Source of the DNA: Haloferax larsenii JCM 13917
Lineage (GTDB): Archaea > Halobacteriota > Halobacteria > Halobacteriales > Haloferacaceae
DNA length: 64,000 bases
Assembly: GCF_000336955.1 (NCBI RefSeq)
Contig: NZ_AOLI01000014.1
Coordinates: forward strand, 125,975 to 189,974
Direction: 5' to 3'
Below the pieces are notes generated by a model, which was given only the letters and a program-made list of their open reading frames with translations, was not told the DNA's origin and did no database searches. The position numbers and the translations under genes are program-made. Position 1 is the first letter of the stretch. Every line of letters begins with the position of its first letter. Shown here in pieces: positions 1 through 64,000 of the stretch.

Positions 1-1054
1 CGACTTCGTCGAATTCGAGGACGACCGACTCGACTTCGCTGGGATAGAAGTTGACGCCGCGGACGATGATGAGGTCGTCTGCGCGGCCGGTGATGTTGTC
101 CATGCGGACGCACGTTCGGCCGCACTCGCAGGTGTCGTAATTGAGCGTCGTCAGGTCGCCGGTGCGGTAGCGCAGCACCGGAAGGGCGTCCTTGGCGAGC
201 GTCGTCAACACGAGTTCACCCTCCTCACCTTCTTCGACCGGCTCGCCGGTGTTCGGGTCGACCACTTCGGGGTAGAAGTAGTCCTCCCAGATGTGGAGGC
301 CGTTCTGTTCTTCGCACTCGATGGAGACGCCGGGACCCACGATTTCGGAGAGGCCGTAGATGTCGATTCCCTTCACACCGAGGCGTTCCTCGATTTCCTC
401 GCGCATCGGCTCGGTACAGGGCTCTGCACCGAAGATGACGACGCGGAGCGGGAGATCCTTGATGTCGTAGCCCATGTCGTCTGCGACTTCCGCGAGGTAC
501 AGCGCGTACGACGGGGTACACGAGATAGCGTCGCTTCCGAGGTCGGCGAGCATCTCCACCTGTCGTTGGGTGTTGCCACCGCCGATGGGGATGACCGTCG
601 CGCCGAGTTCCTCGATACCTTGGTGGAGACCGAGACCTCCCGTGAAGAGTCCGTATCCGTAGGCGTTCTGCACGACGTCGTCCGACCCGAGTCCCGAGGC
701 GACGAGACAGCGCGCGACGGCTTTGCTCCACACGTCGAGGTCGTCTTGGGTGTAGCCGACGATTTTCGGTTTTCCAGTGGTTCCCGACGAGGCGTGGATA
801 CGGACCACGTCGTCCATCTCTCGGGCGAACATCCCCGTGGGGTAGTGGTCGCGGAAGTCCTCTTTCGTCGTGAACGGGAGCTTCGAGAGGTCTTCGACGC
901 TCTGGATGTCGTCCGGTGTGAGTCCGTGCTCGTCGAACACCTCACGATAGAACTCGACGTTCTCGTAGGCGTTCTGCACTGTCTTTTGGAGCCGCTCGTC
1001 TTGCACCTCGCGGAGTTCGCTCCGCGGAGCGGTCTCCATGCTATCGAATACCAT
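1..1054 (-). CDS. paaK: Phenylacetate-CoA ligase (partial, C-terminus beyond window)
   Basis: This adenylate-forming ligase activates phenylacetate, or a related aryl acid, to its CoA thioester using ATP. The visible 351 residues show the phosphate-binding motif SSGTTGKP at residues 89-96, YGLSEIVGPGVS, RYRTGDLT and a Cys-rich CECG segment typical of PaaK. The reading frame runs off the left edge, so roughly 80 C-terminal residues are missing. The start at 1054 (MVFDSMETAP) is preferred over the ATG at 1039 because a TTTTTATC element lies about 30 bp upstream (1083-1090), as expected for a leaderless haloarchaeal gene. It diverges from a thiolase operon, which fits a role feeding acyl-CoA degradation. 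No paaABCDE ring-oxidation genes are visible, so the true substrate is uncertain. Confidence 0.9.
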   Translation of the reverse strand, partial: MVFDSMETAPRSELREVQDERLQKTVQNAYENVEFYREVFDEHGLTPDDIQSVEDLSKLPFTTKEDFRDHYPTGMFAREMDDVVRIHASSGTTGKPKIVGYTQDDLDVWSKAVARCLVASGLGSDDVVQNAYGYGLFTGGLGLHQGIEELGATVIPIGGGNTQRQVEMLADLGSDAISCTPSYALYLAEVADDMGYDIKDLPLRVVIFGAEPCTEPMREEIEERLGVKGIDIYGLSEIVGPGVSIECEEQNGLHIWEDYFYPEVVDPNTGEPVEEGEEGELVLTTLAKDALPVLRYRTGDLTTLNYDTCECGRTCVRMDNITGRADDLIIVRGVNFYPSEVESVVLEFDEV

Positions 1055-1082
1055 GTACAGTTGAAGTCGATGATTGAAAGTG

Positions 1083-1131
1083 ATAAAAATGATGCGGTCG
1101 TTTCCTCCCGTTTCCGGGCGAACCTATATCG
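1083..1131. promoter_or_regulatory. Divergent promoter between paaK and thiolase
   Basis: A T-rich box on the minus strand (1083-1090, TTTTTATC) sits about 30 bp from the paaK start. A CCTATATCG box on the plus strand (about 1123-1131) sits about 25-30 bp before the thiolase ATG at 1155. Both spacings match archaeal TATA elements of leaderless transcripts. This is assigned by eye. Confidence 0.55.
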
Positions 1132-1154
1132 CGGGGGACACGCAAGCCACTATC

Positions 1155-2318
1155 ATGCGAGATGCGTACATCGTCGGAGCGGGCCAGTCGAGCTACGGCG
1201 CGTTCCCGGACGAGAGTTATCGGTCGCTGTTCGCGACCGCGTTCGAAGAAGCACTCGACAGCGCTGGTGGCATCGCCCCCGGCGACGTCGACGAGGCAGT
1301 CATCGGGTCGCTCGGTGTCGGCGGGCGGCAACTCGGGCTGTCCGGCCCGGCAGTCACGGAACACGTCGGACTTCACGGCGTTCCGAGTTCCCGCATCGAA
1401 AACGCCTGTGCGGCGAGCGGGTACGCCGTGAGACAAGCTGTACAGGCGGTCAAAAGCGGCATGACCGACGTTGCACTCGCGGGCGGGTACGAAGTCATGA
1501 CCGACATGAGCGGCGACGTGGCGAAGTACTGGCTCGGTGTCAGCGGCGAGACCGAGTGGGAGCGACTGACCGGAACGACGTTCTCGGGCGTCTACGCGCA
1601 GATGGCCTCGGCGTACATCGACGAGTACGACGCCTCTCCCGACCACTTCTCGAAGGTCGCGGTCAAGAACCACGCTAACGGCGCGAAGAATCCGAAGGCG
1701 CACCTCGGATTCGAGTGCTCGCTGGAAGACGCTCAGAACGCGCCCGTCGTCGCCGACCCGCTCAATCTCTATCACTGCTGTCCGACCTCAGACGGGGCCG
1801 CAACCGTCATCGTCGCCAGCGAAGACGTGGCCAGCACGTGTGACGAGGCAGTTCGCGTCGCGGGTGTCGGCGCGGCCTCCGAGCGCGTCGGGCTCTTCCA
1901 GCGCGACAGCTACACGTCGATTCGGTCGTCCGAGCAGGCTGCCTCACAGGCCTACGAGATGGCGGGTCTCGGTCCCGACGACATCGACTTCGCCGAGGTC
2001 CACGACTGCTTCGCCATCGCCGAACTCCTCGCGTACGAAGACCTCGGCTTCTGTGAACGCGGCGAGGCACCCCGTCTCCTCGACGAGGGTATCACCGACC
2101 TCGACGGCGACCTCCCAGTCAACCCCTCGGGCGGTCTGAAGTCGAAGGGCCACCCAATCGGCGCGACCGGGGCTGGACAGGTCGTCGAGGCGTTCAAACA
2201 GCTCACGGGCCACGCCGACGACCGCCAAATCTCCGACGCGAACGTCGGACTCACCCACAACGTGGGTGGTTCGGGCGGCGCTGCCGTCGTTCACGTCCTC
2301 GAAGGAGGTGTGCTATGA
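1155..2318 (+). CDS. Thiolase family protein (SCP2/acetyl-CoA acetyltransferase type)
   Basis: This 387-residue thiolase-fold enzyme condenses or cleaves acyl-CoA. It shows the nucleophile motif NACAASG with Cys85, VHDCFAIAEL and the C-terminal GHPIGATGAGQ loop with the acid/base His. An in-frame ATG exists at 1074, but the ATG at 1155 begins the family-typical MRDAYIVGAG and has a TATA-like box about 25-30 bp upstream. Its last four bases (ATGA) overlap the start of the next gene, so the two are translationally coupled. In archaea this thiolase type forms complexes with DUF35 and HMG-CoA-synthase-like partners, and here such a partner is the very next gene. Candidate roles are mevalonate-like condensation or thiolytic cleavage in a beta-oxidation-like pathway; the latter fits the neighbours. 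Confidence 0.88.
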   Translation: MRDAYIVGAGQSSYGAFPDESYRSLFATAFEEALDSAGGIAPGDVDEAVIGSLGVGGRQLGLSGPAVTEHVGLHGVPSSRIENACAASGYAVRQAVQAVKSGMTDVALAGGYEVMTDMSGDVAKYWLGVSGETEWERLTGTTFSGVYAQMASAYIDEYDASPDHFSKVAVKNHANGAKNPKAHLGFECSLEDAQNAPVVADPLNLYHCCPTSDGAATVIVASEDVASTCDEAVRVAGVGAASERVGLFQRDSYTSIRSSEQAASQAYEMAGLGPDDIDFAEVHDCFAIAELLAYEDLGFCERGEAPRLLDEGITDLDGDLPVNPSGGLKSKGHPIGATGAGQVVEAFKQLTGHADDRQISDANVGLTHNVGGSGGAAVVHVLEGGVL

Positions 2319-3748
2319 CTGGTATCGCCGGTGTCGGCGCGTACGTCCCCCGACTCTTCCTCCCCGCCGAAGCGTACCGCGAGGCGTGGGACAAAGGCGG
2401 TGCTGCGGGCGTCGAACGAGTGGCTGTCGCCGACGCGGACGAAGATACGCTGACGATGGGGACCGAAGCCGGGCGACGGGCGCTCTCAGCAGCCGATATC
2501 GACGCCGGCGCGGTTTCCCACCTCGCGTTTGCGACGACAACGCCCCCAGCCGACGAAGAAGAAGCGGTGGTGCGCCTCGCATCGCTACTCGGTGTTCCAG
2601 CGAACGCGACGATGCAGCAGTACGGCGGCGGAACCCGAGCCGGGGCTGTCGCACTCGCAGCGGCGCGCGATGCGACGGGGCCAACCGTCGTCGTCGTCGC
2701 CGACAACCCGGCAGGCGCACCCGAGAGTGACCAAGCGGCTGGTGCGGGCGCAGGTTCCGCAGCCCTCGTCCTGACCGACGACGGACCACTTACGGTCGAT
2801 GCGGTCGGCGAGTACAGCGACCCGTCGCCGGGCACCCGGTTCCGTCGTCGCGGCAGCACGGAGACAGAGTCAATCGGTATCACGCAGTACGAACGCGACG
2901 CCTACACCTCGACAGTCGGCGGCGCGGTCGATGCGCTCGACGCGGATATTTCGGATGTCGATGCCGCGGCACTCACAGCCCCCGACGGGAAGCTCCCCTA
3001 TCGAGCCGCCCGGACGCTCGGCGTCTCGACCGCGACGATTGCTTCGGGAACGGTCGTCTCGAAGACTGGCGACACCGGCGCGGCAGGTCCGTTCCTCGGC
3101 CTCGCATCGGCTCTCGACGACGGAGCCGAGTCGGTCTTACTCGTCGGCTACGGCGGTGGTGCGGGCGCGACGGCACTCAGCCTCTCGGCCGCCAGCGACG
3201 TTCCGGTGGATGCAGTCTTCGACGGCGACGTGGAACTCTCCTACGCCGAAGCACTCCGGCGGCGTGGGACTATCACCGGCGAGGAGCCGGAGGGGGGCGG
3301 CGCGTACGTCAGCGTCCCGACGTGGGCGCAGACGATTCCGCAGCGTCACCGACTCGTCGCTGGTCGGTGCCGCGACTGCGGCGCGCTCTCGTTCCCGCCC
3401 GAAGGCGCGTGTTTCGAGTGTGGCTTCCTCGATGGATACGACGAGACGCGGCTTCCGGGAACCGGGACAGTCGAGGCTGCGACGGTCATCGGACAGGGTG
3501 GCGCACCACCCGAGTTCGTCGAACAACAGCAGCGCTCCGGGGCGTTCCCTGTCGCGGTCGTCGCGCTCGATGGCCCTGACGGAGACGCCAGTGACGACTC
3601 GGTGAGTATCCCGGCACAGGTCGCGCACACGCCGGCAGAGACGCCCGATATCGGAGACCGCGTCGAGGCAGTCCCCCGGCGTATCTACGAACAGGAAGGC
3701 GTCGTCCGATACGGGTTCAAGGTCGTTCCGACCGAGGCGCGACGGTAA
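2315..3748 (+). CDS. HMG-CoA synthase-like/zinc-ribbon OB-fold (DUF35) fusion
   Basis: This 477-residue protein has an N-terminal thiolase-like fold resembling HMG-CoA synthase (about residues 1-340). A rubredoxin-type zinc ribbon (GRCRDCGALSF ... CFECG) follows, then a DUF35 OB-fold tail. The only cysteines in the protein are those of the zinc ribbon. Where HMG-CoA synthases have the nucleophile (NACY-type), this protein reads MQQYGGGTRAG, so it cannot do the Cys-dependent condensation. It overlaps the upstream thiolase by ATGA and probably acts as its CoA-substrate scaffold. Archaeal thiolase/HMGCS/DUF35 complexes are known precedents for such a structural partner. The function is inferred from fusion architecture and coupling. 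Confidence 0.85.
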   Translation: MTGIAGVGAYVPRLFLPAEAYREAWDKGGAAGVERVAVADADEDTLTMGTEAGRRALSAADIDAGAVSHLAFATTTPPADEEEAVVRLASLLGVPANATMQQYGGGTRAGAVALAAARDATGPTVVVVADNPAGAPESDQAAGAGAGSAALVLTDDGPLTVDAVGEYSDPSPGTRFRRRGSTETESIGITQYERDAYTSTVGGAVDALDADISDVDAAALTAPDGKLPYRAARTLGVSTATIASGTVVSKTGDTGAAGPFLGLASALDDGAESVLLVGYGGGAGATALSLSAASDVPVDAVFDGDVELSYAEALRRRGTITGEEPEGGGAYVSVPTWAQTIPQRHRLVAGRCRDCGALSFPPEGACFECGFLDGYDETRLPGTGTVEAATVIGQGGAPPEFVEQQQRSGAFPVAVVALDGPDGDASDDSVSIPAQVAHTPAETPDIGDRVEAVPRRIYEQEGVVRYGFKVVPTEARR

Positions 3749-3772
3749 TCGACCGGACCCTTTCGTCGTCGT

Positions 3773-4945
3773 TTAGCGCTCAGGTCGCTCGAACACGGTC
3801 GCGACGCCCTGCCCGAACCCGACGCACATCGTGGCGAGTCCGTACCGCCCACCGCGGCGGTCGAGTTCGTGGAGGAGCGTGGTGGCGATACGCGCGCCGG
3901 AGCACCCGAGCGGGTGGCCCAGGGCGATTGCACCGCCGTTGACGTTCAGAATCTCGTCGTCGATTCCAAGTTCGCGCTTGCAGTGGAGGCTCTGCGAGGC
4001 GAACGCCTCGTTGAGTTCCACGAGGTCGATGTCGTCGATAGTCAGTCCAGCCGTGTCGAGTGCAGCGCGCGTTGCTGGGACGGGGGCAACGCCCATCTCC
4101 TCGGGGTCAACGCCGACGACAGCGCGAGAGACGACCCGACCGAGAACTGGCAGGTCGTTCGCGTCGGCGTAGGATTCTGCGGTGACGAGTGCACCTGCCG
4201 CCCCGTCGGTCAATGGTGAGGCGTTGCCCGGCGTGACTGAGGCTGCGTCGTCGTCTGCGAAGACGGTGGGGAGGTCTGAAAGCACCTCCATCGACGTGTT
4301 CGCCCGCGGGCCCTCGTCGTGCTCGACGACGCCGTCTGGCGTCTCGACGGGGACAATTTCGTCGTCGAACCGCCCGCTTTCGCGCGCGTCGATAGCTCGC
4401 TCGTGCGACCGTAGGGCGAACTCGTCTTGGTCCTCACGGGAGATGTCGTATCGCCGGGCGACGGTTTCGGCAGTCTTCCCCATCGAGAGCGTGTCGCCGC
4501 CGTCGTAGCGCTCTTCGAGGGCCGGATGCAACCAATCGGAGAACGGGATTCGAGTCATGTGCTCGACGCCCGCGATTGGGTAGACTGCGCCGTCGCCCGA
4601 TTCGACGGCGCGCGCGGCGTCGTTCAGTGTCGTCAGCGACGACCCACACAGCCGCGAGAGAGTCGCTCCCGGTATCGACTCGGGAAAGCCGCCGGCCAAC
4701 AGCGACTGTCTGGCGAGGTTCCGTCCCTGTTCTGCTTCCTGATTCGCACAGCCGAGACGGAAGTCGGTCCACTCCTCGGGGTCGACGCCGGTTCTGTCGA
4801 CGAGCGCGTCCAGAACCGCGTTGACGAGGTCCTCAGGATAGAGGTCGGCGAATCCGCCTTCCTTCTTCGCCTGTGGCGTTCGAACCGCATCGACGACTAC
4901 CGCGTGCTCACGCTCACTGCTCATGTCTGTTGTGTCTGCGGGCAT
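3773..4945 (-). CDS. Acetyl-CoA C-acyltransferase (thiolase II type)
   Basis: This classical thiolase of about 390 residues performs the final thiolytic step of beta-oxidation or acetoacetyl-CoA formation. It carries SRLCGSSLT with the active-site Cys, ELNEAFASQS, and the C-terminal pair GGAIALGHPLGCSGAR and CVGFGQG, so both catalytic Cys and His are present. Two starts are possible: the ATG at 4945 (MPADTTDMSSER) or the ATG at 4924 (MSSEREHAVV). I give 4945 because an ATAATC-like element lies about 30 bp upstream. It diverges from the hydroxyacyl-CoA dehydrogenase/enoyl-CoA hydratase pair across about 60 bp, so the three enzymes form a nearly complete beta-oxidation set. Confidence 0.9.
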   Translation of the reverse strand: MPADTTDMSSEREHAVVVDAVRTPQAKKEGGFADLYPEDLVNAVLDALVDRTGVDPEEWTDFRLGCANQEAEQGRNLARQSLLAGGFPESIPGATLSRLCGSSLTTLNDAARAVESGDGAVYPIAGVEHMTRIPFSDWLHPALEERYDGGDTLSMGKTAETVARRYDISREDQDEFALRSHERAIDARESGRFDDEIVPVETPDGVVEHDEGPRANTSMEVLSDLPTVFADDDAASVTPGNASPLTDGAAGALVTAESYADANDLPVLGRVVSRAVVGVDPEEMGVAPVPATRAALDTAGLTIDDIDLVELNEAFASQSLHCKRELGIDDEILNVNGGAIALGHPLGCSGARIATTLLHELDRRGGRYGLATMCVGFGQGVATVFERPER

Positions 4946-5006
4946 TCGCCTTGAAGCTTCGTCAGAAGAAGGCAAACGATTATGATGGTTCCCGAACCCC
5001 TTTTCG

Positions 5007-5894
5007 ATGATGAAGGTTTGCGTACTCGGAGCCGGCACGATGGGACACGGCATCGCCCAAGTGTCCGCGATGGCCGGCCACGACGTGACGATGCGCGATA
5101 TCGAGGACGAATACGTCCAGAACGGATTGGACGCCATCGAATCGAACCTCCAAGGCGGCGTCGACAGGGACAAGGTGACGCCCGAAGAGAAGTCGGCGAC
5201 GCTCGACCGACTCTCGGGGACGACATCGCTCGAAGACGCCGTTTCGGGGTCTGACCTCGTCGTCGAGGCAGTTCCGGAAGACATGGAACTCAAACAGCAG
5301 ACGGTCCGGGACGTGGAGGCACTCGCCGACGCGGACACCATCATCGCGTCGAACACCTCGTCGCTCTCTGTGACCGAAATCATGAGCGCGCTCGACGACC
5401 CGAGCCGAGGTATCGGACTGCACTTCTTCAACCCGGTCCACATCATGGCGCTGGTCGAAGTCGTCGTCGCCGAGCAGACCGCTACGGAGACGCTCGAATT
5501 CGCTCGCGACTACGTCGAAGGCATCGACAAGACGGTCGTCGAAGTCGGTGACGCGCCCGGGTTCGCTTCCTCCCGTCTCGGCGTCGCACTGGGCGTCGAA
5601 GCGATGCGCATGGTTCAGGAGGGCGTCGCGTCGCCCCGTGACATCGACACGTCGATGGAACTCGGGTACAACCACCCGATGGGACCAATCGAACTCGGCG
5701 ACGTCGTCGGTCTCGACGTTCGACTCGGTATCCTCGAATACCTCCGCGAAGAACTCGGCGAGCGCTTCCGCCCGCCGCAGATTCTCAAGCGGAAGGTCCG
5801 CGCCGGAAAGCTCGGCAAGAAGACCGGTGAAGGGTTCTACGTCTGGGAAGACGGCGAAATCGTCGGCGTCAGCGAGGACGTGATGGACCGATGA
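5007..5894 (+). CDS. 3-hydroxyacyl-CoA dehydrogenase
   Basis: This 295-residue NAD-dependent enzyme oxidises 3-hydroxyacyl-CoA to 3-oxoacyl-CoA. The Rossmann motif GAGTMGHG is at the N-terminus. SNTSSLSVTEI and the catalytic His segment HFFNPVHIMALVE are intact. The C-terminal domain has the family signature DAPGFASSRLG followed by NHPMGPIELGDVVGLD and GKLGKKTGEGFY. The length is typical of the stand-alone Hbd/PaaH type. Tandem ATGs at 5007 and 5010 leave the exact start open by one residue. The stop overlaps the next start (ATGA), making an operon with the enoyl-CoA hydratase. Confidence 0.93.
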   Translation: MMKVCVLGAGTMGHGIAQVSAMAGHDVTMRDIEDEYVQNGLDAIESNLQGGVDRDKVTPEEKSATLDRLSGTTSLEDAVSGSDLVVEAVPEDMELKQQTVRDVEALADADTIIASNTSSLSVTEIMSALDDPSRGIGLHFFNPVHIMALVEVVVAEQTATETLEFARDYVEGIDKTVVEVGDAPGFASSRLGVALGVEAMRMVQEGVASPRDIDTSMELGYNHPMGPIELGDVVGLDVRLGILEYLREELGERFRPPQILKRKVRAGKLGKKTGEGFYVWEDGEIVGVSEDVMDR

Positions 5895-6703
5895 GCGAGG
5901 TCGAGTCCGTCGCCGCGGAGTGCGAGACGGTGAACGTCGCCGTCGACGACAGAGTCGAAGGCGTCACGACTGTCACGCTCTCGCGCCCCGACGCCCGAAA
6001 CGCACTGAACGCGACGCTGCGCGCGGAACTCAAGCGCGTCCTCGACGCTATCGAGGAGAGCGACACCCGGGTGGTCGTCCTGACCGGGTCCGACGAAGCA
6101 AAGGCGTTCGTCGCCGGCGCGGACGTGAAAGAACTCCGCGAGCGGGACATGCTCGAACAGCGCGAAGCGAGTAAGCGGCCTCGGGTATACGAGTACGTGG
6201 ACGACCTTCGACAGCCGGTTATCGCGCGCATCAACGGTCACGCGCTCGGCGGTGGGTGCGAACTCATTCAGGGCTGTGACATGCGCATCGCCCACGAGCG
6301 AGCGAAAATCGGACAGCCGGAAATCAACCTCGGCATCATGCCCGGCGGTGGTGGAACCCAACGACTCCCGCGGTTAGTCGGCGAGGGGCACGCAATGCGC
6401 CTCATCCTAACCGGCGAACTCATCTCTGCGGACGAAGCCGCGGATATCGGTCTCGTCGACGAAGTTCACGGTGAGGATACCTTCGACGACAGAGTGTACG
6501 AACTCGCCGGGATGATGGCGGAAAAGAGTCCCGTCGCACTCGAATACGCCAAGAAGGCAATCAAGGCCGCCTCGCGGATGGACCTCGAACAGGGAATCGA
6601 GTACGAGGCGGAACTGTTCGCACAACTGTTTGCGTGGCCCGACAAGGACGAGGGTATCGACGCGTTCTTCGAAGACAGAGACCCCCAGTGGGAAGACAGA
6701 TAG
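5891..6703 (+). CDS. Enoyl-CoA hydratase/isomerase family protein
   Basis: This 270-residue crotonase-fold enzyme hydrates 2-enoyl-CoA. The oxyanion hole and both catalytic glutamates are visible in ALGGGCELIQGCD and GQPEINLGIMPGGGGTQRL, matching true hydratases rather than inactive crotonase relatives. A typical C-terminal helical region (EYAKKAIKAASRMDLEQGI) follows. The gene is translationally coupled to the upstream dehydrogenase. Just behind its stop is the first of five 17-bp palindromes (6705-6721) that recur around the IclR regulator gene, so the cluster may be under that regulator. Confidence 0.93.
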   Translation: MSEVESVAAECETVNVAVDDRVEGVTTVTLSRPDARNALNATLRAELKRVLDAIEESDTRVVVLTGSDEAKAFVAGADVKELRERDMLEQREASKRPRVYEYVDDLRQPVIARINGHALGGGCELIQGCDMRIAHERAKIGQPEINLGIMPGGGGTQRLPRLVGEGHAMRLILTGELISADEAADIGLVDEVHGEDTFDDRVYELAGMMAEKSPVALEYAKKAIKAASRMDLEQGIEYEAELFAQLFAWPDKDEGIDAFFEDRDPQWEDR

Positions 6704-6704
6704 C

Positions 6705-6721
6705 GTTCGAGTAGTTCGAAC
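6705..6721. promoter_or_regulatory. 17-bp palindrome, copy 1 (putative IclR operator)
   Basis: GTTCGAGTAGTTCGAAC has GTTCG and CGAAC arms around a 7-bp centre. It starts two bases after the enoyl-CoA hydratase stop and belongs to a five-copy family flanking the IclR gene. Confidence 0.55.
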
Positions 6722-7162
6722 ACCCTCTCTATTACCGCGTATCGAACGTTCGTTGCTCTCAGCACCGTTGTACGGCAGGCTGCGTCGATGGAATCGTGGA
6801 GTCGGTCGAAATGGTACTCGTTCCACCACTTGTGATTAGCTAACAAGGATGTATCTGCAGAAGCCGACTGTTCCGTATGTTCGAACAGGCGTCCGTGTTG
6901 GTAGAACGGCCGTACGAGCGAGAGGAACGTCCGTTCGACGAGGTGAGAACAGCCGCGAATCGGGCTCTACGCTCTCAACTCAAATGGCCATGCTGAGCTT
7001 ACAGCCATCAGAGGTGTGGTCTATTACACCCATACAGTCGTAAATGACATCTTAAAATTACGACTGGCAATCGAGCCATATCATTACAAACGTACGCCTG
7101 TAATGTTTATCCAGCACCCAAGCCATTTCCCCACAATGTTCATTATCGTACCTCATGGTTAT
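6722..7162. other. Gene-poor, relatively AT-rich intergenic region
   Basis: The whole gap between the enoyl-CoA hydratase and the IclR gene is about 620 bp and has no convincing gene. It holds further GTTCGAAC-type half palindromes (6743-6752 CGAACGTTCG and 6879-6886) and AT-rich stretches near 7030-7110. A stop-free minus-strand frame runs from about 6966 to 6466, but the part not antisense to the hydratase is only about 87 codons and resembles no family I recognise. Confidence 0.5.
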
Positions 7163-7179
7163 GTTCGAATTATTCGAAC
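7163..7179. promoter_or_regulatory. 17-bp palindrome, copy 2 (putative IclR operator)
   Basis: GTTCGAATTATTCGAAC is an almost perfect palindrome in the gene-poor gap downstream of the IclR gene. It has the same arms and spacing as the other four copies. Confidence 0.6.
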
Positions 7180-7286
7180 GAGCTTCTCACCAACGTATTT
7201 GGGGTAGTTATGCATCTGGAGCCTGGAGAACGACTAAATTGGCTGATATGAGTGCCAGATACGGCGACAAGCGTTCCGAACCGATG

Positions 7287-7303
7287 TTCGAACAGTTCGA
7301 ACA
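7287..7303. promoter_or_regulatory. 17-bp palindrome, copy 3 (putative IclR operator)
   Basis: GTTCGAACAGTTCGAAC lies just beyond the 3' end of the IclR gene. It is preceded at 7274 by a weaker GTTCCGAAC element. Same arms and length as the other copies. Confidence 0.6.
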
Positions 7304-7326
7304 GCTGTTCAAGCTATTCGCTCGAA

Positions 7327-8094
7327 TCAGGAGAAACTGAGGTTGATTTCGACCTCGTTGGCCGCCCCGAGGAGAAGGTTCGCGAGTTCGTCTTCCAACC
7401 GGTCGTCTGTGAGTCGATTCGACGGCCCCGAGAGGCTAATCGCACCGACGGGGTTGCCGGCCTGGTCGGTGATAGGGACGCCGACTGCGTGGAGTTTCGG
7501 AACGATTTCTTCGCGATTGAGGGCGAATCCACGGTCTCTGATGGTCGCCAACTGCTCGAAGAGTTCGTCTCGGTCGGTGATGGTCGCGTTCGTCTTCGCC
7601 GGGAGGCCGTGTTGGTCGATTATCTCGTCGACGCGGTCGTCGGGGAACGCAGAGAGAATCGCTTTCCCGGCGGCGAGTTGGTGGAGGTACGACCGCGTTC
7701 CCTCGCGAGCGGGCGTCCGAACCGAGTGCTTGCCGCCAGCACCGTAGAGGTGGTAGCCTCGACCCTGCTCTTCAGTCACGCACCACACCTTCTCGCCGGT
7801 CTGTTCGGCGAGTTCGTCGACTTTCGGCTTCGCTACCTCGTAGAGGTTGTGTTGGTTGCGCGCGTGGATGCCGAAGTCGAGGAGACGGAGCCCGACCCGG
7901 TAGCCGTCCTCGTCGAGAACGACGTATCCCTCCTGTTCGAGCGTCTTCAGGTGTCTGTGGACGGTGCTCTTCGCGAGGTCCAACTCCGATGCGAGGGCCG
8001 TCGGCCCGAGCGTGCCCTGCTCTTTGAGCCGTTCGAGAATAGCGAAGGACGTTGCTGCCGTCTTCACTGGACGGCGTTGTTGGTCAACTGTCAT
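7327..8094 (-). CDS. IclR family transcriptional regulator
   Basis: This 255-residue protein has an N-terminal winged helix (about residues 10-70; LGPTALASELDLAKSTVHRHLKTLEQEGYV) followed by the IclR effector-binding domain with GTRSYLHQLAAGKAILSAF and NREEIVPKLHAVGVPI. IclR proteins commonly control catabolic operons for aromatic or acyl substrates in response to a pathway metabolite. The gene is flanked by five GTTCG-N7-CGAAC palindromes. One of them (8129-8145) lies directly upstream of its own TATA-like element (about 8117-8127), which suggests autoregulation. Its divergent neighbours are the EthD-like protein and TPP enzyme; the beta-oxidation genes lie on its other side. The ligand is unknown. 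Confidence 0.93.
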   Translation of the reverse strand: MTVDQQRRPVKTAATSFAILERLKEQGTLGPTALASELDLAKSTVHRHLKTLEQEGYVVLDEDGYRVGLRLLDFGIHARNQHNLYEVAKPKVDELAEQTGEKVWCVTEEQGRGYHLYGAGGKHSVRTPAREGTRSYLHQLAAGKAILSAFPDDRVDEIIDQHGLPAKTNATITDRDELFEQLATIRDRGFALNREEIVPKLHAVGVPITDQAGNPVGAISLSGPSNRLTDDRLEDELANLLLGAANEVEINLSFS

Positions 8095-8128
8095 CGTTTG
8101 TCATCTGTAGTCGACCGTAATAAGTGTT

Positions 8129-8145
8129 GTTCGCACTATTCGAAC
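8129..8145. promoter_or_regulatory. 17-bp palindrome, copy 4, at IclR promoter
   Basis: GTTCGCACTATTCGAAC lies in the divergent intergenic region, immediately upstream of the minus-strand TATA-like element of the IclR gene, where bound protein would cover the TFB recognition region. Confidence 0.6.
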
Positions 8146-8158
8146 GCTTGTTCGATTG

Positions 8159-8175
8159 GTTCGAATAGTCCGAAC
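8159..8175. promoter_or_regulatory. 17-bp palindrome, copy 5, upstream of EthD-like gene
   Basis: GTTCGAATAGTCCGAAC starts exactly 30 bp after copy 4, about three helical turns, so two dimers could sit on the same DNA face. It lies upstream of the likely promoter of the plus-strand EthD/TPP-enzyme pair. Confidence 0.6.
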
Positions 8176-8218
8176 CGGCGATAGAGCAAAGTACCACCCA
8201 GTATGATACCTGAGGTGC

Positions 8219-8539
8219 ATGATTAAATTGGTAAATTTGGTCGTCCGCAAGGACGAGTACACACACGAGGAGTTCGTCGAGCGATGGACTGGAGAGCACG
8301 CGGACCTCGCAAAGGACCTGCCAGGCCTCAAAAAGTACGTGACGAGTCTGCCCGCGTCGCCCGAGCGCTCGGAGTACGACGGCATCGTCGAACTCTACTT
8401 CGAAGACATGGAGTCGCTGAAGGCGGCCTTCTCCTCCGAAATCGGCGAGGCAGTCAACGCCGACGCAGCCGAGTTTATCGACATGGAACAGGGTCCGACG
8501 GAGTACGTCGAAGAGACCGTGCAACTCGACAGGTCGTGA
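8219..8539 (+). CDS. EthD domain-containing protein
   Basis: This 106-residue ferredoxin-like (dimeric alpha-beta barrel) protein has the EthD pattern KLVNLVVRKDEYTHEEFVERW, with LPGLKKYVTS and YDGIVELYFEDMESLKAAF. EthD relatives include accessory proteins of ether degradation and small isomerases or decarboxylases that act on aromatic intermediates. It is followed after 7 bp by the TPP enzyme gene and shares its promoter region with the divergent IclR regulator, so it probably acts in the same catabolic pathway. The exact reaction is unknown. Confidence 0.82.
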   Translation: MIKLVNLVVRKDEYTHEEFVERWTGEHADLAKDLPGLKKYVTSLPASPERSEYDGIVELYFEDMESLKAAFSSEIGEAVNADAAEFIDMEQGPTEYVEETVQLDRS

Positions 8540-8546
8540 AGCTCTC

Positions 8547-10241
8547 ATGGACACGAGCGAACGACTCGTCGAGAGTCTCGAGCGACTCGGCGTAACGCGC
8601 ATCTTCGGCTACCCCGGCGGCCGAGTCATCGAACTGTTCGACGATTTGCCGGAATCAAGCATCGACCTCGTCCGACCGCGTGACGAGCGCGAGGCGAGCG
8701 TCATGGCCGAGATGCACGGCCGACTTACGGGAGAGCCCGGAGTCCTCGCCGGACAGGGACCGTGGATTGGCAGTCTGGGGCTCATCGGACAGATGGAAGC
8801 CCGCCTCGCTTCGTCGCCGATGGTCGCCATCACCGAGGCCTCCGAGCGCGGTGACTACTCGACCATCGCGCCCTACCAGCAGTCACGCGGTGACTACGGC
8901 GGTCTCGACCTGCCGAACATCCTCGATTCGGTGACCAAGGAACACTGGTTCCCGCGGACGCCCAACGAGACGATTCGGAGCCTCCAACTCGCGTTCAAAC
9001 ACGCCGTTGCAGGTCGACCCGGCCCGACTGCGATTATCCTCGACGGCGACGCGATTACAGAGGAGTTCCCCGAGGACTCGATTCCGCCGGTGTGGGACGA
9101 AGAGACCCAAACGCGGATGTGGAACGCCGCGCCGACACCCCACGACGTGGCGGCGGCGACAGAGGCGCTCGAATCGGCCGAGCGGCCGGTCATCGTCGCT
9201 GGGAACGGTGTCCACGCCGCGAACGCCTACGAGGAACTCCAGAATACGGCCGAGGCCTACGAGGCGGCGGTTGTCACCTCGTATCTCGGCAAGTCCACGT
9301 TCCCCGAGACGCACCGACTCGCAGGTGGCGTCATCGGCTCGTTCGGCCACGAAGGGGCGAACCAAATCGTAAGCGAGGCGGACGTGCTCCTCGTCGTCGG
9401 GTGTCGGATGAACCCGATGGACACCAACTGGCAGGCACCCGACTTCATCCGCCCCGACGAACAGACGATTATCCACGCCGACATCGACCCCCGGAACGCC
9501 GGGTGGGTCTATCCAGCCGACGTGGGTCTCATCGGCGACGCCGCAGAATCACTCCGCGAACTCGCCGCCAGCGGTGGCAACGACAACGAGTGGGCCGAAG
9601 ACCGCGCCAGCGACGCCCGCGAGTCGTTCCACGCGCCCGAGTGTGAGTCCGACGCGACGCCGATTCTCCCGCAACGCGCCGTCAAAGAAATCGAGCGCGT
9701 CGTCGACGAAGACACCATCGTCACCGCCGACTCGGGGAACAACCGCTTCTGGTTGCTCAATTACCTGCAGACACCGGCAGTCGGGACGTACTACGGCTCT
9801 GGCGGCGTCGGTGGCATGGGCTGGGCAACGCCCGCGGCAGTGTCCGCGGCGCTCGAAACCGACAAGCACGTCATCGGCGTCGCGGGTGACGGCGGCTTCT
9901 CGATGACGATGAACAGCGTCGAGACGGCGGTCGAGTACGGTGTCGCGCCGACGTTCGTCGTCCTCAACGACACCAGTCTCGGGATGGTCCGACAGATGCA
10001 GCACGGCCCGGACGATATCTCAGGGGTCGAGTTCCACGACACCGACTTCGTCCGCGTCGCAGAAGCGTTCGGCGCAATCGGCGTCCGCGTCGAGACGCCC
10101 GACGAACTCGGTGATGCGCTCACGGACGCGGCGTCGAACGACCGTCCGACCGTCGTCGACGTTCGTATCGACCGCGAGCAGGACATGGCTGAGACGCTCC
10201 AGTCGTCGTTCTACGCCTCGGTGGGCGGACTACACGAGTAG
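8547..10241 (+). CDS. Thiamine pyrophosphate-dependent enzyme (acetolactate synthase-like)
   Basis: This 564-residue enzyme has the three-domain ThDP fold. The N-terminal PYR domain carries the cofactor-activating Glu in PRDEREASVMAEM (about residue 47). A central Rossmann-like domain follows. The C-terminal PP domain has the ThDP/Mg motif GDGGFSMTMNSVETA ending in VVLND. It resembles the large subunit of acetolactate synthase, but no small subunit or other branched-chain amino-acid gene is present, and it sits with an EthD-like gene under an IclR regulator. A catabolic 2-oxoacid decarboxylase or carboligase is therefore more likely than valine biosynthesis. Substrate specificity cannot be read from the sequence. 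Confidence 0.85.
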   Translation: MDTSERLVESLERLGVTRIFGYPGGRVIELFDDLPESSIDLVRPRDEREASVMAEMHGRLTGEPGVLAGQGPWIGSLGLIGQMEARLASSPMVAITEASERGDYSTIAPYQQSRGDYGGLDLPNILDSVTKEHWFPRTPNETIRSLQLAFKHAVAGRPGPTAIILDGDAITEEFPEDSIPPVWDEETQTRMWNAAPTPHDVAAATEALESAERPVIVAGNGVHAANAYEELQNTAEAYEAAVVTSYLGKSTFPETHRLAGGVIGSFGHEGANQIVSEADVLLVVGCRMNPMDTNWQAPDFIRPDEQTIIHADIDPRNAGWVYPADVGLIGDAAESLRELAASGGNDNEWAEDRASDARESFHAPECESDATPILPQRAVKEIERVVDEDTIVTADSGNNRFWLLNYLQTPAVGTYYGSGGVGGMGWATPAAVSAALETDKHVIGVAGDGGFSMTMNSVETAVEYGVAPTFVVLNDTSLGMVRQMQHGPDDISGVEFHDTDFVRVAEAFGAIGVRVETPDELGDALTDAASNDRPTVVDVRIDREQDMAETLQSSFYASVGGLHE

Positions 10242-10253
10242 TTCACCTCGGGC

Positions 10254-10312
10254 ACCCACCTACCAACCCACCACCTGTCCACCTACCCACCTACTACCAC
10301 CCACCTGCTCAC
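10254..10312. repeat. Low-complexity CCACCTACC-type tract
   Basis: The spacer between the TPP enzyme and the epimerase is built of imperfect CCACC/CTACC units that are almost free of G on the plus strand. The opposite strand therefore carries many GG and GGG runs. No gene is visible in it. Confidence 0.7.
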
Positions 10313-10385
10313 TCGACAATCCACTCCGATTTCCCGTGTCAGTCCGGGAAACACTTTTCTCGCATGCAGGTAGACCTATGATAGC

Positions 10386-11348
10386 ATGTCATCATCGACC
10401 GTGTTGGTCACCGGTGGAACCGGGTTCATCGGTTCCTACGTCGCACAGGACCTCCTCGAAGCGGGACACGACGTCGTCGCGTACGACCTCTCGACGGACC
10501 CGCGAATTCTCGAAAAGCTCGGCATCGCCGACGACGTAACCATCCGACGGGGCGACGTGAGCGACCCGACAGACGTCTTCCGGGCGGTCCGTGAGACGGG
10601 AACGACACATATCGTCCACCTCGCTGCGCTGTTGACGACGACGGCGCGGGAGAACCCCCGCGCCGCGATGGACGTGAACATCGCGGGGACGAACAACGTC
10701 TTCGAGGCGGCCCGAGCGCTCCCCGACCAAGTCGAGCGCGTCGCGTGGGCGTCCTCCGCCGCGGTCTACGCGCCGCCAGCGAACTACGGCAACGACTTCG
10801 TCACCGAATCCGACCTCGTCTACCCCGACACACTCTACGGCGCGACAAAGGAGTACAACGAGCATCAAGCACGCGTCTACTACGAGGACTTCGACGTCTC
10901 GCACGTCGCCATCCGGCCGACTGTCGCGTATGGACCATACCGCGAAACCGGTGGCTCTGCGTTCCTCGCAAACATCGTCGAAAAGCCCGCTCTCGGCGAG
11001 TCGTTCAGCGTCGAGTACGGCGACCAAGTCATCGACTGGCAGCACGTCCGCGACATTGCACAGGGCTTCAGACTGGCGGCGTTCACCCCGGAGGAAGACC
11101 TCTCTCAGCGCGTCTACAACGTCCGCGGCGAACTCGCGACGATTCGCGAGGCCGCAGAGGCAGTCGAACGAATCATCCCGGACGCCGACCTGACGGTCTC
11201 GGACGAAGGCGAGTTGCCGTGGACGCAGAAACTCGACATGACGAAGGCGAAAGAAGACCTCGGGTACGAACCCGAGTACGACCTCGAATCGGGCTTCCGC
11301 GACTACATCAGCGTCTTGCGAGAAGAAAACGGACTGGACCCAGTCTGA
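10386..11348 (+). CDS. NAD-dependent epimerase/dehydratase (extended SDR)
   Basis: This 320-residue extended short-chain dehydrogenase begins with the nucleotide motif GGTGFIGSY. It has the catalytic YGATK with an upstream Ser (WASSAAVYAPP), plus DWQHVRDIAQGF in the substrate domain. Family members act on nucleotide sugars, sugar lactones or hydroxy acids. The neighbours are catabolic rather than glycan genes, so sugar-nucleotide epimerisation should not be assumed. The gene stands alone, about 140 bp after the TPP enzyme. Confidence 0.88.
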   Translation: MSSSTVLVTGGTGFIGSYVAQDLLEAGHDVVAYDLSTDPRILEKLGIADDVTIRRGDVSDPTDVFRAVRETGTTHIVHLAALLTTTARENPRAAMDVNIAGTNNVFEAARALPDQVERVAWASSAAVYAPPANYGNDFVTESDLVYPDTLYGATKEYNEHQARVYYEDFDVSHVAIRPTVAYGPYRETGGSAFLANIVEKPALGESFSVEYGDQVIDWQHVRDIAQGFRLAAFTPEEDLSQRVYNVRGELATIREAAEAVERIIPDADLTVSDEGELPWTQKLDMTKAKEDLGYEPEYDLESGFRDYISVLREENGLDPV

Positions 11349-11417
11349 GGCGCGTAGTCAAGGAGTCCGCCAGTTCGCCGACTGCGAGTTGACTGTGCGC
11401 CGACCGTTCACCGACTG

Positions 11418-11606
11418 TTAGTCGGTCTTGGGTTCGAGACCCAGCAGGTCGCGGATGTCGTCGGCCGACAGCAGGTCGACGAGACTCGCGCCGTCCTCGT
11501 ACTGCGTCCGCTCTTCGTCGGTCAGATACTCGTCTAGCTCGTGCTCCGAGAGCAGTTCCTCCAGTCGGTCGTCGATGTCGTCGGGGTCGTAGCCGGGAAT
11601 GACCAT
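11418..11606 (-). CDS. Small acidic protein, unknown function
   Basis: A 62-residue, very acidic protein (MVIPGYDPDDIDDRLEELL...), probably helical, with no cysteines and no recognised domain. An alternative ATG at 11618 adds four residues. The start at 11606 fits a TTATTTGTTT element about 25-30 bp upstream. It lies just downstream of the cupin gene on the same strand. No function can be assigned. Confidence 0.65.
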   Translation of the reverse strand: MVIPGYDPDDIDDRLEELLSEHELDEYLTDEERTQYEDGASLVDLLSADDIRDLLGLEPKTD

Positions 11607-11670
11607 ACTACTACACATGTCGTTTGGAAACAAATAACATAGTGGTCGGTCCCAGTGTCTGGACACTCGT

Positions 11671-12039
11671 TCAGTCCACGACGACACCGTCGTCTTTCGC
11701 GTTCGGTGCACCGACGACGAACACCTCGCCGTCTTCGAGACAGCGAAGTTGTCGCAGTTGGTCGGGCGAAACCACGACCACGTCGCCGGCTTCGAGTTCT
11801 AGCGACTCCTCCTTCATCTCCTCGTCGTCGAAGAAGTCCATCTCGAACTGGCCCGAGAGAACGTGGTACAGTTCTTCTTGTTCTTGATGACGGTGCTTGG
11901 TGCTGGTCTCGCCCGCCTCGTACACCCACACGTTCGGCCGCATCTGCTTCGGTCGCAGTTCGTACCCGACGGCGCGGAGGTGAACCCCGTTCATTCCTTC
12001 GTGCAGTTCGAGGTCGTCGATAGTGACGCTGTCGTACAT
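11671..12039 (-). CDS. Cupin domain-containing protein
   Basis: This 122-residue single-domain cupin carries the metal-binding pattern HRHQEQEELYHVLSG and, further on, LEAGDVVVVSPDQLRQ. The first cupin motif has His, His and Glu ligands. The usual His of the second motif is not obvious, since Gln/Arg occupy PDQLRQL. It lies between an HD-domain gene and a small acidic protein, all on the minus strand. Cupins of this size include sugar isomerases, dioxygenases and small-molecule sensors; the role here is unknown. Confidence 0.87.
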   Translation of the reverse strand: MYDSVTIDDLELHEGMNGVHLRAVGYELRPKQMRPNVWVYEAGETSTKHRHQEQEELYHVLSGQFEMDFFDDEEMKEESLELEAGDVVVVSPDQLRQLRCLEDGEVFVVGAPNAKDDGVVVD

Positions 12040-12078
12040 CCACCACGAGTACGGCCGGAGAGCGTAAAGGACTACGTG

Positions 12079-12675
12079 CTACTTCTGGGTCTGTGAGTAC
12101 TGTTCGACCCACTCCTGGAGACTGATACCCATCGCGGCCTGCGTGATGGCGTTCGACGACGCCGAGTTCGCGCTCTTGACGAGTTCGGCTTCGAGCGTCC
12201 GCGTCGGTACCTCGCCGATGAAGTGCGGAATCGCCCGCTGGACCGCGAGCGGGCAGCCGACTTCGTGAGCGAGCGCGTACCCCGACAGCGAGTGCGGAAT
12301 CTCCTCGGTGGCGTACTCTGGGTCCGGGTCGTCGAGGGCGTCGTCGTCGACGAAATCAACGTACTCGTAGCACTTTCCCACGTCGTGCAACAGGCAGGCT
12401 GCGCGGACCACGTCGAAGTCGGGGGCAGCGCCGTGGAAGTCGCGCTGTTCTTCGGCAGACTGAACGGCGATTCGAGTCACCCCGCGGACGTGCTCGACGT
12501 TGGTCACCTCGTGGATATTCCAGGCGTACGGGATGTCTTCGATATCTCTCCAACCGCCGCGTTCGAGTCCCAAACACCACGCATCTATGACCTGTTCTCT
12601 GAGACTGTCGTCTTCGATGCCGGCGAGTTCGGGGAACGCGGCTTCGACCTGTTCGCGATAGTCGATATCGCTCAT
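12079..12675 (-). CDS. HD domain-containing hydrolase
   Basis: This 198-residue metal-dependent phosphohydrolase-fold protein shows a His in NVEHVRGVT, the HD pair in CLLHDVGKCYEY and later IPHSLSGYALAHEVG and AIPHFIGE. Together these supply an HD-type metal site. Related haloarchaeal proteins are annotated only as HD-domain proteins, with nucleotides or phosphoesters as likely substrates. It is the first gene of a minus-strand series with the cupin and the small acidic protein. Confidence 0.85.
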   Translation of the reverse strand: MSDIDYREQVEAAFPELAGIEDDSLREQVIDAWCLGLERGGWRDIEDIPYAWNIHEVTNVEHVRGVTRIAVQSAEEQRDFHGAAPDFDVVRAACLLHDVGKCYEYVDFVDDDALDDPDPEYATEEIPHSLSGYALAHEVGCPLAVQRAIPHFIGEVPTRTLEAELVKSANSASSNAITQAAMGISLQEWVEQYSQTQK

Positions 12676-12898
12676 CGCGTGTTCACCGACTCCTCCACGC
12701 CAGTCGTCTCCCGCGTGCTCACGCGCTCCGGCATTCTCCCACGCTCGTCTATGCTGACACGCAAGGCTCTGTGCTCGTACATGCGTACACTGTGCCGTCT
12801 ACGCAATGGGCAATAAATTATGAGGTGTGTTTTCACTGCTCACAATATCTCACTCGGCCGCGACCACCGATGTATGCGAACCCCCTGCCGTCTACAAC

Positions 12899-12908
12899 AA
12901 TTTAATAT
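12899..12908 (+). promoter_or_regulatory. TATA-like element of M24 gene
   Basis: The sequence AATTTAATAT is centred about 28 bp before the ATG at 12932, the spacing expected for a leaderless haloarchaeal promoter. Confidence 0.55.
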
Positions 12909-12931
12909 GACGTTCGCGTGAGGTACACACC

Positions 12932-14206
12932 ATGCCTTTCCACGAACGGGAATTCATGAGTGGAACCCGCGGGACGATGGCCGTCGATTGGGAGCAACGA
13001 ATCGACGTGAAACGGATGCGCGAGGAGCGAAAAGAGCGCGCGTTAGAGCGGATGCGCGACGCCGGCCTCGGAAGCATGCTCCTCATCGACGACCCCAACA
13101 TTCGGTACGTGACTGGTCTCGCGATGACGGGCGGGTCGGGCGCAGACCACTACTCGCTGCTGATGGAAGACGGCAACGTCGTCCACTGGGACACCGCCGA
13201 CCACGCGAGCAATCAGAAGTACAACTGTCCGTGGCTGAACGACATCCGATATGCGTGCCCCGGACTGGGGAACGTTCCCCGGGCGTCCGGCCGCGACTCG
13301 GCACGGTCGTTCCTCATCGACAAGATGGCACAGACCGTCGTCGACGCGCTCGAAGAGTACGACCTCACGAACGAGCCGATGGGCATCGACACCGGTCACA
13401 CGGGGCTTCTCAACGCCTTCGAGTCCAAGGGCGTCGACGTCCGCCCCGCCGAGACTGCCCGTGTGATGGAAGACGCGCGAAAGACGAAGACCGAAGACGA
13501 AATCGAGTGTCTTCGGCAGGTCGCCGCTATCTGCGAGGCCGGCTTCCAAGCTATCGTCGACAACGCGAAGCCGGGCAAGCGCGAGTCCGAAGTCTGGGGT
13601 GACGCAGTCCGCGAACTCTGGCGACACGGCGCGATGGCACAGGGCGGGTATATCACCTCCGGCCCCAACACGTGGCCGAAGCACCAGGCCAACACCACAG
13701 ACCGGATGATTCGCCCCGGCGACCTCGTCTACGCCGACTTCTACAACATCGGCTACCTCGGCTACCGGTCGTGTTACTACCGGACGTTCTCGATGGGCGA
13801 ACCCACCCGAGAGCAGAAAGACGCCTACGAGACGGCCCGCGACAACCTCTACGACGTCCTCGAAGAAATCGAACCGGGGAAGACGACCGACGAAATCGCG
13901 ATGGCGTTCCCCGACATGGAGGGCGAACACGCCGACTGGTACGGTGCGGACGAACACTGGCAGATGACGACCAACCACTGGGCACACGGGCTTGGCCTCC
14001 AACTGTACGAAGTCCCACTCATCTGGCGTGGTCTGTCGCCCGACCATCCCATCGAAATCGAGGAGGGCATGACGATGGCCGTCGAGACACAGGAACCCGC
14101 AGGGCGACAGGGCGTCCGCGTCGAGGAGATGGTCGTCGTCCGCGACGACGGTGTCGAACTCCTCAGTCAGTGGCCCGTCGAAGAGATTACTGTCGTCGAC
14201 CACTGA
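12932..14206 (+). CDS. M24-family hydrolase (Xaa-Pro peptidase/creatinase-like) with altered metal site
   Basis: This 424-residue protein has a creatinase N-terminal domain and a pita-bread C-terminal domain. Recognisable M24 positions are the first Asp in LVYADFYNIG, the His in HGLGLQLYE, and Glu in AVETQEPA and VRVEEMVVV. The second Asp ligand, normally in a SD-TRT context, reads SCYYRTF, so this metal ligand is replaced by Cys. Metal-independent M24 members such as creatinase also have altered ligands, so it may be an amidinohydrolase- or ectoine-hydrolase-like enzyme rather than a peptidase. The start is supported by a TTTAATAT element about 25-30 bp upstream, consistent with a leaderless transcript. 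Confidence 0.85.
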   Translation: MPFHEREFMSGTRGTMAVDWEQRIDVKRMREERKERALERMRDAGLGSMLLIDDPNIRYVTGLAMTGGSGADHYSLLMEDGNVVHWDTADHASNQKYNCPWLNDIRYACPGLGNVPRASGRDSARSFLIDKMAQTVVDALEEYDLTNEPMGIDTGHTGLLNAFESKGVDVRPAETARVMEDARKTKTEDEIECLRQVAAICEAGFQAIVDNAKPGKRESEVWGDAVRELWRHGAMAQGGYITSGPNTWPKHQANTTDRMIRPGDLVYADFYNIGYLGYRSCYYRTFSMGEPTREQKDAYETARDNLYDVLEEIEPGKTTDEIAMAFPDMEGEHADWYGADEHWQMTTNHWAHGLGLQLYEVPLIWRGLSPDHPIEIEEGMTMAVETQEPAGRQGVRVEEMVVVRDDGVELLSQWPVEEITVVDH

Positions 14207-14568
14207 CCGCGTCGCTCGCGTCGGTGACGACCGCTGTCGAGGGCCTGTATCCTATGACAATCTGATTATTGTTCTTCGCTCCAGAGATGAACTGTTTTCT
14301 CTGCACATTTTACAAATTGTAGAATTCGCGTGTATAGAGGCACAAAACGGATATTTTTGCATCCACATCGACGGTCCGAATTCAGGAGGACCGAACAGTG
14401 TTTAGTAATACGTTTGTTAGTTTCGCAGTTAGAGATTACTTGAGTGCCGTGATTGAGACACGTTGCCACCGACAGTTCGAGATATCGGACAGTACCAAAG
14501 CACACAAATACTCGTAAGGGGTCACGTAAGCCAGAAACGCAGCCACGTACGTCGTGGAGGAACAATCT
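14207..14568. other. Intergenic region upstream of pilin
   Basis: About 360 bp that is clearly less GC-rich than the flanking genes, with A/T runs around 14270-14360. No open frame with haloarchaeal codon use and no structured RNA was recognised. It ends in a Shine-Dalgarno GGAGG (14552-14556) ahead of the pilin gene, so part of it is a 5' leader. Confidence 0.5.
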
Positions 14569-15042
14569 ATGAACGTCTCACAGCTTTTCACAGACGACGA
14601 CGCCGTCTCGTCGGTGTTGGGAGTCCTCATCCTCGTCGTAATCTCCCTGACGCTCGCGTTGACCATCGGCATCTTCGTCTTCAACAGCAGCGAGGAGATT
14701 TCCGACGAGACGCCCGAAGCGTCGTTCGAGTTCGAATTCGAGAGCGACGCATCGACACCGATGCTGACCATTCGACACGAGTCCGGGGAGCCCGTCCCCG
14801 CAGACCAGTTGACAGTCACCGTCGACCAGACGAACGTGTCGCTGTCGCCCGCCTACGAGTTCGACCAATCGTTCTCGGGAACAGTAGAGACGGGAGCGAC
14901 CGCTGTCGTTACCAAAGGGTCTGCAGGCTCGACGTGGGAAGGCGAGACCGTCCAAGTCGTCTGGACAGCAGAATCTGGCACAGAAACGGCTGTTCTCGGG
15001 GAAATAACCGCACCGAAGGCTGCCGGAGAGTCGGCGGCGTAA
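14569..15042 (+). CDS. Type IV pilin-like protein (archaeal pilin N-terminal domain)
   Basis: A 157-residue secreted protein with the haloarchaeal pilin start MNVSQLFTDDDAVSSVLGV followed by a single hydrophobic helix (about residues 15-40), then an extracellular beta-rich domain. The helix forms the pilus core after prepilin peptidase processing. The start at 14569 is chosen over the upstream in-frame 14554 because a strong GGAGG motif lies 12 bp before it and the protein then matches the family N-terminus. No pilus assembly ATPase is nearby, so it is an orphan pilin, as is common in haloarchaea. Confidence 0.85.
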   Translation: MNVSQLFTDDDAVSSVLGVLILVVISLTLALTIGIFVFNSSEEISDETPEASFEFEFESDASTPMLTIRHESGEPVPADQLTVTVDQTNVSLSPAYEFDQSFSGTVETGATAVVTKGSAGSTWEGETVQVVWTAESGTETAVLGEITAPKAAGESAA

Positions 15043-15167
15043 TCGACGAGAGAGCGCTCGACACGACGCAGCGCTTGGTCCCCTTTACTCGGGCGCTGGA
15101 GCAAAAATACTGCTGGAACTCCGCCCGGTCACGAAGCTTATACTGGTGAATTCCTTACTGCGCCTCT

Positions 15168-15878
15168 GTGGACACCCCGTTCGAAATCCTCGGTCTCGAC
15201 CCCGATGCCGACGAGGACGACCTCGTCGATGCCTACCGAGAGCGTATCAAAGCGGCACACCCGGACCACGGTGGCTCAGCCGAAGAGTTCCGGCGCGTTC
15301 GAACGGCCTACGAAGCCATCAAAGAAGGGTACACGGCCGAAGACCACGCTGCAGACCTTCAACGGGCCGCAGAGGAGACGGAGGCTGGTGAGGAACGTGA
15401 GGGTGAAACAGATACCGAACGCACGGATTCCGCGGCGGCCGCAGCGGGCCGGCCAGACGGTGTGCGCGTCGAATACCTGAGCTACGCCGCCCTCGACGAC
15501 TTCGGGTGGACGATTCACGACGACGACCTGTTCGAGAAAGCCGCCGAGGAAGACCTCCGAGCCGAGGATTACGGTGAGATATTCGTCTCACCGCGCGACA
15601 CGCTTCTCGAAGCAGCCCAAGAGCACGGACTCGGCTGGCCGTACGCCTGCCGTGGTGGGGCCTGCGCAAACTGCGCCGTCGCCGTGGTCGATGGAGACCT
15701 CGAAATGCCAGCAAATCACGTCCTCTCGTCGGAGATGATGGACAACGGGATTCGCCTGTCGTGTATCGGAACACCCGTCACAGACGACATGAAAGTCGTC
15801 TTCGACATCAAGCACCTACCCGGTCTCGAAGAACTCCGCCTGCCGCCGCAACAGGCGAGGCGGATGTCGAGCGACTGA
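15168..15878 (+). CDS. J-domain/2Fe-2S ferredoxin fusion protein
   Basis: This 236-residue protein has an N-terminal DnaJ J-domain (about residues 1-60) with the HPD motif at 31-33. An acidic linker follows, then a plant-type 2Fe-2S ferredoxin with cysteines C161, C166, C169 and C199 (CRGGACANC ... LSC). The ferredoxin carries haloarchaeal insert sequences such as DDFGWTIHDDDLF. It starts with GTG; a CTTATACT element lies about 30 bp upstream. The J-domain would stimulate a DnaK ATPase, and the ferredoxin carries electrons. The fusion suggests delivery of a redox partner to, or assembly by, chaperones. No DnaK or Fe-S assembly gene is adjacent. Confidence 0.9.
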   Translation: MDTPFEILGLDPDADEDDLVDAYRERIKAAHPDHGGSAEEFRRVRTAYEAIKEGYTAEDHAADLQRAAEETEAGEEREGETDTERTDSAAAAAGRPDGVRVEYLSYAALDDFGWTIHDDDLFEKAAEEDLRAEDYGEIFVSPRDTLLEAAQEHGLGWPYACRGGACANCAVAVVDGDLEMPANHVLSSEMMDNGIRLSCIGTPVTDDMKVVFDIKHLPGLEELRLPPQQARRMSSD

Positions 15879-16066
15879 CTTTCCTGTCCATTTCAACTCG
15901 CTTTCCCCTCACTCCCCTACCTTCCCCTACCCTCTCGACGCGCCGTTGTCCCACCTCAGCGAGTGTCTTAGGACGCGGTGACGCACGTCGGGCGACCCCA
16001 TCGAAATGCACGGGCGGGGAGCGTGATGGTGAATACCAAGACAGTCGAGTACGAACAGCCCGTACG

Positions 16067-16894
16067 ATGTCACAGTTCGTCGTCGCCGCGTGCCAGATGG
16101 ACTCGAAGGACGACAAACAGGACAACCTCGACCGGGCGCTGTCGTTCGTCGACGAGGCCGCTCGCGCCGGCGCAGACCTCGTCACGTTCCCGGAGATGGT
16201 CACGTACATGGGCGATAGAGACCGCTATCCCGACGTTTCGGAGCCAGCCGCCGGGGCGACAGTCCAGCAGTTCGCCGAGAAAGCGCGCGAACACGGTCTC
16301 TATGTCCACACCGGGAGCTTCTTCGAGCAGATTCCCGACTCCGAGCGCGTGTACAACACGTCGGCCGTTATCGACCCGGACGGCGCCGTCCTCGACACCT
16401 ATCGGAAGGTCCACCTCTTCGACATCGAACTCGAAGGGAGCGTCGAACAACAGGAGTCCGCCTACGTCGCACCCGGCGACGATATCGTCACCGTGGAGAC
16501 TGACCTCGCGACGCTCGGCCTCTCGATTTGTTACGACCTTCGGTTCCCGCGCCTCTACCAAACAATGGCACAGCAGGGCGCGAACGTGTTTCTCGTCCCG
16601 GCGGCGTTCACCATGTACACCGGGAAAGACCACTGGGAGACGCTTCTTCGGGCGCGGGCAATCGAGAATCAGGCGTGGGTCGTCGCCCCGGCCCAGATTG
16701 GCAATAAACTAGCCTCGGAACCAACCTACGGGCGAACACTCGTCGCCGACCCGTGGGGGAACGTCGTCGCCAAGGCGTCGGACCGCGAGACGATGCTCAC
16801 GGCGACTATCGACCTGGAATACCTCGAAGACGTTCGCCGCGACATGCAGACGCTCCAGCACGCCCGACCGAACGTGTATCGAGAGTCGAACTGA
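16067..16894 (+). CDS. Carbon-nitrogen hydrolase (nitrilase superfamily)
   Basis: This 275-residue enzyme has the complete Glu-Lys-Cys triad: E43 in VTFPEMV, K115 in YRKVHLFD and C156 in SICYDLRFP. Its closest class appears to be the Nit/omega-amidase type, which hydrolyses deaminated glutathione or 2-oxo amides. An open frame extends upstream to 15761, but the ATG at 16067 (MSQFVVAACQMDS) is the family start, and the upstream part runs antisense and out of frame over the ferredoxin gene end. It is followed within 4 bp by the convergent trpB gene. Confidence 0.92.
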   Translation: MSQFVVAACQMDSKDDKQDNLDRALSFVDEAARAGADLVTFPEMVTYMGDRDRYPDVSEPAAGATVQQFAEKAREHGLYVHTGSFFEQIPDSERVYNTSAVIDPDGAVLDTYRKVHLFDIELEGSVEQQESAYVAPGDDIVTVETDLATLGLSICYDLRFPRLYQTMAQQGANVFLVPAAFTMYTGKDHWETLLRARAIENQAWVVAPAQIGNKLASEPTYGRTLVADPWGNVVAKASDRETMLTATIDLEYLEDVRRDMQTLQHARPNVYRESN

Positions 16895-16897
16895 TGC

Positions 16898-18049
16898 TTA
16901 GAGACTGAACCGGTCCGCCGCAGTCTCCATGTCCTTGTCACCGCGCCCGGAGAGGTTGACGAGTATCGTGTCGTGTGCGTCCGCCTCTGCGAGTTGAATC
17001 GCTCGCGCGACGGCGTGACTGGATTCGAGCGCCGGGATGATACCCTCTGTTTCGCTGAGTTCGCGGAACGCCGCGAGTGCCTCGTCGTCGGTGACGCCGG
17101 TGTACTCAGCACGGCCGAGAGCGCGGAACATCGCGTGCTCCGGGCCGACGCCGGGGTAGTCGAGACCGGCGGAGACCGAGTGCACTTCCACGTCGTCGTC
17201 GATGACGCGGGTCTTCATGCCGTGAATCACGTCGTCTTTCCCCTTGGCGAGGGGTGCGGCGTGCTGAGTCGAATCCGAACCTTTCCCGCCGCCTTCTGCA
17301 CCATAGAACGCCACATCGTCGTCGCGGAAGGCGTGAAACAGCCCGATTGCGTTCGACCCGCCGCCGACACACGCGACAGCGGCATCCGGAAGTTCGCCCG
17401 TCCGGTCGAGGAACTGCTCGCGGGCCTCCTCGCCGATGACGCTCTGGAAGTCTCGAACCATCCGCGGGAAGGGGTCGGGGCCGACGACGCTCCCGACGAG
17501 GTAGTGCGTCTCGTCGATGTTTTGGGCGAAGTCCTCCAACGCAGCGTCGACGGCGTCAGCGAGTCCTGCGCCGCCGCGTGTCACCTCGTTCACCTCGGCA
17601 CCCATCAGGCGCATGCGGAAGACGTTCATCTGCTGGCGCTCGACGTCTTTCTTCCCCATGTAAATCTCCGTGTCGAGGTTGAACAGCGCGCCGACCATCG
17701 CCGTTGCCGTTCCGTGTTGCCCAGCACCAGTTTCCGCGATGAGTCGGTCTTTCCCGGCTTTCTTGGCAAGGAGTGCCTGTCCGAGTGCGTTGTTGATTTT
17801 GTGTGCGCCGCCGTGAAGCAGGTCCTCACGCTTGAGGTAGATATCAGCGCCGTATCGCTCGCTCAGGTTGCGCGCGTGGTACAGCGGGGTGGAACGCCCC
17901 GCGAAGTCTTCGAGTAAGTCACGGAATTCCGACTGGAACTCGTCCGAGCTCGCGATGTCGTCGTAGCCCGCTGCAAGCTGTTCGAGTGCGGATTCGAGCG
18001 CTTCGGGAACGTATCGTCCACCGTATCCATCGAAGTCTCCGTGCGTCAT
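16898..18049 (-). CDS. trpB: Tryptophan synthase beta chain, solitary copy
   Basis: This PLP enzyme of 383 residues condenses indole with serine to make tryptophan. The Schiff-base lysine is K84 in GGAHKINNALGQ. The phosphate-binding GGGSNAIG and the TrpA-contact region (LDYPGVGPEH) are present, so it is the TrpB1 type. The start at 18049 (MTHGDFDGYGGRY) is supported by a TTTTATAC box about 25-30 bp upstream, making it leaderless; an upstream in-frame ATG at 18073 lies within that promoter. No trpA, trpC or trpE is nearby, which is odd for TrpB1. It may be a second copy or one that uses external indole. Confidence 0.92.
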   Translation of the reverse strand: MTHGDFDGYGGRYVPEALESALEQLAAGYDDIASSDEFQSEFRDLLEDFAGRSTPLYHARNLSERYGADIYLKREDLLHGGAHKINNALGQALLAKKAGKDRLIAETGAGQHGTATAMVGALFNLDTEIYMGKKDVERQQMNVFRMRLMGAEVNEVTRGGAGLADAVDAALEDFAQNIDETHYLVGSVVGPDPFPRMVRDFQSVIGEEAREQFLDRTGELPDAAVACVGGGSNAIGLFHAFRDDDVAFYGAEGGGKGSDSTQHAAPLAKGKDDVIHGMKTRVIDDDVEVHSVSAGLDYPGVGPEHAMFRALGRAEYTGVTDDEALAAFRELSETEGIIPALESSHAVARAIQLAEADAHDTILVNLSGRGDKDMETAADRFSL

Positions 18050-18075
18050 GTATTCACGTGTCACCTGCATCATGT

Positions 18076-18083
18076 ATAAAAGA
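18076..18083 (-). promoter_or_regulatory. TATA box of trpB
   Basis: On the minus strand the sequence reads TTTTATAC, centred about 30 bp upstream of the trpB ATG at 18049. It fixes that start as leaderless and argues against the longer frame. Confidence 0.65.
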
Positions 18084-18139
18084 TACCATCAGTCGACAAG
18101 AAACGACATTGGTGTTAGTGCTGGACCACCGTTTGTGAT

Positions 18140-19348
18140 TTACTCTGTCGCTCCGTCGGGTTGTGGTGTCGAATCACCCACTGGGGTCTCCCACAGCCAA
18201 ACGACGGCGGCGCAGGCCAAGAAGAGTCCACCGAGACACGCGAGGGCGGTTAGCGGAGCGGTAGCGTCGGCGACGACCCCGGTCAGTGGCTTCAGTGGAA
18301 CTCGGACGAGTGCGTAGGCCATCGACGCGGCACTGAGAAGCGTCGCACGGCCGACCGCGTCGGCGTGGTCGTTGACGTAGCCGCTGGCGATAGGGGAGAC
18401 GGTAGAGCGGGCAGCTTTCAGTAGCGCGAACGTCGGCAGGGCGGCGACGGGAACGAGGACCGAACCGAGAAGAAACACACTGACGACCACGGGGACGAGT
18501 ACGAGCGTCCACTTCGTCGAGAGTCGCGCTTCGATAGCCCCGGCGTAGTAACTCGCGGTCGCAGTGAGTACCGTGAACCCGGCGTAGAGCGGTCCGAGCG
18601 AAGTCTCGGGAATACCGATTGTCCCGGTGACGATTGGCTGAACGTACGTGTTTGCCGCGCTGGTCACACCGAAGAACAACGCGAGATAGACGATTGTCGA
18701 GCGAAGCGGTGGGACGGTCAACCGCCGTCTGAGGACTGGAAGCACGTCGAAGAGAGTGTTCTCCTCGCGGTCGGTCCGTGAACTCGTCGCGGGCATCGAG
18801 ACCAAGACGAGAAGCGAGCACCCGAGCAGTGCGGCCGCGACGAGAAACGGTAGCCGAGGGTCGGAGTCGTACAGCACACCCGAAACGAGCATCGTCGCCA
18901 CGCCGGCCCACTGATTCACCGACGCGCCGCGACCGCGAACGTGTGTGAATTGGTTGGCGTCCAGTCGCGCGTCGAGTACTTCGTAGAGCCACGCATCGTC
19001 ACTCCCGGATTGGAAAGCGAGCCCGAGCGCCCAGAGAACGTACAGAGCGACGAAGGCCGAGAACGACTGTGCGACGAGAAATCCGAGTAAGGAGAGCGCG
19101 AGGAACGCAGACCCGACGAGTAGACTGGCACGACGACCGAATCGGTCGCCGACGTAGCCGGTCGGTACCTCACCGACGACAACGAGAACCGCCGAGACGC
19201 TTCCGAGAGTGCCGATTTGCGTGTAGGTGAGGTCACGCCAGAGGAGAAACAGCGTGAACACGGGCGTGACGAATCCGAACGTCGTCGTCGCCTGGTACAG
19301 ATAGTACTTCAGGAGAACCGCCGGTGGGAGCCTGCGGTCGAACCGCAT
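18140..19348 (-). CDS. MFS transporter
   Basis: This 402-residue membrane protein has about 12 hydrophobic helices and the MFS loop motif GYVGDRFGRRASLL between helices 2 and 3. The periplasmic-side sequence is rich in small residues, typical of drug or small-molecule exporters (DHA-like). The ATG at 19348 (MRFDRRLPPAV) is preferred to the GTG at 19357. It is transcribed alone, convergent with nothing and downstream of a zinc-ribbon gene on the same strand. The substrate cannot be inferred from the sequence or context. Confidence 0.88.
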   Translation of the reverse strand: MRFDRRLPPAVLLKYYLYQATTTFGFVTPVFTLFLLWRDLTYTQIGTLGSVSAVLVVVGEVPTGYVGDRFGRRASLLVGSAFLALSLLGFLVAQSFSAFVALYVLWALGLAFQSGSDDAWLYEVLDARLDANQFTHVRGRGASVNQWAGVATMLVSGVLYDSDPRLPFLVAAALLGCSLLVLVSMPATSSRTDREENTLFDVLPVLRRRLTVPPLRSTIVYLALFFGVTSAANTYVQPIVTGTIGIPETSLGPLYAGFTVLTATASYYAGAIEARLSTKWTLVLVPVVVSVFLLGSVLVPVAALPTFALLKAARSTVSPIASGYVNDHADAVGRATLLSAASMAYALVRVPLKPLTGVVADATAPLTALACLGGLFLACAAVVWLWETPVGDSTPQPDGATE

Positions 19349-19502
19349 CAGCGACACGTCCGGGACCGGTCACACGTGGCTCGCGTCCGCTTCGTTCGCA
19401 CGCCTTTGCCTCGATTCGACACACGGAAAGCTGTTCCCTGACCGAGATTTTTGTATCGGATTTGAGATGTTCTTCAACGCGCCACGATAGCAAAACAGCG
19501 CC

Positions 19503-19655
19503 TCACTCGGGACGAACGACTTCGTCGCACGAGTAGCACTCGGCGAAGACGCCGGTGGTGCCGTCGCTCTCTTCGAACTCGATAAGCTTCTGTCCGGGGG
19601 CGAGTTCGGACCCACACTCTGGACACCGGCCGATAGAGGACGAATCACTGTTCAT
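19503..19655 (-). CDS. Small zinc-ribbon protein (DUF7837-like)
   Basis: A 50-residue protein with two CxxC knuckles (RCPECGSEL and AECYSCDEV) separated by about 24 residues, forming one zinc ribbon. The EFEESDGTTGVFAEC segment matches a family of tiny haloarchaeal putative zinc-binding proteins. The ATG at 19655 (MNSDSSSIG) is preferred; a longer frame starts at 19694 inside a TATA-like element (ATGTATAG on the minus strand). Function is unknown; such proteins are often regulatory. Confidence 0.78.
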   Translation of the reverse strand: MNSDSSSIGRCPECGSELAPGQKLIEFEESDGTTGVFAECYSCDEVVRPE

Positions 19656-19826
19656 GGGAATCGATGAGCGCGTTTGTCCCGGCTCACTATACATGTGGTT
19701 TCTTCGGCCTCCCCAATAGGTGTTTCTCGTGTCGTATTATTCACACAATAGCGTCGGCGGGTGCGCTTGGGGCACCGGGAGCCGGGGGGTGAAGGCTTAA
19801 CCGCACACAGTCGAACACTGTGTTCG

Positions 19827-20753
19827 ATGCAACCACGCCCCTCAACGTTCTCAATCGTCGCCCGCGACCCCGAGCGAGATGCTGTCGGCGTCGCCGTCCA
19901 GTCGAAATTCGTCAGCGTCGGGTCGGTCGTCCCCTTCGTCAGTGCAGACGCCGGGGCGATTGCGACGCAGAGCTTTGCGAACGTCGCGTACGGCCCCGAC
20001 GGCCTCGACTACCTCCGGGAGGGCCACACCGCGGCCGAGGTCGTCGAACACCTCACAGAAGGAGACGACGAAGCGCCGAGCAGACAGGTCGGCGTCGTCG
20101 GACAGGACGGGTCGGTGGCCGCGTTCACCGGCGAGGAGTGCTTCGACGTCGCCGACGACATTCAAGGCGAGCACTACACCGTCCAAGGGAACATCCTCGA
20201 AAATCACGAGACGCTCGAAGCCATGGCCGACGCCTTCGAATCGACCGACGGCGGTCTCCCAGAGAAACTCTTGGCCGCACTTCACGCTGGAAACGACGCC
20301 GGCGGTGACAAGCGCGGCGAGCAGTCGGCCGCGATGTACATCGCCAAGCCCGACGGCGGGTACGACGGCGGGAACGACCGCTGGGTCGACGTCCGCGTCG
20401 ACGACCACGAACACCCGATAGACGAGTTGGAACGGGTGTTCAAGATATACGACATCACGCTGTTGGAGCGAGAGACGCCCGACGAAATGCGGTCGCTCTC
20501 CGGGGCGACTGCCGAAGCGGTGTTGCAGACGCTCGCAGAACTCGGGTTCTACGACGGAGACCCGACATCCGAATTCGACGACGACGGTGTCGAAGCACTC
20601 GAATCCTTCCGTGGCATGAACAACTTCGAGAACCACTCACTCGTCGGCCTCGAAGACGCAATCGCCCGCGGTTGGGACGATGCAGACGGCACTGGCGAGG
20701 AAAAACTCGTCGACGCGATTTGGAACGGCCTGTCGCGACTCGAACGACTGTAG
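19827..20753 (+). CDS. DUF1028 family protein (Ntn-hydrolase-like)
   Basis: This 308-residue protein starts with the DUF1028 signature STFSIVARDPERDAVGVAVQSKFVSVGS and contains GAIATQSFANVAYGPDGL and YTVQGNILENHETLEAM. DUF1028 has an Ntn-hydrolase-like fold but no agreed activity; it often occurs near peptidase or amidohydrolase genes. The C-terminal about 90 residues form an acidic helical extension seen in longer family members (putative peptidoglycan-binding-like). The ATG at 19827 gives the family N-terminus; the frame is open upstream to 19761. It stands alone. Confidence 0.85.
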   Translation: MQPRPSTFSIVARDPERDAVGVAVQSKFVSVGSVVPFVSADAGAIATQSFANVAYGPDGLDYLREGHTAAEVVEHLTEGDDEAPSRQVGVVGQDGSVAAFTGEECFDVADDIQGEHYTVQGNILENHETLEAMADAFESTDGGLPEKLLAALHAGNDAGGDKRGEQSAAMYIAKPDGGYDGGNDRWVDVRVDDHEHPIDELERVFKIYDITLLERETPDEMRSLSGATAEAVLQTLAELGFYDGDPTSEFDDDGVEALESFRGMNNFENHSLVGLEDAIARGWDDADGTGEEKLVDAIWNGLSRLERL

Positions 20754-20853
20754 TCTGGACAGAAGTCCACACAGCGGACCTCTATCTGCGGTGCTGTGTC
20801 TCTCAGAGGCCCTCCTCCCAGCCTCTCCGCCTCTCTCAGGCGGACCGTGTCCC

Positions 20854-21015
20854 TCAGACGCTGCTGTATCTCTCTTTCCCTGCCGCTTTGCCCTGCTCTG
20901 ATATCTCACTCATCGTCGAACACGCGAGACACGCGAACACTTGGTTGTTGTTCGTTCCGAAGACGCGAGCGAAATCGACCGAGACGTACTGCCCACAACT
21001 GTTGCACGTTTTCAT
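20854..21015 (-). CDS. Small zinc-finger protein (DUF7563 family)
   Basis: A 53-residue protein with CNSCGQYVSVDFARVFG and CLACS, giving a CxxC...CxxC zinc knuckle. The FARVFG core is characteristic of a haloarchaeal family of small putative zinc fingers. The start at 21015 is used because upstream in-frame sequence (to 21141) has no family resemblance. It is one of four very small Cys-rich proteins in the window. Function unknown. Confidence 0.78.
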   Translation of the reverse strand: MKTCNSCGQYVSVDFARVFGTNNNQVFACLACSTMSEISEQGKAAGKERYSSV

Positions 21016-21190
21016 TGGTTTGTCCTCCCCCCTGAGTGCAGCACAAAAGGTGAACGGGCGTGTGACGAGACTCCCACCACGAAGGCCTCGTCTCGACACG
21101 AGTCGCGTGTCGTCACCGAAGTTTCCACCTTCGACTCCCACTTTCGGGCGGCAGTTGGTGTAAGACGCGCAGCATACACAAATCAGGTCG

Positions 21191-21244
21191 CTAGTCTCCT
21201 AGCCCCCGTGGGGTGACGTACGCACTAGTAGACTAGGTTACTAG
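21191..21244. other. Cluster of five CTAG tetramers
   Basis: CTAG occurs at 21191, 21199, 21225, 21233 and 21241 within 54 bp; the last one includes the stop codon of the small gene next to it. CTAG is strongly under-represented in haloarchaeal genomes and is the target of a DNA methyltransferase in Haloferax. The spacer between two small Cys-containing genes contains no other feature. Confidence 0.7.
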
Positions 21245-21378
21245 TCGCGCAACACGATATCGACGGCGTGGTCGACTCCCGCCTCGGCGAGATGCCTCGC
21301 TTCGAGTTCGAGCGCCGTCGCTACGTCGGCAGCAGTCTCCGTGTATGCACACACCGTACACCGAAGGTCGTACGTCAC
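21241..21378 (-). CDS. Small CxxC protein, 45 residues, unknown
   Basis: A GTG-started frame encodes MTYDLRCTVCAYTETAADVA and continues with an amphipathic, acidic helix ending IVLRD. A strong Shine-Dalgarno motif (AGGAGG, about 7 bp upstream on the minus strand) marks the start, which is unusual in a genome where many genes are leaderless. One CxxC pair suggests metal binding, possibly as a dimer. It lies just downstream, on the same strand, of the PAS/GAF regulator gene and could be co-transcribed with it. Function unknown. Confidence 0.7.
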   Translation of the reverse strand: MTYDLRCTVCAYTETAADVATALELEARHLAEAGVDHAVDIVLRD

Positions 21379-21461
21379 GGTTCCTCCTGGAAGACGCTGG
21401 TGAGCCGACGGTTCATAGAAGGCCTACGCAGCGTGGTGAAGTAACTCACACGGGTTGGTAT

Positions 21462-24032
21462 CTAGTGCCGTTTCTCGTCGAGAAGTTGGTCCAAGATTCG
21501 TTTGATGGCCTTCCGAACGTGGAGGTAGAACGTCGGAGACGAGATATCGAGTGCGGAGGCGAGGTCGTCACCAGTCGAGAGTCGAGGCGCTTCGAAGTAC
21601 CCCGCGTGGTACGCTAAGTCGATGACCTCTCGTTGCCGTTCGGTCAACACGTCGTCGAGCGTCTCCCGACTCGTCGCTGGGACCGACTCGTGCCGGTCGA
21701 TAGTCCGTTTCGCGACGAACGTCGTGTCGGCGTGGCCGTGCATCCCCCCGATAATCTCGTGAACGTCGGTCTCGGGGGCGACCTCGCCGACGACAGTAGT
21801 GGTTCCGTCCTCGGCGACGAGCGACCGAAGGGTGGCACCGTAATCGAGGAGCGTCGCCGACGGGGCCGACGTGAGCGTGAACTCCACCCGTCCTCCTGAA
21901 GACTCCTCTTCGACGACCCGAACGTGGCCGTCCGTCGTCAGTGCATCGAGCTGGTCCCGCACTGTCGCTACCGGTGTCCCCTCGACGTTCGCGTAACAGA
22001 CGTATCCACCGTCGCGTGCCGGAGAAATCGCTTCGAGAGTCACGCGGCAGTCAACTGCGGTCGTCAGTTCGTTGAACACTGAGTCCGGGTCTTCGGACCG
22101 GAACTCCAGTTCGACGAGCGTGTCGGTGTAGAGGAGGTACTTGTTCTCCGCCGCGTTCATCGCGTGTCCGATGCGACGCCCGAGTTCGCCGAGCAGAGCT
22201 CGCTCGTTCTCGTCGAACGCGTTGGGGCGACTCGTGTAGAGACCGATGACGCCGTACACTGTGCCACCGTATGCAACGGGAATCGCGGCGAGGGATTGGT
22301 ATCCCCAACTGAGTGCGTGCTGTCGGCGGTCCGTTCCGTGTTCGTCGCTGAGAACGTTCCGAGCCACGTGGACCTCGCTGGTGCGAATCGCTTCGGCGAA
22401 GGGGTGCCACTTCCACGGAATCGTCCGAGACGAGACGCTAAACTGGTCGACGAAGTCGCCACCGACTCCCACCACCTCTGTCGGCGTCACCCGGCCAACA
22501 GCCGGATTGTAGTCACCGTACCAGACGAACTGATACACGTCCGAGACGGCCAACTGCTCGCAGACGAGTCGCTGAATCTCGTCTCGTGACGACGCGCGGG
22601 CGAGTTCTCGATTCAGCGGCCGAAGACTCTCGGTCACCTGCTGAATCCGTTCGAGCTTGTTTCGCCGCCGTTCGAGCATCTCTTCGCGTCGCTTCTGGTC
22701 ACTGATATCGGCGTTCACGGCGACGAAGCGGTCGATGTCCCCGTTGTCGTCGACCACCGGTGCGATAGTTTGGTTGACCGTGTAGCGCTCGCCAGACCGC
22801 CGCCGATTGACGACCTCACCCTGCCACACCTCGCCCGCGAGTATCGTCTCCCAGAGGTCTGCGTAGAAGTCCTCGTCGTGTTCTCCCGAGTTGAGGATGC
22901 TCGGTGTCTTTCCGAGGACGTCAGTCTCGTCGTACCCAGTCAACTCCTCGAACGCCGGGTTGACGTACTCGATGGTACCGTCGGTGTCCGTGAGGTAGAC
23001 GGAGTGCCCGGTGTGTTCGACGGCCTCCCGAAACGCGCGCAGTTGTCGCTCGCGTTCTTCCCGTGCAGTCACGTCGCGGGCGACACTGACGACGCGCTCG
23101 ACGGAGCCGTCAGACCCCATGACGGGAGCACTGTTCATCACCACCCAGCGTTCTGTGCCGTCTGGCCCCACGAATCCGAATTCGGTTCCGAACACCGGCT
23201 CTCCCGTTTCGGACACGTGGACAATCGAGTGGTCCTCGACCGGAATCGGGTTGCCATCCCGGTCGTGGGCCGTCAGTCCGAGGTCGGTGTACTGTCTCCC
23301 GGTCGCCTCCGCCTCAGACAACCCGAGAGCATCTTCCGCGCGGCCGTTGATGCGCGTTATCTCACCGTCAGGGGCCGTGACCATCGTTCCGGCCGGTATC
23401 GTCTCCAGCAGGCGGTCGAGCATCTCCTGTCGCCGTTCGAGTTCGGCGTTCGCATCGAGTTGTGACACGAGGCCGCTCGCGTCATCCACGACAGCCGAGA
23501 CGACGTCGCGTAGCTGTTCATCGAGTGCCGGCGAATCGGTGAAATACAGGACGACGACTGCGACACGCCGACTGCCCGTGTCGAGTGGAACGCCGAACGC
23601 TGCTTCGACCGAATTTGTCGGGGTGGAGTCGGATTCCGCGTTCGGTATCGACCACTCGTCGTCCGACTCGACGGTCCAAACTGGCTCCGTAGCGTCCCAG
23701 ACTCGCCCGGGGACCCCGTCTCCGATTTCGGTCGTGGGAGTTGTCGGCGCTGCCGCCGAAGCTTCCGAATCGGCAGCCGCCGTAGCGAGTGTGACGCGTG
23801 TGAGACGCTGCTCATTCGAATCAGGACGTACCCACGCCTCAGCAGACGCACACTCGGTCCACGCCTGTAGTGCGTCGGTCAACACGTGGAGTCCCTCGTC
23901 GAGTGTCTCGACAGTTCCCAACGCTCGCGCGATGCGGCCGAGAAGAACATCTTGCCGCGCTGTCGGTGAGTCGGCACCCAGCCCGTGCTGCCCGTTAGAC
24001 TCGGCTGACCCACCCCAGTCCCCGTTCATCAC
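21462..24032 (-). CDS. PAS/GAF sensor with bacterioopsin-activator-type HTH
   Basis: This 856-residue cytoplasmic regulator has an N-terminal GAF-like region (about 25-195), then two PAS domains (about 200-450) that include PAS signatures such as YVNPAFEELTGYDETDVLG and GERYTVNQTIAPVVDDNG. A second GAF domain follows (about 470-640), then a Bat-like region, and a C-terminal HTH-10 (LTERQREVIDLAYHAGYFEAPR ... ALDISSPTFYLHVRKAIKRIL). Bat of Halobacterium activates bacterioopsin under low oxygen or light, and the same layout occurs in many haloarchaeal sensors. No opsin gene is in the window, so the target is unknown. Tandem ATGs at 24032 and 24029 leave the start open by one codon. Confidence 0.9.
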   Translation of the reverse strand: MMNGDWGGSAESNGQHGLGADSPTARQDVLLGRIARALGTVETLDEGLHVLTDALQAWTECASAEAWVRPDSNEQRLTRVTLATAAADSEASAAAPTTPTTEIGDGVPGRVWDATEPVWTVESDDEWSIPNAESDSTPTNSVEAAFGVPLDTGSRRVAVVVLYFTDSPALDEQLRDVVSAVVDDASGLVSQLDANAELERRQEMLDRLLETIPAGTMVTAPDGEITRINGRAEDALGLSEAEATGRQYTDLGLTAHDRDGNPIPVEDHSIVHVSETGEPVFGTEFGFVGPDGTERWVVMNSAPVMGSDGSVERVVSVARDVTAREERERQLRAFREAVEHTGHSVYLTDTDGTIEYVNPAFEELTGYDETDVLGKTPSILNSGEHDEDFYADLWETILAGEVWQGEVVNRRRSGERYTVNQTIAPVVDDNGDIDRFVAVNADISDQKRREEMLERRRNKLERIQQVTESLRPLNRELARASSRDEIQRLVCEQLAVSDVYQFVWYGDYNPAVGRVTPTEVVGVGGDFVDQFSVSSRTIPWKWHPFAEAIRTSEVHVARNVLSDEHGTDRRQHALSWGYQSLAAIPVAYGGTVYGVIGLYTSRPNAFDENERALLGELGRRIGHAMNAAENKYLLYTDTLVELEFRSEDPDSVFNELTTAVDCRVTLEAISPARDGGYVCYANVEGTPVATVRDQLDALTTDGHVRVVEEESSGGRVEFTLTSAPSATLLDYGATLRSLVAEDGTTTVVGEVAPETDVHEIIGGMHGHADTTFVAKRTIDRHESVPATSRETLDDVLTERQREVIDLAYHAGYFEAPRLSTGDDLASALDISSPTFYLHVRKAIKRILDQLLDEKRH

Positions 24033-24108
24033 TTGCAGCGTGCTACGAGCGGTCCGAATAAAAAGTATAGACAGTATATCACTTAGATATCAATCTGGCA
24101 ATCCGGTG

Positions 24109-25458
24109 TCAGTCCAGCGTTCCGTTGAGAACTTTCGCAGTCGTCAGGACGGGGTCCCACGTCGGACTGACCGGCGGCGCGTACGAGAGGTCGAAGTACG
24201 ACAGTTCCTCGACTGTCGTCTCGGTGTGGAGCGCGGCAGCGACCGTGTCGATTCGTTTGGCGACGCCTTCGTGGCCGACCATCGCGGCTCCGAGCACGCG
24301 GTGAGAGTCTCGGTCGCCGACCATGGTGATGTGAATCGGCTTTGCACCGGGGTAGTAGTGTGCCCGCGACGTCGAAGAGATAGTGACGCTCACGGGGTCG
24401 AACCCTGCCTCTCGGGCCGCCTCTTCGTCGATGATTCCCGTTCGAGCGGCTTCGAGGTCGAACGCTTTGACAGCGGCGGTCCCGGCGATATCGCCGACCG
24501 GAGTCTCGTCACCGGCCATCGTCTGCCCGATAGCACGGCCAGCCCGGTTCGCGGTCAGTGCGAGCGGAACGTAGTCGGGTTCTCCGGTCACGACGTTTCT
24601 GGCTTCGGCGCAGTCGCCCGCGGCGAAGACGTCAGGCGCGCTCGTTCGCCCGAACTCGTCGGTCGCGATAGCGCCCGTCTCACCGAGTTCGATGCCCGCC
24701 TCTGCTGCGAGTTCGGCGTTTGGTGCGACACCGACGCCGACGAGGACGAGGTCGACGTCGTAGGTCGACTCGTCGGCGACGAGCGTCTCGACGCGCCCAC
24801 CGGCACCTTCGAACCCATCGACCGCCGTTTCGAGGTGGAGTTCGACGCCCTCGTCGCGGAGGTGCGCTTCGACCTTCTCGCCGACCATCTCGCCGAAGGG
24901 GGCGAGAACGTGCGGGAGCATCTCAAAGAGGCGTACCGCAGCGTCGTGCTCCGCGAAGGCTTCGGCCATCTCGATGCCGACGTAGCCGCCACCGACGACC
25001 GCGACTGACTCCGGTTCGTGGGTCTCCATGGCGTCGCGGACAGCCTTCGCGCTGTCCAGACTGTGCATCGTGTAGACGCCGTCCAGGTCCATTCCGTCGA
25101 ACGGTGGCTCGATAGCTCGGGCCCCGGTCGCGACGAGCAGTTGGTCGTACGATTGCGTGCTCGTCCCGGACGGTGATTCGACCGTCACCTCGTGGGCGTC
25201 GGTGTCGATAGCGACGACTTCGTGGTGGAGTCGAAGGTCGATATCTCGCTCCTCGATGAACGCTTCGGGAGCGACTTGCAAGAGGTCGTCGAACTCTTCG
25301 ACAGACCCCTTGACGTAGTAGGGCATCCCGCAGGCGGCGTACGAGACGTACTCGCCTTTCTCGAAGACGACGACATCTCGGTCGGGCTGTTCGCGTTTGA
25401 ACTTGCTCGCTGCGCTCATGCCGGCGGCGTCACCGCCGACGACGACAATCGGGTCCAT
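24109..25458 (-). CDS. CoA-disulfide reductase/NADH oxidase-type flavoprotein
   Basis: This 449-residue FAD/NAD(P)H flavoenzyme belongs to the peroxide/disulfide reductase group. It has the FAD motif GGDAAGMSAASK and the single redox cysteine C43 in YAACGMPYY, exactly where CoA-disulfide reductases carry it. The NAD(P) motif VVGGGYVGIEMAEA, the second FAD motif VFAAGDC and a C-terminal dimerisation domain are also present. It may keep CoA reduced, or reduce coenzyme A persulfides or peroxides. The ATG at 25458 is used; the frame opens from a TTG at 25464. A thioredoxin gene lies 75 bp upstream on the same strand, suggesting a thiol-redox unit. Confidence 0.9.
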   Translation of the reverse strand: MDPIVVVGGDAAGMSAASKFKREQPDRDVVVFEKGEYVSYAACGMPYYVKGSVEEFDDLLQVAPEAFIEERDIDLRLHHEVVAIDTDAHEVTVESPSGTSTQSYDQLLVATGARAIEPPFDGMDLDGVYTMHSLDSAKAVRDAMETHEPESVAVVGGGYVGIEMAEAFAEHDAAVRLFEMLPHVLAPFGEMVGEKVEAHLRDEGVELHLETAVDGFEGAGGRVETLVADESTYDVDLVLVGVGVAPNAELAAEAGIELGETGAIATDEFGRTSAPDVFAAGDCAEARNVVTGEPDYVPLALTANRAGRAIGQTMAGDETPVGDIAGTAAVKAFDLEAARTGIIDEEAAREAGFDPVSVTISSTSRAHYYPGAKPIHITMVGDRDSHRVLGAAMVGHEGVAKRIDTVAAALHTETTVEELSYFDLSYAPPVSPTWDPVLTTAKVLNGTLD

Positions 25459-25533
25459 ACTCAACTCTTCTCGGAGGAGCGGCTAATATATTGCGCTCAT
25501 TCTACAATAGCAAGGAAGAATCGTCTCTTCCGA

Positions 25534-25875
25534 TTAGGCAGAGAGGTCGTCGACGACGCGCCGAAGGACGTCCTCACCGCGCATGCCGACCACGCGCTTT
25601 TTCGGTTCGCCGTCGGCGAAGAAGACCACGTTGGGGACGCTCTGAACCTGGTACGCACCGGCGAGTTGCTGGAACTCGTCGATGTCGACTTTCACCACGA
25701 CCGCGGCCGTGTCTGCGGCGATGTTCTCGACGACGGGTTCGAGCATCTGACAAGGGCCGCACCAGTCGGCGTAGAAGTCGACGAGAACGACGCCGTCGCG
25801 GTCGACGACGGATTTGAACTGTTCGACAGATTCGACGTGCACCGGTTCGTCGGTCACGAGTTCCGATTCGGACAT
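25534..25875 (-). CDS. Thioredoxin
   Basis: A 113-residue thioredoxin with the active site WCGPC (Cys39 and Cys42) in VDFYADWCGPCQ and the cis-proline loop VQSVPNVVFF. It reduces protein disulfides in the cytosol. The ATG at 25875 is used; the frame extends three codons upstream. It precedes the CoA-disulfide reductase on the same strand and follows the DoxX-type membrane gene. A 13-bp perfect palindrome (25913-25925) lies just upstream of its likely TATA region, suggesting local regulation. Confidence 0.95.
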   Translation of the reverse strand: MSESELVTDEPVHVESVEQFKSVVDRDGVVLVDFYADWCGPCQMLEPVVENIAADTAAVVVKVDIDEFQQLAGAYQVQSVPNVVFFADGEPKKRVVGMRGEDVLRRVVDDLSA

Positions 25876-25912
25876 GTATCTCATCGTACTCGGCCTTTCA
25901 CCATAACAGTAT

Positions 25913-25925
25913 TGTTTTCAAAACA
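25913..25925. promoter_or_regulatory. Palindrome upstream of thioredoxin
   Basis: TGTTTTCAAAACA is a perfect palindrome with 6-bp arms and one central base, about 38 bp upstream of the thioredoxin start. It is a candidate operator, possibly for a redox-responsive repressor; identification is by pattern only. Confidence 0.45.
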
Positions 25926-26046
25926 CAATCCTAGTGCTGGAATTAGTACCCACAGGTCACATGTTCTACCGTACGACCACTACCGAACTACCATACTACC
26001 GAGAGAATATGCCGGGGGTGTTCCCCCGCACGTGCACGTCTCTCCC

Positions 26047-26577
26047 TCATCCGAGGAAGTACTTGAGGATGGGGCGCTGGCGGACGAATTCGGTCTTCTC
26101 GATTATCGCGTCGAGGCCGAGGATGCGGCCCGCGGCGAGGGTGCCGACCATCGCGAACATCAGGAGGCCGAACAGGTCACCGTTGACGTATCCGTGCGCC
26201 CAGTCGGCGTTCCCGAGGTAGAAGAACACCATCAGGAAGCCACCGAAGAAGGCGGCTAACCGGGTGAGTGCTCCGACGAGGAGGCCGAGTCCGATGAGGG
26301 TCTGTCCGAGCGGAATCATGAAGTTCGTGAACTCCAGCATCCACGGCGTCGCGGCGGCCCACGCGAGGAAGCCGTGAATCGGCGACCCCATCGTCCCGTT
26401 TGCCAGCCAGCCAGCGGCGCTGAACGGTTCTGCCGCGAGGTACTTACCGACCCCCGCGTTGAGGAACCAGTAGCCGGTGAGGATGCGGACGAGCACGAGC
26501 ACGTATCCCGTTGCGCCCTCCGAGTAGTCGAAATCCATTCTGTTGCCGAGTATCTCGAGTTTACCAGTCGTAGTCAT
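26047..26577 (-). CDS. DoxX-family membrane protein
   Basis: A 176-residue integral membrane protein with four hydrophobic segments and the DoxX features ATGYVLVLVRILTGYWFLNAGVGK and IPLGQTLIGLGLLVGALTRLAAFFG. DoxX relatives are subunits of thiosulfate:quinone oxidoreductase or membrane partners in redox stress. Its position beside thioredoxin and CoA-disulfide reductase supports a redox or sulfur link. The ATG at 26577 is used with AGGTGG just upstream and a TTTATATG element near 26612-26620. A longer frame to 26661 lies in the promoter. Confidence 0.88.
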   Translation of the reverse strand: MTTTGKLEILGNRMDFDYSEGATGYVLVLVRILTGYWFLNAGVGKYLAAEPFSAAGWLANGTMGSPIHGFLAWAAATPWMLEFTNFMIPLGQTLIGLGLLVGALTRLAAFFGGFLMVFFYLGNADWAHGYVNGDLFGLLMFAMVGTLAAGRILGLDAIIEKTEFVRQRPILKYFLG

Positions 26578-26704
26578 TGTAATCCACCTACGAATGAACC
26601 ATCGACCCCGCAGAGCATATAAAGAGAGACTGATTGCCGAATCCAGAGAATCGAGAATCATCGGAATTCCGCGGTTCCCGGCCCGTGAGAACTACTCGCC
26701 GGAA

Positions 26705-26746
26705 TCGACAGCCAGCGGTTACCACCACTCGACAGCCAGCGGTTAC
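26705..26746. repeat. Direct repeat, two 18-bp copies at 24-bp period
   Basis: TCGACAGCCAGCGGTTAC occurs at 26705-26722 and again at 26729-26746 in the divergent DoxX/cbiP intergenic region. The remainder of this about 285-bp gap contains the DoxX promoter and nothing else I recognise. Confidence 0.75.
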
Positions 26747-26862
26747 TGCCTCACCAACTGCGCGTGTAGGTACCGAGGGTGATCCTCGAAAAACGGCCAA
26801 GACATAGTCAGGCCAATAGAGAGACCGACAAGTTTGAACATCGACACGCCGAGTTACGGTCG

Positions 26863-28362
26863 ATGACGTCGCCGACGCTCCTCGTCGCCGGAACCGCCAG
26901 TCACGTCGGTAAGAGTACCGTCACAGCAGGACTGTGCAGATTGCTCGCGCGGCGCGGCCTCGACGTCGCGCCGTACAAGGCCCAGAACATGAGCAACAAC
27001 GCCCGGGCCGTCGCGCGGGCGGGCGGCGACGGGTTCGGCGAGATTGGTGTTTCCCAGTACGTGCAAGCGCGTGCGGCGGGCGTCTCGCCGACGACAGACC
27101 ACAACCCGGTTCTCCTCAAGCCGCACGGAGACGGTCACTCGCAACTGGTCGTACAGGGGCGTGCCGTCGGCGAGAACACCGCGAGCGACTACTACGAAAA
27201 CCACTGGGAGGACGCGAGAGACGCAGCCCTCACGTCACATCGGCGACTCGCCGACGCAGCAGATATCGTCGTCGCCGAGGGCGCGGGGTCGATTGCCGAG
27301 ATAAATCTCCACCACCGCGACTTGGCGAACGTCGAGACTGCGCGCTTCACAGACGCGCGAATCCTCCTCGTCGCCGACATCGAACGCGGCGGCGTCTTTG
27401 CGAGTCTGGTCGGCACCTTGGAACTCCTTCCGGACGACCTTCGTGAGCAGGTCGTCGGCGCGGTAATCACGAAGTTCCGAGGCGACCAGACGATTCTCGA
27501 ACCCGGACTCGACGCGTTCGAAGCGCGAACCGGCGTCCCCGTTCTCGGCGTGCTTCCGTACGACGACCCCGGTCTCCCGGAGGAAGACAGCCTGTCGCTT
27601 CCGGCCGCAGGAGAGCGAGCAACCGTCGGCGACGACGACGGCATCGAAGCGAATGAGACAGTCACCATCGGTGTCCCGCGACTCCCGCGAATCTCGAACT
27701 TCGCGGACCTCGACCCACTCGCCGCGACGCCGGGTGTTCGAGTTTCGTATCTCCCCCTCGATGCGACCCTCGACGGCATCGACGGCGTGGTCCTTCCGGG
27801 GAGTAAAAACACCGTGGACGACCTGCTCGCACTCCGAGACGCCGGGTTCGACACCGAACTTGCGGCGTTCGACGGCCCACTCGTCGGCCTCTGTGGGGGC
27901 TACCAACTGCTCGGCGAGCGAATCGAGAACGCCGGCGTCGAGAGCACACAGGGCGTCGAGACGGTTGAGGGCCTGGGCTTGCTTCCCGTCGTCACCAGAT
28001 TCTCGACCGAAAAGCGGGTCGAGGCCGTGTCGGTCGAGTTCGACGGTGCAGGACCCCTCGTGGGTGCGACAGGCCGAATCGATGGATACGAGATTCACAT
28101 GGGTCGCTCTCGGGTGGTCGGCGACGCGACCGCGCTCGCGGGCGACGGAGCAGCCGCCGACCGCGTCGCTGGAACCTACATCCACGACCTGTTCGCAAAC
28201 CGGTCGCCGCGAGAGGCGTTCCTCGACGCGGTGTACCGCTCCGCCGGCCGGGAGCGCCCCGAAGTCGAACGCGCACACGCTGACCCATACGAACACGCGG
28301 CGGACCTCGTCGGCGACAACGTCGACATCGACCACCTGCTCGACACGCTCGGGGTCGCATGA
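26863..28362 (+). CDS. cbiP: Cobyric acid synthase
   Basis: This 499-residue glutamine amidotransferase amidates side chains b, d, e and g of adenosylcobyrinic a,c-diamide in cobalamin synthesis or salvage. The N-terminal ATP domain has [10 protein letters not shown] and [11 protein letters not shown]. The C-terminal GATase domain has the nucleophile in [10 protein letters not shown] and the catalytic His in GTYIHDLF. Length and motifs are typical. The ATG at 26863 is chosen over an open frame from 26779. No other cob gene follows directly, but a substrate-binding protein of the iron/cobalamin class lies 240 bp downstream on the opposite strand. Confidence 0.95.
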
Positions 28363-28425
28363 GAACTAGTCTGCAACATATCGCTCCGGAGAAATGTTCT
28401 TGTCCTTCGAGTCGAGTGTTCAGGT

Positions 28426-28569
28426 ATGTCCCAATCGATGCACCTGCTCGACTCGTTCGACGACGACGTGTGCACCTACTGTGAGGGCGACCTCGTGACG
28501 GGAAGCTACAAGGACAACGATGCAGTGGTCTGCGAAGACTGCGGAACGCCGGCGGTTCAGCTCTGGTGA
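28426..28569 (+). CDS. HVO_A0556-type small zinc finger protein
   Basis: A 47-residue protein (MSQSMHLLDSFDDDVCTYC...) with two CxxC knuckles, CTYC and CEDCG, about 19 residues apart, forming one zinc ribbon. The tail ends GTPAVQLW. It resembles the haloarchaeal HVO_A0556-type zinc finger family, whose namesake I recall as lying near cbiP in Haloferax volcanii. It starts 63 bp after cbiP on the same strand. Molecular function is unknown. Confidence 0.8.
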   Translation: MSQSMHLLDSFDDDVCTYCEGDLVTGSYKDNDAVVCEDCGTPAVQLW

Positions 28570-28598
28570 GCAGCCCCCGACCACATCTGTGAGTCAGG

Positions 28599-29819
28599 TC
28601 AGCCGTTGATGATGTCGGCGACGCGTTGCCGGTCAAACAACTGTTCTTCGGCGGGAATCTCCGGGTATGGACCCGACTCGTAGGTCGGCCACGAACCGAA
28701 GATGTCGGGGTAGAGCTGCTTTGCGGTCATCTCGGTCTGGAAGAGATTGAGAATCGGTCCCTGATAGCGGGCAGCCTGCGCGTAGATGCGGCCGTTCTTC
28801 ACTGCAGACACTTCGCTCGCGACCGGGTGGTCGGTGAGCGTCTGTCGGATTTTACCCATGTCTGTCGTCGGGTGCATCCCACCGAGCGAGAGAATCACGT
28901 CCGGGTCGGCTTCGAGCAGTGTCTCGAAGTCGATGGTCGCACCTGATTCGACGTCGTCGCCGAGTGCACCCTGCGCGCCCAGTGGTCGCGTGTGTGCCGT
29001 CAGGAATCCGGGCGTGTTCAGATTGTAGGCATAGATGGTCTCGTAGTCCCGCGACGCGAGCATCACGACCGTCGGCCGCTCGTCTGCCGGCGGAAGTTTC
29101 GACGAGATGGTCTGAAGCATCTCCTCACGAACCGACGTGAGGGACTCGTACTTCGCTTCCTCTTGGAGCACTGTCGCGACCTTCGCGAAAATTTCCCAGA
29201 GACCGTAGTGCTCGTAGCGGTCGGCCCATTCGGTCGGCGGGCTTCGGTTGCGGTCGCTGAACGTGTTGCCGAACCACGGACTGACGTTCTCCTCGATTTC
29301 TTCGAGGTCAGATTCGTCCCAGCTACCGAGGGCGGCGACGCTGGCCGGGTCCGCGAGGTGAACGTCGCTGTCGAGTTCGTACAGTCGCTCTTTCGAGGGC
29401 TCCCACGACGAGTAGAGACCGCTCCAGTCGAGCGAGACGCCGTCGAGTCGCGGCGTAAACTGGTTCCAGAGCGCGTCGTAGTAGTCGGGCGCGTGCATGG
29501 AGTTGACGGCGTCGCCGTGGCCGAGTGCGAACGCCATCCCCGCGTGGTGGGTCAGGCGAGTGAAGATAGTCTCGGGTGCGCTGTCGAACGAAACCGCTCC
29601 CGTCGGTGCCATCGAGACGGTGTACGACTCGTCTGCAGGAGTCGGCTCGGTGGTCTGCTCCGGCGTCGACGATGACGACGACTCGGTGGTCGAGGCTGCA
29701 GTCGTCTCGCCGTCAGTGTCTTGGCCAGTACAGCCTGCGAGAAGTCCGCCAGTAACGAGTGCGGCACCCGATTTGAGATAGGTTCGGCGCGTCGACGGGC
29801 GCTGCTCTTCGAAGTCCAT
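28599..29819 (-). CDS. Substrate-binding lipoprotein, iron-siderophore/cobalamin type
   Basis: This 406-residue extracellular solute receptor (Peripla_BP_2 type) has a Tat-like N-terminus (RRTYLKSG) and lipobox LAGC with Cys30, followed by a Ser/Thr/Glu linker. Mature motifs include ETIFTRLTHHAGMAFALGHGD, DVILSLGGMHP and AVKNGRIYAQAARYQGP. The class delivers ferric siderophores, haem or cobalamin to ABC permeases, none of which is in the window. A perfect TTTAGG-N4-CCTAAA box between the TATA-like element and the start points to iron-dependent repression, which favours an iron chelate as ligand. Proximity to cbiP would alternatively favour a corrinoid. Confidence 0.88.
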   Translation of the reverse strand: MDFEEQRPSTRRTYLKSGAALVTGGLLAGCTGQDTDGETTAASTTESSSSSTPEQTTEPTPADESYTVSMAPTGAVSFDSAPETIFTRLTHHAGMAFALGHGDAVNSMHAPDYYDALWNQFTPRLDGVSLDWSGLYSSWEPSKERLYELDSDVHLADPASVAALGSWDESDLEEIEENVSPWFGNTFSDRNRSPPTEWADRYEHYGLWEIFAKVATVLQEEAKYESLTSVREEMLQTISSKLPPADERPTVVMLASRDYETIYAYNLNTPGFLTAHTRPLGAQGALGDDVESGATIDFETLLEADPDVILSLGGMHPTTDMGKIRQTLTDHPVASEVSAVKNGRIYAQAARYQGPILNLFQTEMTAKQLYPDIFGSWPTYESGPYPEIPAEEQLFDRQRVADIING

Positions 29820-29824
29820 ATTTC

Positions 29825-29840
29825 TTTAGGTCTGCCTAAA
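29825..29840. promoter_or_regulatory. Iron-box-like operator (DtxR/SirR type)
   Basis: TTTAGGTCTGCCTAAA has perfect 6-bp arms and a 4-bp centre. It lies between the minus-strand TATA-like element (TTTGTATTTT, about 29838-29848) and the substrate-binding protein start at 29819, an ideal repressor position. The TTAGG/CCTAA arms match the known binding pattern of archaeal DtxR-family metal regulators. Confidence 0.7.
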
Positions 29841-29858
29841 ATACAAAGAGCCGTCGAT

Positions 29859-29873
29859 TTTAGGTAGACCGAA
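29859..29873. promoter_or_regulatory. Second, degenerate iron-box-like site
   Basis: TTTAGGTAGACCGAA lies 34 bp from the first site, just upstream of the TATA-like element. One arm is intact (TTAGGT) and the other is degenerate (ACCGAA). Confidence 0.5.
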
Positions 29874-29967
29874 TAATCGAGAGTTGTCGTCCGATTCGTG
29901 TCCGAGTGCGCGTGAAACAGACTCGGGTGAAACCAATCTCAGAAGACAAGTGATGGACGCAGAGGTG

Positions 29968-32106
29968 TTAGCTCGGGTCGTCTTGTGGTGGGCGCGGGAC
30001 GCGAACTTCGACTATCGTGCCTCGTGGCTCGTTCTCTCGGACATCGATGGTTCCGCCGCTGTTGTCGATTGTCCAGCGAACGAGCCAGAGTCCGAGTCCC
30101 AGACCGTGTTCGAGCGGACTCTCTTCGCCTCGCAGGACGATATCGCGGTCCATCTCGGAGAGTCCCGGACCGTCGTCTGCGACTAGCACCGAAATCGTCG
30201 ATTCGTGTTGCTCGACAGTGAGTTCGACGGTGGGGTCGTCGTGGTCTGCGTGCTGGATTGCGTTTTGTACGAGTTCGTCTATCGCCAGTTCGAACGCTTC
30301 GTGAACTACCCCCCACACAGGCTCGTCTTGGTCCACTTCGAGCGTCGCGTTCGGGAACTGCGTCCGCGCTTCGTCGGCGACGCGAGAGACACACTCGGAG
30401 ATATCTTGGGGAGTGGCGTGTGTGTTCTCGGGACGAATACTGGATTTGAATCGGCGAGCACTATCACTGAGTTCGGCGAGCGATTCGGCTGCCGCGCGTA
30501 TTCCGCGTGCGTGTCTCTGAGTCTCTTCGTCCGGTCGATCTTCGAGAGCGCTACTGTGGGCTAAGACGAGATTCAGCTTGTTCCGAATGTTGTGTCGGAG
30601 CACCCGGTCCAACACCGACAACCGCCGTTGGTGTTCTCTGAGGTTGGTCACGTCACGAGCCACACCGACCGTACTGAAGGTTCCCCCCTCCGCTTGGTCA
30701 CTGTTCAGCGTGATGTTCACTTCGTACTCGCGAGTGCCTTCGGGAGTCGAGAGAGTCAGGTCGAGCGGTGGCGGGTCGGGACCGTCGCTGGCGAGTTGCA
30801 TGATGTGTTCCAGACTCGCTTCGACCTCGGAGGGTTCCAGTAACTCGGCGATATTGCTCCCGACGAGTTCCGCTTTCGACCGTCCTGTCGACTCCGCAAG
30901 CGCCTCGTTTACCAGCGTGAACTCCCCCATTCCGTCCAAGACGTAAATCGGGTCTGCCGCCGTCTCGACGATTCGTTCGTACTGTTCGAGTTCCTGCTCG
31001 CGTTCTTTTTGTTCGGTGATATCGACACCGACACCCGTGATTCGAGTGGGGTTGCCATCTGCATCGGTGAGAACCTTACCACGGGCGGTAATCCAGCGTT
31101 TTTCCCCGTCGTCGCGAACGATTCTGTAATCGAGGCTAAACGACTCGTTTTCTTCGATGGCACGCTCGATAGCCGCATCCAGTGCTGGTAAATCATCCTC
31201 GTGGACGCGTCGGGCGAACGCTTCGTAGGTCCCTTCGAACGTCCCCTCGGGGACACCGAAGAGTTGTTCGGTCGACGAGTGCCAATTGACACGGTCCGAC
31301 CCGAGTTCCCACTCCCAGATGCCCGCCTGCGATGCTTTGAGTGCGAGCGACCGACTCTCGTCGGTTCGTTCCAGTGCGTGTTCCGCTTCGACTCGTTCTG
31401 TCACGTCGTGGGTGTTGATGACGACGGCGCGCTCCGGCCCGTTTTCCATCGGTGTCACGCGCGACTCGACCCACCGAACCTCCCCATCACCGTGGTGGAG
31501 TCGGTAGACGACTCGCTCCGGCGACCCATCGCTCGTCCCTTCGCTATCGAGAAGGACGGAAACAGCGTCCTTGCGGTCCAGTGGATGGATGTAGTCCGAA
31601 ATCGGTGTGCCGACGACCCCATCTGGTTCGTAGCCGAAGACGCGCCGAACCGCCGGGCTGACGTACTCGACGATGCCCTCGTCGTCGACCACAGTGATGA
31701 CGTCCGAGGAGTGTTCGACAATCGTTTGAAACTCTTTCTCCCGCTGTTTCTGTTCGGTGACGTCCCTCGACGTACCGATGAGTCGCGTCTCACCAGTGTC
31801 CGGGTCTGAATACGCACTGCCGCGCGTCGATATCACCCGAACCGTGTCGTCTTTCAGGATACGAAACTCGAAACCGAACGACGACACGTTCTCAACGATG
31901 GAGTCGACTGTTTCGGTGAGCTCTCGTCGGTCCTCGGGATGGACAACCTCCGACAATTCGGCAAACGACGTTATCTCTCGACCGAAGAGGTCTCTCGACG
32001 ACGGGATGACAGTCGTGGTATCTGATTTGGGGTCCCACTCCCAGAGTATCGCCTCAGACTTCTCTAGGGCGAGTTCCAATCGACCGTCGTCGATTGTCCG
32101 GTTCAT
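29968..32106 (-). CDS. Multi-PAS sensor histidine kinase
   Basis: This 712-residue cytoplasmic kinase has no transmembrane segment. It has four PAS domains in series (starting near 15, 135, 255 and 380) linked by ITEQKEREQELEQYE-type connectors. The dimerisation/phosphoacceptor motif follows (VLDRVLRHNIRNKLN, His in LRHNIRN), then the ATPase boxes DELVQNAIQHAD, DDGPGLSE and HGLGLGLWLV. All catalytic boxes are present. The ATG at 32106 (MNRTIDDGRLEL) is preferred to the GTG at 32115. No receiver gene is adjacent, which is usual for haloarchaeal PAS kinases. The signal is unknown. Confidence 0.93.
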   Translation of the reverse strand: MNRTIDDGRLELALEKSEAILWEWDPKSDTTTVIPSSRDLFGREITSFAELSEVVHPEDRRELTETVDSIVENVSSFGFEFRILKDDTVRVISTRGSAYSDPDTGETRLIGTSRDVTEQKQREKEFQTIVEHSSDVITVVDDEGIVEYVSPAVRRVFGYEPDGVVGTPISDYIHPLDRKDAVSVLLDSEGTSDGSPERVVYRLHHGDGEVRWVESRVTPMENGPERAVVINTHDVTERVEAEHALERTDESRSLALKASQAGIWEWELGSDRVNWHSSTEQLFGVPEGTFEGTYEAFARRVHEDDLPALDAAIERAIEENESFSLDYRIVRDDGEKRWITARGKVLTDADGNPTRITGVGVDITEQKEREQELEQYERIVETAADPIYVLDGMGEFTLVNEALAESTGRSKAELVGSNIAELLEPSEVEASLEHIMQLASDGPDPPPLDLTLSTPEGTREYEVNITLNSDQAEGGTFSTVGVARDVTNLREHQRRLSVLDRVLRHNIRNKLNLVLAHSSALEDRPDEETQRHARGIRAAAESLAELSDSARRFKSSIRPENTHATPQDISECVSRVADEARTQFPNATLEVDQDEPVWGVVHEAFELAIDELVQNAIQHADHDDPTVELTVEQHESTISVLVADDGPGLSEMDRDIVLRGEESPLEHGLGLGLWLVRWTIDNSGGTIDVRENEPRGTIVEVRVPRPPQDDPS

Positions 32107-32209
32107 TACTGTCACTTAACACTCGAACTGTAATAGAACCCCGACTATTATTGATTAGAGAAAGTGCGTCTGGGCCGAGTATCCGTCGGAGACGACACCA
32201 GAAAGACAG

Positions 32210-32524
32210 TCACTCGTCTCGGACGGCCTTCAGGTCAAGTCGTGGAGCAAACGACTCGTACGTTTCATCGCTCGAAACGATTGTGTCACCACCAGATTCG
32301 ACGAGATGGAGTGCATCGAAGGGTGTGAATCCGTGGTCTTCGACGTAGGTTGCAGACTCGTCCTGATGGTCTCGGTAGACTGTCTCTGCGGCGTCGCCAA
32401 GCCAGTCACCACCCCACTCTGAGAGGTAATATCGGTTGTCAGACACGTCCACTACGTTTAGCGATTCAGAACAGGAGTTCGACCTCACGTCATAGAGAAC
32501 AAATATTTTAACCGATTTACACAT
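32210..32524 (-). pseudogene. PIN-domain (VapC-like) C-terminal remnant
   Basis: The last about 45 residues (EDHGFTPFDALHLVESGGDTIV and on through SSDETYESF) resemble the C-terminal half of VapC/PIN ribonucleases, with the conserved Asp of PFDALH and SSD. The upstream residues do not contain the N-terminal DxN/E acidic motif of a PIN active site. The frame's first 15 codons overlap the promoter region of the divergent gene at 32536, so no credible start exists. It is most likely a decayed toxin gene. There is no vapB-like antitoxin beside it. I cannot exclude a short intact haloarchaeal protein. Confidence 0.55.
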
Positions 32525-32535
32525 TTGAGTCTACA

Positions 32536-32730
32536 ATGAAGGGTACTGACGTCGCTGATTCCGTCTCTGGTGGATGGGGCGGGATTCTCTATGGTCTGAT
32601 TTTTCTCACTGCTTTTTTGGCAGATGTGTTCGATACCAGTATCAACCCTCTTTTGGCAGTAATCGTCGGCATACTCCTCATATTCATCCCCTTCACGTGG
32701 AAGTCGTACAGAGAAACCATCGAGAAGTGA
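32536..32730 (+). CDS. Small membrane protein, two predicted helices
   Basis: A 64-residue protein with two hydrophobic stretches (GGILYGLIFLTAFLADVF and LLAVIVGILLIFIPFTW) and a charged C-terminus. A TATA-like AAATATTTTAACC lies about 28 bp upstream of the ATG, supporting a leaderless transcript. It belongs to a group of small membrane and lipoprotein genes between the PAS kinase and the hut operon. No family recognised. Confidence 0.7.
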   Translation: MKGTDVADSVSGGWGGILYGLIFLTAFLADVFDTSINPLLAVIVGILLIFIPFTWKSYRETIEK

Positions 32731-32892
32731 GCACGTCTCTACTGAACGGCTGTGTCACGACAAATGCCGTGAAACGAGCCGAAATCGTATACTGAGTACG
32801 CCCTCTGTATGCGTCACGCCACGGGTGACGTATTCGGTGAGACTTCTGCGGTCGTGCTGAACTCAGGGCGCGAGTCGGGAAACTCGTCCCGT

Positions 32893-33246
32893 CTAGGAAG
32901 TCACTGCAACAAAGAATCCGTAGACGACGACAGCAACCCCGACAAAGAGTCCCCAACCGAGTTTACTAACGACACCAGAAGCGAGAACGCTGCTGATACT
33001 CATACCCGTCCCAACGACGACCCAAAAGAGACCAGTTACTCGAGCATTCGCAGTAGCTAACCATGCAGACACCCGCGGCCAAGTTAGCCTCACAACACCC
33101 CACGCCCCAACGATAAGGCTCACCGCAACCCCGCGCATATCGATTGGATTCGCGTAGAAGATGAATACCGTCGAAGAGAAGAGAGCAACAGTGAGGTACA
33201 TCACGGCTCGTTGGTTTCGATATTGCGGTACATCGGTAGCAGTCAT
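32893..33246 (-). CDS. Membrane protein, unknown
   Basis: This 117-residue protein has about four hydrophobic segments (VMYLTVALFSSTVFIFY, GVAVSLIVGAWGVVRL, VTGLFWVVVGTGMSISS and WGLFVGVAVVVYGFFVAV), consistent with a small integral membrane protein. There are no charged motifs or known domains. It sits in the 32-34 kb block of small unknown proteins, whose base composition is less GC-rich than the metabolic genes on either side. Confidence 0.7.
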   Translation of the reverse strand: MTATDVPQYRNQRAVMYLTVALFSSTVFIFYANPIDMRGVAVSLIVGAWGVVRLTWPRVSAWLATANARVTGLFWVVVGTGMSISSVLASGVVSKLGWGLFVGVAVVVYGFFVAVTS

Positions 33247-33322
33247 TGATAGAGTCAGTAGCCGTCAAGAACGGTCGAGTAAAAGTATCTTCATGTTTTA
33301 GATAGGACACTTCGATACGTGC

Positions 33323-33757
33323 CTATTCGCTGCTGAGTACAGTCAATCTATGCACACCAGTGTCGACTAGCACGACGACCCCAAGCAGAGACGCGGTGAA
33401 GAGTGCGATAACCGGGCCAACGAACGCTCCGGTGCCACCGTACGTGAACGCTCCATCGGTCGTGAGGACAGCAGAGACGTTCAACACAACGACGCCAAGG
33501 GTGAAGACGCCGAGGACGCCAGCCAGATACGAGGCGAGACGTCGTGGGCCGGTGGTCACGTGATAGAGTGCGACGGTACTGAGAAGCGTCGGTACGGCCC
33601 AAATCCCGAGTGCAATCGCAATGCCAGCAGGCGAACCGGCAGCGATAGCCGAGAGTTGAACCGGTGGGATAGCGAAGAGTACCACCACGCCGAGCAGGGT
33701 TGCAATCGAGAGCGCCACCTCGGCTGCTCGGACGGCGGAAGTATATTCCATTGACAT
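33323..33757 (-). CDS. Membrane protein, unknown
   Basis: This 144-residue protein has four hydrophobic segments (VALSIATLLGVVVLFAIP, AIALGIWAVPTLLSTVAL, LAGVLGVFTLGVVVLNV and GPVIALFTASLLGVVVLV). ATG codons at 33757 and 33751 are both possible; 33757 is favoured by a CAATTTACAT element about 26 bp upstream. No family recognised. It is encoded next to another small membrane protein on the same strand. Confidence 0.72.
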   Translation of the reverse strand: MSMEYTSAVRAAEVALSIATLLGVVVLFAIPPVQLSAIAAGSPAGIAIALGIWAVPTLLSTVALYHVTTGPRRLASYLAGVLGVFTLGVVVLNVSAVLTTDGAFTYGGTGAFVGPVIALFTASLLGVVVLVDTGVHRLTVLSSE

Positions 33758-33972
33758 GTATTGGCCTAGATTCGAAGATGTAAATTGTTTGTGACGCGTT
33801 CCGCCTACGGAGGTTTAACCGGGGTTGTGACCTCTGTGAGCTATTTTAATGTCGAACACAGTTCGTGTCGCCGCGGGCGACACCACTCGCAGTCGAAATA
33901 CGCGAGTACCTTCGTGGGTCCACTCGTGCATCTTGACGACAACGCAATCTGGAGACTGCCCAACTGAAGGGT

Positions 33973-34431
33973 TCACATCGTCTCTGTTGAGTTCTCTGTC
34001 TTACTCTCGTCTAAGAGTACCGTCCATCCATCTCCGAGTAGTTCCGGGTCAGAATGGAACACAGCTACGACGGACGGTGTCTCCCGGAACGAGACTGTCG
34101 CCTCGTAGTCGTAGTAGCGCGTACAGGACGGACACTCCGCAGAATCCGCCACAATAACCTCGACGATGACCCGGTCCGACGACTCGTTGTTGGTGTAGGA
34201 GATGTCGATCCCTCCACAGTTAGTCGTCCCAGAGACGACCCCTTCGATATGAAGTTGGTCTATCGACCGATCGTATTCGAGCGATGCAGTGTTCTCTTTT
34301 TCCCCGCAGCCGCGGTCGACTACGGCCACGTCTCGGTCTGTAACGACTGGCGTACTCGTTCCGGACCCCAGACACCCGCTCGCAGCGACGAGGCCTGAAG
34401 AGACGCCGGAGAGGAACGTTCGACGGTTCAT
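33973..34431 (-). CDS. Putative lipoprotein with Tat-type signal
   Basis: This 152-residue exported protein starts MNRRTFLSGVSSGLVAASGC, a twin-arginine signal followed by a lipobox-like Cys. The mature part has three further Cys pairs or singles, including CGEKEN, TTNCGGID and SAECPSC, and a beta-rich appearance. An upstream in-frame ATG at 34467 is rejected because the Tat motif should be near the N-terminus. Haloarchaeal lipoproteins of this size are common and largely uncharacterised. Confidence 0.78.
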   Translation of the reverse strand: MNRRTFLSGVSSGLVAASGCLGSGTSTPVVTDRDVAVVDRGCGEKENTASLEYDRSIDQLHIEGVVSGTTNCGGIDISYTNNESSDRVIVEVIVADSAECPSCTRYYDYEATVSFRETPSVVAVFHSDPELLGDGWTVLLDESKTENSTETM

Positions 34432-34666
34432 GAAGTGACTCGTAGGTGTAGAATTGGTGAGTTCCATCTGTGACCCAACAGATTAGAAATTTAACACTTG
34501 GTACTTAATCATTCGAGGTTCGTTCTGAGCCAAGTCCGGGGCGGTGACCAATGACACCGAAGTGAAAACACGTGCAGACACGACCGTCTTAGACCACCAG
34601 TAGTAGACGACTGTCCAGACACATTCAGCGTAGTCAATATCGGAAGTCTCGCCTCCGAAAACCAGA

Positions 34667-34687
34667 TTAAAACAAAAAGAAAGAAAT
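34667..34687 (-). terminator. T-rich terminator after hut operon
   Basis: About 35 bp past the hutH stop, the minus strand reads TTTCTTTCTTTTTGTTTT, a long T tract of the sort that ends archaeal transcripts. The remaining about 230 bp up to the lipoprotein gene holds no gene. Confidence 0.65.
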
Positions 34688-34718
34688 CGTGCCAGTGGGC
34701 AGCCTCTGAGCGCCCGAA

Positions 34719-36299
34719 TTAGTCGAGTGCCGATTCGACGGCGGCGCGAATCGCGCCGAACCGCACGAGGTCAGCAGCCGTCTCTAACTCCTCGTCGAGC
34801 GGCCGGTCCTCGTCCAGCGGCGGGACGACAGACCGGACTTCGTCACGGGCAGCACCGGTGCCAGTGCCGAGTTCGAGTCCGTCGTCGAGGAACTCGGCAG
34901 CCTGCGCCCCACAGAGGAGTTCGACGCCGACGATAGTCGCGACGTTCTCCGCGACGCGCCGGGCGTTGAGGGCGCTCTGGCCACTCATGCTCACGTGGTC
35001 TTCCTGCCCGCCGCTGACGGGTGTGGAGTCGATGGATGGACGACCGAACGACCGACACTCATTGAGGAGCGCCGCCGCGGTGTACTGCGCAATCATATAG
35101 CCCGAGCGGAGGCCGCTGTGTTCGGTCAGGAACGGCGGCAGGTACTCCTCTTGGACCTCCGGATTCAGCATCCGGTCGGCGCGGCGCTCCGAGATTGCCG
35201 CGAGGTCGGTGAGTGCCCCGGCGGCGTAATCGAGGCGGAGCGCGAGCGGTTCGCCGTGGAAGTTACCGGCGGAGACGACCGCCGCAACGTCGGTTCCGGG
35301 GGCGCGTTCGTCCACCGAGCCTGCTTCGAAGACGAGCGGGTTGTCGGTCGCGCTGTTGAGTTCGACCTCGACGGCCTCGCGGAGGTGTTCGACAGCGTCT
35401 CTGGTAGCGCCGTGGACCTGTGGGAGACAGCGAATCGAGTAGGCATCCTGCACTCGCTCGCAGTCCTTGTGGGATTCGAGGACGGTCGAGTCGGCGGTCA
35501 AGCGACGAATCGCCGCGGCGCTTTCTTTCTGGCCGGGGTGCGGCCGAACCTCGTGGATTTTGGGGTCGCAGTTCGCCGTGGTCCCCATCGTCACTTCGGT
35601 CGTGAGCGCGCCAGCGGCGTCCGCCGCGTCGAGAATTTCCTCGGCGTCGACGACGAACAGCGAGGCGAGACCGACGGTGAGTTGCGTCCCGTTGATGAGC
35701 GCGAGTCCCTCCTTCGAAGCGAGCGTGACCGGTTCGAGGTCAGCGGTCGCCAGCGCGTCCTCGCCCGAGAGTCGCTCGCCATCGACGAGTGCCTCGCCGC
35801 CGCCGATGAGGACGAGCGCCATGTGGGCGAGTGGCGCGAGGTCGCCGCTGGCTCCGAGACTGCCGCGAGAGCGGACGACCGGGTGGACGCCCTCGTTGAG
35901 CATCGTCACGAGGTGGTCCACGACGAACGGGCGAATACCGGAGTAGCCCTTGGCGAGCGTGTTCACCCGCGTGAGCATCATCGACCGGACTTCCTCGCGG
36001 GTGAGTTCCCGGCCCGCGCCCGCGGAGTGACTGCGGACGAGGTTGGTCTGGAGTTGCTCGATGTCTTCTTCGTCGATGTGCGTCTCGACGAGGTGACCGA
36101 ACCCGGTGTTGACGCCGTAGACCGGTTCGCCGGATTCGACGACCGATTCGACGCGGTCCCGGGAGTCCTGCATGCGCTCGCGGGCCTCGTCGTCGAGTTC
36201 GACGCGAGCATCGTATCGAGCGACCGCGACGACGTCTTCGGGAACGAGCGACTCGCCATCGACGACGACAACGTCGCGTTGGACAGCGCGGTCACTCAT
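34719..36299 (-). CDS. hutH: Histidine ammonia-lyase
   Basis: This 526-residue enzyme removes ammonia from histidine to form urocanate, the first step of histidine catabolism. The MIO cofactor triad Ala-Ser-Gly is at residues 150-152 (RGSLGASGDLAPL), and the active-site Tyr region YGVNTGFG is at 61-68. Phe/Asn/Gln positions are in TTANCDPKIHEVRPHPGQ. The start overlaps hutI by 8 bp. It is the last gene of hutUGIH and is followed by a T-rich terminator. Confidence 0.96.
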   Translation of the reverse strand: MSDRAVQRDVVVVDGESLVPEDVVAVARYDARVELDDEARERMQDSRDRVESVVESGEPVYGVNTGFGHLVETHIDEEDIEQLQTNLVRSHSAGAGRELTREEVRSMMLTRVNTLAKGYSGIRPFVVDHLVTMLNEGVHPVVRSRGSLGASGDLAPLAHMALVLIGGGEALVDGERLSGEDALATADLEPVTLASKEGLALINGTQLTVGLASLFVVDAEEILDAADAAGALTTEVTMGTTANCDPKIHEVRPHPGQKESAAAIRRLTADSTVLESHKDCERVQDAYSIRCLPQVHGATRDAVEHLREAVEVELNSATDNPLVFEAGSVDERAPGTDVAAVVSAGNFHGEPLALRLDYAAGALTDLAAISERRADRMLNPEVQEEYLPPFLTEHSGLRSGYMIAQYTAAALLNECRSFGRPSIDSTPVSGGQEDHVSMSGQSALNARRVAENVATIVGVELLCGAQAAEFLDDGLELGTGTGAARDEVRSVVPPLDEDRPLDEELETAADLVRFGAIRAAVESALD

Positions 36300-37530
36300 G
36301 GACGACCACCCCCGACTTCAGCACGGTCGAAACCGGGTTCGTGTCGAAGCGATACGAGAGGTGCGTCGCCGTCGGCGTGTCCAGGACCACGAGGTCCGCG
36401 GGGCTTCCCTGACGGAGCGTGCCGGTCCCGTCGGTTCTGTCGACTGCCTTTGCCGCGGCGCTCGTGATACTCCGGATTGCCTCGTGCGGCGTCATGCGCA
36501 TGCCGACGCTTCCGAGAGTGGCGACGAATCCCATACTTCTCGCAAAGCAGTTGGGGTTGAAGTCGCTAGCGAGTGCGACTTCGTGGCCCGCGTCGAGGAA
36601 CGCCCGCGCGTGGGCGTACTCGGCTCCGAGGCCGAACGCCGTGCCGGGGAGCATGACGGGAACCACGCCTCCTTCGACCAGCGTCTCGCGACCCTCCGCG
36701 TCGGTCTGGAGCAGATGGTCTGCGCTCGAAGCGCCGACGTCGGCCGCGACGTCGGTCCCGCCGATTGCGGCGAACTCGTCGGCGTGAATCTTCGGCGTGA
36801 GACCGTATTCGCGGCCAGCTTCGAGGATACGGCGCGACTGCTCGGCGGTGAAGACGCCGCGTTCACAGAACACGTCGCAGAACTCGGCGACACCTTGTTC
36901 GGCGACCGCTGGCAGTTGCTCGGAGACGACTTCTTCGACGTACTCGTCGGTATCGACATCGCGCGGGACCGCGTGGGCACCCATGAACGTCGGGATGACG
37001 TCGACCGGGTGGTCTGCACCCGCCTCGTCGATGGCGGCGAGCATCTTGAGTTCCGTCTCGGTGTCGAGTCCGTAGCCGGACTTCACTTCGACAGTGGTCG
37101 TCCCGTGTGCGAGCATCGCGTCGAGGTGCTCGGTGAGGTTCGCGACGAGGTCGTCTTTCGATGCGGCGCGGACCGCCTCGACGGTTCGGAGGATACCGCC
37201 GCCAGCCTCCAGAATCTCCTCGTAGGTCTTCCCCTTGAGCTTCGCGACGAACTCGTCGGAGCGGTCACCAGCGAACACAGCGTGCGTGTGTGGGTCGACG
37301 AAGCCCGGAAGGACCGTCTGCTCGGACGCATCGAGTACGGTGTCCGCGTCTTCGACTGGATACTCGTCGAGCACGTCGTCTGTCGGGCCGACCGCGACGA
37401 CAGTGCCATCGACTGCGGCGACGGCCGCGTCTTCGAGGACTTCGACGCCGGTGCCGTCGTCGGGGCCGACGACGACCTCTTCAGCACCGTAGACGACCGT
37501 TAGCTGGTCAGTCGCTGCGTCGTCACTCAT
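36292..37530 (-). CDS. hutI: Imidazolonepropionase
   Basis: This 412-residue amidohydrolase opens imidazolone propionate to N-formimidoylglutamate. The metal site begins with [13 protein letters not shown]; later ligands are in KSGYGLD, IHADEFA and ASDFNPN, and the substrate loop region [11 protein letters not shown] is present. The start at 37530 (MSDDAATDQ) overlaps the hutG stop by ATGA. An open frame reaches 37614, but that part covers the end of hutG. Confidence 0.96.
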
Positions 37531-38450
37531 TGTTCCACCCCCGAAAGGAAGTGGGCAACAGCACGCGCTGCCGCGCCCGAGGTCCGGTCGGACGTGTCGA
37601 GCGACGGTGCGCACTCGACGACTTCGAACCCGGCGACGCGCGAATCCGACGCGACGCGGCGGAGCATCGAGTACAGTTCGCGCGTCGAGATGCCGCCCGG
37701 TGTCGGTGCGCTGACGCCCGGTGCGGCCGTCTCGTCGAGGACGTCAACGTCGAGGCTGACGTAGACGACGTCGCAGGACGCGACGGCGTCGAGCGCGAAG
37801 TCCGCGGCTTCTTCGGGGTCGCGGCCGACTTCTTCTGCGGTCAGAATCGTCCCGCCCTGCTCACCGAGGAAGTCGGCGTACACGGTCGAGGTCTCGAAGT
37901 GACGCGCGCCGACGACCGCGAGAGTGTCGAGTCCGGCGTCGAACAGTTGGTGGTACGGCGTCCCACTCGATGGGCCGTCTTGCGGTTCGCGGCAGTCGAG
38001 GTGAGCGTCGAAACTGATGACACCGACCGAGACGTCGTCCGCGAGAAGCGGCGTGACGTTGGCCACCGAAAGCGAGTTGTCGCCGCCGAGGAAGACCGGG
38101 AAGGCACCGCGCTCGTAGACCTGTGCGGCCGCGTCCGCGACTTCGGACTGTACGTCGGCGACGCCACCGGCAATCTGGTCGACGGCGACGTCACCGAGGT
38201 CGGCGACGTTAGCGACTGCACCCTCGTCGTAGTGGTGGGTCTTGACGCCCGTGAGCGCGTTCCGTATCGCCTGCGGGCCGTCACGAGCACCTTTGCGGCC
38301 GATAACCGCGCCGTCGTAGGGTTCGCCGACGAAGACGGCGTCGTAGTCGCTGGCAGCATCGAGGTCCGTCGTCTCGACGACGTGGCCGAACTGCTCGTCG
38401 TTCGGGTCGGAGGACGTGCCCTCCCACTGCGATGGTTCGTGGAACATCAT
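37527..38450 (-). CDS. hutG: Formimidoylglutamase
   Basis: This 307-residue ureohydrolase (arginase fold) converts formimidoylglutamate to glutamate and formamide. The manganese ligands appear in [18 protein letters not shown] and [10 protein letters not shown]. The start overlaps the hutU stop (ATGA), and its own stop overlaps hutI, showing tight translational coupling. Tandem ATGs at 38450 and 38447 leave a one-codon uncertainty. Confidence 0.95.
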
Positions 38451-40186
38451 TGGTCGTCTCGCATCGGGATATGGACGTTCGATTGGGTCGCCTCGTCGAG
38501 TGCGTCGTCGTAGCCGGCGTCTGCGTGCCGGATGACGCCCATGCCGGGGTCGGTCGTGAACACCGCGCGGGCTTTCTTGGCCGCGAGGTCGGAGCCGTCG
38601 AGGACGACGTGGTTGTTGCTGTGCAGCGAGTTGCCGATTCCGACGCCGCCACCGTCGTGGACGCTGACGATGTCGGCACCAGCGGCGGTGTTGACGAGTG
38701 CGTTCAGGATGGGCCAGTCGGCGACGGCGTCCGTGCCGTCACGCATGGCCTCAGTCTCGCGGTTGGGGCTGGCGACAGACCCGGCGTCGAGGTGGTCGCG
38801 GGTGACGACGACCGGAGCCGACACTTCGCCGGACGCGACGAGTTCGTTGATTTTCAGCGCGAAGCGGGCGCGCTCGGTGATACCCTCTTCGTTGGTCTCG
38901 TAGCCGAGCCAGCAGACACGAGAGGGAAGCCCCTGGAAGGACACCTGCTCCTGTGCGAGGTCTATCCAGCGCATGAGCGACTCGTTTTCGGGGAACAGCT
39001 CTCGGATGGCCTCGTCGGTGCGGTAGATGTCCTCGGGGTCGCCGGAGAGTGCCGCCCAGCGGAACGGACCGCGCCCGCGACAGAACATCGGCCGGATGTA
39101 GGCCGGGACGAACCCGGGGAAGTCGAAGGCGTTCTCCATGCCGCGGTGGTTCTTCACCTGCCCGCGGATGTTGTTGCCGTATTCGAAGGCAATCGCACCC
39201 TCGTCCTGCAAGTCGAGGATGGCCTGCACGTGGCGCTCCATCGTGTCGAGGCTCTCTTCGACGTACTTCTCGGGGTCCTCGTCGCGGAGTTCGTCCGCCT
39301 CGGCGGCAGTGTAACCGCTCGGGTAGTAACCTTCGAGTTCGTCGTGGGCGCTCGTCTGGTCGGTGACGATGTCTGGAATCTCGCCGCGCTCGAGGAGTTC
39401 TTCGAGCATGTCGGCGATGTTCATCTCGACGCCGACGCTGTAGGGTTCGCCCGCTTCGAGCGCGTCCTTCGCGTTCTCAAGCGCCTCGTCCAGCGAGTCG
39501 GCGTAGTCCATCAGGTAGTCGGTCTCGACGCGGCGCTCGATGCGGTCGGGTTGGACTTCGGCCGCGATACAAACGCCGTGGTTCATCGTGACCGCGAGGG
39601 GCTGTGCACCGCTCATGCCGCCGAGACCGCCGGTCACGACGAGTTTCCCGGCCAAGTCGCTGTCGTAGTGCTGCCGGGCGAGTTCGGCCAGCGTCTCGTA
39701 GGTCCCCTGAATGATGCCCTGCGTGCCGATGTAGGCCCACGACCCCGCAGTCATCTGGCCGTACATAATCTTGCCCTCGGCTTCCAGTTCGTGGAAGTGT
39801 TCCCAGTCGTCCCAGTGGCCGACGAGGTTCGAGTTCGCGATGAGGACGCGGGGGGCGCGCTCGTGAGTCGGGAACTTCCCGACGGGTTTTCCGGACTGGA
39901 CCAAGAGCGTCTCGTCGTCGTCCAGATTCCGCAGTTCGTCGAGAATCGCGTCGTAGGCATCCCACGACCGGGCCGCACGACCGGTCCCGCCGTAGACGAC
40001 GAGGTCCTCGGGACGCTCGGCAACCTCGGGGTCGAGGTTGTTGTTGAGCATCCTGAAGGCCGCTTCCTGCCGCCACGACTGACACTCGGTCAGGTCCGTG
40101 CCAGTGGGCGAGCCTTGGTACTCCTTCCACTGCTCGCTCGGTTCACCGAACCGCTCGTCTCGACTCTTCGCCTGCTCTTTGCTCAT
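38447..40186 (-). CDS. hutU: Urocanate hydratase
   Basis: This 579-residue NAD-dependent urocanase converts urocanate to imidazolone propionate. Signatures include [27 protein letters not shown] and [17 protein letters not shown], and the C-terminal [14 protein letters not shown]. It is the first gene of hutUGIH. The ATG at 40186 ([13 protein letters not shown]) is the family start; the open frame extends to 40372, across the promoter. A TATA-like CATATAAAG lies at about 40242-40250 and a 16-bp palindrome just upstream of that, suggesting substrate-responsive control of the operon. Confidence 0.96.
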
Positions 40187-40241
40187 ACACAGTACTTTGT
40201 GGCGATTATTGGTAGCAATTTGCTCGCCATGCGGAGATGAC

Positions 40242-40275
40242 TTTATATGCAATTCCGGTTGTGTCGCTAGACACA
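40242..40275 (-). promoter_or_regulatory. hut promoter with upstream palindrome
   Basis: On the minus strand CATATAAAG (40242-40250) is a good TATA element. Ten bases upstream of it is TGTGTCGCTAGACACA (40260-40275), with perfect 6-bp arms. The leader to the hutU ATG is about 30 nt. The palindrome is the best candidate operator for the hut operon, and possibly for the divergent MFS gene. Confidence 0.6.
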
Positions 40276-40363
40276 CGATAGCGAACGACAGCGCTCCGGA
40301 AACGGCCGTATCTCTCTCCCAAAGAATCGTAACGCACTGGTAGCGGGTCTCCAAAGAGGGTGT

Positions 40364-41551
40364 GTGACCCAACAGCCGGCATCCGACGACCCTGTGTTTG
40401 CAGGCTATCGGACTCGGATGTTACTCACCGTCTCACTCGGGTGGGCGCTACTGCAAGCCGGGCGATTCCTCCTGTCGCCGTTGCTCCCGACGATTATCGA
40501 CGACCTCCAGATAACGGAGGCGACCGCGGGAATCGCGCTCGCAGTCTTTCAGGGGATTTACGCCCTCACACAGTATCCCGGCGGTGAATATTCCGACCGC
40601 TGGACGCGAGCCACGCTCATCGTCCCGGGGCTCGCAATTCTCGTCGTCGGGTTCGCTACGCTCGGTCTCGCCGGTGGCGTCGCTGGCTTCGTCGTTGCCG
40701 TGGGAATCATCGGCTTCGGGAAGGGACTGTTTGCGATTCCGTCGCGGGCGCTTCTATCGGACCTCTTCGCCGGGCGTCGCGGTCGGGCCCTCGGGTTGTA
40801 CGCAGCCGGGACCGACCTCGGTGGACTCCTCGCCTCCGGGCTCGCAATCCTCGCGCTCACCTACGCCTCGTGGCGAACGCCGTTTCTCCCCGTCGCGGCC
40901 GCACTCGGCGTGCTCACGCTCGTCTTCGTGTTGTGGTCGAAGGAGGGCTACACGGTCGGGTCGCCGCGACTCGACCTCACGCGGACCGTCAAACGACTGA
41001 TATCGAGCCCTGCACAGCGTCGGACGCTCCTCGCCTTCGCGCTCTTTTACTTCATGGTCGGCGGCTTCATCAACTTCCTTCCGACCTACCTCATCGAAGC
41101 GAAGGACTTCACACAGCAGTTCGCGAGTGTCGCCTTCGCCATCGTCTTCGTCGTCGGAATCGCTATCAAGCCGGTTGCTGGCGGCCTCAGTGACCGATTC
41201 CGACGAGAGTCTATCGCGGTCGTCGGCCTGCTCATCGCCGCCGGGTCGCTGACGCTCCTCTCGCTTGCAACCACGGAGGCGGTCATCTACCTCGCGGTCG
41301 TCGTGATGGCCGTCGGGTACAAGATGGAATTCCCGCTCGCCGACGCCATCATCGTGGACAACGCCCCCGCCGAGGATATGGGTGCAGACCTCGGTGCTGC
41401 TCGGGCGCTGTTTTTGGGTGCAAACGCGGCCGGACCTGCCTACGTCGGCATCGTCGCTACCTACGTCGGCTACGTCCCCGCGTTCGCCGGACTCGTCGGC
41501 TGTCTCGTGCTCGCGGCTGGTCTCCTCTACTGGGACACACGAGCGAGATGA
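40364..41551 (+). CDS. MFS transporter divergent from hut operon
   Basis: This 395-residue protein has 12 predicted membrane helices and the MFS loop sequences [14 protein letters not shown] (between helices 2 and 3) and [14 protein letters not shown] (between helices 8 and 9). The start is GTG at 40364, with GAGGG about 5 bp upstream. It is divergent from hutU over 177 bp that contain the 16-bp palindrome. A role in uptake of histidine, urocanate or a related compound is an inference from position only. Confidence 0.87.
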
Positions 41552-41616
41552 GACGCTCGTCGAGATAGGACGCGACCAGAGAACCCAACGAAATTCGCCC
41601 GGACGCGACCGGGGCG

Positions 41617-42696
41617 TTAGTTCGCGGTCAGAAGCTGTTCGGCTTCGTCTTCGACTTCGACGGTTCCCTCGGCGAAGACGACGCCGTGAGCGCCCTCACG
41701 TTCCTTCGCACTCGCCGCGACCCGAACGAACTCGGCCTTCTCGCGGGCGGCCGAAATCGTGTGGCCGCCGCAGTAACTCACACCCGACCGAATCCCGCCG
41801 AGGAACTCCTCGACAAGCGGTGCGAGCGGGCCGTCGTAGGGCGTCAGCGCCTCGATACCCTCGCCCGCGGCGACGTCGCTTTCCTTGTCCCCACGGTCGT
41901 CCGCCGCTTCGGTGGACGCCATGCCGCGCGACTGTTTGTAGACCTCGCCGTCGACTTCGACGACGCGGCCCGGTGCCTCGTCGGTGCCGGCGAAGAAGCT
42001 GCCCATCATAACCGTGTCCGCACCCGCCATGAGCGCCTTCGCGGCGTCACCCGAGGTTCGGATACCACCGTCGGCCATCACGTGGATGCCGAGTTCGTGC
42101 GCGCGGTCGGCGCAGTCCGAGACAGCCGTCAACTGCGGGTAGCCAGCGCCGGCGACCTTCCGGGTCGTGCAGTGAGAACCGGGCCCGACGCCGACTTTCA
42201 CGCATCCGGCACCGGCCTCATAGAGGTCTTCGACGGCCGCCGGCGTGACGACGTTGCCCGCGACGATTTCGATATCGAACTCGTCGTCGATTACGGAGAC
42301 GGCGTCGAGACACCGCTCCATGTGGCCGTGGGCGATGTCCATCACGACCGCGTCGGCACCGGCGTTCACGAGTGCCTCCGTCCGTTCGAGGTAGTCTTCG
42401 TTGATTCCGACCGCACCCGCGACCGTGCCGCCGCGTTCCGCGACGCTTCGGACCTGTTGGGACTGTTCGTCTATGGTGAGGAACCGGTGGATAACACCCA
42501 TTCCGCCCAGATTCGAGAGTTCGGCCGCCAACTCGTCTTCGGTGACCGTATCCATCGCCGCACTGACGAGCGGTGTGTCTAGCCGAAGGTTCGGCGTCAC
42601 GTTAGTCGAGAGGTCCACGTCGCTCCTGCTATCGACCGGGGAGCGCTGTGGAACCAGCAATACATCTCCATACGAGAGACCTGTGCGAATCTCCAT
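41617..42696 (-). CDS. IMP dehydrogenase/GMP reductase family enzyme without CBS domains
   Basis: A 359-residue TIM-barrel enzyme. The catalytic loop [21 protein letters not shown] contains the nucleophilic Cys and has the Arg-Lys and GYPQ context typical of GMP reductase. IMP dehydrogenases of usual length (about 490) contain CBS domains, which are absent here. [20 protein letters not shown] is the phosphate-binding strand. It could be a GMP reductase or a short, CBS-less IMPDH; the two cannot be told apart safely by eye. It is monocistronic. Confidence 0.85.
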
Positions 42697-43231
42697 CGTA
42701 ACCCTCCACAGCCGAAGGGAGGGACGGATATAGGTGCTCCGGAAGGCGATTACGTCGCCGGGGAGCGAAACTATTACCTGCTGGGTTCCGTTTGTTTAGC
42801 AACACACGGCGTCGCGTTACGTGCGAATCTCCATCCAATCGTAACCCCAACATTTTCGTGCTGCGCGCGCCGTGTGGCTCAAATTCTCGACGAGCGACTG
42901 CACTGCGCTCGGACCTGAACTTCTGTAGGCGGAACGATGAATTCGGAAGTGTTTTTATCCGTAATTTTTGACATTGCTATGCCGAACCGACGGTCTCGCT
43001 GAGTCGGTGTCGGTAGGTGGTCAGAGGCACCCACGAAACGAACGGACCCGCGTTCGGATGCCCTCCTGGCCCTCCTCTCTCTACTTCGGACTCTCGGCAC
43101 GTCACACTCGGAAACCACCGTCACCGCGAACGACGAATCTCGGCCATTCGAACGGCCCTCTCGGTGGATGTGACCAATCGACATCCGTCTGACGGAAGAC
43201 ATTTCCTTCACGCAGTAACTCGATAACGTAC
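42697..43231. other. Intergenic region upstream of guaB-like gene and glmU-like gene
   Basis: About 535 bp without a convincing protein gene. It contains a second copy of the first five codons of the guaB-like gene followed by a stop (minus strand, 42834-42817). A TTTTTATCCG element lies near 42953, and an imperfect hairpin sits at 42982-43013. Nothing else was recognised. Confidence 0.5.
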
Positions 43232-44458
43232 ATGCAGACTGTCATTCTCGCTGCCGGGCGCGGGACGCGAATGCACCCGCTTACCGACAGGCGACCGAAG
43301 CCCATGCTGCCAGTTACCGATAGGCCACTCGTCGCGCACACGGTCGACGCCGCAATCGAAGCGGGAGCGACCAGCCTGACACTCGTCGTTGGGTACGAGG
43401 CTGACGACGTTCGGTCGTTCTTCGGCGACGAGCGCGGTGGCGTCCCGGTCGAGTTCGCCGTCCAGGAGGAACAGCGTGGAACCGCCGACGCAGTTCGCGC
43501 CGCCGCGCCGACCCTCGACGACGACGAACCGTTCGTCGTCCTCAACGGCGACGCACTCTACGACGTGCCTTCGCTTTCGACGCTGTACGACAGCGTCCCC
43601 GCAGTCGGGTCGTATACGGTCGACAACCCGAGTTCCTACGGCGTCTTGGACACCGACACGGACGGGTTCGTCACCGGCGTGATAGAGAAACCCGAGAACC
43701 CGCCGTCGAACCTCATCAACGCCGGGTCGTACGTCTTCCCGGCCGAGGCACAGCAGTGGTTGAACGTCGAAGAGAGCGACCGCGGCGAACTCGAACTGAC
43801 GGACGTGCTCGCCCGCGCCTGCGACGAGTTCGACGTGCAGGCCGTCGCCTTCGACCGCTGGCTCGACGTCGGCCGCCCGTGGGAACTGCTCGAAGCGAAC
43901 GAGTGGAAGCTCTCGGAACTCGACGGTCGCATCGATGGCGACGTCTCCGACGATGCCGAACTCACCGGCCCCGTGGTCGTCGAAGAAGGGGCGACAGTCC
44001 GGTCGGGCGTCGTTATCGAAGGCCCTGCCCTCGTCCGCAAGGGGGCGACTGTCGGACCGAACGCGTACGTCCGCGGCGCGACTGTCGTCGGCGAGGGCGC
44101 GAAAGTCGGTCACGCCGTCGAAGTGAAAAACAGCGTGCTGATGGAAGGCGCGACGGTCGGCCACCTCTCGTACGTCGGCGACAGCGTCCTCGGCCGCGAC
44201 GTGAACTTCGGTGCGGGGACGAAAGTCGCCAACCTCCGTCACGACGGCGAGGCCGTCCGACAGATGGTGAAAGGCGAACTCGTCTCGACCGGCCGCCGGA
44301 AGTACGGCGTCGTGCTCGGTGACGAGGCTAAGACTGGCATCAACACCTCACTGAACGCTGGTGTTCGACTCCCGACCGGCGGAATGACGAAGCCGTCAGA
44401 GTCCGTCCTCTACGACAGAATCGAGGGCGGTAAGGGAGACGAAACTGAGTCGGAGTAA
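43232..44458 (+). CDS. glmU: Bifunctional sugar-1-phosphate nucleotidyltransferase/acetyltransferase (GlmU-like)
   Basis: A 408-residue two-domain protein. The N-terminal nucleotidyltransferase has LAAGRGTRMHPLTDRRPKPMLPV and LNGDALYD with the metal Asp. The C-terminal left-handed beta-helix (from about 235) has repeated GATVRSGV-, GATVGPNA- and GEGAKVGH-type hexapeptide turns and NFGAGTKVANLRHDG, as in archaeal GlcN-1-P acetyltransferase/UTP uridylyltransferases. It would make UDP-GlcNAc from GlcN-1-P. It is convergent, 15 bp apart, with the phosphoglucosamine mutase gene that supplies its substrate. Confidence 0.88.
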   Translation: MQTVILAAGRGTRMHPLTDRRPKPMLPVTDRPLVAHTVDAAIEAGATSLTLVVGYEADDVRSFFGDERGGVPVEFAVQEEQRGTADAVRAAAPTLDDDEPFVVLNGDALYDVPSLSTLYDSVPAVGSYTVDNPSSYGVLDTDTDGFVTGVIEKPENPPSNLINAGSYVFPAEAQQWLNVEESDRGELELTDVLARACDEFDVQAVAFDRWLDVGRPWELLEANEWKLSELDGRIDGDVSDDAELTGPVVVEEGATVRSGVVIEGPALVRKGATVGPNAYVRGATVVGEGAKVGHAVEVKNSVLMEGATVGHLSYVGDSVLGRDVNFGAGTKVANLRHDGEAVRQMVKGELVSTGRRKYGVVLGDEAKTGINTSLNAGVRLPTGGMTKPSESVLYDRIEGGKGDETESE

Positions 44459-44473
44459 GCCGTGGCCGCCGCG

Positions 44474-45781
44474 TCAGTCGAGGAGCGACTGAGCCGCTTC
44501 GAGTAGTTCGTCGGCCCGGTCCGCATCGCGGGCCTCTGCTGTCACCCGAACCAGCGGTTGGGTGCCACTCGCGCGGACGAGGAACCACCCGTCGTCGAAC
44601 GCGACACGAACACCGTCTATCGTTTCGACGTCGTCGTACTCGGCGAGCACGCGCTCTTCGACGCGGTCCATCGTCGCTTCCTTCTGGTCGGTCTCGACGC
44701 TCTCCCGGCGAATCGGATACGCCTCGAAATCTGCGAGGAGCGACGAGAGCGGACCGGCCTCACTCACGAGCGACGCCAGCGTACAGGCAGCCAGTGGCCC
44801 GTCAGGGCAGCGTGTCTGGTCCGGCCAAATCCACGCCCCAGACGGTTCGCCGCCGAAGGCGAATCCGGGGTTCGACAGCGTCTCCGCGACGTACACGTCG
44901 CCGACTTTGGTCCGTTCGATGACGCCGCCGACGGGGTCGATGTAGTCGTCGACGGCGAGGCTCGTGTTTAGCGGGGCTGCAATCTTCTGGTGGTCCTCGT
45001 CGATGGCGTGACGTGCGAACAGTGCGAGGAGCGCGTCACCCGAGAGGAACTCGCCGTCCTCCGAAACGGCCATCATCCGGTCGGCGTCGCCGTCGTGGGC
45101 GATTCCGAGGTCGGCGTCGGTCGCTGCGACGACCTCGGTCAAGCGAGCGCACGTCTCCGCGGTCGGTTCACTCGGGCGCGCCGGGAAACTCCCGTCAGGC
45201 TGTGCGTTGAGTGTCTCGACGTGGCACCCGAGGTTCGTGAGTGCGGTCGCCGTGACCTGTCCCGCTCCGTTGCCTACGTCGACGACGACGTCGAGTTCGG
45301 TATCGATATCGACGGCAGATTCGAGCGCGGCGGCGTGATGGGCGACTGCGTCGTCTCGGGTCGTCTCCGTACCGTGGCCGGCCCAATCTGCGAGTTCGAA
45401 CTCGCCGTCGGTCAACCGGGATTCGATTGCGTCGCGCTGTGTCGCGACGAACGCTTGGCCCGACGGGTTCCAGAGTTTGAACCCATTGTCGGTCGCGGGA
45501 TTGTGAGAGGCGGTGACTGAGACGCCCACGTCCGCGTCGAAGGCCTCGATTGCACGGGCAACAGTCGGCGTCGACGCCAGGCCGAGCGTGACGACGTCAG
45601 CGCCGCACTCGCGTGCACCAGCAGAGAGGGCGTCGACGAAGACGCGCCCACTGTCTCTCGAATCGCGTCCGACGACGACTGTCTCGTAGCCCTCCGAGGC
45701 GACCGCCCGCCCGAGGTCGAGTGCCAGCGACGCAGTGATAGTCGAACCGACCGCACCTCGAATACCGCTCGTGCCGAACAT
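44474..45781 (-). CDS. glmM: Phosphoglucosamine mutase
   Basis: This 435-residue alpha-D-phosphohexomutase has the phosphoserine loop TASHNPATDNG, the Mg motif AHDGDADRMMAV, the sugar-binding GGEPSGAWIWP and the phosphate-binding RASGTQPLVRV. All four catalytic loops are intact. Assignment as GlmM rather than phosphomannomutase rests on its convergent pairing with the GlmU-like gene and on glmS in the same region. A second, paralogous mutase occurs at the right edge of the window. Confidence 0.88.
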   Translation of the reverse strand: MFGTSGIRGAVGSTITASLALDLGRAVASEGYETVVVGRDSRDSGRVFVDALSAGARECGADVVTLGLASTPTVARAIEAFDADVGVSVTASHNPATDNGFKLWNPSGQAFVATQRDAIESRLTDGEFELADWAGHGTETTRDDAVAHHAAALESAVDIDTELDVVVDVGNGAGQVTATALTNLGCHVETLNAQPDGSFPARPSEPTAETCARLTEVVAATDADLGIAHDGDADRMMAVSEDGEFLSGDALLALFARHAIDEDHQKIAAPLNTSLAVDDYIDPVGGVIERTKVGDVYVAETLSNPGFAFGGEPSGAWIWPDQTRCPDGPLAACTLASLVSEAGPLSSLLADFEAYPIRRESVETDQKEATMDRVEERVLAEYDDVETIDGVRVAFDDGWFLVRASGTQPLVRVTAEARDADRADELLEAAQSLLD

Positions 45782-45920
45782 ACTACTACTTCACTTATCT
45801 CTGATATGTAAGTTCTCACCCCAATCGACCCGGTGAGCGCTCCCAACTCCGTGAGAATACCACTCATATTTCACTATACCATACAATTATCATCTGTGGC
45901 TCGGAATTGACACGGTGACT

Positions 45921-47297
45921 ATGGAACACGGGACGAGAGAGTCGCCGAGCATCCGTGTCCTCTACGTCGACGACGACGACGGGTTGCTGACGTTGACGAA
46001 ACGGTTTCTCGAAAGCCAGCGTGACCGCCTCGAAATAGAGACGACGCAGTCTCCCAAGCGGGCGCTCCAGATGCTCGACGAACGCGAGTTCGACGTTCTC
46101 GTCTCGGACTTCCAGATGCCCGAACTGTCGGGGCTCGAACTCCTCGAAACGGTCCGCCGAGAGCGCGGGTCGTCGATTCCGGTCGTCATCTTCACCGGTC
46201 GAAGTCGCGAGGAAGTCGCTATCGAGGCGCTCAACCTCGGTGCGGACAGGTACATCCAGAAGGGCGGGGACCCGTCGACGCAGTACGGCGTGTTGCTACA
46301 GACGATAGAACAACTGGCGAGCCACCGCCAGGCACGGCAGCGACTCCGCAAGCGAGAAGCACATCTCGAAATCACGCTCGATTCTATCGCAGAAGCTGTC
46401 GTCGCCACCGACGCGTCCGGCGAGATTCAGAAGATGAACCGCACTGCAGAGGAGTTGACCGGCTGGAATACCGCTGATGCCGTCGGAAAGCATCTTCGAG
46501 ACGTGTTCCACTTCGTCGACGACGAGACCGGGGACCCTCTCACACCGTCGGCTGAGGTTCTCGAACACGGTTCCTCGGTCGAACTCGAAGATACGACGAA
46601 ACTCGTCGTCGACGGCGGCGAGACACGGTACATCGACGGGAGTGTGTCGCCGATTTTGACAGACGACGGGACGATTGAGGGCCTCGTTGCCGTGTTGAGA
46701 GACGCCACGGACGACGTACTCGAACGGGAGCGCCGCGAGCGCCAACAGGATGCTCTCATCGAGATGGCGACCAGCGATGCGGTTCTCATGGGGTCGTTCG
46801 ACGAAGCGGTTCGGCACATCACCGAGACAGTGGCCGAAACGCTCGACATCGACAGGGCGAGTATTTGGCTCGCCGACGAGTCCGGCACGACGCTGTTCTG
46901 CGAAGACCGCTACGACCGGAGAGATGAGACACACACCGCTGGCGACCAAATCTCCGCAGACGACTATCCGGCGTACTTCGAAGCCCTCGAATCGAATCGC
47001 TCGATTTCGGTTGTCGACGCTCGGACCAACCCACTGACCAGTGAACTCCGCGACGATTATCTCGCACCGAACGCAGTGACCTCGATGCTGGATGCGACAC
47101 TACGGTCCGGTGGAACCATCGCCGGCGTCGTCTGTACCGAACACGTCGGCGACCCCCGAGACTGGCGGGCCGACGAGATAACCTTCGCCGCAGAGGTCGC
47201 CGACACTGTCGTCATCACACTGTTGCAAGCAAGCGGCGTCGACCGTCGAGACAAAAATTCTACAGTTGACCGCGAACCACTCACAGACGAGTCGTGA
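45921..47297 (+). CDS. Receiver-PAS-GAF protein without output domain
   Basis: A 458-residue protein. The receiver domain (about 10-135) has the acidic cluster VDDDD, the phosphoacceptor D63 in LVSDFQMP, Thr in IFTGRS and Lys in RYIQKGGD. A PAS domain follows (about 155-280; DSIAEAVVATDASGEIQKMN), then a GAF domain (about 295-445). There is no kinase or DNA-binding domain, so it must signal by interaction, probably with one of the histidine kinases. The ATG at 45921 is used; GTG at 45915 would add two residues. A T-rich tract follows its stop. Confidence 0.88.
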   Translation: MEHGTRESPSIRVLYVDDDDGLLTLTKRFLESQRDRLEIETTQSPKRALQMLDEREFDVLVSDFQMPELSGLELLETVRRERGSSIPVVIFTGRSREEVAIEALNLGADRYIQKGGDPSTQYGVLLQTIEQLASHRQARQRLRKREAHLEITLDSIAEAVVATDASGEIQKMNRTAEELTGWNTADAVGKHLRDVFHFVDDETGDPLTPSAEVLEHGSSVELEDTTKLVVDGGETRYIDGSVSPILTDDGTIEGLVAVLRDATDDVLERERRERQQDALIEMATSDAVLMGSFDEAVRHITETVAETLDIDRASIWLADESGTTLFCEDRYDRRDETHTAGDQISADDYPAYFEALESNRSISVVDARTNPLTSELRDDYLAPNAVTSMLDATLRSGGTIAGVVCTEHVGDPRDWRADEITFAAEVADTVVITLLQASGVDRRDKNSTVDREPLTDES

Positions 47298-47330
47298 ACG
47301 TGCATTTTTAGTGACATTCCTTCGAACCGG

Positions 47331-47344
47331 CTCTTTTATTTTTC
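47331..47344 (+). terminator. T-rich tract after receiver-PAS-GAF gene
   Basis: GCTCTTTTATTTTT, preceded by another T5 run at 47306-47310, lies within 50 bp of the stop. It is a plausible archaeal intrinsic terminator. Confidence 0.5.
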
Positions 47345-47502
47345 AGACGGGAGCTATCTGGTCGTTCATCGAGGAAGGATATTCCGAAGATAATCCGACT
47401 CGAATACTGCCATAAGTGTACGGTCACACTATTTTTCGGGAGGGCAACCATCTGACGGCCTCACCGTGAAACCTAAAATGGGGGGGAAGCGAACCGTAGT
47501 GT

Positions 47503-47946
47503 ATGTCGAACAGCAGCCGATTCGTCGTCGCGACGCACGTGCTCACGAACCTCGCCGTGCGGAGCGACGAACGGCTGTCCTCTGACCGTCTCGCGTGGAG
47601 CGTCAATACGAATCCCGTCGTCATTCGACAGCTTCTCTGTTCACTTCGAGAGGCCGAACTCGTCGATTCGAAGCGCGGTCCGACCGGCGGATTCACACTC
47701 GCACGCGACCCCGAGGGCATCACGCTCCGGGATATCTACGAGGCGGTCGAGGACCCAGAGCCGTTCTGCTTCCACGCAAACGAACCGAACGACGAGTGCA
47801 CGGTTGGAGAGTACATCCAGCCCGTTCTCGGCGAACTACTCGAACCCGCAGTCCAGTCGATGTTAGACGAACTCGACGCGGTGTCTATCGCCGACGTTCA
47901 CGAGACTATTTTCGACGTCGCCGAGGACGATTCTCTCGAAGCCTGA
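47503..47946 (+). CDS. Rrf2 family transcriptional regulator
   Basis: A 147-residue winged-helix protein with the Rrf2 pattern: helix-turn-helix RLAWSVNTNPVVIRQLLCSLREAELV, wing GPTGGFTLARDPEGITLRDIYEAVED and a Cys-containing loop (PFCFHANEPNDECTV). Rrf2 members such as IscR or NsrR often bind an Fe-S cluster via three Cys; here only two Cys occur in that loop (plus LLC in the HTH), so a cluster is doubtful. The promoter contains ACCTAAAATG about 30 bp upstream. It is convergent with an HxlR regulator. Confidence 0.87.
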   Translation: MSNSSRFVVATHVLTNLAVRSDERLSSDRLAWSVNTNPVVIRQLLCSLREAELVDSKRGPTGGFTLARDPEGITLRDIYEAVEDPEPFCFHANEPNDECTVGEYIQPVLGELLEPAVQSMLDELDAVSIADVHETIFDVAEDDSLEA

Positions 47947-47973
47947 GAAATCGGGTATTACGCTCAAAACCGC

Positions 47974-48345
47974 CTACGCGGACGTCTCTGCCGCCTCGAC
48001 CTCGACTGCTGGTTGGTCGCTTTCTCCGTCGAGCCACTCGCTCGCCCACTCTTCGATTTCGTCGAAGACCGGACAAAGCGACTGTCCCTTGTCCGTCAGC
48101 GAGTAGTAGGTCGCCACGGGAGCGTCTTCTTCGAGTCGGCGGTCCACGAAGCCCGTCTCTTGGAGGTCGTCGAGGACGCGAGAGAGCGTCCGTGAACTCG
48201 CTCCAGTCGAGCGCTTGAGTTCGTTGAATCGCTTTTCGCCCTCTTGGAGGTCGTGAAGGACGATGAGTCGCCACTGCGACCCGATTTGCTGGATAGAGTT
48301 GATAATCGGACAGGCGGCTTCGTTGAGTTCCGTGTTGGAGGCCAT
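47974..48345 (-). CDS. HxlR family transcriptional regulator
   Basis: A 123-residue winged-helix protein with the HxlR signature CPIINSIQQIGSQWRLIVLHDLQEGEKRF, then ELKRSTGASSRTLSRVLDDLQETGFV and YSLTDKGQSLCPVFDEIEEW. The Cys in EAACPI, conserved in redox-sensing HxlR/YodB types, is present. The ATG at 48345 is used; the frame is open to 48387. A 26-bp inverted repeat (48360-48385) sits 15 bp upstream of the start, consistent with autorepression and control of the divergent gene at 48488. Confidence 0.9.
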   Translation of the reverse strand: MASNTELNEAACPIINSIQQIGSQWRLIVLHDLQEGEKRFNELKRSTGASSRTLSRVLDDLQETGFVDRRLEEDAPVATYYSLTDKGQSLCPVFDEIEEWASEWLDGESDQPAVEVEAAETSA

Positions 48346-48359
48346 ACCCCATTGGTTGT

Positions 48360-48385
48360 GACCGACCACCTTTAGTAGTTCGGTC
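48360..48385. promoter_or_regulatory. Inverted repeat upstream of HxlR gene
   Basis: GACCGACC and GTTCGGTC, separated by 10 bp, form an inverted repeat (7 of 8 positions pair) in the divergent promoter region of the HxlR regulator. Its size and location fit an HxlR dimer operator. Confidence 0.55.
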
Positions 48386-48487
48386 AAGAACCAGGTTTCA
48401 TAATGTTATCTGTCACGTCAGCAGGTTCGCGTCAGTTTCGACGGTGACTGCCGAAGCCGTTGTCTCGTTTGGGACCGTAGACACCGC

Positions 48488-48901
48488 ATGGCGGAGCGAC
48501 CAACGTTTTCGACGACAGTCGTCGGTTCGAGCGAATCGGCCGGGACAGGTGTGTTCGATTTCGAGACGTCGGTGCTTCTTCGTCGCAGTAAACGTCTCCA
48601 CCTCTGGGTCTACGACCAGCATTTCGTCAGCGACGCCGACGGCTGCGTTCAAACCGGACAGTACCTCCTCGTGACGACGCCCTCGTCTGGAATCGTCGCC
48701 CTCGTGACGAACGCCGCAGCGTCGGATGCCCCGAAACCGAGGACACGCGTGAAAGTCGAATATCGCTACTCGTGGGACGCTGCTGGCGTTTCGACGGAGC
48801 GAACCGTCGATTACTGGTCGAAGGAGTCTATCGAAAGTCGAAGGGCGGTCTCGCTTGACGACGACGCCACTGTCGAGTACATCCGGCCGACGAAGAAATA
48901 G
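48488..48901 (+). CDS. Hypothetical protein, divergent from HxlR
   Basis: A 137-residue soluble protein of alternating beta-like segments (SVLLRRSKRLHLWVYDQHFVS, QYLLVTTPSSGIVALVT, TRVKVEYRYSWDAAG) with no membrane helix or recognised domain. Length and codon use look genuine. Being divergent from the HxlR gene across an inverted repeat, it is the most likely target of that regulator. Function unknown. Confidence 0.68.
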   Translation: MAERPTFSTTVVGSSESAGTGVFDFETSVLLRRSKRLHLWVYDQHFVSDADGCVQTGQYLLVTTPSSGIVALVTNAAASDAPKPRTRVKVEYRYSWDAAGVSTERTVDYWSKESIESRRAVSLDDDATVEYIRPTKK

Positions 48902-48958
48902 CGACCCCAGTCACATTCGAGCGGGAAGCGACGACTCGTCCGAGCCATGGCCACCGCG

Positions 48959-49315
48959 TCAGGCGAGCAGTTTCGAGATGAGAAGGAAGATGCGTTTCAG
49001 GTTCTCGGAGAGTCGCGACTGGCCTTCTGAGTGGAGGACGACGTCGTCTTCGAGCGCGTGAATCTCCAGCGTCCTACCGCGGTCGCTGAGGTCCTTCAGT
49101 TCGAAGCCACGGATGGATTCGAACGGGATGATGAGATACCGAAACTCTTCGTCGCGGATGTCGGCGTTACACTGGTCTCCGTAGACGTGGAGACTCTTCT
49201 GTGTGACGGCGACTTCGTAGCCAATGTAGCTCATTCCGGCAATTTCGGCACCCGCACGGCTACCCTTGACTTTCGCCTTGAGTTGTGAGGAATCGAGAAG
49301 GACTCCGTCTACCAT
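48959..49315 (-). CDS. Hypothetical protein with PH-like character
   Basis: A 118-residue protein. The middle (YEVAVTQKSLHVYGDQCN, EFRYLIIPFESIRGFEL, RTLEIHALEDDVVLHSE) resembles bacterial PH-like or lipid-associated beta domains, with a C-terminal amphipathic helix (RLSENLKRIFLLISKLL). A TATA-like ACATATAGG lies about 30 bp upstream of the ATG. It is divergent from the membrane histidine kinase. No confident family assignment. Confidence 0.68.
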   Translation of the reverse strand: MVDGVLLDSSQLKAKVKGSRAGAEIAGMSYIGYEVAVTQKSLHVYGDQCNADIRDEEFRYLIIPFESIRGFELKDLSDRGRTLEIHALEDDVVLHSEGQSRLSENLKRIFLLISKLLA

Positions 49316-49434
49316 ATTCGGCGATTGGTGTTCTTACCCCTATATGTTCGTCTCTAGTTCTCGAAATTGATTCCCTCAGCCCGTATATCGGCCGGTATGG
49401 TTTTAAGTGAGAATCACCTCAGAACGGCCAGTAG

Positions 49435-50541
49435 ATGCATCGATTCGGCCCATGGGAGCGGCTTGCTGGGACGCTTCTCATCTGCCTGGTGTTCGCGCTC
49501 GGGCAGATGCTTCTCTTCCCAGTCACGTCGCTCAACGTGACGTTACAAACCGTCACCGAGTTTCTGTTTTTGCTGTTCGTCTTTGGACTGCTGGTCGTCC
49601 TCGGCGGCGTCCAGCAACCGAACCGAATCAAGAACTCCTTCGGTATCGGGCTGACCTTACTCGCGCTCCACGGCGTGACGAACGTCCTCGACCAGTTCAT
49701 CTCTCATCCGCCAGAGCTCATCCTCCTCGGAAAGCAGATACCGATGCTCGTGGGGGGCATCACCGTACTCGCGGGGGTCGTACAATGGTCGCAGTTCCGT
49801 GACCAGCGCGAGAAACACTACGAAGAGCGAGGCGAGCGCCTCGTCGAACAGAACGAGCGCCTCGAAACGTTCACGTCCGTCGTCTCTCACGACCTCAGAA
49901 ACCCGATGACTATCGCCCGTGGCCGGGTCGAACTCGCCCGCGAGACCGGCGACGTCGAACATCTCGAACCCGCGACAGATGCACTCGACCGCATGGACGA
50001 GATAATCGACGACGTGCTCTCGTTGGCGCGTCTCGGACCCGACGCTATCGAACCGTCCGAAGTGGCGCTCGACGCCGTGGTCTCGCAAGCCTGGTCGAGC
50101 GTCGGAACCAAAGACGCCACGCTTCACACACCAGCGACACGGTCGACAATCGTCGCCGACGGTCGGTTCCTCCAGGAGGCCTTCGAGAACCTCTTTCGCA
50201 ACGCAATCGAGCATGCGGGGGCGGACGCGACTATCAGGGTCGGGCTACTCGACATGGGATTCTTCGTCGAAGACGACGGCCCGGGTATCCCCGAGTCGAA
50301 GCGTGCAGACGTCTTCTCGCCGGGAGAGTCGTCCACTGGGGGGACGGGACTGGGGTTAGCACTGGTCGACGAAATCGCCGGTGGCCACGGGTGGGACCTC
50401 AGAGTCACGGAAGGCGAGACCGGCGGCGCACGATTCGAATTTTACGGGGTCAACGTCTCTGCGACGGACCCATCTATCGAACGGACGGGGACAGGAGACA
50501 CGTCTGCGACGGAACCGACGAAGCCCGACGTCGCCGATTGA
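49435..50541 (+). CDS. Membrane sensor histidine kinase
   Basis: A 368-residue kinase with about four N-terminal membrane segments (residues 10-117), a short coiled region (EKHYEERGERLVEQNERLE), HisKA with H152 in VVSHDLRNPMTIARG and a HATPase domain with FENLFRNAIEHAG, DDGPGIPES and GGTGLGLALV. All catalytic boxes are present. It has no extracellular sensor domain, so it may sense within the membrane. Its 3' end abuts a 20-bp tandem-repeat array that leads into the convergent DICT-domain gene. Confidence 0.92.
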   Translation: MHRFGPWERLAGTLLICLVFALGQMLLFPVTSLNVTLQTVTEFLFLLFVFGLLVVLGGVQQPNRIKNSFGIGLTLLALHGVTNVLDQFISHPPELILLGKQIPMLVGGITVLAGVVQWSQFRDQREKHYEERGERLVEQNERLETFTSVVSHDLRNPMTIARGRVELARETGDVEHLEPATDALDRMDEIIDDVLSLARLGPDAIEPSEVALDAVVSQAWSSVGTKDATLHTPATRSTIVADGRFLQEAFENLFRNAIEHAGADATIRVGLLDMGFFVEDDGPGIPESKRADVFSPGESSTGGTGLGLALVDEIAGGHGWDLRVTEGETGGARFEFYGVNVSATDPSIERTGTGDTSATEPTKPDVAD

Positions 50542-50640
50542 CGACTCGCGCCAAGTGCTGACGGCTTACGCTAGATACTGACGGCTTACGCTAGATACTG
50601 ACAGCTCACGCTAAATACCGACAACTTACGCCAGATGCCG
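50541..50640. repeat. Five tandem 20-bp repeats
   Basis: Consecutive 20-bp units begin at 50541, 50561, 50581, 50601 and 50621. The second and third are identical (ACGGCTTACGCTAGATACTG) and the others have diverged. The array starts at the last base of the histidine kinase stop and runs into the final codons of the convergent DICT gene. Confidence 0.85.
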
Positions 50641-51390
50641 TGGAAACGGGAGCGGCCTCCGGCGACCAGTGCCGTCGGATTCGATACTCGCGTACGTCGT
50701 CTGGAGGTAGTTGACGAGGTAGTCGACGGTCGATGGGTCGTACGTCCAAAACCCCGTGAATCCAGCTTCGTGGGGGCGTTCTTCGGCGACGAGCGCGCAC
50801 TTGTAGTCGTTGATGCCGTTGCCGTCGTAGACGACGAACCAGGAATTGCGAATTTCCTCTGTGCGAGCGAGGTGCAACTGGAACGAGTCCGCCTGTGGGA
50901 CGCGTTCTGACGGATAGACGTAGGCGTGAACCGATAAGTCGCCGCGGTCCCCAAGCCGTTCGTACGCCGTCTGTTGAGGTCGGAGGTTGTCGCCGGTCTG
51001 GAAGCCACTGTAGAGGTGTCCGGCACCGACACGCCACGCTCTGTCTTCTATCTCGCGCGTCGCAGCGAGCATCTTGTCGCGGTCGTACGAGGTAAACAGT
51101 GTCTCGTCGAGGTGGTCCAACACAGGAGCGTACTGCTGGCGCTCGAATCCCGGTTCGACCTGCTCGGGTGGGTCGAGGAGGTCGTCGACAGCCACCGCCG
51201 TGTGGAACGTATCGTCCGTACTGAGCACGGCGTAGTTCGATGGACCGTGCGGCGAGCACGCGGACGTAACCGAAATGTTGCGGTCCGAAAAGTGTGCAGC
51301 GAGTCGGTCGGTGACGTCACCAACCGGGTTAAACACCGTCAACGTCTTTTCTGACGCGACGACACCGTCGATAAGGTCACCGAGCGACAT
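50626..51390 (-). CDS. DICT sensory domain-containing protein
   Basis: This 254-residue protein begins SLGDLIDGVVASEKTLTVFNP, a DICT-domain start, and continues with YAVLSTDDTFHTAVAVDDLL and WFVVYDGNGINDYKCALVAEER. DICT (diguanylate cyclase and two-component) domains are predicted sensory modules of haloarchaea and cyanobacteria, often encoded beside kinases. It is convergent with the membrane kinase, and its C-terminal codons overlap the tandem repeat array; loss or gain of a repeat could alter its terminus. An AATAAAATG element lies about 35 bp upstream of its ATG. Confidence 0.82.
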   Translation of the reverse strand: MSLGDLIDGVVASEKTLTVFNPVGDVTDRLAAHFSDRNISVTSACSPHGPSNYAVLSTDDTFHTAVAVDDLLDPPEQVEPGFERQQYAPVLDHLDETLFTSYDRDKMLAATREIEDRAWRVGAGHLYSGFQTGDNLRPQQTAYERLGDRGDLSVHAYVYPSERVPQADSFQLHLARTEEIRNSWFVVYDGNGINDYKCALVAEERPHEAGFTGFWTYDPSTVDYLVNYLQTTYASIESDGTGRRRPLPFPRHLA

Positions 51391-51556
51391 CGATGGGAGA
51401 TAGCAATAGCACTGAGCATTTTATTCTTTGTATTAGGACAGACACGCCGAGACGATAGTCAGATATTCGAAACAAAACCACTCGCTGTCGAGTAGGAAGT
51501 GCGTTATCTGGTGACACGGCTTCCTAACTATGGGTCAGTGAGTCGTACGTTTGTGT

Positions 51557-51781
51557 ATGATTTCCGAGCGTACCCATCTGAATGCGGAAGTGTCCGAGGG
51601 TGACGAGGGAATCGCCGATTGGTTCGCACACGAAGCGCCCGGTATCGTCGCCGGGCTCGAAGCGTCACAGTCCATCGGGCCAGTGACGGCAGCGACGGCG
51701 TGGGAACTCATCGCTGCTGGTAAACCGGTCGCAGCAGTCGAACTCGTCCTCGGCGAAGTCGACGAGTCGTGGCGACACTGA
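51557..51781 (+). CDS. Small acidic protein, unknown
   Basis: A 74-residue soluble acidic protein (MISERTHLNAEVSEGDEGIA and on) with two predicted helices (IADWFAHEAPGIVAGLEA and TAATAWELIAAGKPVAAVELVLGEV). No cysteines or known domain. The ATG at 51557 is used; the frame opens at a TTG six bases earlier. It is convergent, 5 bp apart, with the winged-helix gene. Function unknown. Confidence 0.62.
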   Translation: MISERTHLNAEVSEGDEGIADWFAHEAPGIVAGLEASQSIGPVTAATAWELIAAGKPVAAVELVLGEVDESWRH

Positions 51782-51786
51782 ACTGA

Positions 51787-52341
51787 CTACTCCCTGGAGG
51801 ACGTGTCGCGAACGTAGAGTTCGACCAGCGCGTCGAGGAGGTGCGGCGCGAGTTGGAATCGAACGTCCACGTTGTTCGTACTCCGGTCGTACGAGAGGTG
51901 TTGCACGTCGAGCGAGGCGAGCAACGTTCGCATGGCGTCGACGACGTAGTCACTCGCACCTGCTTCGACACGGAGCGATTCGCCGATGTGAATCGAGAGT
52001 CCGTCGACGACGGTCTCGTAGCACGTCTTGCTCGGGGACTCGACGCGCTGGGTTCGTTTGACGAGGCCGAGCGACGACAGCGTTTCGAGGCGACGGTAAA
52101 TCGTCGACTCCGAGACGTCACAGTTCTCTGCGAGCTCCTCGGCCGTCATCGGCGAGCGTTTGCACGCCCTGAGGACGTCTCGCGAGACATCGTCTCCGAG
52201 CGCGTCGAGGAGGTCTTCGTCGGCGTTCTGTGGAACCGTCGTAGCCGCCTCTTCTGACACGGCGTCCGATTCGTCGGTTAGTGGACCGTCTAGTTCGTCG
52301 GACGACGAGAGAACGTCGTCGACGAGGTCCCGCCTGGTCAT
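51787..52341 (-). CDS. Winged-helix (ArsR-like) transcriptional regulator
   Basis: A 184-residue protein. An acidic N-terminal tail (about 1-40) is followed by a winged helix (about 42-105; LGDDVSRDVLRACKRSPMTAEELAENCDVSESTIYRRLETLSSLG is the core). The C-terminal half (YETVVDGLSIHIG ... DVRFQLAPHLLDALVELYV) is haloarchaea-specific. It lies 108 bp from the 3' end of glmS on the same strand. It may regulate local glycan genes, but no operator was recognised. Confidence 0.85.
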   Translation of the reverse strand: MTRRDLVDDVLSSSDELDGPLTDESDAVSEEAATTVPQNADEDLLDALGDDVSRDVLRACKRSPMTAEELAENCDVSESTIYRRLETLSSLGLVKRTQRVESPSKTCYETVVDGLSIHIGESLRVEAGASDYVVDAMRTLLASLDVQHLSYDRSTNNVDVRFQLAPHLLDALVELYVRDTSSRE

Positions 52342-52449
52342 TGAGACCTAGTAACGTGTGCGAAGGTTATGTAATGCGGTGGTGAATTTCGGACAGAAAC
52401 TGGTATGCTAAGAGAGTGAGGTGTGGGGAGGACCGGGCGTTCTACGCCC

Positions 52450-54267
52450 TCACTCCACCGTGACGCACTTTGCGAGGTTTCGAGGTTTGTCGATAGGACG
52501 GTCGAGTAACTTCGCCGCGTGGTACGCGACGAGCTGCAGTTGGACGTTCGCGAGAACACCCGCCACGTCGGGGTGCGTCTCGGGAATCGCGAGGACGTGG
52601 TCGGCGAACTCGGATATCTCGCCGTCGGTATCGCCCGTGATGGCGACGACGGGCGCACCGCGCGCCTGCACTTCCTTGACGTTGCTCAGCGTCGCCTCGT
52701 CTTCCTCGCCGGTGAAGATAGCGAACACGGGCGTCAGTGGTGTGACGAGCGCGAGCGGCCCGTGTTTCAACTCAGACGCGGCGAACCCCTCGGCGTGTTC
52801 GTAGGATATCTCCTTGAACTTCAGCGCACCTTCGAGTGCGACGGGGTGGGCGATGCCACGCCCGATGAAGAAGTACGCGTCGCTGTCTTGGTATTCGGCC
52901 GCGATTGCCGATGCTGTAGCGGTGTCGAGAACCTCTTGGACGTCCCCCGGGAGCCGTGAGAGAGCATCGACGATGTCGTGTGCGTCACCAGATTTCGACC
53001 CAGTCACGTCCTCGGCGAGACGCTCTGTGAGGAGCGTCAGTGCCGTCACCTGCGACGAGAACGTCTTGGTCGCGGCGACACCGATTTCCGGGCCGGCACG
53101 GATGAGTAACTCCGCGTCGCACTCGCGGGTAATCGACGACCCGACGACGTTGGTGACTGCGAGCGTTCGCGCGCCAGCAGCGCGGGCGCGCCTGACTGCG
53201 TCGAGCGTGTCGGCAGTTTCGCCGGACTGCGAAACGGCGACGACGAGCGTTCCGGGCGTCACTGGTGGGACAGTCACGGCGTACTCGCCAGCCATGAAGG
53301 GGAACGCTGGGATACCGCGTGCAGCCATGAGTGAAGCGGCGTACATCCCCGCGTGGTGCGAGGTACCCATCGCGACGAGGTGTATCTGCTCGACGTCGGC
53401 GAACGTCCCCGGCGGGAACGCTTCGAGTTCGACACCACCGTTGAGTGGGTTCAACCGGCCGTGAATCGTCCGTCGGAGCGCGCCGGGTTGCTCGTGAATC
53501 TCCTTGTACATGAAGTGTTCGTAGCCGCCCTTCGTCGCCGTTTCGGGGTCCCAATCGACTGTTTCGACCGAGCGCTCGACCGGGCGACCGGCCGCGTCGG
53601 TGATGCTGTACCCCTCGCGGGTCGTGACGACGTAGTCACCGTCGTGAAGGTAGACGACGCGGTCAGTGTACGGGATGAACGCCGGCACGTCGCTGGCGAG
53701 GAAGAACTCCCCGTCGCCGACGCCGAGAACTAACGGCGACCCCGAGCGCGTGGCGTAGATTACTTCGTCGTCGCCGATAATCGCCGCGATCGCGTACGTG
53801 CCAGAGAGTCTCCCGACGGCAGCGCGGAACGCTTCCTCCGGGGTCGCACCGTCGCGGAGGTTCGCTTCGATGAGGTGCGGAACGACCTCGGTGTCGGTCT
53901 CGCTCGCGAAGACGTGACCGTCCGCTTCGAGTTCGGTTCGGAGCGACTGGAAGTTCCCGATGATACCGTTGTGAACGACCGCGATTCGACCGGCCTCGTC
54001 GGTGTGGGGGTGAGCGTTCTCGTTTGTGACCCCGCCGTGAGTCGCCCAGCGAGTGTGGCCGATGCCGAACGTTCCATCGAGTGGGTTTTGCTCGACCGCA
54101 GTCGCGAGTTCCGAGACCTCGCCGACGCGCTTGGTCAGCGAGAGGCCGTTCGGCCCGTTGACGGCGATACCGGCCGAGTCGTAGCCGCGGTATTCGAGGC
54201 GTCGAAGGCCGGACATGAGCGGGTCGACAGAATCGGCAGTGCCGATGCAGGCGGTGATTCCGCACAT
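52450..54267 (-). CDS. glmS: Glutamine-fructose-6-phosphate transaminase (isomerising)
   Basis: A 605-residue bifunctional enzyme making glucosamine-6-phosphate. The N-terminal glutaminase starts MCGITACIG with nucleophile Cys2, and GIGHTRWATHG follows. Two SIS domains carry AMGTSHHAGMY, SQSGETADT and the C-terminal DKPRNLAKCVTVE. All motifs are intact. Its start overlaps by one base the stop of the GlmU-like gene upstream (ATGA arrangement), forming a glmU2-glmS operon that feeds UDP-GlcNAc synthesis with glmM at 45 kb. No GlmS ribozyme-like leader is expected in archaea and none was seen. Confidence 0.96.
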   Translation of the reverse strand: MCGITACIGTADSVDPLMSGLRRLEYRGYDSAGIAVNGPNGLSLTKRVGEVSELATAVEQNPLDGTFGIGHTRWATHGGVTNENAHPHTDEAGRIAVVHNGIIGNFQSLRTELEADGHVFASETDTEVVPHLIEANLRDGATPEEAFRAAVGRLSGTYAIAAIIGDDEVIYATRSGSPLVLGVGDGEFFLASDVPAFIPYTDRVVYLHDGDYVVTTREGYSITDAAGRPVERSVETVDWDPETATKGGYEHFMYKEIHEQPGALRRTIHGRLNPLNGGVELEAFPPGTFADVEQIHLVAMGTSHHAGMYAASLMAARGIPAFPFMAGEYAVTVPPVTPGTLVVAVSQSGETADTLDAVRRARAAGARTLAVTNVVGSSITRECDAELLIRAGPEIGVAATKTFSSQVTALTLLTERLAEDVTGSKSGDAHDIVDALSRLPGDVQEVLDTATASAIAAEYQDSDAYFFIGRGIAHPVALEGALKFKEISYEHAEGFAASELKHGPLALVTPLTPVFAIFTGEEDEATLSNVKEVQARGAPVVAITGDTDGEISEFADHVLAIPETHPDVAGVLANVQLQLVAYHAAKLLDRPIDKPRNLAKCVTVE

Positions 54268-55436
54268 CAGTTCGTCACCTCCGCGCGTTCGCGGACGTCT
54301 CCATGCAGGACAGTGCCGACGCCGACGATGGCTTCTGCGCCGACCCGGCTCCCGGGCGAGAGCGTCGAGTTGGCACCCACGGTCGCGCGGTCGCCGACGA
54401 TGCTGCCCAAGCGCCTGTCAGTGTACAGTTTACGGTCGATGACGACGTCACCACGACCGCCGGGTGAGACGACGCCGTCGCCGATAGTGGCACCCGAGCC
54501 GACCACTGAGTCGCGGAGCACGACGCCAGCGCCCACGCGAGAGTCGGAGGAGACGAGCGAGCGTTCGATGACGGTGTTCGCGCCCACGACGACGTTGTTC
54601 TGTAGGCAGGTTCCAGCACGGAGGACAGCGCCCGGCCCGACGTCGCAGTCTGGTCCGATGACGACCGAGTCCTCGACGACGGCGTTCTCGTGGAGCCGTG
54701 CCGAGTCAGCGACCCCGGCCAAGCCCGGACGCGTGAGTAGCGATTCGGTCACGGAGAGCAGTCCCCACGGGTGGGACGGGTCGAGCCAGCCACCGTTGAC
54801 GAGGACCGACGTCACCGGGCCGTCGAGTTGGTTGACGACGTCCGGAAGTCGTGTCTCGCCTTCGTAGGGGGGGGTGCGCCTGAGTGCTTCGAAGACGCCC
54901 CCGTCGAAGACGTACACACCAGCGTTTACGAGGTACCCGTCGGTCTCTGCCGGGTGTTCGTCGATGTCGGAGATGTGCCCGTCGTTCGTGACGACGACGC
55001 CGTACTCTTCGGGCGTCTCGGACTGGGCGACGGCGACTGTCGCGACCGAGCGTGTCGTCGAAAACCGTTCGAGGACAGACGAGACGATGTCGGCGTCGAC
55101 GACGTTGTCACCGTTGCAGACGAGGAACGGTCCGTCGACGGTGCCCTCTGCTTGCAGGAGTGCGTGTCCGCTTCCGAGTCGCGTGTCTTGGTGGACGAAC
55201 TCGACGTTCGCGCCGGGGTACCGGGCGGTCACGAACGTCTGGATGCGGTCGGCGCGATAGCCGACGACAACGACGACGTGTTCGATGCCGGATTCGAACA
55301 GGGCATCGAGGACGTATTCGACGACGGGGCGGTTCGCCACGGGAAGCATCGGTTTCGGTTGAAACGTCGTCAGCGGTCGAAGCCGCCGCCCTTCACCCGC
55401 TGCGAGGACCACAGCCTCGGTGGTTCGGCCGTTCAT
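54267..55436 (-). CDS. Sugar-1-phosphate nucleotidyltransferase with beta-helix domain (second GlmU-like)
   Basis: A 389-residue protein in two domains. The nucleotidyltransferase has LAAGEGRRLRPLTTFQPKPMLPV, where the usual Gly-Thr-Arg is Gly-Arg-Arg, and CNGDNVVD. The C-terminal left-handed beta-helix has many GAGAVL-, GAGVVL- and GATIGDGV-type turns. It is translationally coupled to glmS. Being the second such gene near glmM/glmS, it may be specific for another hexose-1-phosphate. The ATG at 55436 (MNGRTTEAV) is the family start; the frame is open to 55547, where a GCTTATAAC promoter element at about 55525-55535 is present instead. Confidence 0.88.
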   Translation of the reverse strand: MNGRTTEAVVLAAGEGRRLRPLTTFQPKPMLPVANRPVVEYVLDALFESGIEHVVVVVGYRADRIQTFVTARYPGANVEFVHQDTRLGSGHALLQAEGTVDGPFLVCNGDNVVDADIVSSVLERFSTTRSVATVAVAQSETPEEYGVVVTNDGHISDIDEHPAETDGYLVNAGVYVFDGGVFEALRRTPPYEGETRLPDVVNQLDGPVTSVLVNGGWLDPSHPWGLLSVTESLLTRPGLAGVADSARLHENAVVEDSVVIGPDCDVGPGAVLRAGTCLQNNVVVGANTVIERSLVSSDSRVGAGVVLRDSVVGSGATIGDGVVSPGGRGDVVIDRKLYTDRRLGSIVGDRATVGANSTLSPGSRVGAEAIVGVGTVLHGDVRERAEVTN

Positions 55437-55778
55437 CGGCCCGACCCGACACCAGTGTCCCGAAGCAGTCTCCGATACGTGCGTGACGATATCATACAGA
55501 AGGTGGGGCGTCGGACGGGAATTGTTATAAGCTGTGATACAGCCCAACCGAGAGCGGTTAAGGAGCCCTATCGGGAGGGCCGTGTTGGTCCGAGAGGGTC
55601 GAATCCACGCTACTCAGTGGTATCGAGTTACCTAATCGCTCGAATCGACACCGCGCTCGGTCGAGCAGAACGTTACGGCGGTCGGGCGAGAATAGTTCGA
55701 CCCAGACAGCCGAACGATGACTCTCTGTCGTCGAGGGGTACGCGAGTGAAAATGGAGACCGAACGGGAGTCTAGTGCG
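55437..55778. other. Intergenic region upstream of glmU2-glmS
   Basis: About 340 bp with a TATA-like element on the minus strand (GCTTATAAC, 55525-55535), placing transcription start roughly 60 nt before the glmU2 ATG. Nothing else recognised; the rest is GC-rich non-coding sequence between two minus-strand genes. Confidence 0.5.
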
Positions 55779-56420
55779 CTACGCTGGGAGGTATTCTTTG
55801 TACGATTCCATCGCGGTGATAGCCATCAGCGTCGCGGTGCTGACGACTGCCCAGCCCGCTGCTGGGATTTGTTCGAGGCCCGGCACACCGAGCAGTCCTG
55901 CCGAGACAGTCGCAGCCACACCACCAGCGATAGCGAGATTACGCTTCGCTGCCGACGGCCCCCCGACCGTCGCCGTGTCAGCGTCAGGAGCGGAGACGAT
56001 GTCCCCCTCCAGATACTGGTCCAGCTGCTTTGCCGTTTCGAGTATCCGAATGTCCCCCCGGTTTTTGTCGAAATCGACGACTCCAGCCGAGTCCATCTTC
56101 GGTAGATGGCACTGGTAGAGGCCGATGTACACACGCTTGCGTTGGCTCGACGAGAGTGCGGCGATGTCGATATCGTTCTCTTTGGCGGCGATGAACTCGG
56201 CCATGTCGCCGAGTTTCGCTTCCCCGTCGTTCTCCTTGAGATACCGGAGCGCGTCGCGTCGACGCTGGTTCTTGAGAATCTCGAAGACCACGTCCTTCGA
56301 GAGAAGTTCCGGTTCAGACTGTTTCTGGACACTCTGAGAACCGCCAGTCGCCTCACCTAGTTGTTCTATCCCTGCTTCGTCAGCGGCACCAGTTTTCGAC
56401 TGTAGTGAATCTGTAGCCAT
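55779..56420 (-). CDS. DUF7344 winged-helix-like membrane-associated protein
   Basis: A 213-residue protein. It has an unstructured start, then a DUF7344 helix-turn-helix-like domain (about 45-135) with LLSKDVVFEILKNQRRRDALRYL and SSQRKRVYIGLYQCHLPKMDSAGVVDFDK. Two hydrophobic helices near the C-terminus follow (LAIAGGVAATVSAGLLGV and GWAVVSTATLMAITAM). DUF7344 proteins are haloarchaeal, often fused to membrane segments, and presumed regulatory. The ATG at 56420 is preceded by a strong GGGGGAGG Shine-Dalgarno and a long leader. It is paralogous to the gene at 56902. Confidence 0.82.
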   Translation of the reverse strand: MATDSLQSKTGAADEAGIEQLGEATGGSQSVQKQSEPELLSKDVVFEILKNQRRRDALRYLKENDGEAKLGDMAEFIAAKENDIDIAALSSSQRKRVYIGLYQCHLPKMDSAGVVDFDKNRGDIRILETAKQLDQYLEGDIVSAPDADTATVGGPSAAKRNLAIAGGVAATVSAGLLGVPGLEQIPAAGWAVVSTATLMAITAMESYKEYLPA

Positions 56421-56901
56421 TGTTTTCCTCCCCCCACTAGCGGGTAGAGTGTCGCATCCGCGGTTGCGTAAGCGTCGAGCAGTCGAGCTCGACCCCACCA
56501 CGGTGACGCGACATCGGGACAGCCCCACCAGGCACGTCCCTAACACCAGAGGGTCAACGAGTCAATAAGTTAGACACGGGTAAATACTTGTCTGACAGTC
56601 TCACACACTGATTTGTCCGGGCGTTAGGATTGCAAAATCTGCAAGTAGATTGCGTGTAACTATCTAAATAATCACAGACGTTCTGTGTATCCGATACGAA
56701 CAAAAGAAGTAGTCGACTAACGTTCTGTCTATCGGTTAAGCACGTCTCCCAAAATCGATATAGGAAGACTATCTATTTTTTCGACCAATAAATTCGAATA
56801 GGAACGTCATACGAACTACCAGAGGCTGAGAACGGCAGTTGGATAGAAATGTCAACACCTGTCACCCATGTTAGTAAGTTAGCTATCACTTTTTCAGCGC
56901 A
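56421..56901. other. AT-rich intergenic region between two DUF7344 genes
   Basis: About 480 bp, with the part from 56580 to 56880 strikingly AT-rich for this genome and without coding potential. It contains the leader of the DUF7344 gene and an ACTTATTGAC element near 56571. No RNA gene recognised. Confidence 0.5.
56427..56434 (-). promoter_or_regulatory. Strong Shine-Dalgarno of DUF7344 gene
   Basis: The minus strand reads GGGGGAGG about 6 bp before the ATG at 56420. Such a strong site is notable in a genome with many leaderless genes, and it decides the start against the longer open frame to 56546. Confidence 0.6.
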
Positions 56902-57435
56902 TTATTCGACCAGTGTTTCGAACGCTTCATCAGCGGTATCCATCCGCTCTTCGACGAGGTATTGAGCCACCACCAACACGAGAAGCGCCGTCGACACGAA
57001 CGCCGCGATGGCCGACCACGGCAAGAGGACGAACCCCGGGAGTCCGAGCCACACGGCGAGAATGAGTATCCAACCCAGGACACCAACGCCCGCGTAGTAG
57101 AGACTCCACGAACGAGTCGGCTCCGACTGCATCCAGAAGAATCCCCGCCGGGCGACGTCCGAGACGAGTTCGACGGTTCGCGCTTCGTCGTCGTAGTTCA
57201 CCAAGTCCGCGGATTCGAGCTTCGGGAGGTGCGTCTGGTAGAGCGAGATGTACACACGCTGTCGCTCCTCGTCTGTGACCTCGTCGACGGCGGTGCCGTT
57301 CTCCCGCGCAGCAACCATCGCAGCGAGTTCCTTCAGAGAGAGGGCGTCCCCTTCACGATGAAGGAAGTAAATTATCTGCCGTCGTCGCGAGTTGCTCAAG
57401 ATTCGGAACAACTCGTCTTTGGATAGCTCTGTCAT
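56902..57435 (-). CDS. DUF7344 winged-helix-like membrane-associated protein (second copy)
   Basis: A 177-residue paralogue of the preceding gene. The DUF7344 domain is at about 1-95 (MTELSKDELFRILSNSRRRQ and DEERQRVYISLYQTHLPKLE). Two hydrophobic helices follow (YYAGVGVLGWILILAVWLGL and SAIAAFVSTALLVLVVAQYL). It shares the QRVYISLYQ-HLPK core with the other copy. Membrane-tethered regulators of this kind could sense envelope state, which fits their place next to surface-glycan precursor genes. Function remains inferred. Confidence 0.82.
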   Translation of the reverse strand: MTELSKDELFRILSNSRRRQIIYFLHREGDALSLKELAAMVAARENGTAVDEVTDEERQRVYISLYQTHLPKLESADLVNYDDEARTVELVSDVARRGFFWMQSEPTRSWSLYYAGVGVLGWILILAVWLGLPGFVLLPWSAIAAFVSTALLVLVVAQYLVEERMDTADEAFETLVE

Positions 57436-57651
57436 CGTGGTGTGCGGGCGTCCCCGCGCTTACACGAGAGGACAATCTCCGGTCGTACACCTCTACGAGA
57501 CAGGTGACCTTTGTTATCGTCACGTTTCCCGGGTGGTTGCCACCGACGAACTCACAGCATTAAGCTCATATTCACGAGAAATTCGCTACACGTCGGACGG
57601 TCAGGAACTGATTTTTATCCGAATCGTAAGGAGGTTTATTCGAATCAGAGA

Positions 57652-57669
57652 CACGTGAAAGCTCACGTG
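57652..57669. promoter_or_regulatory. Inverted repeat upstream of PadR gene
   Basis: CACGTGA-AAGC-TCACGTG has perfect 7-bp arms and lies about 107 bp upstream of the PadR start, in the 340-bp divergent region with the DUF7344 gene. It is a candidate operator. The remainder of that region holds no gene. Confidence 0.55.
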
Positions 57670-57775
57670 AACCACACACCACCAAATCGTTAGTTCGAGT
57701 GGTAATACCTCAAAACTGGAAGTATAGCAGTGGCTAACAATACCCGATGGCAGCAATATCTACGTTCGAGACTAC

Positions 57776-58054
57776 ATGTTCGAACTAACCGGCTTTCAGC
57801 GCGACCTCCTGTACGTCATCGCCGGGACGGAGCGACCGTCCGGCCAAGAGATCAAAGAGATCATCAGCAGAGATGTCGGCGAGGTCAACCACGGCAGACT
57901 GTACCCGAATCTCGACGCGCTCGTCGAGCAAGGATACGTCAACAAGGGCCAACACGACCGTCGAACGAACTTCTACGAGATATCGGAATCGGGAAAGACA
58001 GCCATCCGCGAGCGCCGCGATTGGGAGAACCAACACGTCGACCTCAGCGAGTGA
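57776..58054 (+). CDS. PadR family transcriptional regulator
   Basis: A 92-residue winged-helix protein with the PadR pattern: LTGFQRDLLYVIAGTERPSGQEI, then VNHGRLYPNLDALVEQGYV and DRRTNFYEISESGKTAI. It is short, so only the DNA-binding domain plus one C-terminal helix is present, as in many haloarchaeal PadR proteins. It is encoded between the DUF7344 pair and the UDP-ManNAcA genes. Possible targets include itself and the upstream divergent gene. Confidence 0.9.
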   Translation: MFELTGFQRDLLYVIAGTERPSGQEIKEIISRDVGEVNHGRLYPNLDALVEQGYVNKGQHDRRTNFYEISESGKTAIRERRDWENQHVDLSE

Positions 58055-58238
58055 ACAGACACCGACACGTGGTGTGCCGACCGACTGAGAGCGATCTCTG
58101 TGTCGCGCGTGCCAGACTCAGAACATCCACTTCTCATTCTCGACTGTCTTCTGAGACGATTCGTTCCGAGTCTCGATTCTGAGCCGGGTCTCGACTATTG
58201 ACCGGGGCGTCACACGCTACCTGTTTTTCGGGCAGTTG

Positions 58239-58307
58239 GACGCCCACCAATCCAAGCCAGCGGACACCCCCACTCCAAACCAGCGGACACCAACGATATC
58301 CAGAGCG
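58239..58307. repeat. Three degenerate tandem repeats of 22-24 bp
   Basis: Units begin at 58239, 58263 and 58286 with GGAC(G/A)CC and end in CCAGC or CAGAGC. They lie in the about 450-bp gene-free interval between padR and wecB. The rest of that interval shows nothing I can name. Confidence 0.65.
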
Positions 58308-58507
58308 CACCATACCAGGGGAGTCGAGCCCGAGTCGAGCAGTTTCGCGTCGCTGAAAACCGACGAATTGAGTCGTGTTCCCCGACAGTCGCCCCATAAC
58401 AAAGCACGTTCCCGACGCGATGACTGGTAGTGAGTTTCCCCTATGACGAAGCAACGAATTAGCGGCCGCCGAGCCCCGACGATACCGTCCCCGTGGGGAG
58501 GACAGCG

Positions 58508-59617
58508 ATGACGACTCCCCAATCGGTCGCAATCGTCCTCGGGACGCGGCCAGAGATAATCAAGTTCGCGCCGATAATCGACGCCTGTGAGCGCCGCGGC
58601 GTACGCTGTCTCATCGTCCACACCGGCCAGCACTACTCGCCGGACCTCGACAGCGTGTTCTTCGAGGAACTCGAACTCCCCGAGCCGGAGTACAACCTCG
58701 GCGTCGGGTCCGGCAGCCACGGCATCCAGACGGGGACAATGCTGGCCAGCATCGAGTCGGTCTTCCTCGACGAAGCGCCGGACGTCGTCCTCGTGCAGGG
58801 AGACACGAACTCCACGCTCGCGGGCGCACTCGCGGCGGTGAAACTCGGGATTCCGGTCGGCCACGTCGAGGCGGGACTCAGAAGCTACGACCGCGAGATG
58901 CCCGAGGAGATAAACCGAGTCGTCGTCGACCACGTCGCGGACTTCTGCTTCCCGCCGACACCCGACGCCGCTGATATCCTCGAATCCGAGCACGTTCCGG
59001 GGAGCATCCACGTGACCGGCAACACCATCGTCGATGCGATACACAGCTATCGCGACGTCGCCGCCCGAAAGAGCGACGTGCTCGACCGCCTCGACCTCGA
59101 ACCCGGTGAGTTCTACCTCCTGACGGCGCACCGCGCCGAGAACGTCGACGACGCCGAGCGCTTCGCGTCGATGCTCGACGGCGTCGCGCGCGTCGTGGAA
59201 TCGACTGGGCGAGAGGCAATCTACCCGATTCACCCCCGGTCGAAGGCGCGATTAGTCGAGTTCGACATCGAGGTTCCCGAGGGAATCCGGGTCGTCGAAC
59301 CGCTTCCGTTCCTCGACTTCCTCCGACTCGAAAGCACGACCGCCCTGGCGTTTACTGATTCCGGCGGCGTCCAAGAGGAGACGTGTATCCTCGGTGTCCC
59401 CTGTGTGACCATGCGCTACTCGACCGAGCGACCGGAGACGGTTCACGTCGGTGCGAACTGCGTGGCCGGAACCGACGCTGTGGACATCGTCGACGCTGCG
59501 GAAATCATGCTCGGGAAAGACGGGTCGTGGCCGATTCCGTTCGGTGACGGAGATGCCGCAGAGCGTATCATGGACGCCCTCGCCGTCCCCGACGCGAAGT
59601 CGGAGGTCGCACAATGA
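58508..59617 (+). CDS. wecB: UDP-N-acetylglucosamine 2-epimerase (non-hydrolysing)
   Basis: A 369-residue GT-B-fold enzyme interconverting UDP-GlcNAc and UDP-ManNAc. Family motifs are LGTRPEIIKFAP, HTGQHYS, GDTNSTLAG, GHVEAGLRSYDREMPEE, TAHRAENVD and TDSGGVQEET; all active-site residues are visible. The ATG at 58508 is preferred to the GTG 15 bp upstream. Its stop overlaps the wecC start (ATGA). Its substrate is the product of the GlmS-GlmM-GlmU route encoded nearby. Confidence 0.95.
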   Translation: MTTPQSVAIVLGTRPEIIKFAPIIDACERRGVRCLIVHTGQHYSPDLDSVFFEELELPEPEYNLGVGSGSHGIQTGTMLASIESVFLDEAPDVVLVQGDTNSTLAGALAAVKLGIPVGHVEAGLRSYDREMPEEINRVVVDHVADFCFPPTPDAADILESEHVPGSIHVTGNTIVDAIHSYRDVAARKSDVLDRLDLEPGEFYLLTAHRAENVDDAERFASMLDGVARVVESTGREAIYPIHPRSKARLVEFDIEVPEGIRVVEPLPFLDFLRLESTTALAFTDSGGVQEETCILGVPCVTMRYSTERPETVHVGANCVAGTDAVDIVDAAEIMLGKDGSWPIPFGDGDAAERIMDALAVPDAKSEVAQ

Positions 59618-60903
59618 CGACCGTCTGTGTCCACGGCATCGGGTACATCGGCCTTGCGACCGCTGCGCTGCTCGCCAACGGTGGCTACGACGTCGTCGGC
59701 TACGACCCCGACGAAGAGCTCGTCGAGCGCACCCGCGCTGGGAATCCGCGGACGACCGAAGCGGACCTCCGAACGTTCGTCCGTGACGCGCTCGACGCGG
59801 GGTTCGAACCGCAGACGGAGCCCGTACAGGCGGACGTTCACATCGTCTGTGTGCCCACGCCACTGGACGACGAGACGAAGCGTGCAAATCTCGAGTACGT
59901 CGAGTCGTCCGGCCGGACGGTGGCGAACCTGCTCCGAGAAGGGGACACGGTCGTTCTGGAATCGACGGTTCCGCCGGGAACTACAGAGACGTTCCTCGCT
60001 CCAATTCTCGAATCGTCCGGTCTCGTCGCCGGCGCGGACTTCCACCTCGCGCACTGTCCCGAGACAGTCCTCCCGGGGAACATCGTCCACGAACTCGTCC
60101 ACAACGACCGCATCGTCGGCGGTATCGACGATGCCTCGACCGATGCCGCAATCGCACTCTACGAACCGCTGGTCGAGGGAACGATTCACCGCGCACCGGA
60201 CGCGACGACTGCCGAGTTCGCCAAACTCGCCCAGAACGCCTACCGCGACGCGAACGTCGCGTTCGCGAACGAAGTCGCCCGACTCGCACACGACTACGAC
60301 ATCAGTGCTCGGTCGACTATCGAACTGGCCAACAGCCATCCACGGGTGAACGTCCTCCAACCGGGACCGGGCGTCGGTGGACACTGCCTCCCCATCGACC
60401 CGTACTTCCTCGGTCAGGAGTCCGACGACCTCGACCTCATCCTCGCCGCCCGGCGCGTCAACGACTCCATGGCCGACTACCTCGTCGACCGACTGGAAGA
60501 GGAACTCGGGTCTGTCACGGACGCTCGAATCGCGGTCCTCGGCGTCGCCTACAAGGGGAACGTCGACGACGCGCGGCACAGCCCCGGCTACCACTTCGCC
60601 GACCGTCTGGTCACTCGCGCGCGACTCGCAGAAGGGTCTGCGGCCGAAGCAGCGACCGACGGCGGACTCCACGTCGACGTTCGTCTCTCGGACCCGCACG
60701 TCGACGACGAGCGACTCGTCTCGCTCGAAGATGCCCTCCGCGACGCCGACGCGATGGTCGTCACAGCCGACCACGACGAATACCGCCACCTCGACCCGGA
60801 CAGCGTCTCGTCGCTGATGGCTGGCCGCGTCGTCGTGGATTCGAAGTCCGTTCTCGACCCCAGCGAGTGGGCCGCAGCCGGCTTCACCTACCTCGGACTC
60901 TGA
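59614..60903 (+). CDS. wecC: UDP-N-acetyl-D-mannosamine dehydrogenase
   Basis: A 429-residue four-electron UDP-sugar dehydrogenase converting UDP-ManNAc to UDP-ManNAcA. It has GIGYIGLATAALLANGG, HCPETVLPGN, KLAQNAYRDANVAFANE and the catalytic Cys in GVGGHCLPIDPYF. The C-terminal domain is complete (GVAYKGNVDDARHSPGY). It is coupled to wecB, so the pair makes an acidic amino sugar for N-glycan or exopolysaccharide. No glycosyltransferase is in the window. Confidence 0.95.
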   Translation: MTTVCVHGIGYIGLATAALLANGGYDVVGYDPDEELVERTRAGNPRTTEADLRTFVRDALDAGFEPQTEPVQADVHIVCVPTPLDDETKRANLEYVESSGRTVANLLREGDTVVLESTVPPGTTETFLAPILESSGLVAGADFHLAHCPETVLPGNIVHELVHNDRIVGGIDDASTDAAIALYEPLVEGTIHRAPDATTAEFAKLAQNAYRDANVAFANEVARLAHDYDISARSTIELANSHPRVNVLQPGPGVGGHCLPIDPYFLGQESDDLDLILAARRVNDSMADYLVDRLEEELGSVTDARIAVLGVAYKGNVDDARHSPGYHFADRLVTRARLAEGSAAEAATDGGLHVDVRLSDPHVDDERLVSLEDALRDADAMVVTADHDEYRHLDPDSVSSLMAGRVVVDSKSVLDPSEWAAAGFTYLGL

Positions 60904-61168
60904 CACATATCAGATTTAGATACTTTCGCTTCTCGGCTAATATATTGAATCTGTTATGTAACTTCGACTCACTTAACGCGAGCATAAGGACGACATTAAT
61001 TCTGGAATAATAAGCCGCAGTATGCCGGTTTCGGCTGCTTTTGCGAACGGCTCAAAATCACGATTTAGGCAGGTTCAAACGAGAATGTATATCTTCGATA
61101 GACACTCACAGATTCCTACTAATGTAATTACCATAACATTTATTGTACTCATGGTCTATTGACCGACC
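60904..61168. other. AT-rich intergenic region after wecC
   Basis: About 265 bp, clearly AT-rich compared with the flanking genes, without coding potential. It ends in an ACATTTATTG element (61136-61145) about 27 bp before the ATG at 61169, a likely leaderless promoter. Confidence 0.5.
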
Positions 61169-61597
61169 ATGGCACGCGAACTGGCCCACGACCAGGACCG
61201 CGACGACGACGGCGAGAGCGATTCGTCCGTCGGCCGACGTGGATACCTCGGTCTGTGCGGCACGGTGGCGGCCACCGGCGCACTCACCGGGTTCACCGGG
61301 TTGGGTGCGGCGACGAACCGCCCTGAAGAGTCCTCCAGATCGTCCGACGAACACACGCTTATCGTGGCTGGCACCGGAACGTCGAGTTCCTTCGAAGTCA
61401 CCGTCAGCGACACCATCAGCCCACTTGAAGCAAGTGGGGCACTCAGCACGACTGGGACAGTTGGTCCCGCTGCAGAGGGTGCTGTCGATGATGGCGCACG
61501 AAGCTACCGCTTCACTGGCGACATCACCGATATCCGTAGTAGTGGCCCGGTCTCCGTCTACGTAGACGGTTCCCGAATCCCCGACGACGCGTACTGA
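61169..61597 (+). CDS. Tat-exported hypothetical protein
   Basis: A 142-residue protein with a twin-arginine type signal (SVGRRGYLGLCGTVAATGAL) after a 22-residue acidic n-region. The mature part (HTLIVAGTGTSSSFEVTVSD ... YRFTGDITDI ... GPVSVYVDGSRI) is beta-rich and resembles a short domain found in haloarchaeal secreted or surface proteins. No catalytic motif. It follows wecC after an AT-rich gap with its own promoter. Confidence 0.78.
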   Translation: MARELAHDQDRDDDGESDSSVGRRGYLGLCGTVAATGALTGFTGLGAATNRPEESSRSSDEHTLIVAGTGTSSSFEVTVSDTISPLEASGALSTTGTVGPAAEGAVDDGARSYRFTGDITDIRSSGPVSVYVDGSRIPDDAY

Positions 61598-61652
61598 GCG
61601 CGACGCCGAACATCGGCTTTTTCGAGCCGCGAAAACGAGAGCGGCTGCGCAG

Positions 61653-62417
61653 TTACGACCGCGACACGCCGTCTTCCGGGTCGAGCGCACTGTCCGACGC
61701 GCCCGCTTCGGCGCGCAGTCGGCGCTCGGCCTCGTCGCGGTCGTCGGGATACCCAACGTCGATTCGCCAGCCCTCCAATTCGACGGTCTCGACGCTCATC
61801 CCTGCGCGGACAAGCAGTGCAATCGCGTCCGGCAGTTCGTACTCTCCTCTGTCGGATGGTTGGACGAGACGACACGCACGGAAGATAGCAGGAGAGAACG
61901 TGTAGAAGCCAGTGGTCACGAGCGTCGACTGCGGGTCGTCGGGCTTCTCGACGATATCGACTAGTTCGCCGCGTTCGTTCGTCGTGCAGACGCCGTGTCG
62001 TGACGCCTCCTCGTACGAGACCGATTCGACGAGCAGCGCCGCATCGACTCCCTGCTCTCGTTGTGTTTCGACCACGTCGGCCAGATTCGCCCTGAAGACG
62101 TTGTCACAGAACATGAGCATGAAGTCGCCGTCGACGTGCGGTTCGGCGGTCAAGAGAGCGTGGGCAAGCCCCTTCTGCTCGCGTTGGTGCGTGTACGTGA
62201 GTTGAATGCCGTGGTACTCGTCGCCGAGTCGTTCGATAACCTGTGCTTTCAGATAGCCGACGACGAGTGTGACCTCGGACGCCCCGAGCGCCCGAAGGTG
62301 GTCGAGGCAGCGTTCGACGAGCGGAATCCCGTCGACTTCGACCAGCGCTTTCGGTCGGTCGTCCGTGAGTGGCCGAAGTCGCGTGCCTTTGCCCGCAGCG
62401 AGGAGGACGGCTTGCAT
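61653..62417 (-). CDS. Sugar nucleotidyltransferase (glucose-1-phosphate uridylyl/thymidylyl type)
   Basis: A 254-residue single-domain nucleotidyltransferase with LAAGKGTRLRPLTDDRPKALVEV, MLMFCDNVFR (metal Asp), DIVEKPDDP and GWRIDVGYPDD. It lacks the beta-helix domain of the two GlmU-like proteins and resembles RmlA/UGPase/AglF-type enzymes that make UDP-glucose or dTDP-glucose. It is transcribed alone, next to the NosL-like gene. Exact nucleotide and sugar are unknown. Confidence 0.88.
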   Translation of the reverse strand: MQAVLLAAGKGTRLRPLTDDRPKALVEVDGIPLVERCLDHLRALGASEVTLVVGYLKAQVIERLGDEYHGIQLTYTHQREQKGLAHALLTAEPHVDGDFMLMFCDNVFRANLADVVETQREQGVDAALLVESVSYEEASRHGVCTTNERGELVDIVEKPDDPQSTLVTTGFYTFSPAIFRACRLVQPSDRGEYELPDAIALLVRAGMSVETVELEGWRIDVGYPDDRDEAERRLRAEAGASDSALDPEDGVSRS

Positions 62418-62483
62418 GTGCAGAACAGACGGTCGCTGCTGGCATTGTTAGTCGATAGGTAGTGTGGTACTTCAGAACAACAT

Positions 62484-62498
62484 GTCTCGATTCGAGAC
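62484..62498. promoter_or_regulatory. 15-bp palindrome upstream of nucleotidyltransferase
   Basis: GTCTCGATTCGAGAC has perfect 7-bp arms and one central base, about 67 bp upstream of the minus-strand start at 62417. Candidate operator; no matching regulator identified. Confidence 0.5.
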
Positions 62499-62530
62499 GG
62501 TATGGGCTTCGAACGCCGTCGTTACTCAGG

Positions 62531-62592
62531 ACACAGTGGTGTTCCGACGAGACGCAGTGGTGTTCCGACGAGACGCAGTGGTGTTCCGACGA
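62531..62592. repeat. Three tandem 21-bp repeats
   Basis: Three near-identical 21-bp units (core CAGTGGTGTTCCGACGA) start at 62531, 62552 and 62573 in the spacer between the nucleotidyltransferase and the NosL-like gene. The period is a multiple of three, so several open frames cross it, but none resembles a known protein. Confidence 0.85.
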
Positions 62593-62648
62593 ACACGTAG
62601 TCTGGGGGAAAGTGTTCGATGTACGTCCGCTACCGAGACAGTGAGCAA

Positions 62649-63257
62649 CTACCGCTGGAGGTAGCCGTCGAGCCACTCTTGCGTTATGTCGTCGAAGGAA
62701 ACCGTCGTACCGCCGTGTTCCTCGGCGAACGAACTCGCGTCGTCTCCATTCGAGAACGGAATGAGGTCGGGCCCCATTCCGCCGTGGACGTCGCTGTCGA
62801 CGACGTACGTCATCTTCTCGGCGTCGCCGAAGGTGTCGGCTCCGGTGTGTGTCGAGATGAACGTCCGTCCCTCTTCGGTTCGGAGTTCGTAGTCGACGGT
62901 CGAGTAGTCGGTCACGTAGATGGCAGTTGCCGTCCACCCCTGACGTTTGTGCTCGAAGTAGTAGGGGAACAACCCCATGCTCAGGGTGTGGAACCACGCC
63001 GGGTTGTCGTGGCCTTCGGGGGCGTTGTCGGCGTAGAAAATCTGTCCGTTTGGCCCCGCGTGCACACCGATGACCATCCCGCCTTGGTCGTCTTCCTTCC
63101 CGCCCGAAAGGTCGATTGGCTCCGGTTTCGGTTCCGACTCGCCGCCACCGAGACAGCCTGCGAGTGCTGTGACGACGCCGAGCGAAATGGCTCGCGTCGC
63201 TCTCCGGCGAGAGACTGCGCATTTCGTCCAGCTATCCGGTGTTGGGTCGCGTGGCAT
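62649..63257 (-). CDS. NosL-family lipoprotein
   Basis: A 202-residue exported lipoprotein. The signal has SRRRATRAISLG and a lipobox TALAGC with Cys35. The mature domain matches the NosL family (copper chaperone of nitrous oxide reductase): ATAIYVTDYSTVDYEL, VVDSDVHGGMGPDLIPFSN, ASSFAEEHGGTTVSFDDI. The usual CxxCGM copper motif is reduced to GGM, with no Cys. It is not near any nos gene, so a role in N2O reductase maturation is doubtful; it may be a membrane metallochaperone-like protein for another partner. Confidence 0.85.
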   Translation of the reverse strand: MPRDPTPDSWTKCAVSRRRATRAISLGVVTALAGCLGGGESEPKPEPIDLSGGKEDDQGGMVIGVHAGPNGQIFYADNAPEGHDNPAWFHTLSMGLFPYYFEHKRQGWTATAIYVTDYSTVDYELRTEEGRTFISTHTGADTFGDAEKMTYVVDSDVHGGMGPDLIPFSNGDDASSFAEEHGGTTVSFDDITQEWLDGYLQR

Positions 63258-63400
63258 CGACTCGTCTACCCGATTGTCGGGGCGACTTCCTATTTAAAAC
63301 TCGAGGTATGGAGCTGATATTCGAGCATCGAACCGGTGAAAAACAGTGCTCGCAGCGTGTCGTCGGGTACAGAAGTGGCGAGAGTGTGACCTTGCCAGCG

Positions 63401-64000
63401 TCAGGCCGCGATGCGGACACCCTCGACGAGTGAACACACCTCGTCGAAGAGTTCGTCCGCGGTGTCGGGGTCGCGAGCCTCGGCAGTGACGCGAATCAAC
63501 GGTTCGGTGCCGCTCGCGCGCACGAGGAACCAGCCATCGTCCGTGTCGACGCGGAGTCCGTCTGTCGCGTCGATGTCGTCGTAGGTGGCGTAGAGGTCTC
63601 TCGCGATGCGGTCCATCGCGTGGTCCGCATTCTCGGTCTCGACGCTGGTTCGCCGGGTCGTGTACGCGGTGTCTCCGAGCGAGGCGACCTGTTCCGAGAG
63701 CGGGCCGTTGCGAGTGACGAGTTCGGCGAGTTTCAGCGCCGCGTAGTGGCCGTCGGGTGCCAGCGTCTCGTCGGGCCAAATCCAGACTCCGGACTGTTCC
63801 CCGCCGAAGACAAATCCCGGATGCGCCACTGCCTCGGCGACGTTGACATCTCCGACCGGTGTGTACGCGACAGAGCCACCAGCGTCTTCGACGACGTCCT
63901 GTACGAGCAGACTGGTGTCGACGGGGACCGCGACGGCGTCTCCCGGTTCGACCGCGTCGCGCGCGAACAGCGCGAGCAGGGAGTCGCCGTCGACGTAGGT
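63401..64000 (-). CDS. Phosphohexomutase (phosphoglucosamine/phosphomannomutase), partial
   Basis: The C-terminal 199 residues of an alpha-D-phosphohexomutase. Visible are SLLALFARDAV and the sugar-binding GGEQSGVWIWPDE, and the phosphate-binding RASGTEPLIRV near the end. The N-terminal domains with the phosphoserine and metal loops lie beyond the right edge. It is a clear paralogue of the mutase at 44474-45781 and may serve a different hexose phosphate in the same glycan pathway. Confidence 0.92.
   Translation of the reverse strand, partial: TYVDGDSLLALFARDAVEPGDAVAVPVDTSLLVQDVVEDAGGSVAYTPVGDVNVAEAVAHPGFVFGGEQSGVWIWPDETLAPDGHYAALKLAELVTRNGPLSEQVASLGDTAYTTRRTSVETENADHAMDRIARDLYATYDDIDATDGLRVDTDDGWFLVRASGTEPLIRVTAEARDPDTADELFDEVCSLVEGVRIAA

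Follow-up and report, generated by a model that had tools for sequence, protein, structure and literature searches.

The window analysed here is a stretch of 64,000 nucleotides from Haloferax larsenii JCM 13917. Two of its genes, encoding a sensor histidine kinase and a DICT sensory-domain protein, are convergent, and the spacer between them is made up almost entirely of an array of 20-bp units. The features of the locus are listed below.

48959..49315, - strand: 118-aa protein of no known family; its gene comes directly after the DICT gene in 13/13 other Haloferax examined
49435..50541, + strand: sensor histidine kinase, 368 aa, HisKA and HATPase_c (Pfam); insertion common to H. elongans
50539..50541, + strand: histidine kinase stop TGA, positions 1-3 of unit W1
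50539..50638, no strand: array of five 20-bp units (TRF and unit table)
50539-50558: unit W1
50559-50578: unit W2
50579-50598: unit W3
50599-50618: unit W4
50619-50638: unit W5
50584..50603, no strand: 20 bp missing in H. larsenii NCIM 5678; exact position uncertain by a few bases
50626..50628, - strand: DICT stop TAA (TTA on the + strand), positions 8-10 of W5
50626..51390, - strand: DICT sensory-domain protein, 254 aa (Pfam; orthologues)

Structure and uniqueness of the array

The sequence-only reading had described a five-unit, 20-bp tandem repeat at 50541-50640, running from the histidine kinase stop through the stop of the DICT gene. Such a repeat is present, although its best frame lies two bases to the left, at 50539-50638, and it does reach from one stop to the other, as the TGA forms the start of W1 and the DICT stop is found inside W5. 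The array has a TRF score of 109 (period 20, 4.0 copies, 86% matches), which ranks second among the 43 rows obtained for the window. Bases 20 positions apart are identical at 64 of 80 positions in the array; other lags between 10 and 60 stay below 58 matches in every stretch of 80 positions across the window. When the window was simulated 100 times with a first-order Markov model, TRF scores peaked at 85, indicating that these head-to-tail units are not a product of chance. Arrays of such score are not rare in the genome, as evidenced by the 31 TRF rows scoring at least 80 in 280 kb of other sequence, many of which are near-exact doublets of 64-112 bp; the finding is in this sense an ordinary one. 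Units W2 and W3 are identical, and W4, W5 and W1 differ from them at 3, 5 and 7 of the 20 positions, respectively.

The unit is confined to this locus, with no other copy at up to 3 mismatches in the window's genome. Of 170 family genomes, no more than two (G000 and G009, the latter H. elongans) have adjacent unit pairs, and exact unit matches in viral contigs numbered zero. A dispersed repeat, a mobile element and a virus-borne repeat were rejected on these counts. Searching a plasmid collection returned one record, plasmid pHl5678-2 of H. larsenii NCIM 5678. Rfam covariance models gave no match at gathering score between positions 49000 and 52000, and a known structured RNA was set aside. 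No earlier description of this array was found among the open-access papers searched on haloarchaeal tandem repeats, VNTRs, slippage, DICT or convergent genes.

Stop codons occur in all six frames within the 100 bp of the array. Three of the five window units carry both stops together. The forward stop is missing from W5, and the reverse stop is missing from W1 and from unit E2 of H. elongans; the stops that are used are intact. Retention of the used stops and loss of some redundant ones fit a situation in which only the outer stops matter, though the numbers are small.

The kinase gene interrupts an otherwise conserved gene order. In all 13 other Haloferax examined (L035-L047), the gene for the 118-aa protein comes right after the DICT gene, with 103-190 nt between the matched parts, and in none of the 13 does a kinase match lie between the two genes. 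In the window, the same gap measures 1,311 nt and contains the kinase. A kinase orthologue at 95% is present in H. elongans only; the runner-up in a comparison with 167 family genomes is 44% identical. The simplest account of this distribution is that the kinase gene was acquired before H. larsenii and H. elongans diverged. The 118-aa protein, the gene for which is kept beside the DICT gene across Haloferax, has no Pfam or NCBIfam match.

Variation of unit number between genomes

Comparing the unit number between strains, as the first reading of the sequence had suggested, revealed that it is not fixed. The array consists of five units in the window, four in H. larsenii NCIM 5678 and three in H. 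elongans (G009, also L048); these counts rest on assemblies, two of the three array-bearing genomes compared being multi-contig. The spacer between the two stops shortens from 84 nt in the window to 64 nt in NCIM 5678 and 44 nt in H. elongans, the last value being read from the alignment. If exactly 20 bp are cut out of the window array so that W3 is joined to W4, which can be done at four adjacent offsets, the result is the NCIM 5678 array letter for letter, chimeric unit included. The reverse does not hold: the window array is not obtained from the NCIM 5678 array by any one exact duplication.

The segment of the window on the side of the array is 99.07% identical to plasmid pHl5678-2 over 33.6 kb, and some parts of contig C14 that lie beyond the window failed to align to the stretches of the plasmid that were compared. 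Over 63,704 aligned bases, window and plasmid differ by 543 substitutions (0.85%) and 11 indel records; the indel count is exclusive of window stretches 15880-16018 and 26714-26822, which fall outside the alignment blocks, and of BLAST pieces shorter than 1,500 columns. Indels of at least 10 nt occur at four places (10292-10299, 25992, 50584 and 62534), all four of which lie inside tandem arrays listed by TRF. Within the aligned blocks, larger indels thus ordinarily take the form of changes in repeat length.

Near-exact two-copy duplications, many of about 90 bp, were noticed elsewhere in the assembly (for instance, L116 10194-10374, L113 15695-15873, L113 18772-18951 and L122 1620-1800), and the L116 duplication coincides exactly with the break of the alignment against the complete plasmid. 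These doublets are probably artefacts of assembly joins. Since they resemble such joins, the difference in unit number between the two H. larsenii genomes could itself be an assembly error, in which case the array would be real but perhaps stable within the species. The genome of the window is a 36-contig draft, exact duplications of about 90 bp are found in contig C14 itself, one of them at the alignment break, and an array lacking 20 bp is also what a collapsed repeat would give in NCIM 5678. The array, however, resembles the doublets neither in size nor in the imperfection of its units, and H. elongans has yet another version, diverged in sequence and three units long. We regard an assembly error as unlikely.

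Protein ends, transcript ends and regulator binding

Repeats at contingency loci, the basis of phase variation, have unit lengths that are not multiples of three and change in copy number. The array is similar in both respects, and the sequence-only reading had proposed that gain or loss of a unit would shift the frame past the DICT stop and alter the C-terminus, making the array a candidate phase-variation element. A switch at the end of the kinase was considered here as well. In contrast to contingency loci, the variable part of the array lies outside the reading frames, past both stops, and hence makes no switch. As the stops sit at the gene-proximal edges of W1 and W5, units are gained or lost beyond both of them, and the frame beyond the stop is irrelevant because a ribosome translating the DICT gene stops in the first unit that it enters. 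Consistently, the kinase (368 aa) and the DICT protein (254 aa) have the same ends in the window, in NCIM 5678 and in H. elongans. All 400 single unequal exchanges between equivalent positions were also enumerated in silico (20 ordered unit pairs in 20 phases, many products being alike). Both proteins were unchanged in 386 exchanges, and one DICT residue was altered from H to Y in 3. The DICT protein was lengthened to 278 aa in 10 exchanges and the kinase to 399 aa in 1, and all 11 of these protein-extending exchanges involved the loss of four of the five units. Stop positions, the three-genome comparison and the enumeration all contradict phase variation of either gene through single-unit changes, and we give this reading almost no credence.

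The other role suggested at the outset, that of a bidirectional terminator, is in keeping with the position of the array, which lies exactly between the convergent genes and fills nearly the whole spacer. The array might, in such a case, form a terminator or 3' UTR element of both transcripts, with the unit number tuning its action. According to the part of a study of H. volcanii transcript ends that bears on the subject (PMC7237163), 3' ends feature a T stretch when intergenic and AGATC when in coding regions, and hairpins are found at some; terminators other than T runs are thus on record for H. volcanii. The array, although likewise downstream of genes, differs from the terminators described there in having no T stretch, AGATC or hairpin above background. 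In the 300 nt that follow each stop, neither strand has a run of four or more T residues. A TTTT is first encountered 806 nt past the kinase stop and 2,657 nt past the DICT stop, and the nearest AGATC is 7,308 nt away on the kinase side and 20,085 nt away on the DICT side. Terminator-like sites at the array number 0, against 0.4 expected. Folding of the + strand RNA is weaker than that of shuffled sequences (z 2.1; 199/200 shuffles at least as good), and folding of the - strand RNA is about average (z 0.3). A terminator, which to judge from sequence and predicted folding finds no support here, was set aside as improbable. Alternatively, each unit may bind a regulator, the array being a tandem operator in which the regular spacing of 20 bp places successive sites on nearly the same side of the helix. 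Against such an arrangement, the array is at gene ends rather than promoters, the unit occurs at a single locus in the genome even at up to 3 mismatches, and units differ from one another at up to 7 of 20 positions; an operator is very improbable.

A near-neutral minisatellite as the favoured reading

We consider the array, at the junction of two convergent genes, to be a minisatellite: a small variable-number tandem repeat, close to neutral and with hardly any function, if any, in its own right. We put the probability of this reading at roughly 80%. Its history may have begun when an ancestor shared by H. larsenii and H. elongans acquired the kinase gene next to the DICT gene. One edge of that insertion is where the array is found, a position which suggests that the unit originated at the junction itself: a 20-bp junction piece carrying both stops, one per strand and a few bases apart, would have been duplicated in tandem. 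The DICT genes of some other Haloferax have similar GC-rich letters at their ends, but the likeness is too short to support the idea that the unit derives from the end of an ancestral DICT gene. Units would subsequently have been gained and lost through replication slippage or unequal recombination, and ordinary repeat slippage is probably all that the array represents. Each change in copy number would alter only the intergenic spacer and leave the proteins untouched, since both stops are present in most units and translation ends at the outermost ones.

Selection might instead have kept the array as a frame-proof double stop, which would halt readthrough or frameshifted ribosomes before they enter the antisense of the other gene. 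A unit length of 20 bp, which is indivisible by three, and the presence of both stops in most units would suit the array to this role at a junction that has no T-run terminator. This reading is very doubtful; if true, it would bear on how convergent transcripts are handled in dense archaeal genomes.

The minisatellite reading can be set beside known repeats. Like the prokaryotic satellites and VNTRs covered in the relevant part of PMC6749651, the array consists of short, imperfect head-to-tail units at a single locus; variation of the unit number between strains is a feature of the array beside this likeness. The same part of that survey describes short satellites in Halobacteria as mostly coding, with lengths that are multiples of three. 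Unlike these, the array has a 20-bp unit, is essentially intergenic and contains the stops of both flanking genes. The tandem repeats of archaeal Borgs, as characterized in the pertinent portion of PMC9879509, are likewise fast-evolving direct repeats in archaeal DNA. The array differs from them in being single and small, in residing in a Haloferax replicon and in extending no protein.

A tandem repeat with a unit indivisible by three may thus span two stop codons harmlessly, because the stops in use fall in the outermost units. The case calls for caution, as not every such gene-adjacent repeat is a phase-variation switch. The array could also be employed as a strain-typing marker in H. larsenii.

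Other tandem repeats of the window vary in length as well. A 21-bp repeat at 62530-62592, present in three copies in the window and in two in NCIM 5678, lies upstream of a sugar nucleotidyltransferase gene; the gene on the other side of the repeat is annotated as NosL in NCIM 5678. A change in the copy number of this repeat could touch a promoter. The short-period arrays at 10254-10306 and 25966-26002 are 54 and 22 nt longer, respectively, in NCIM 5678.
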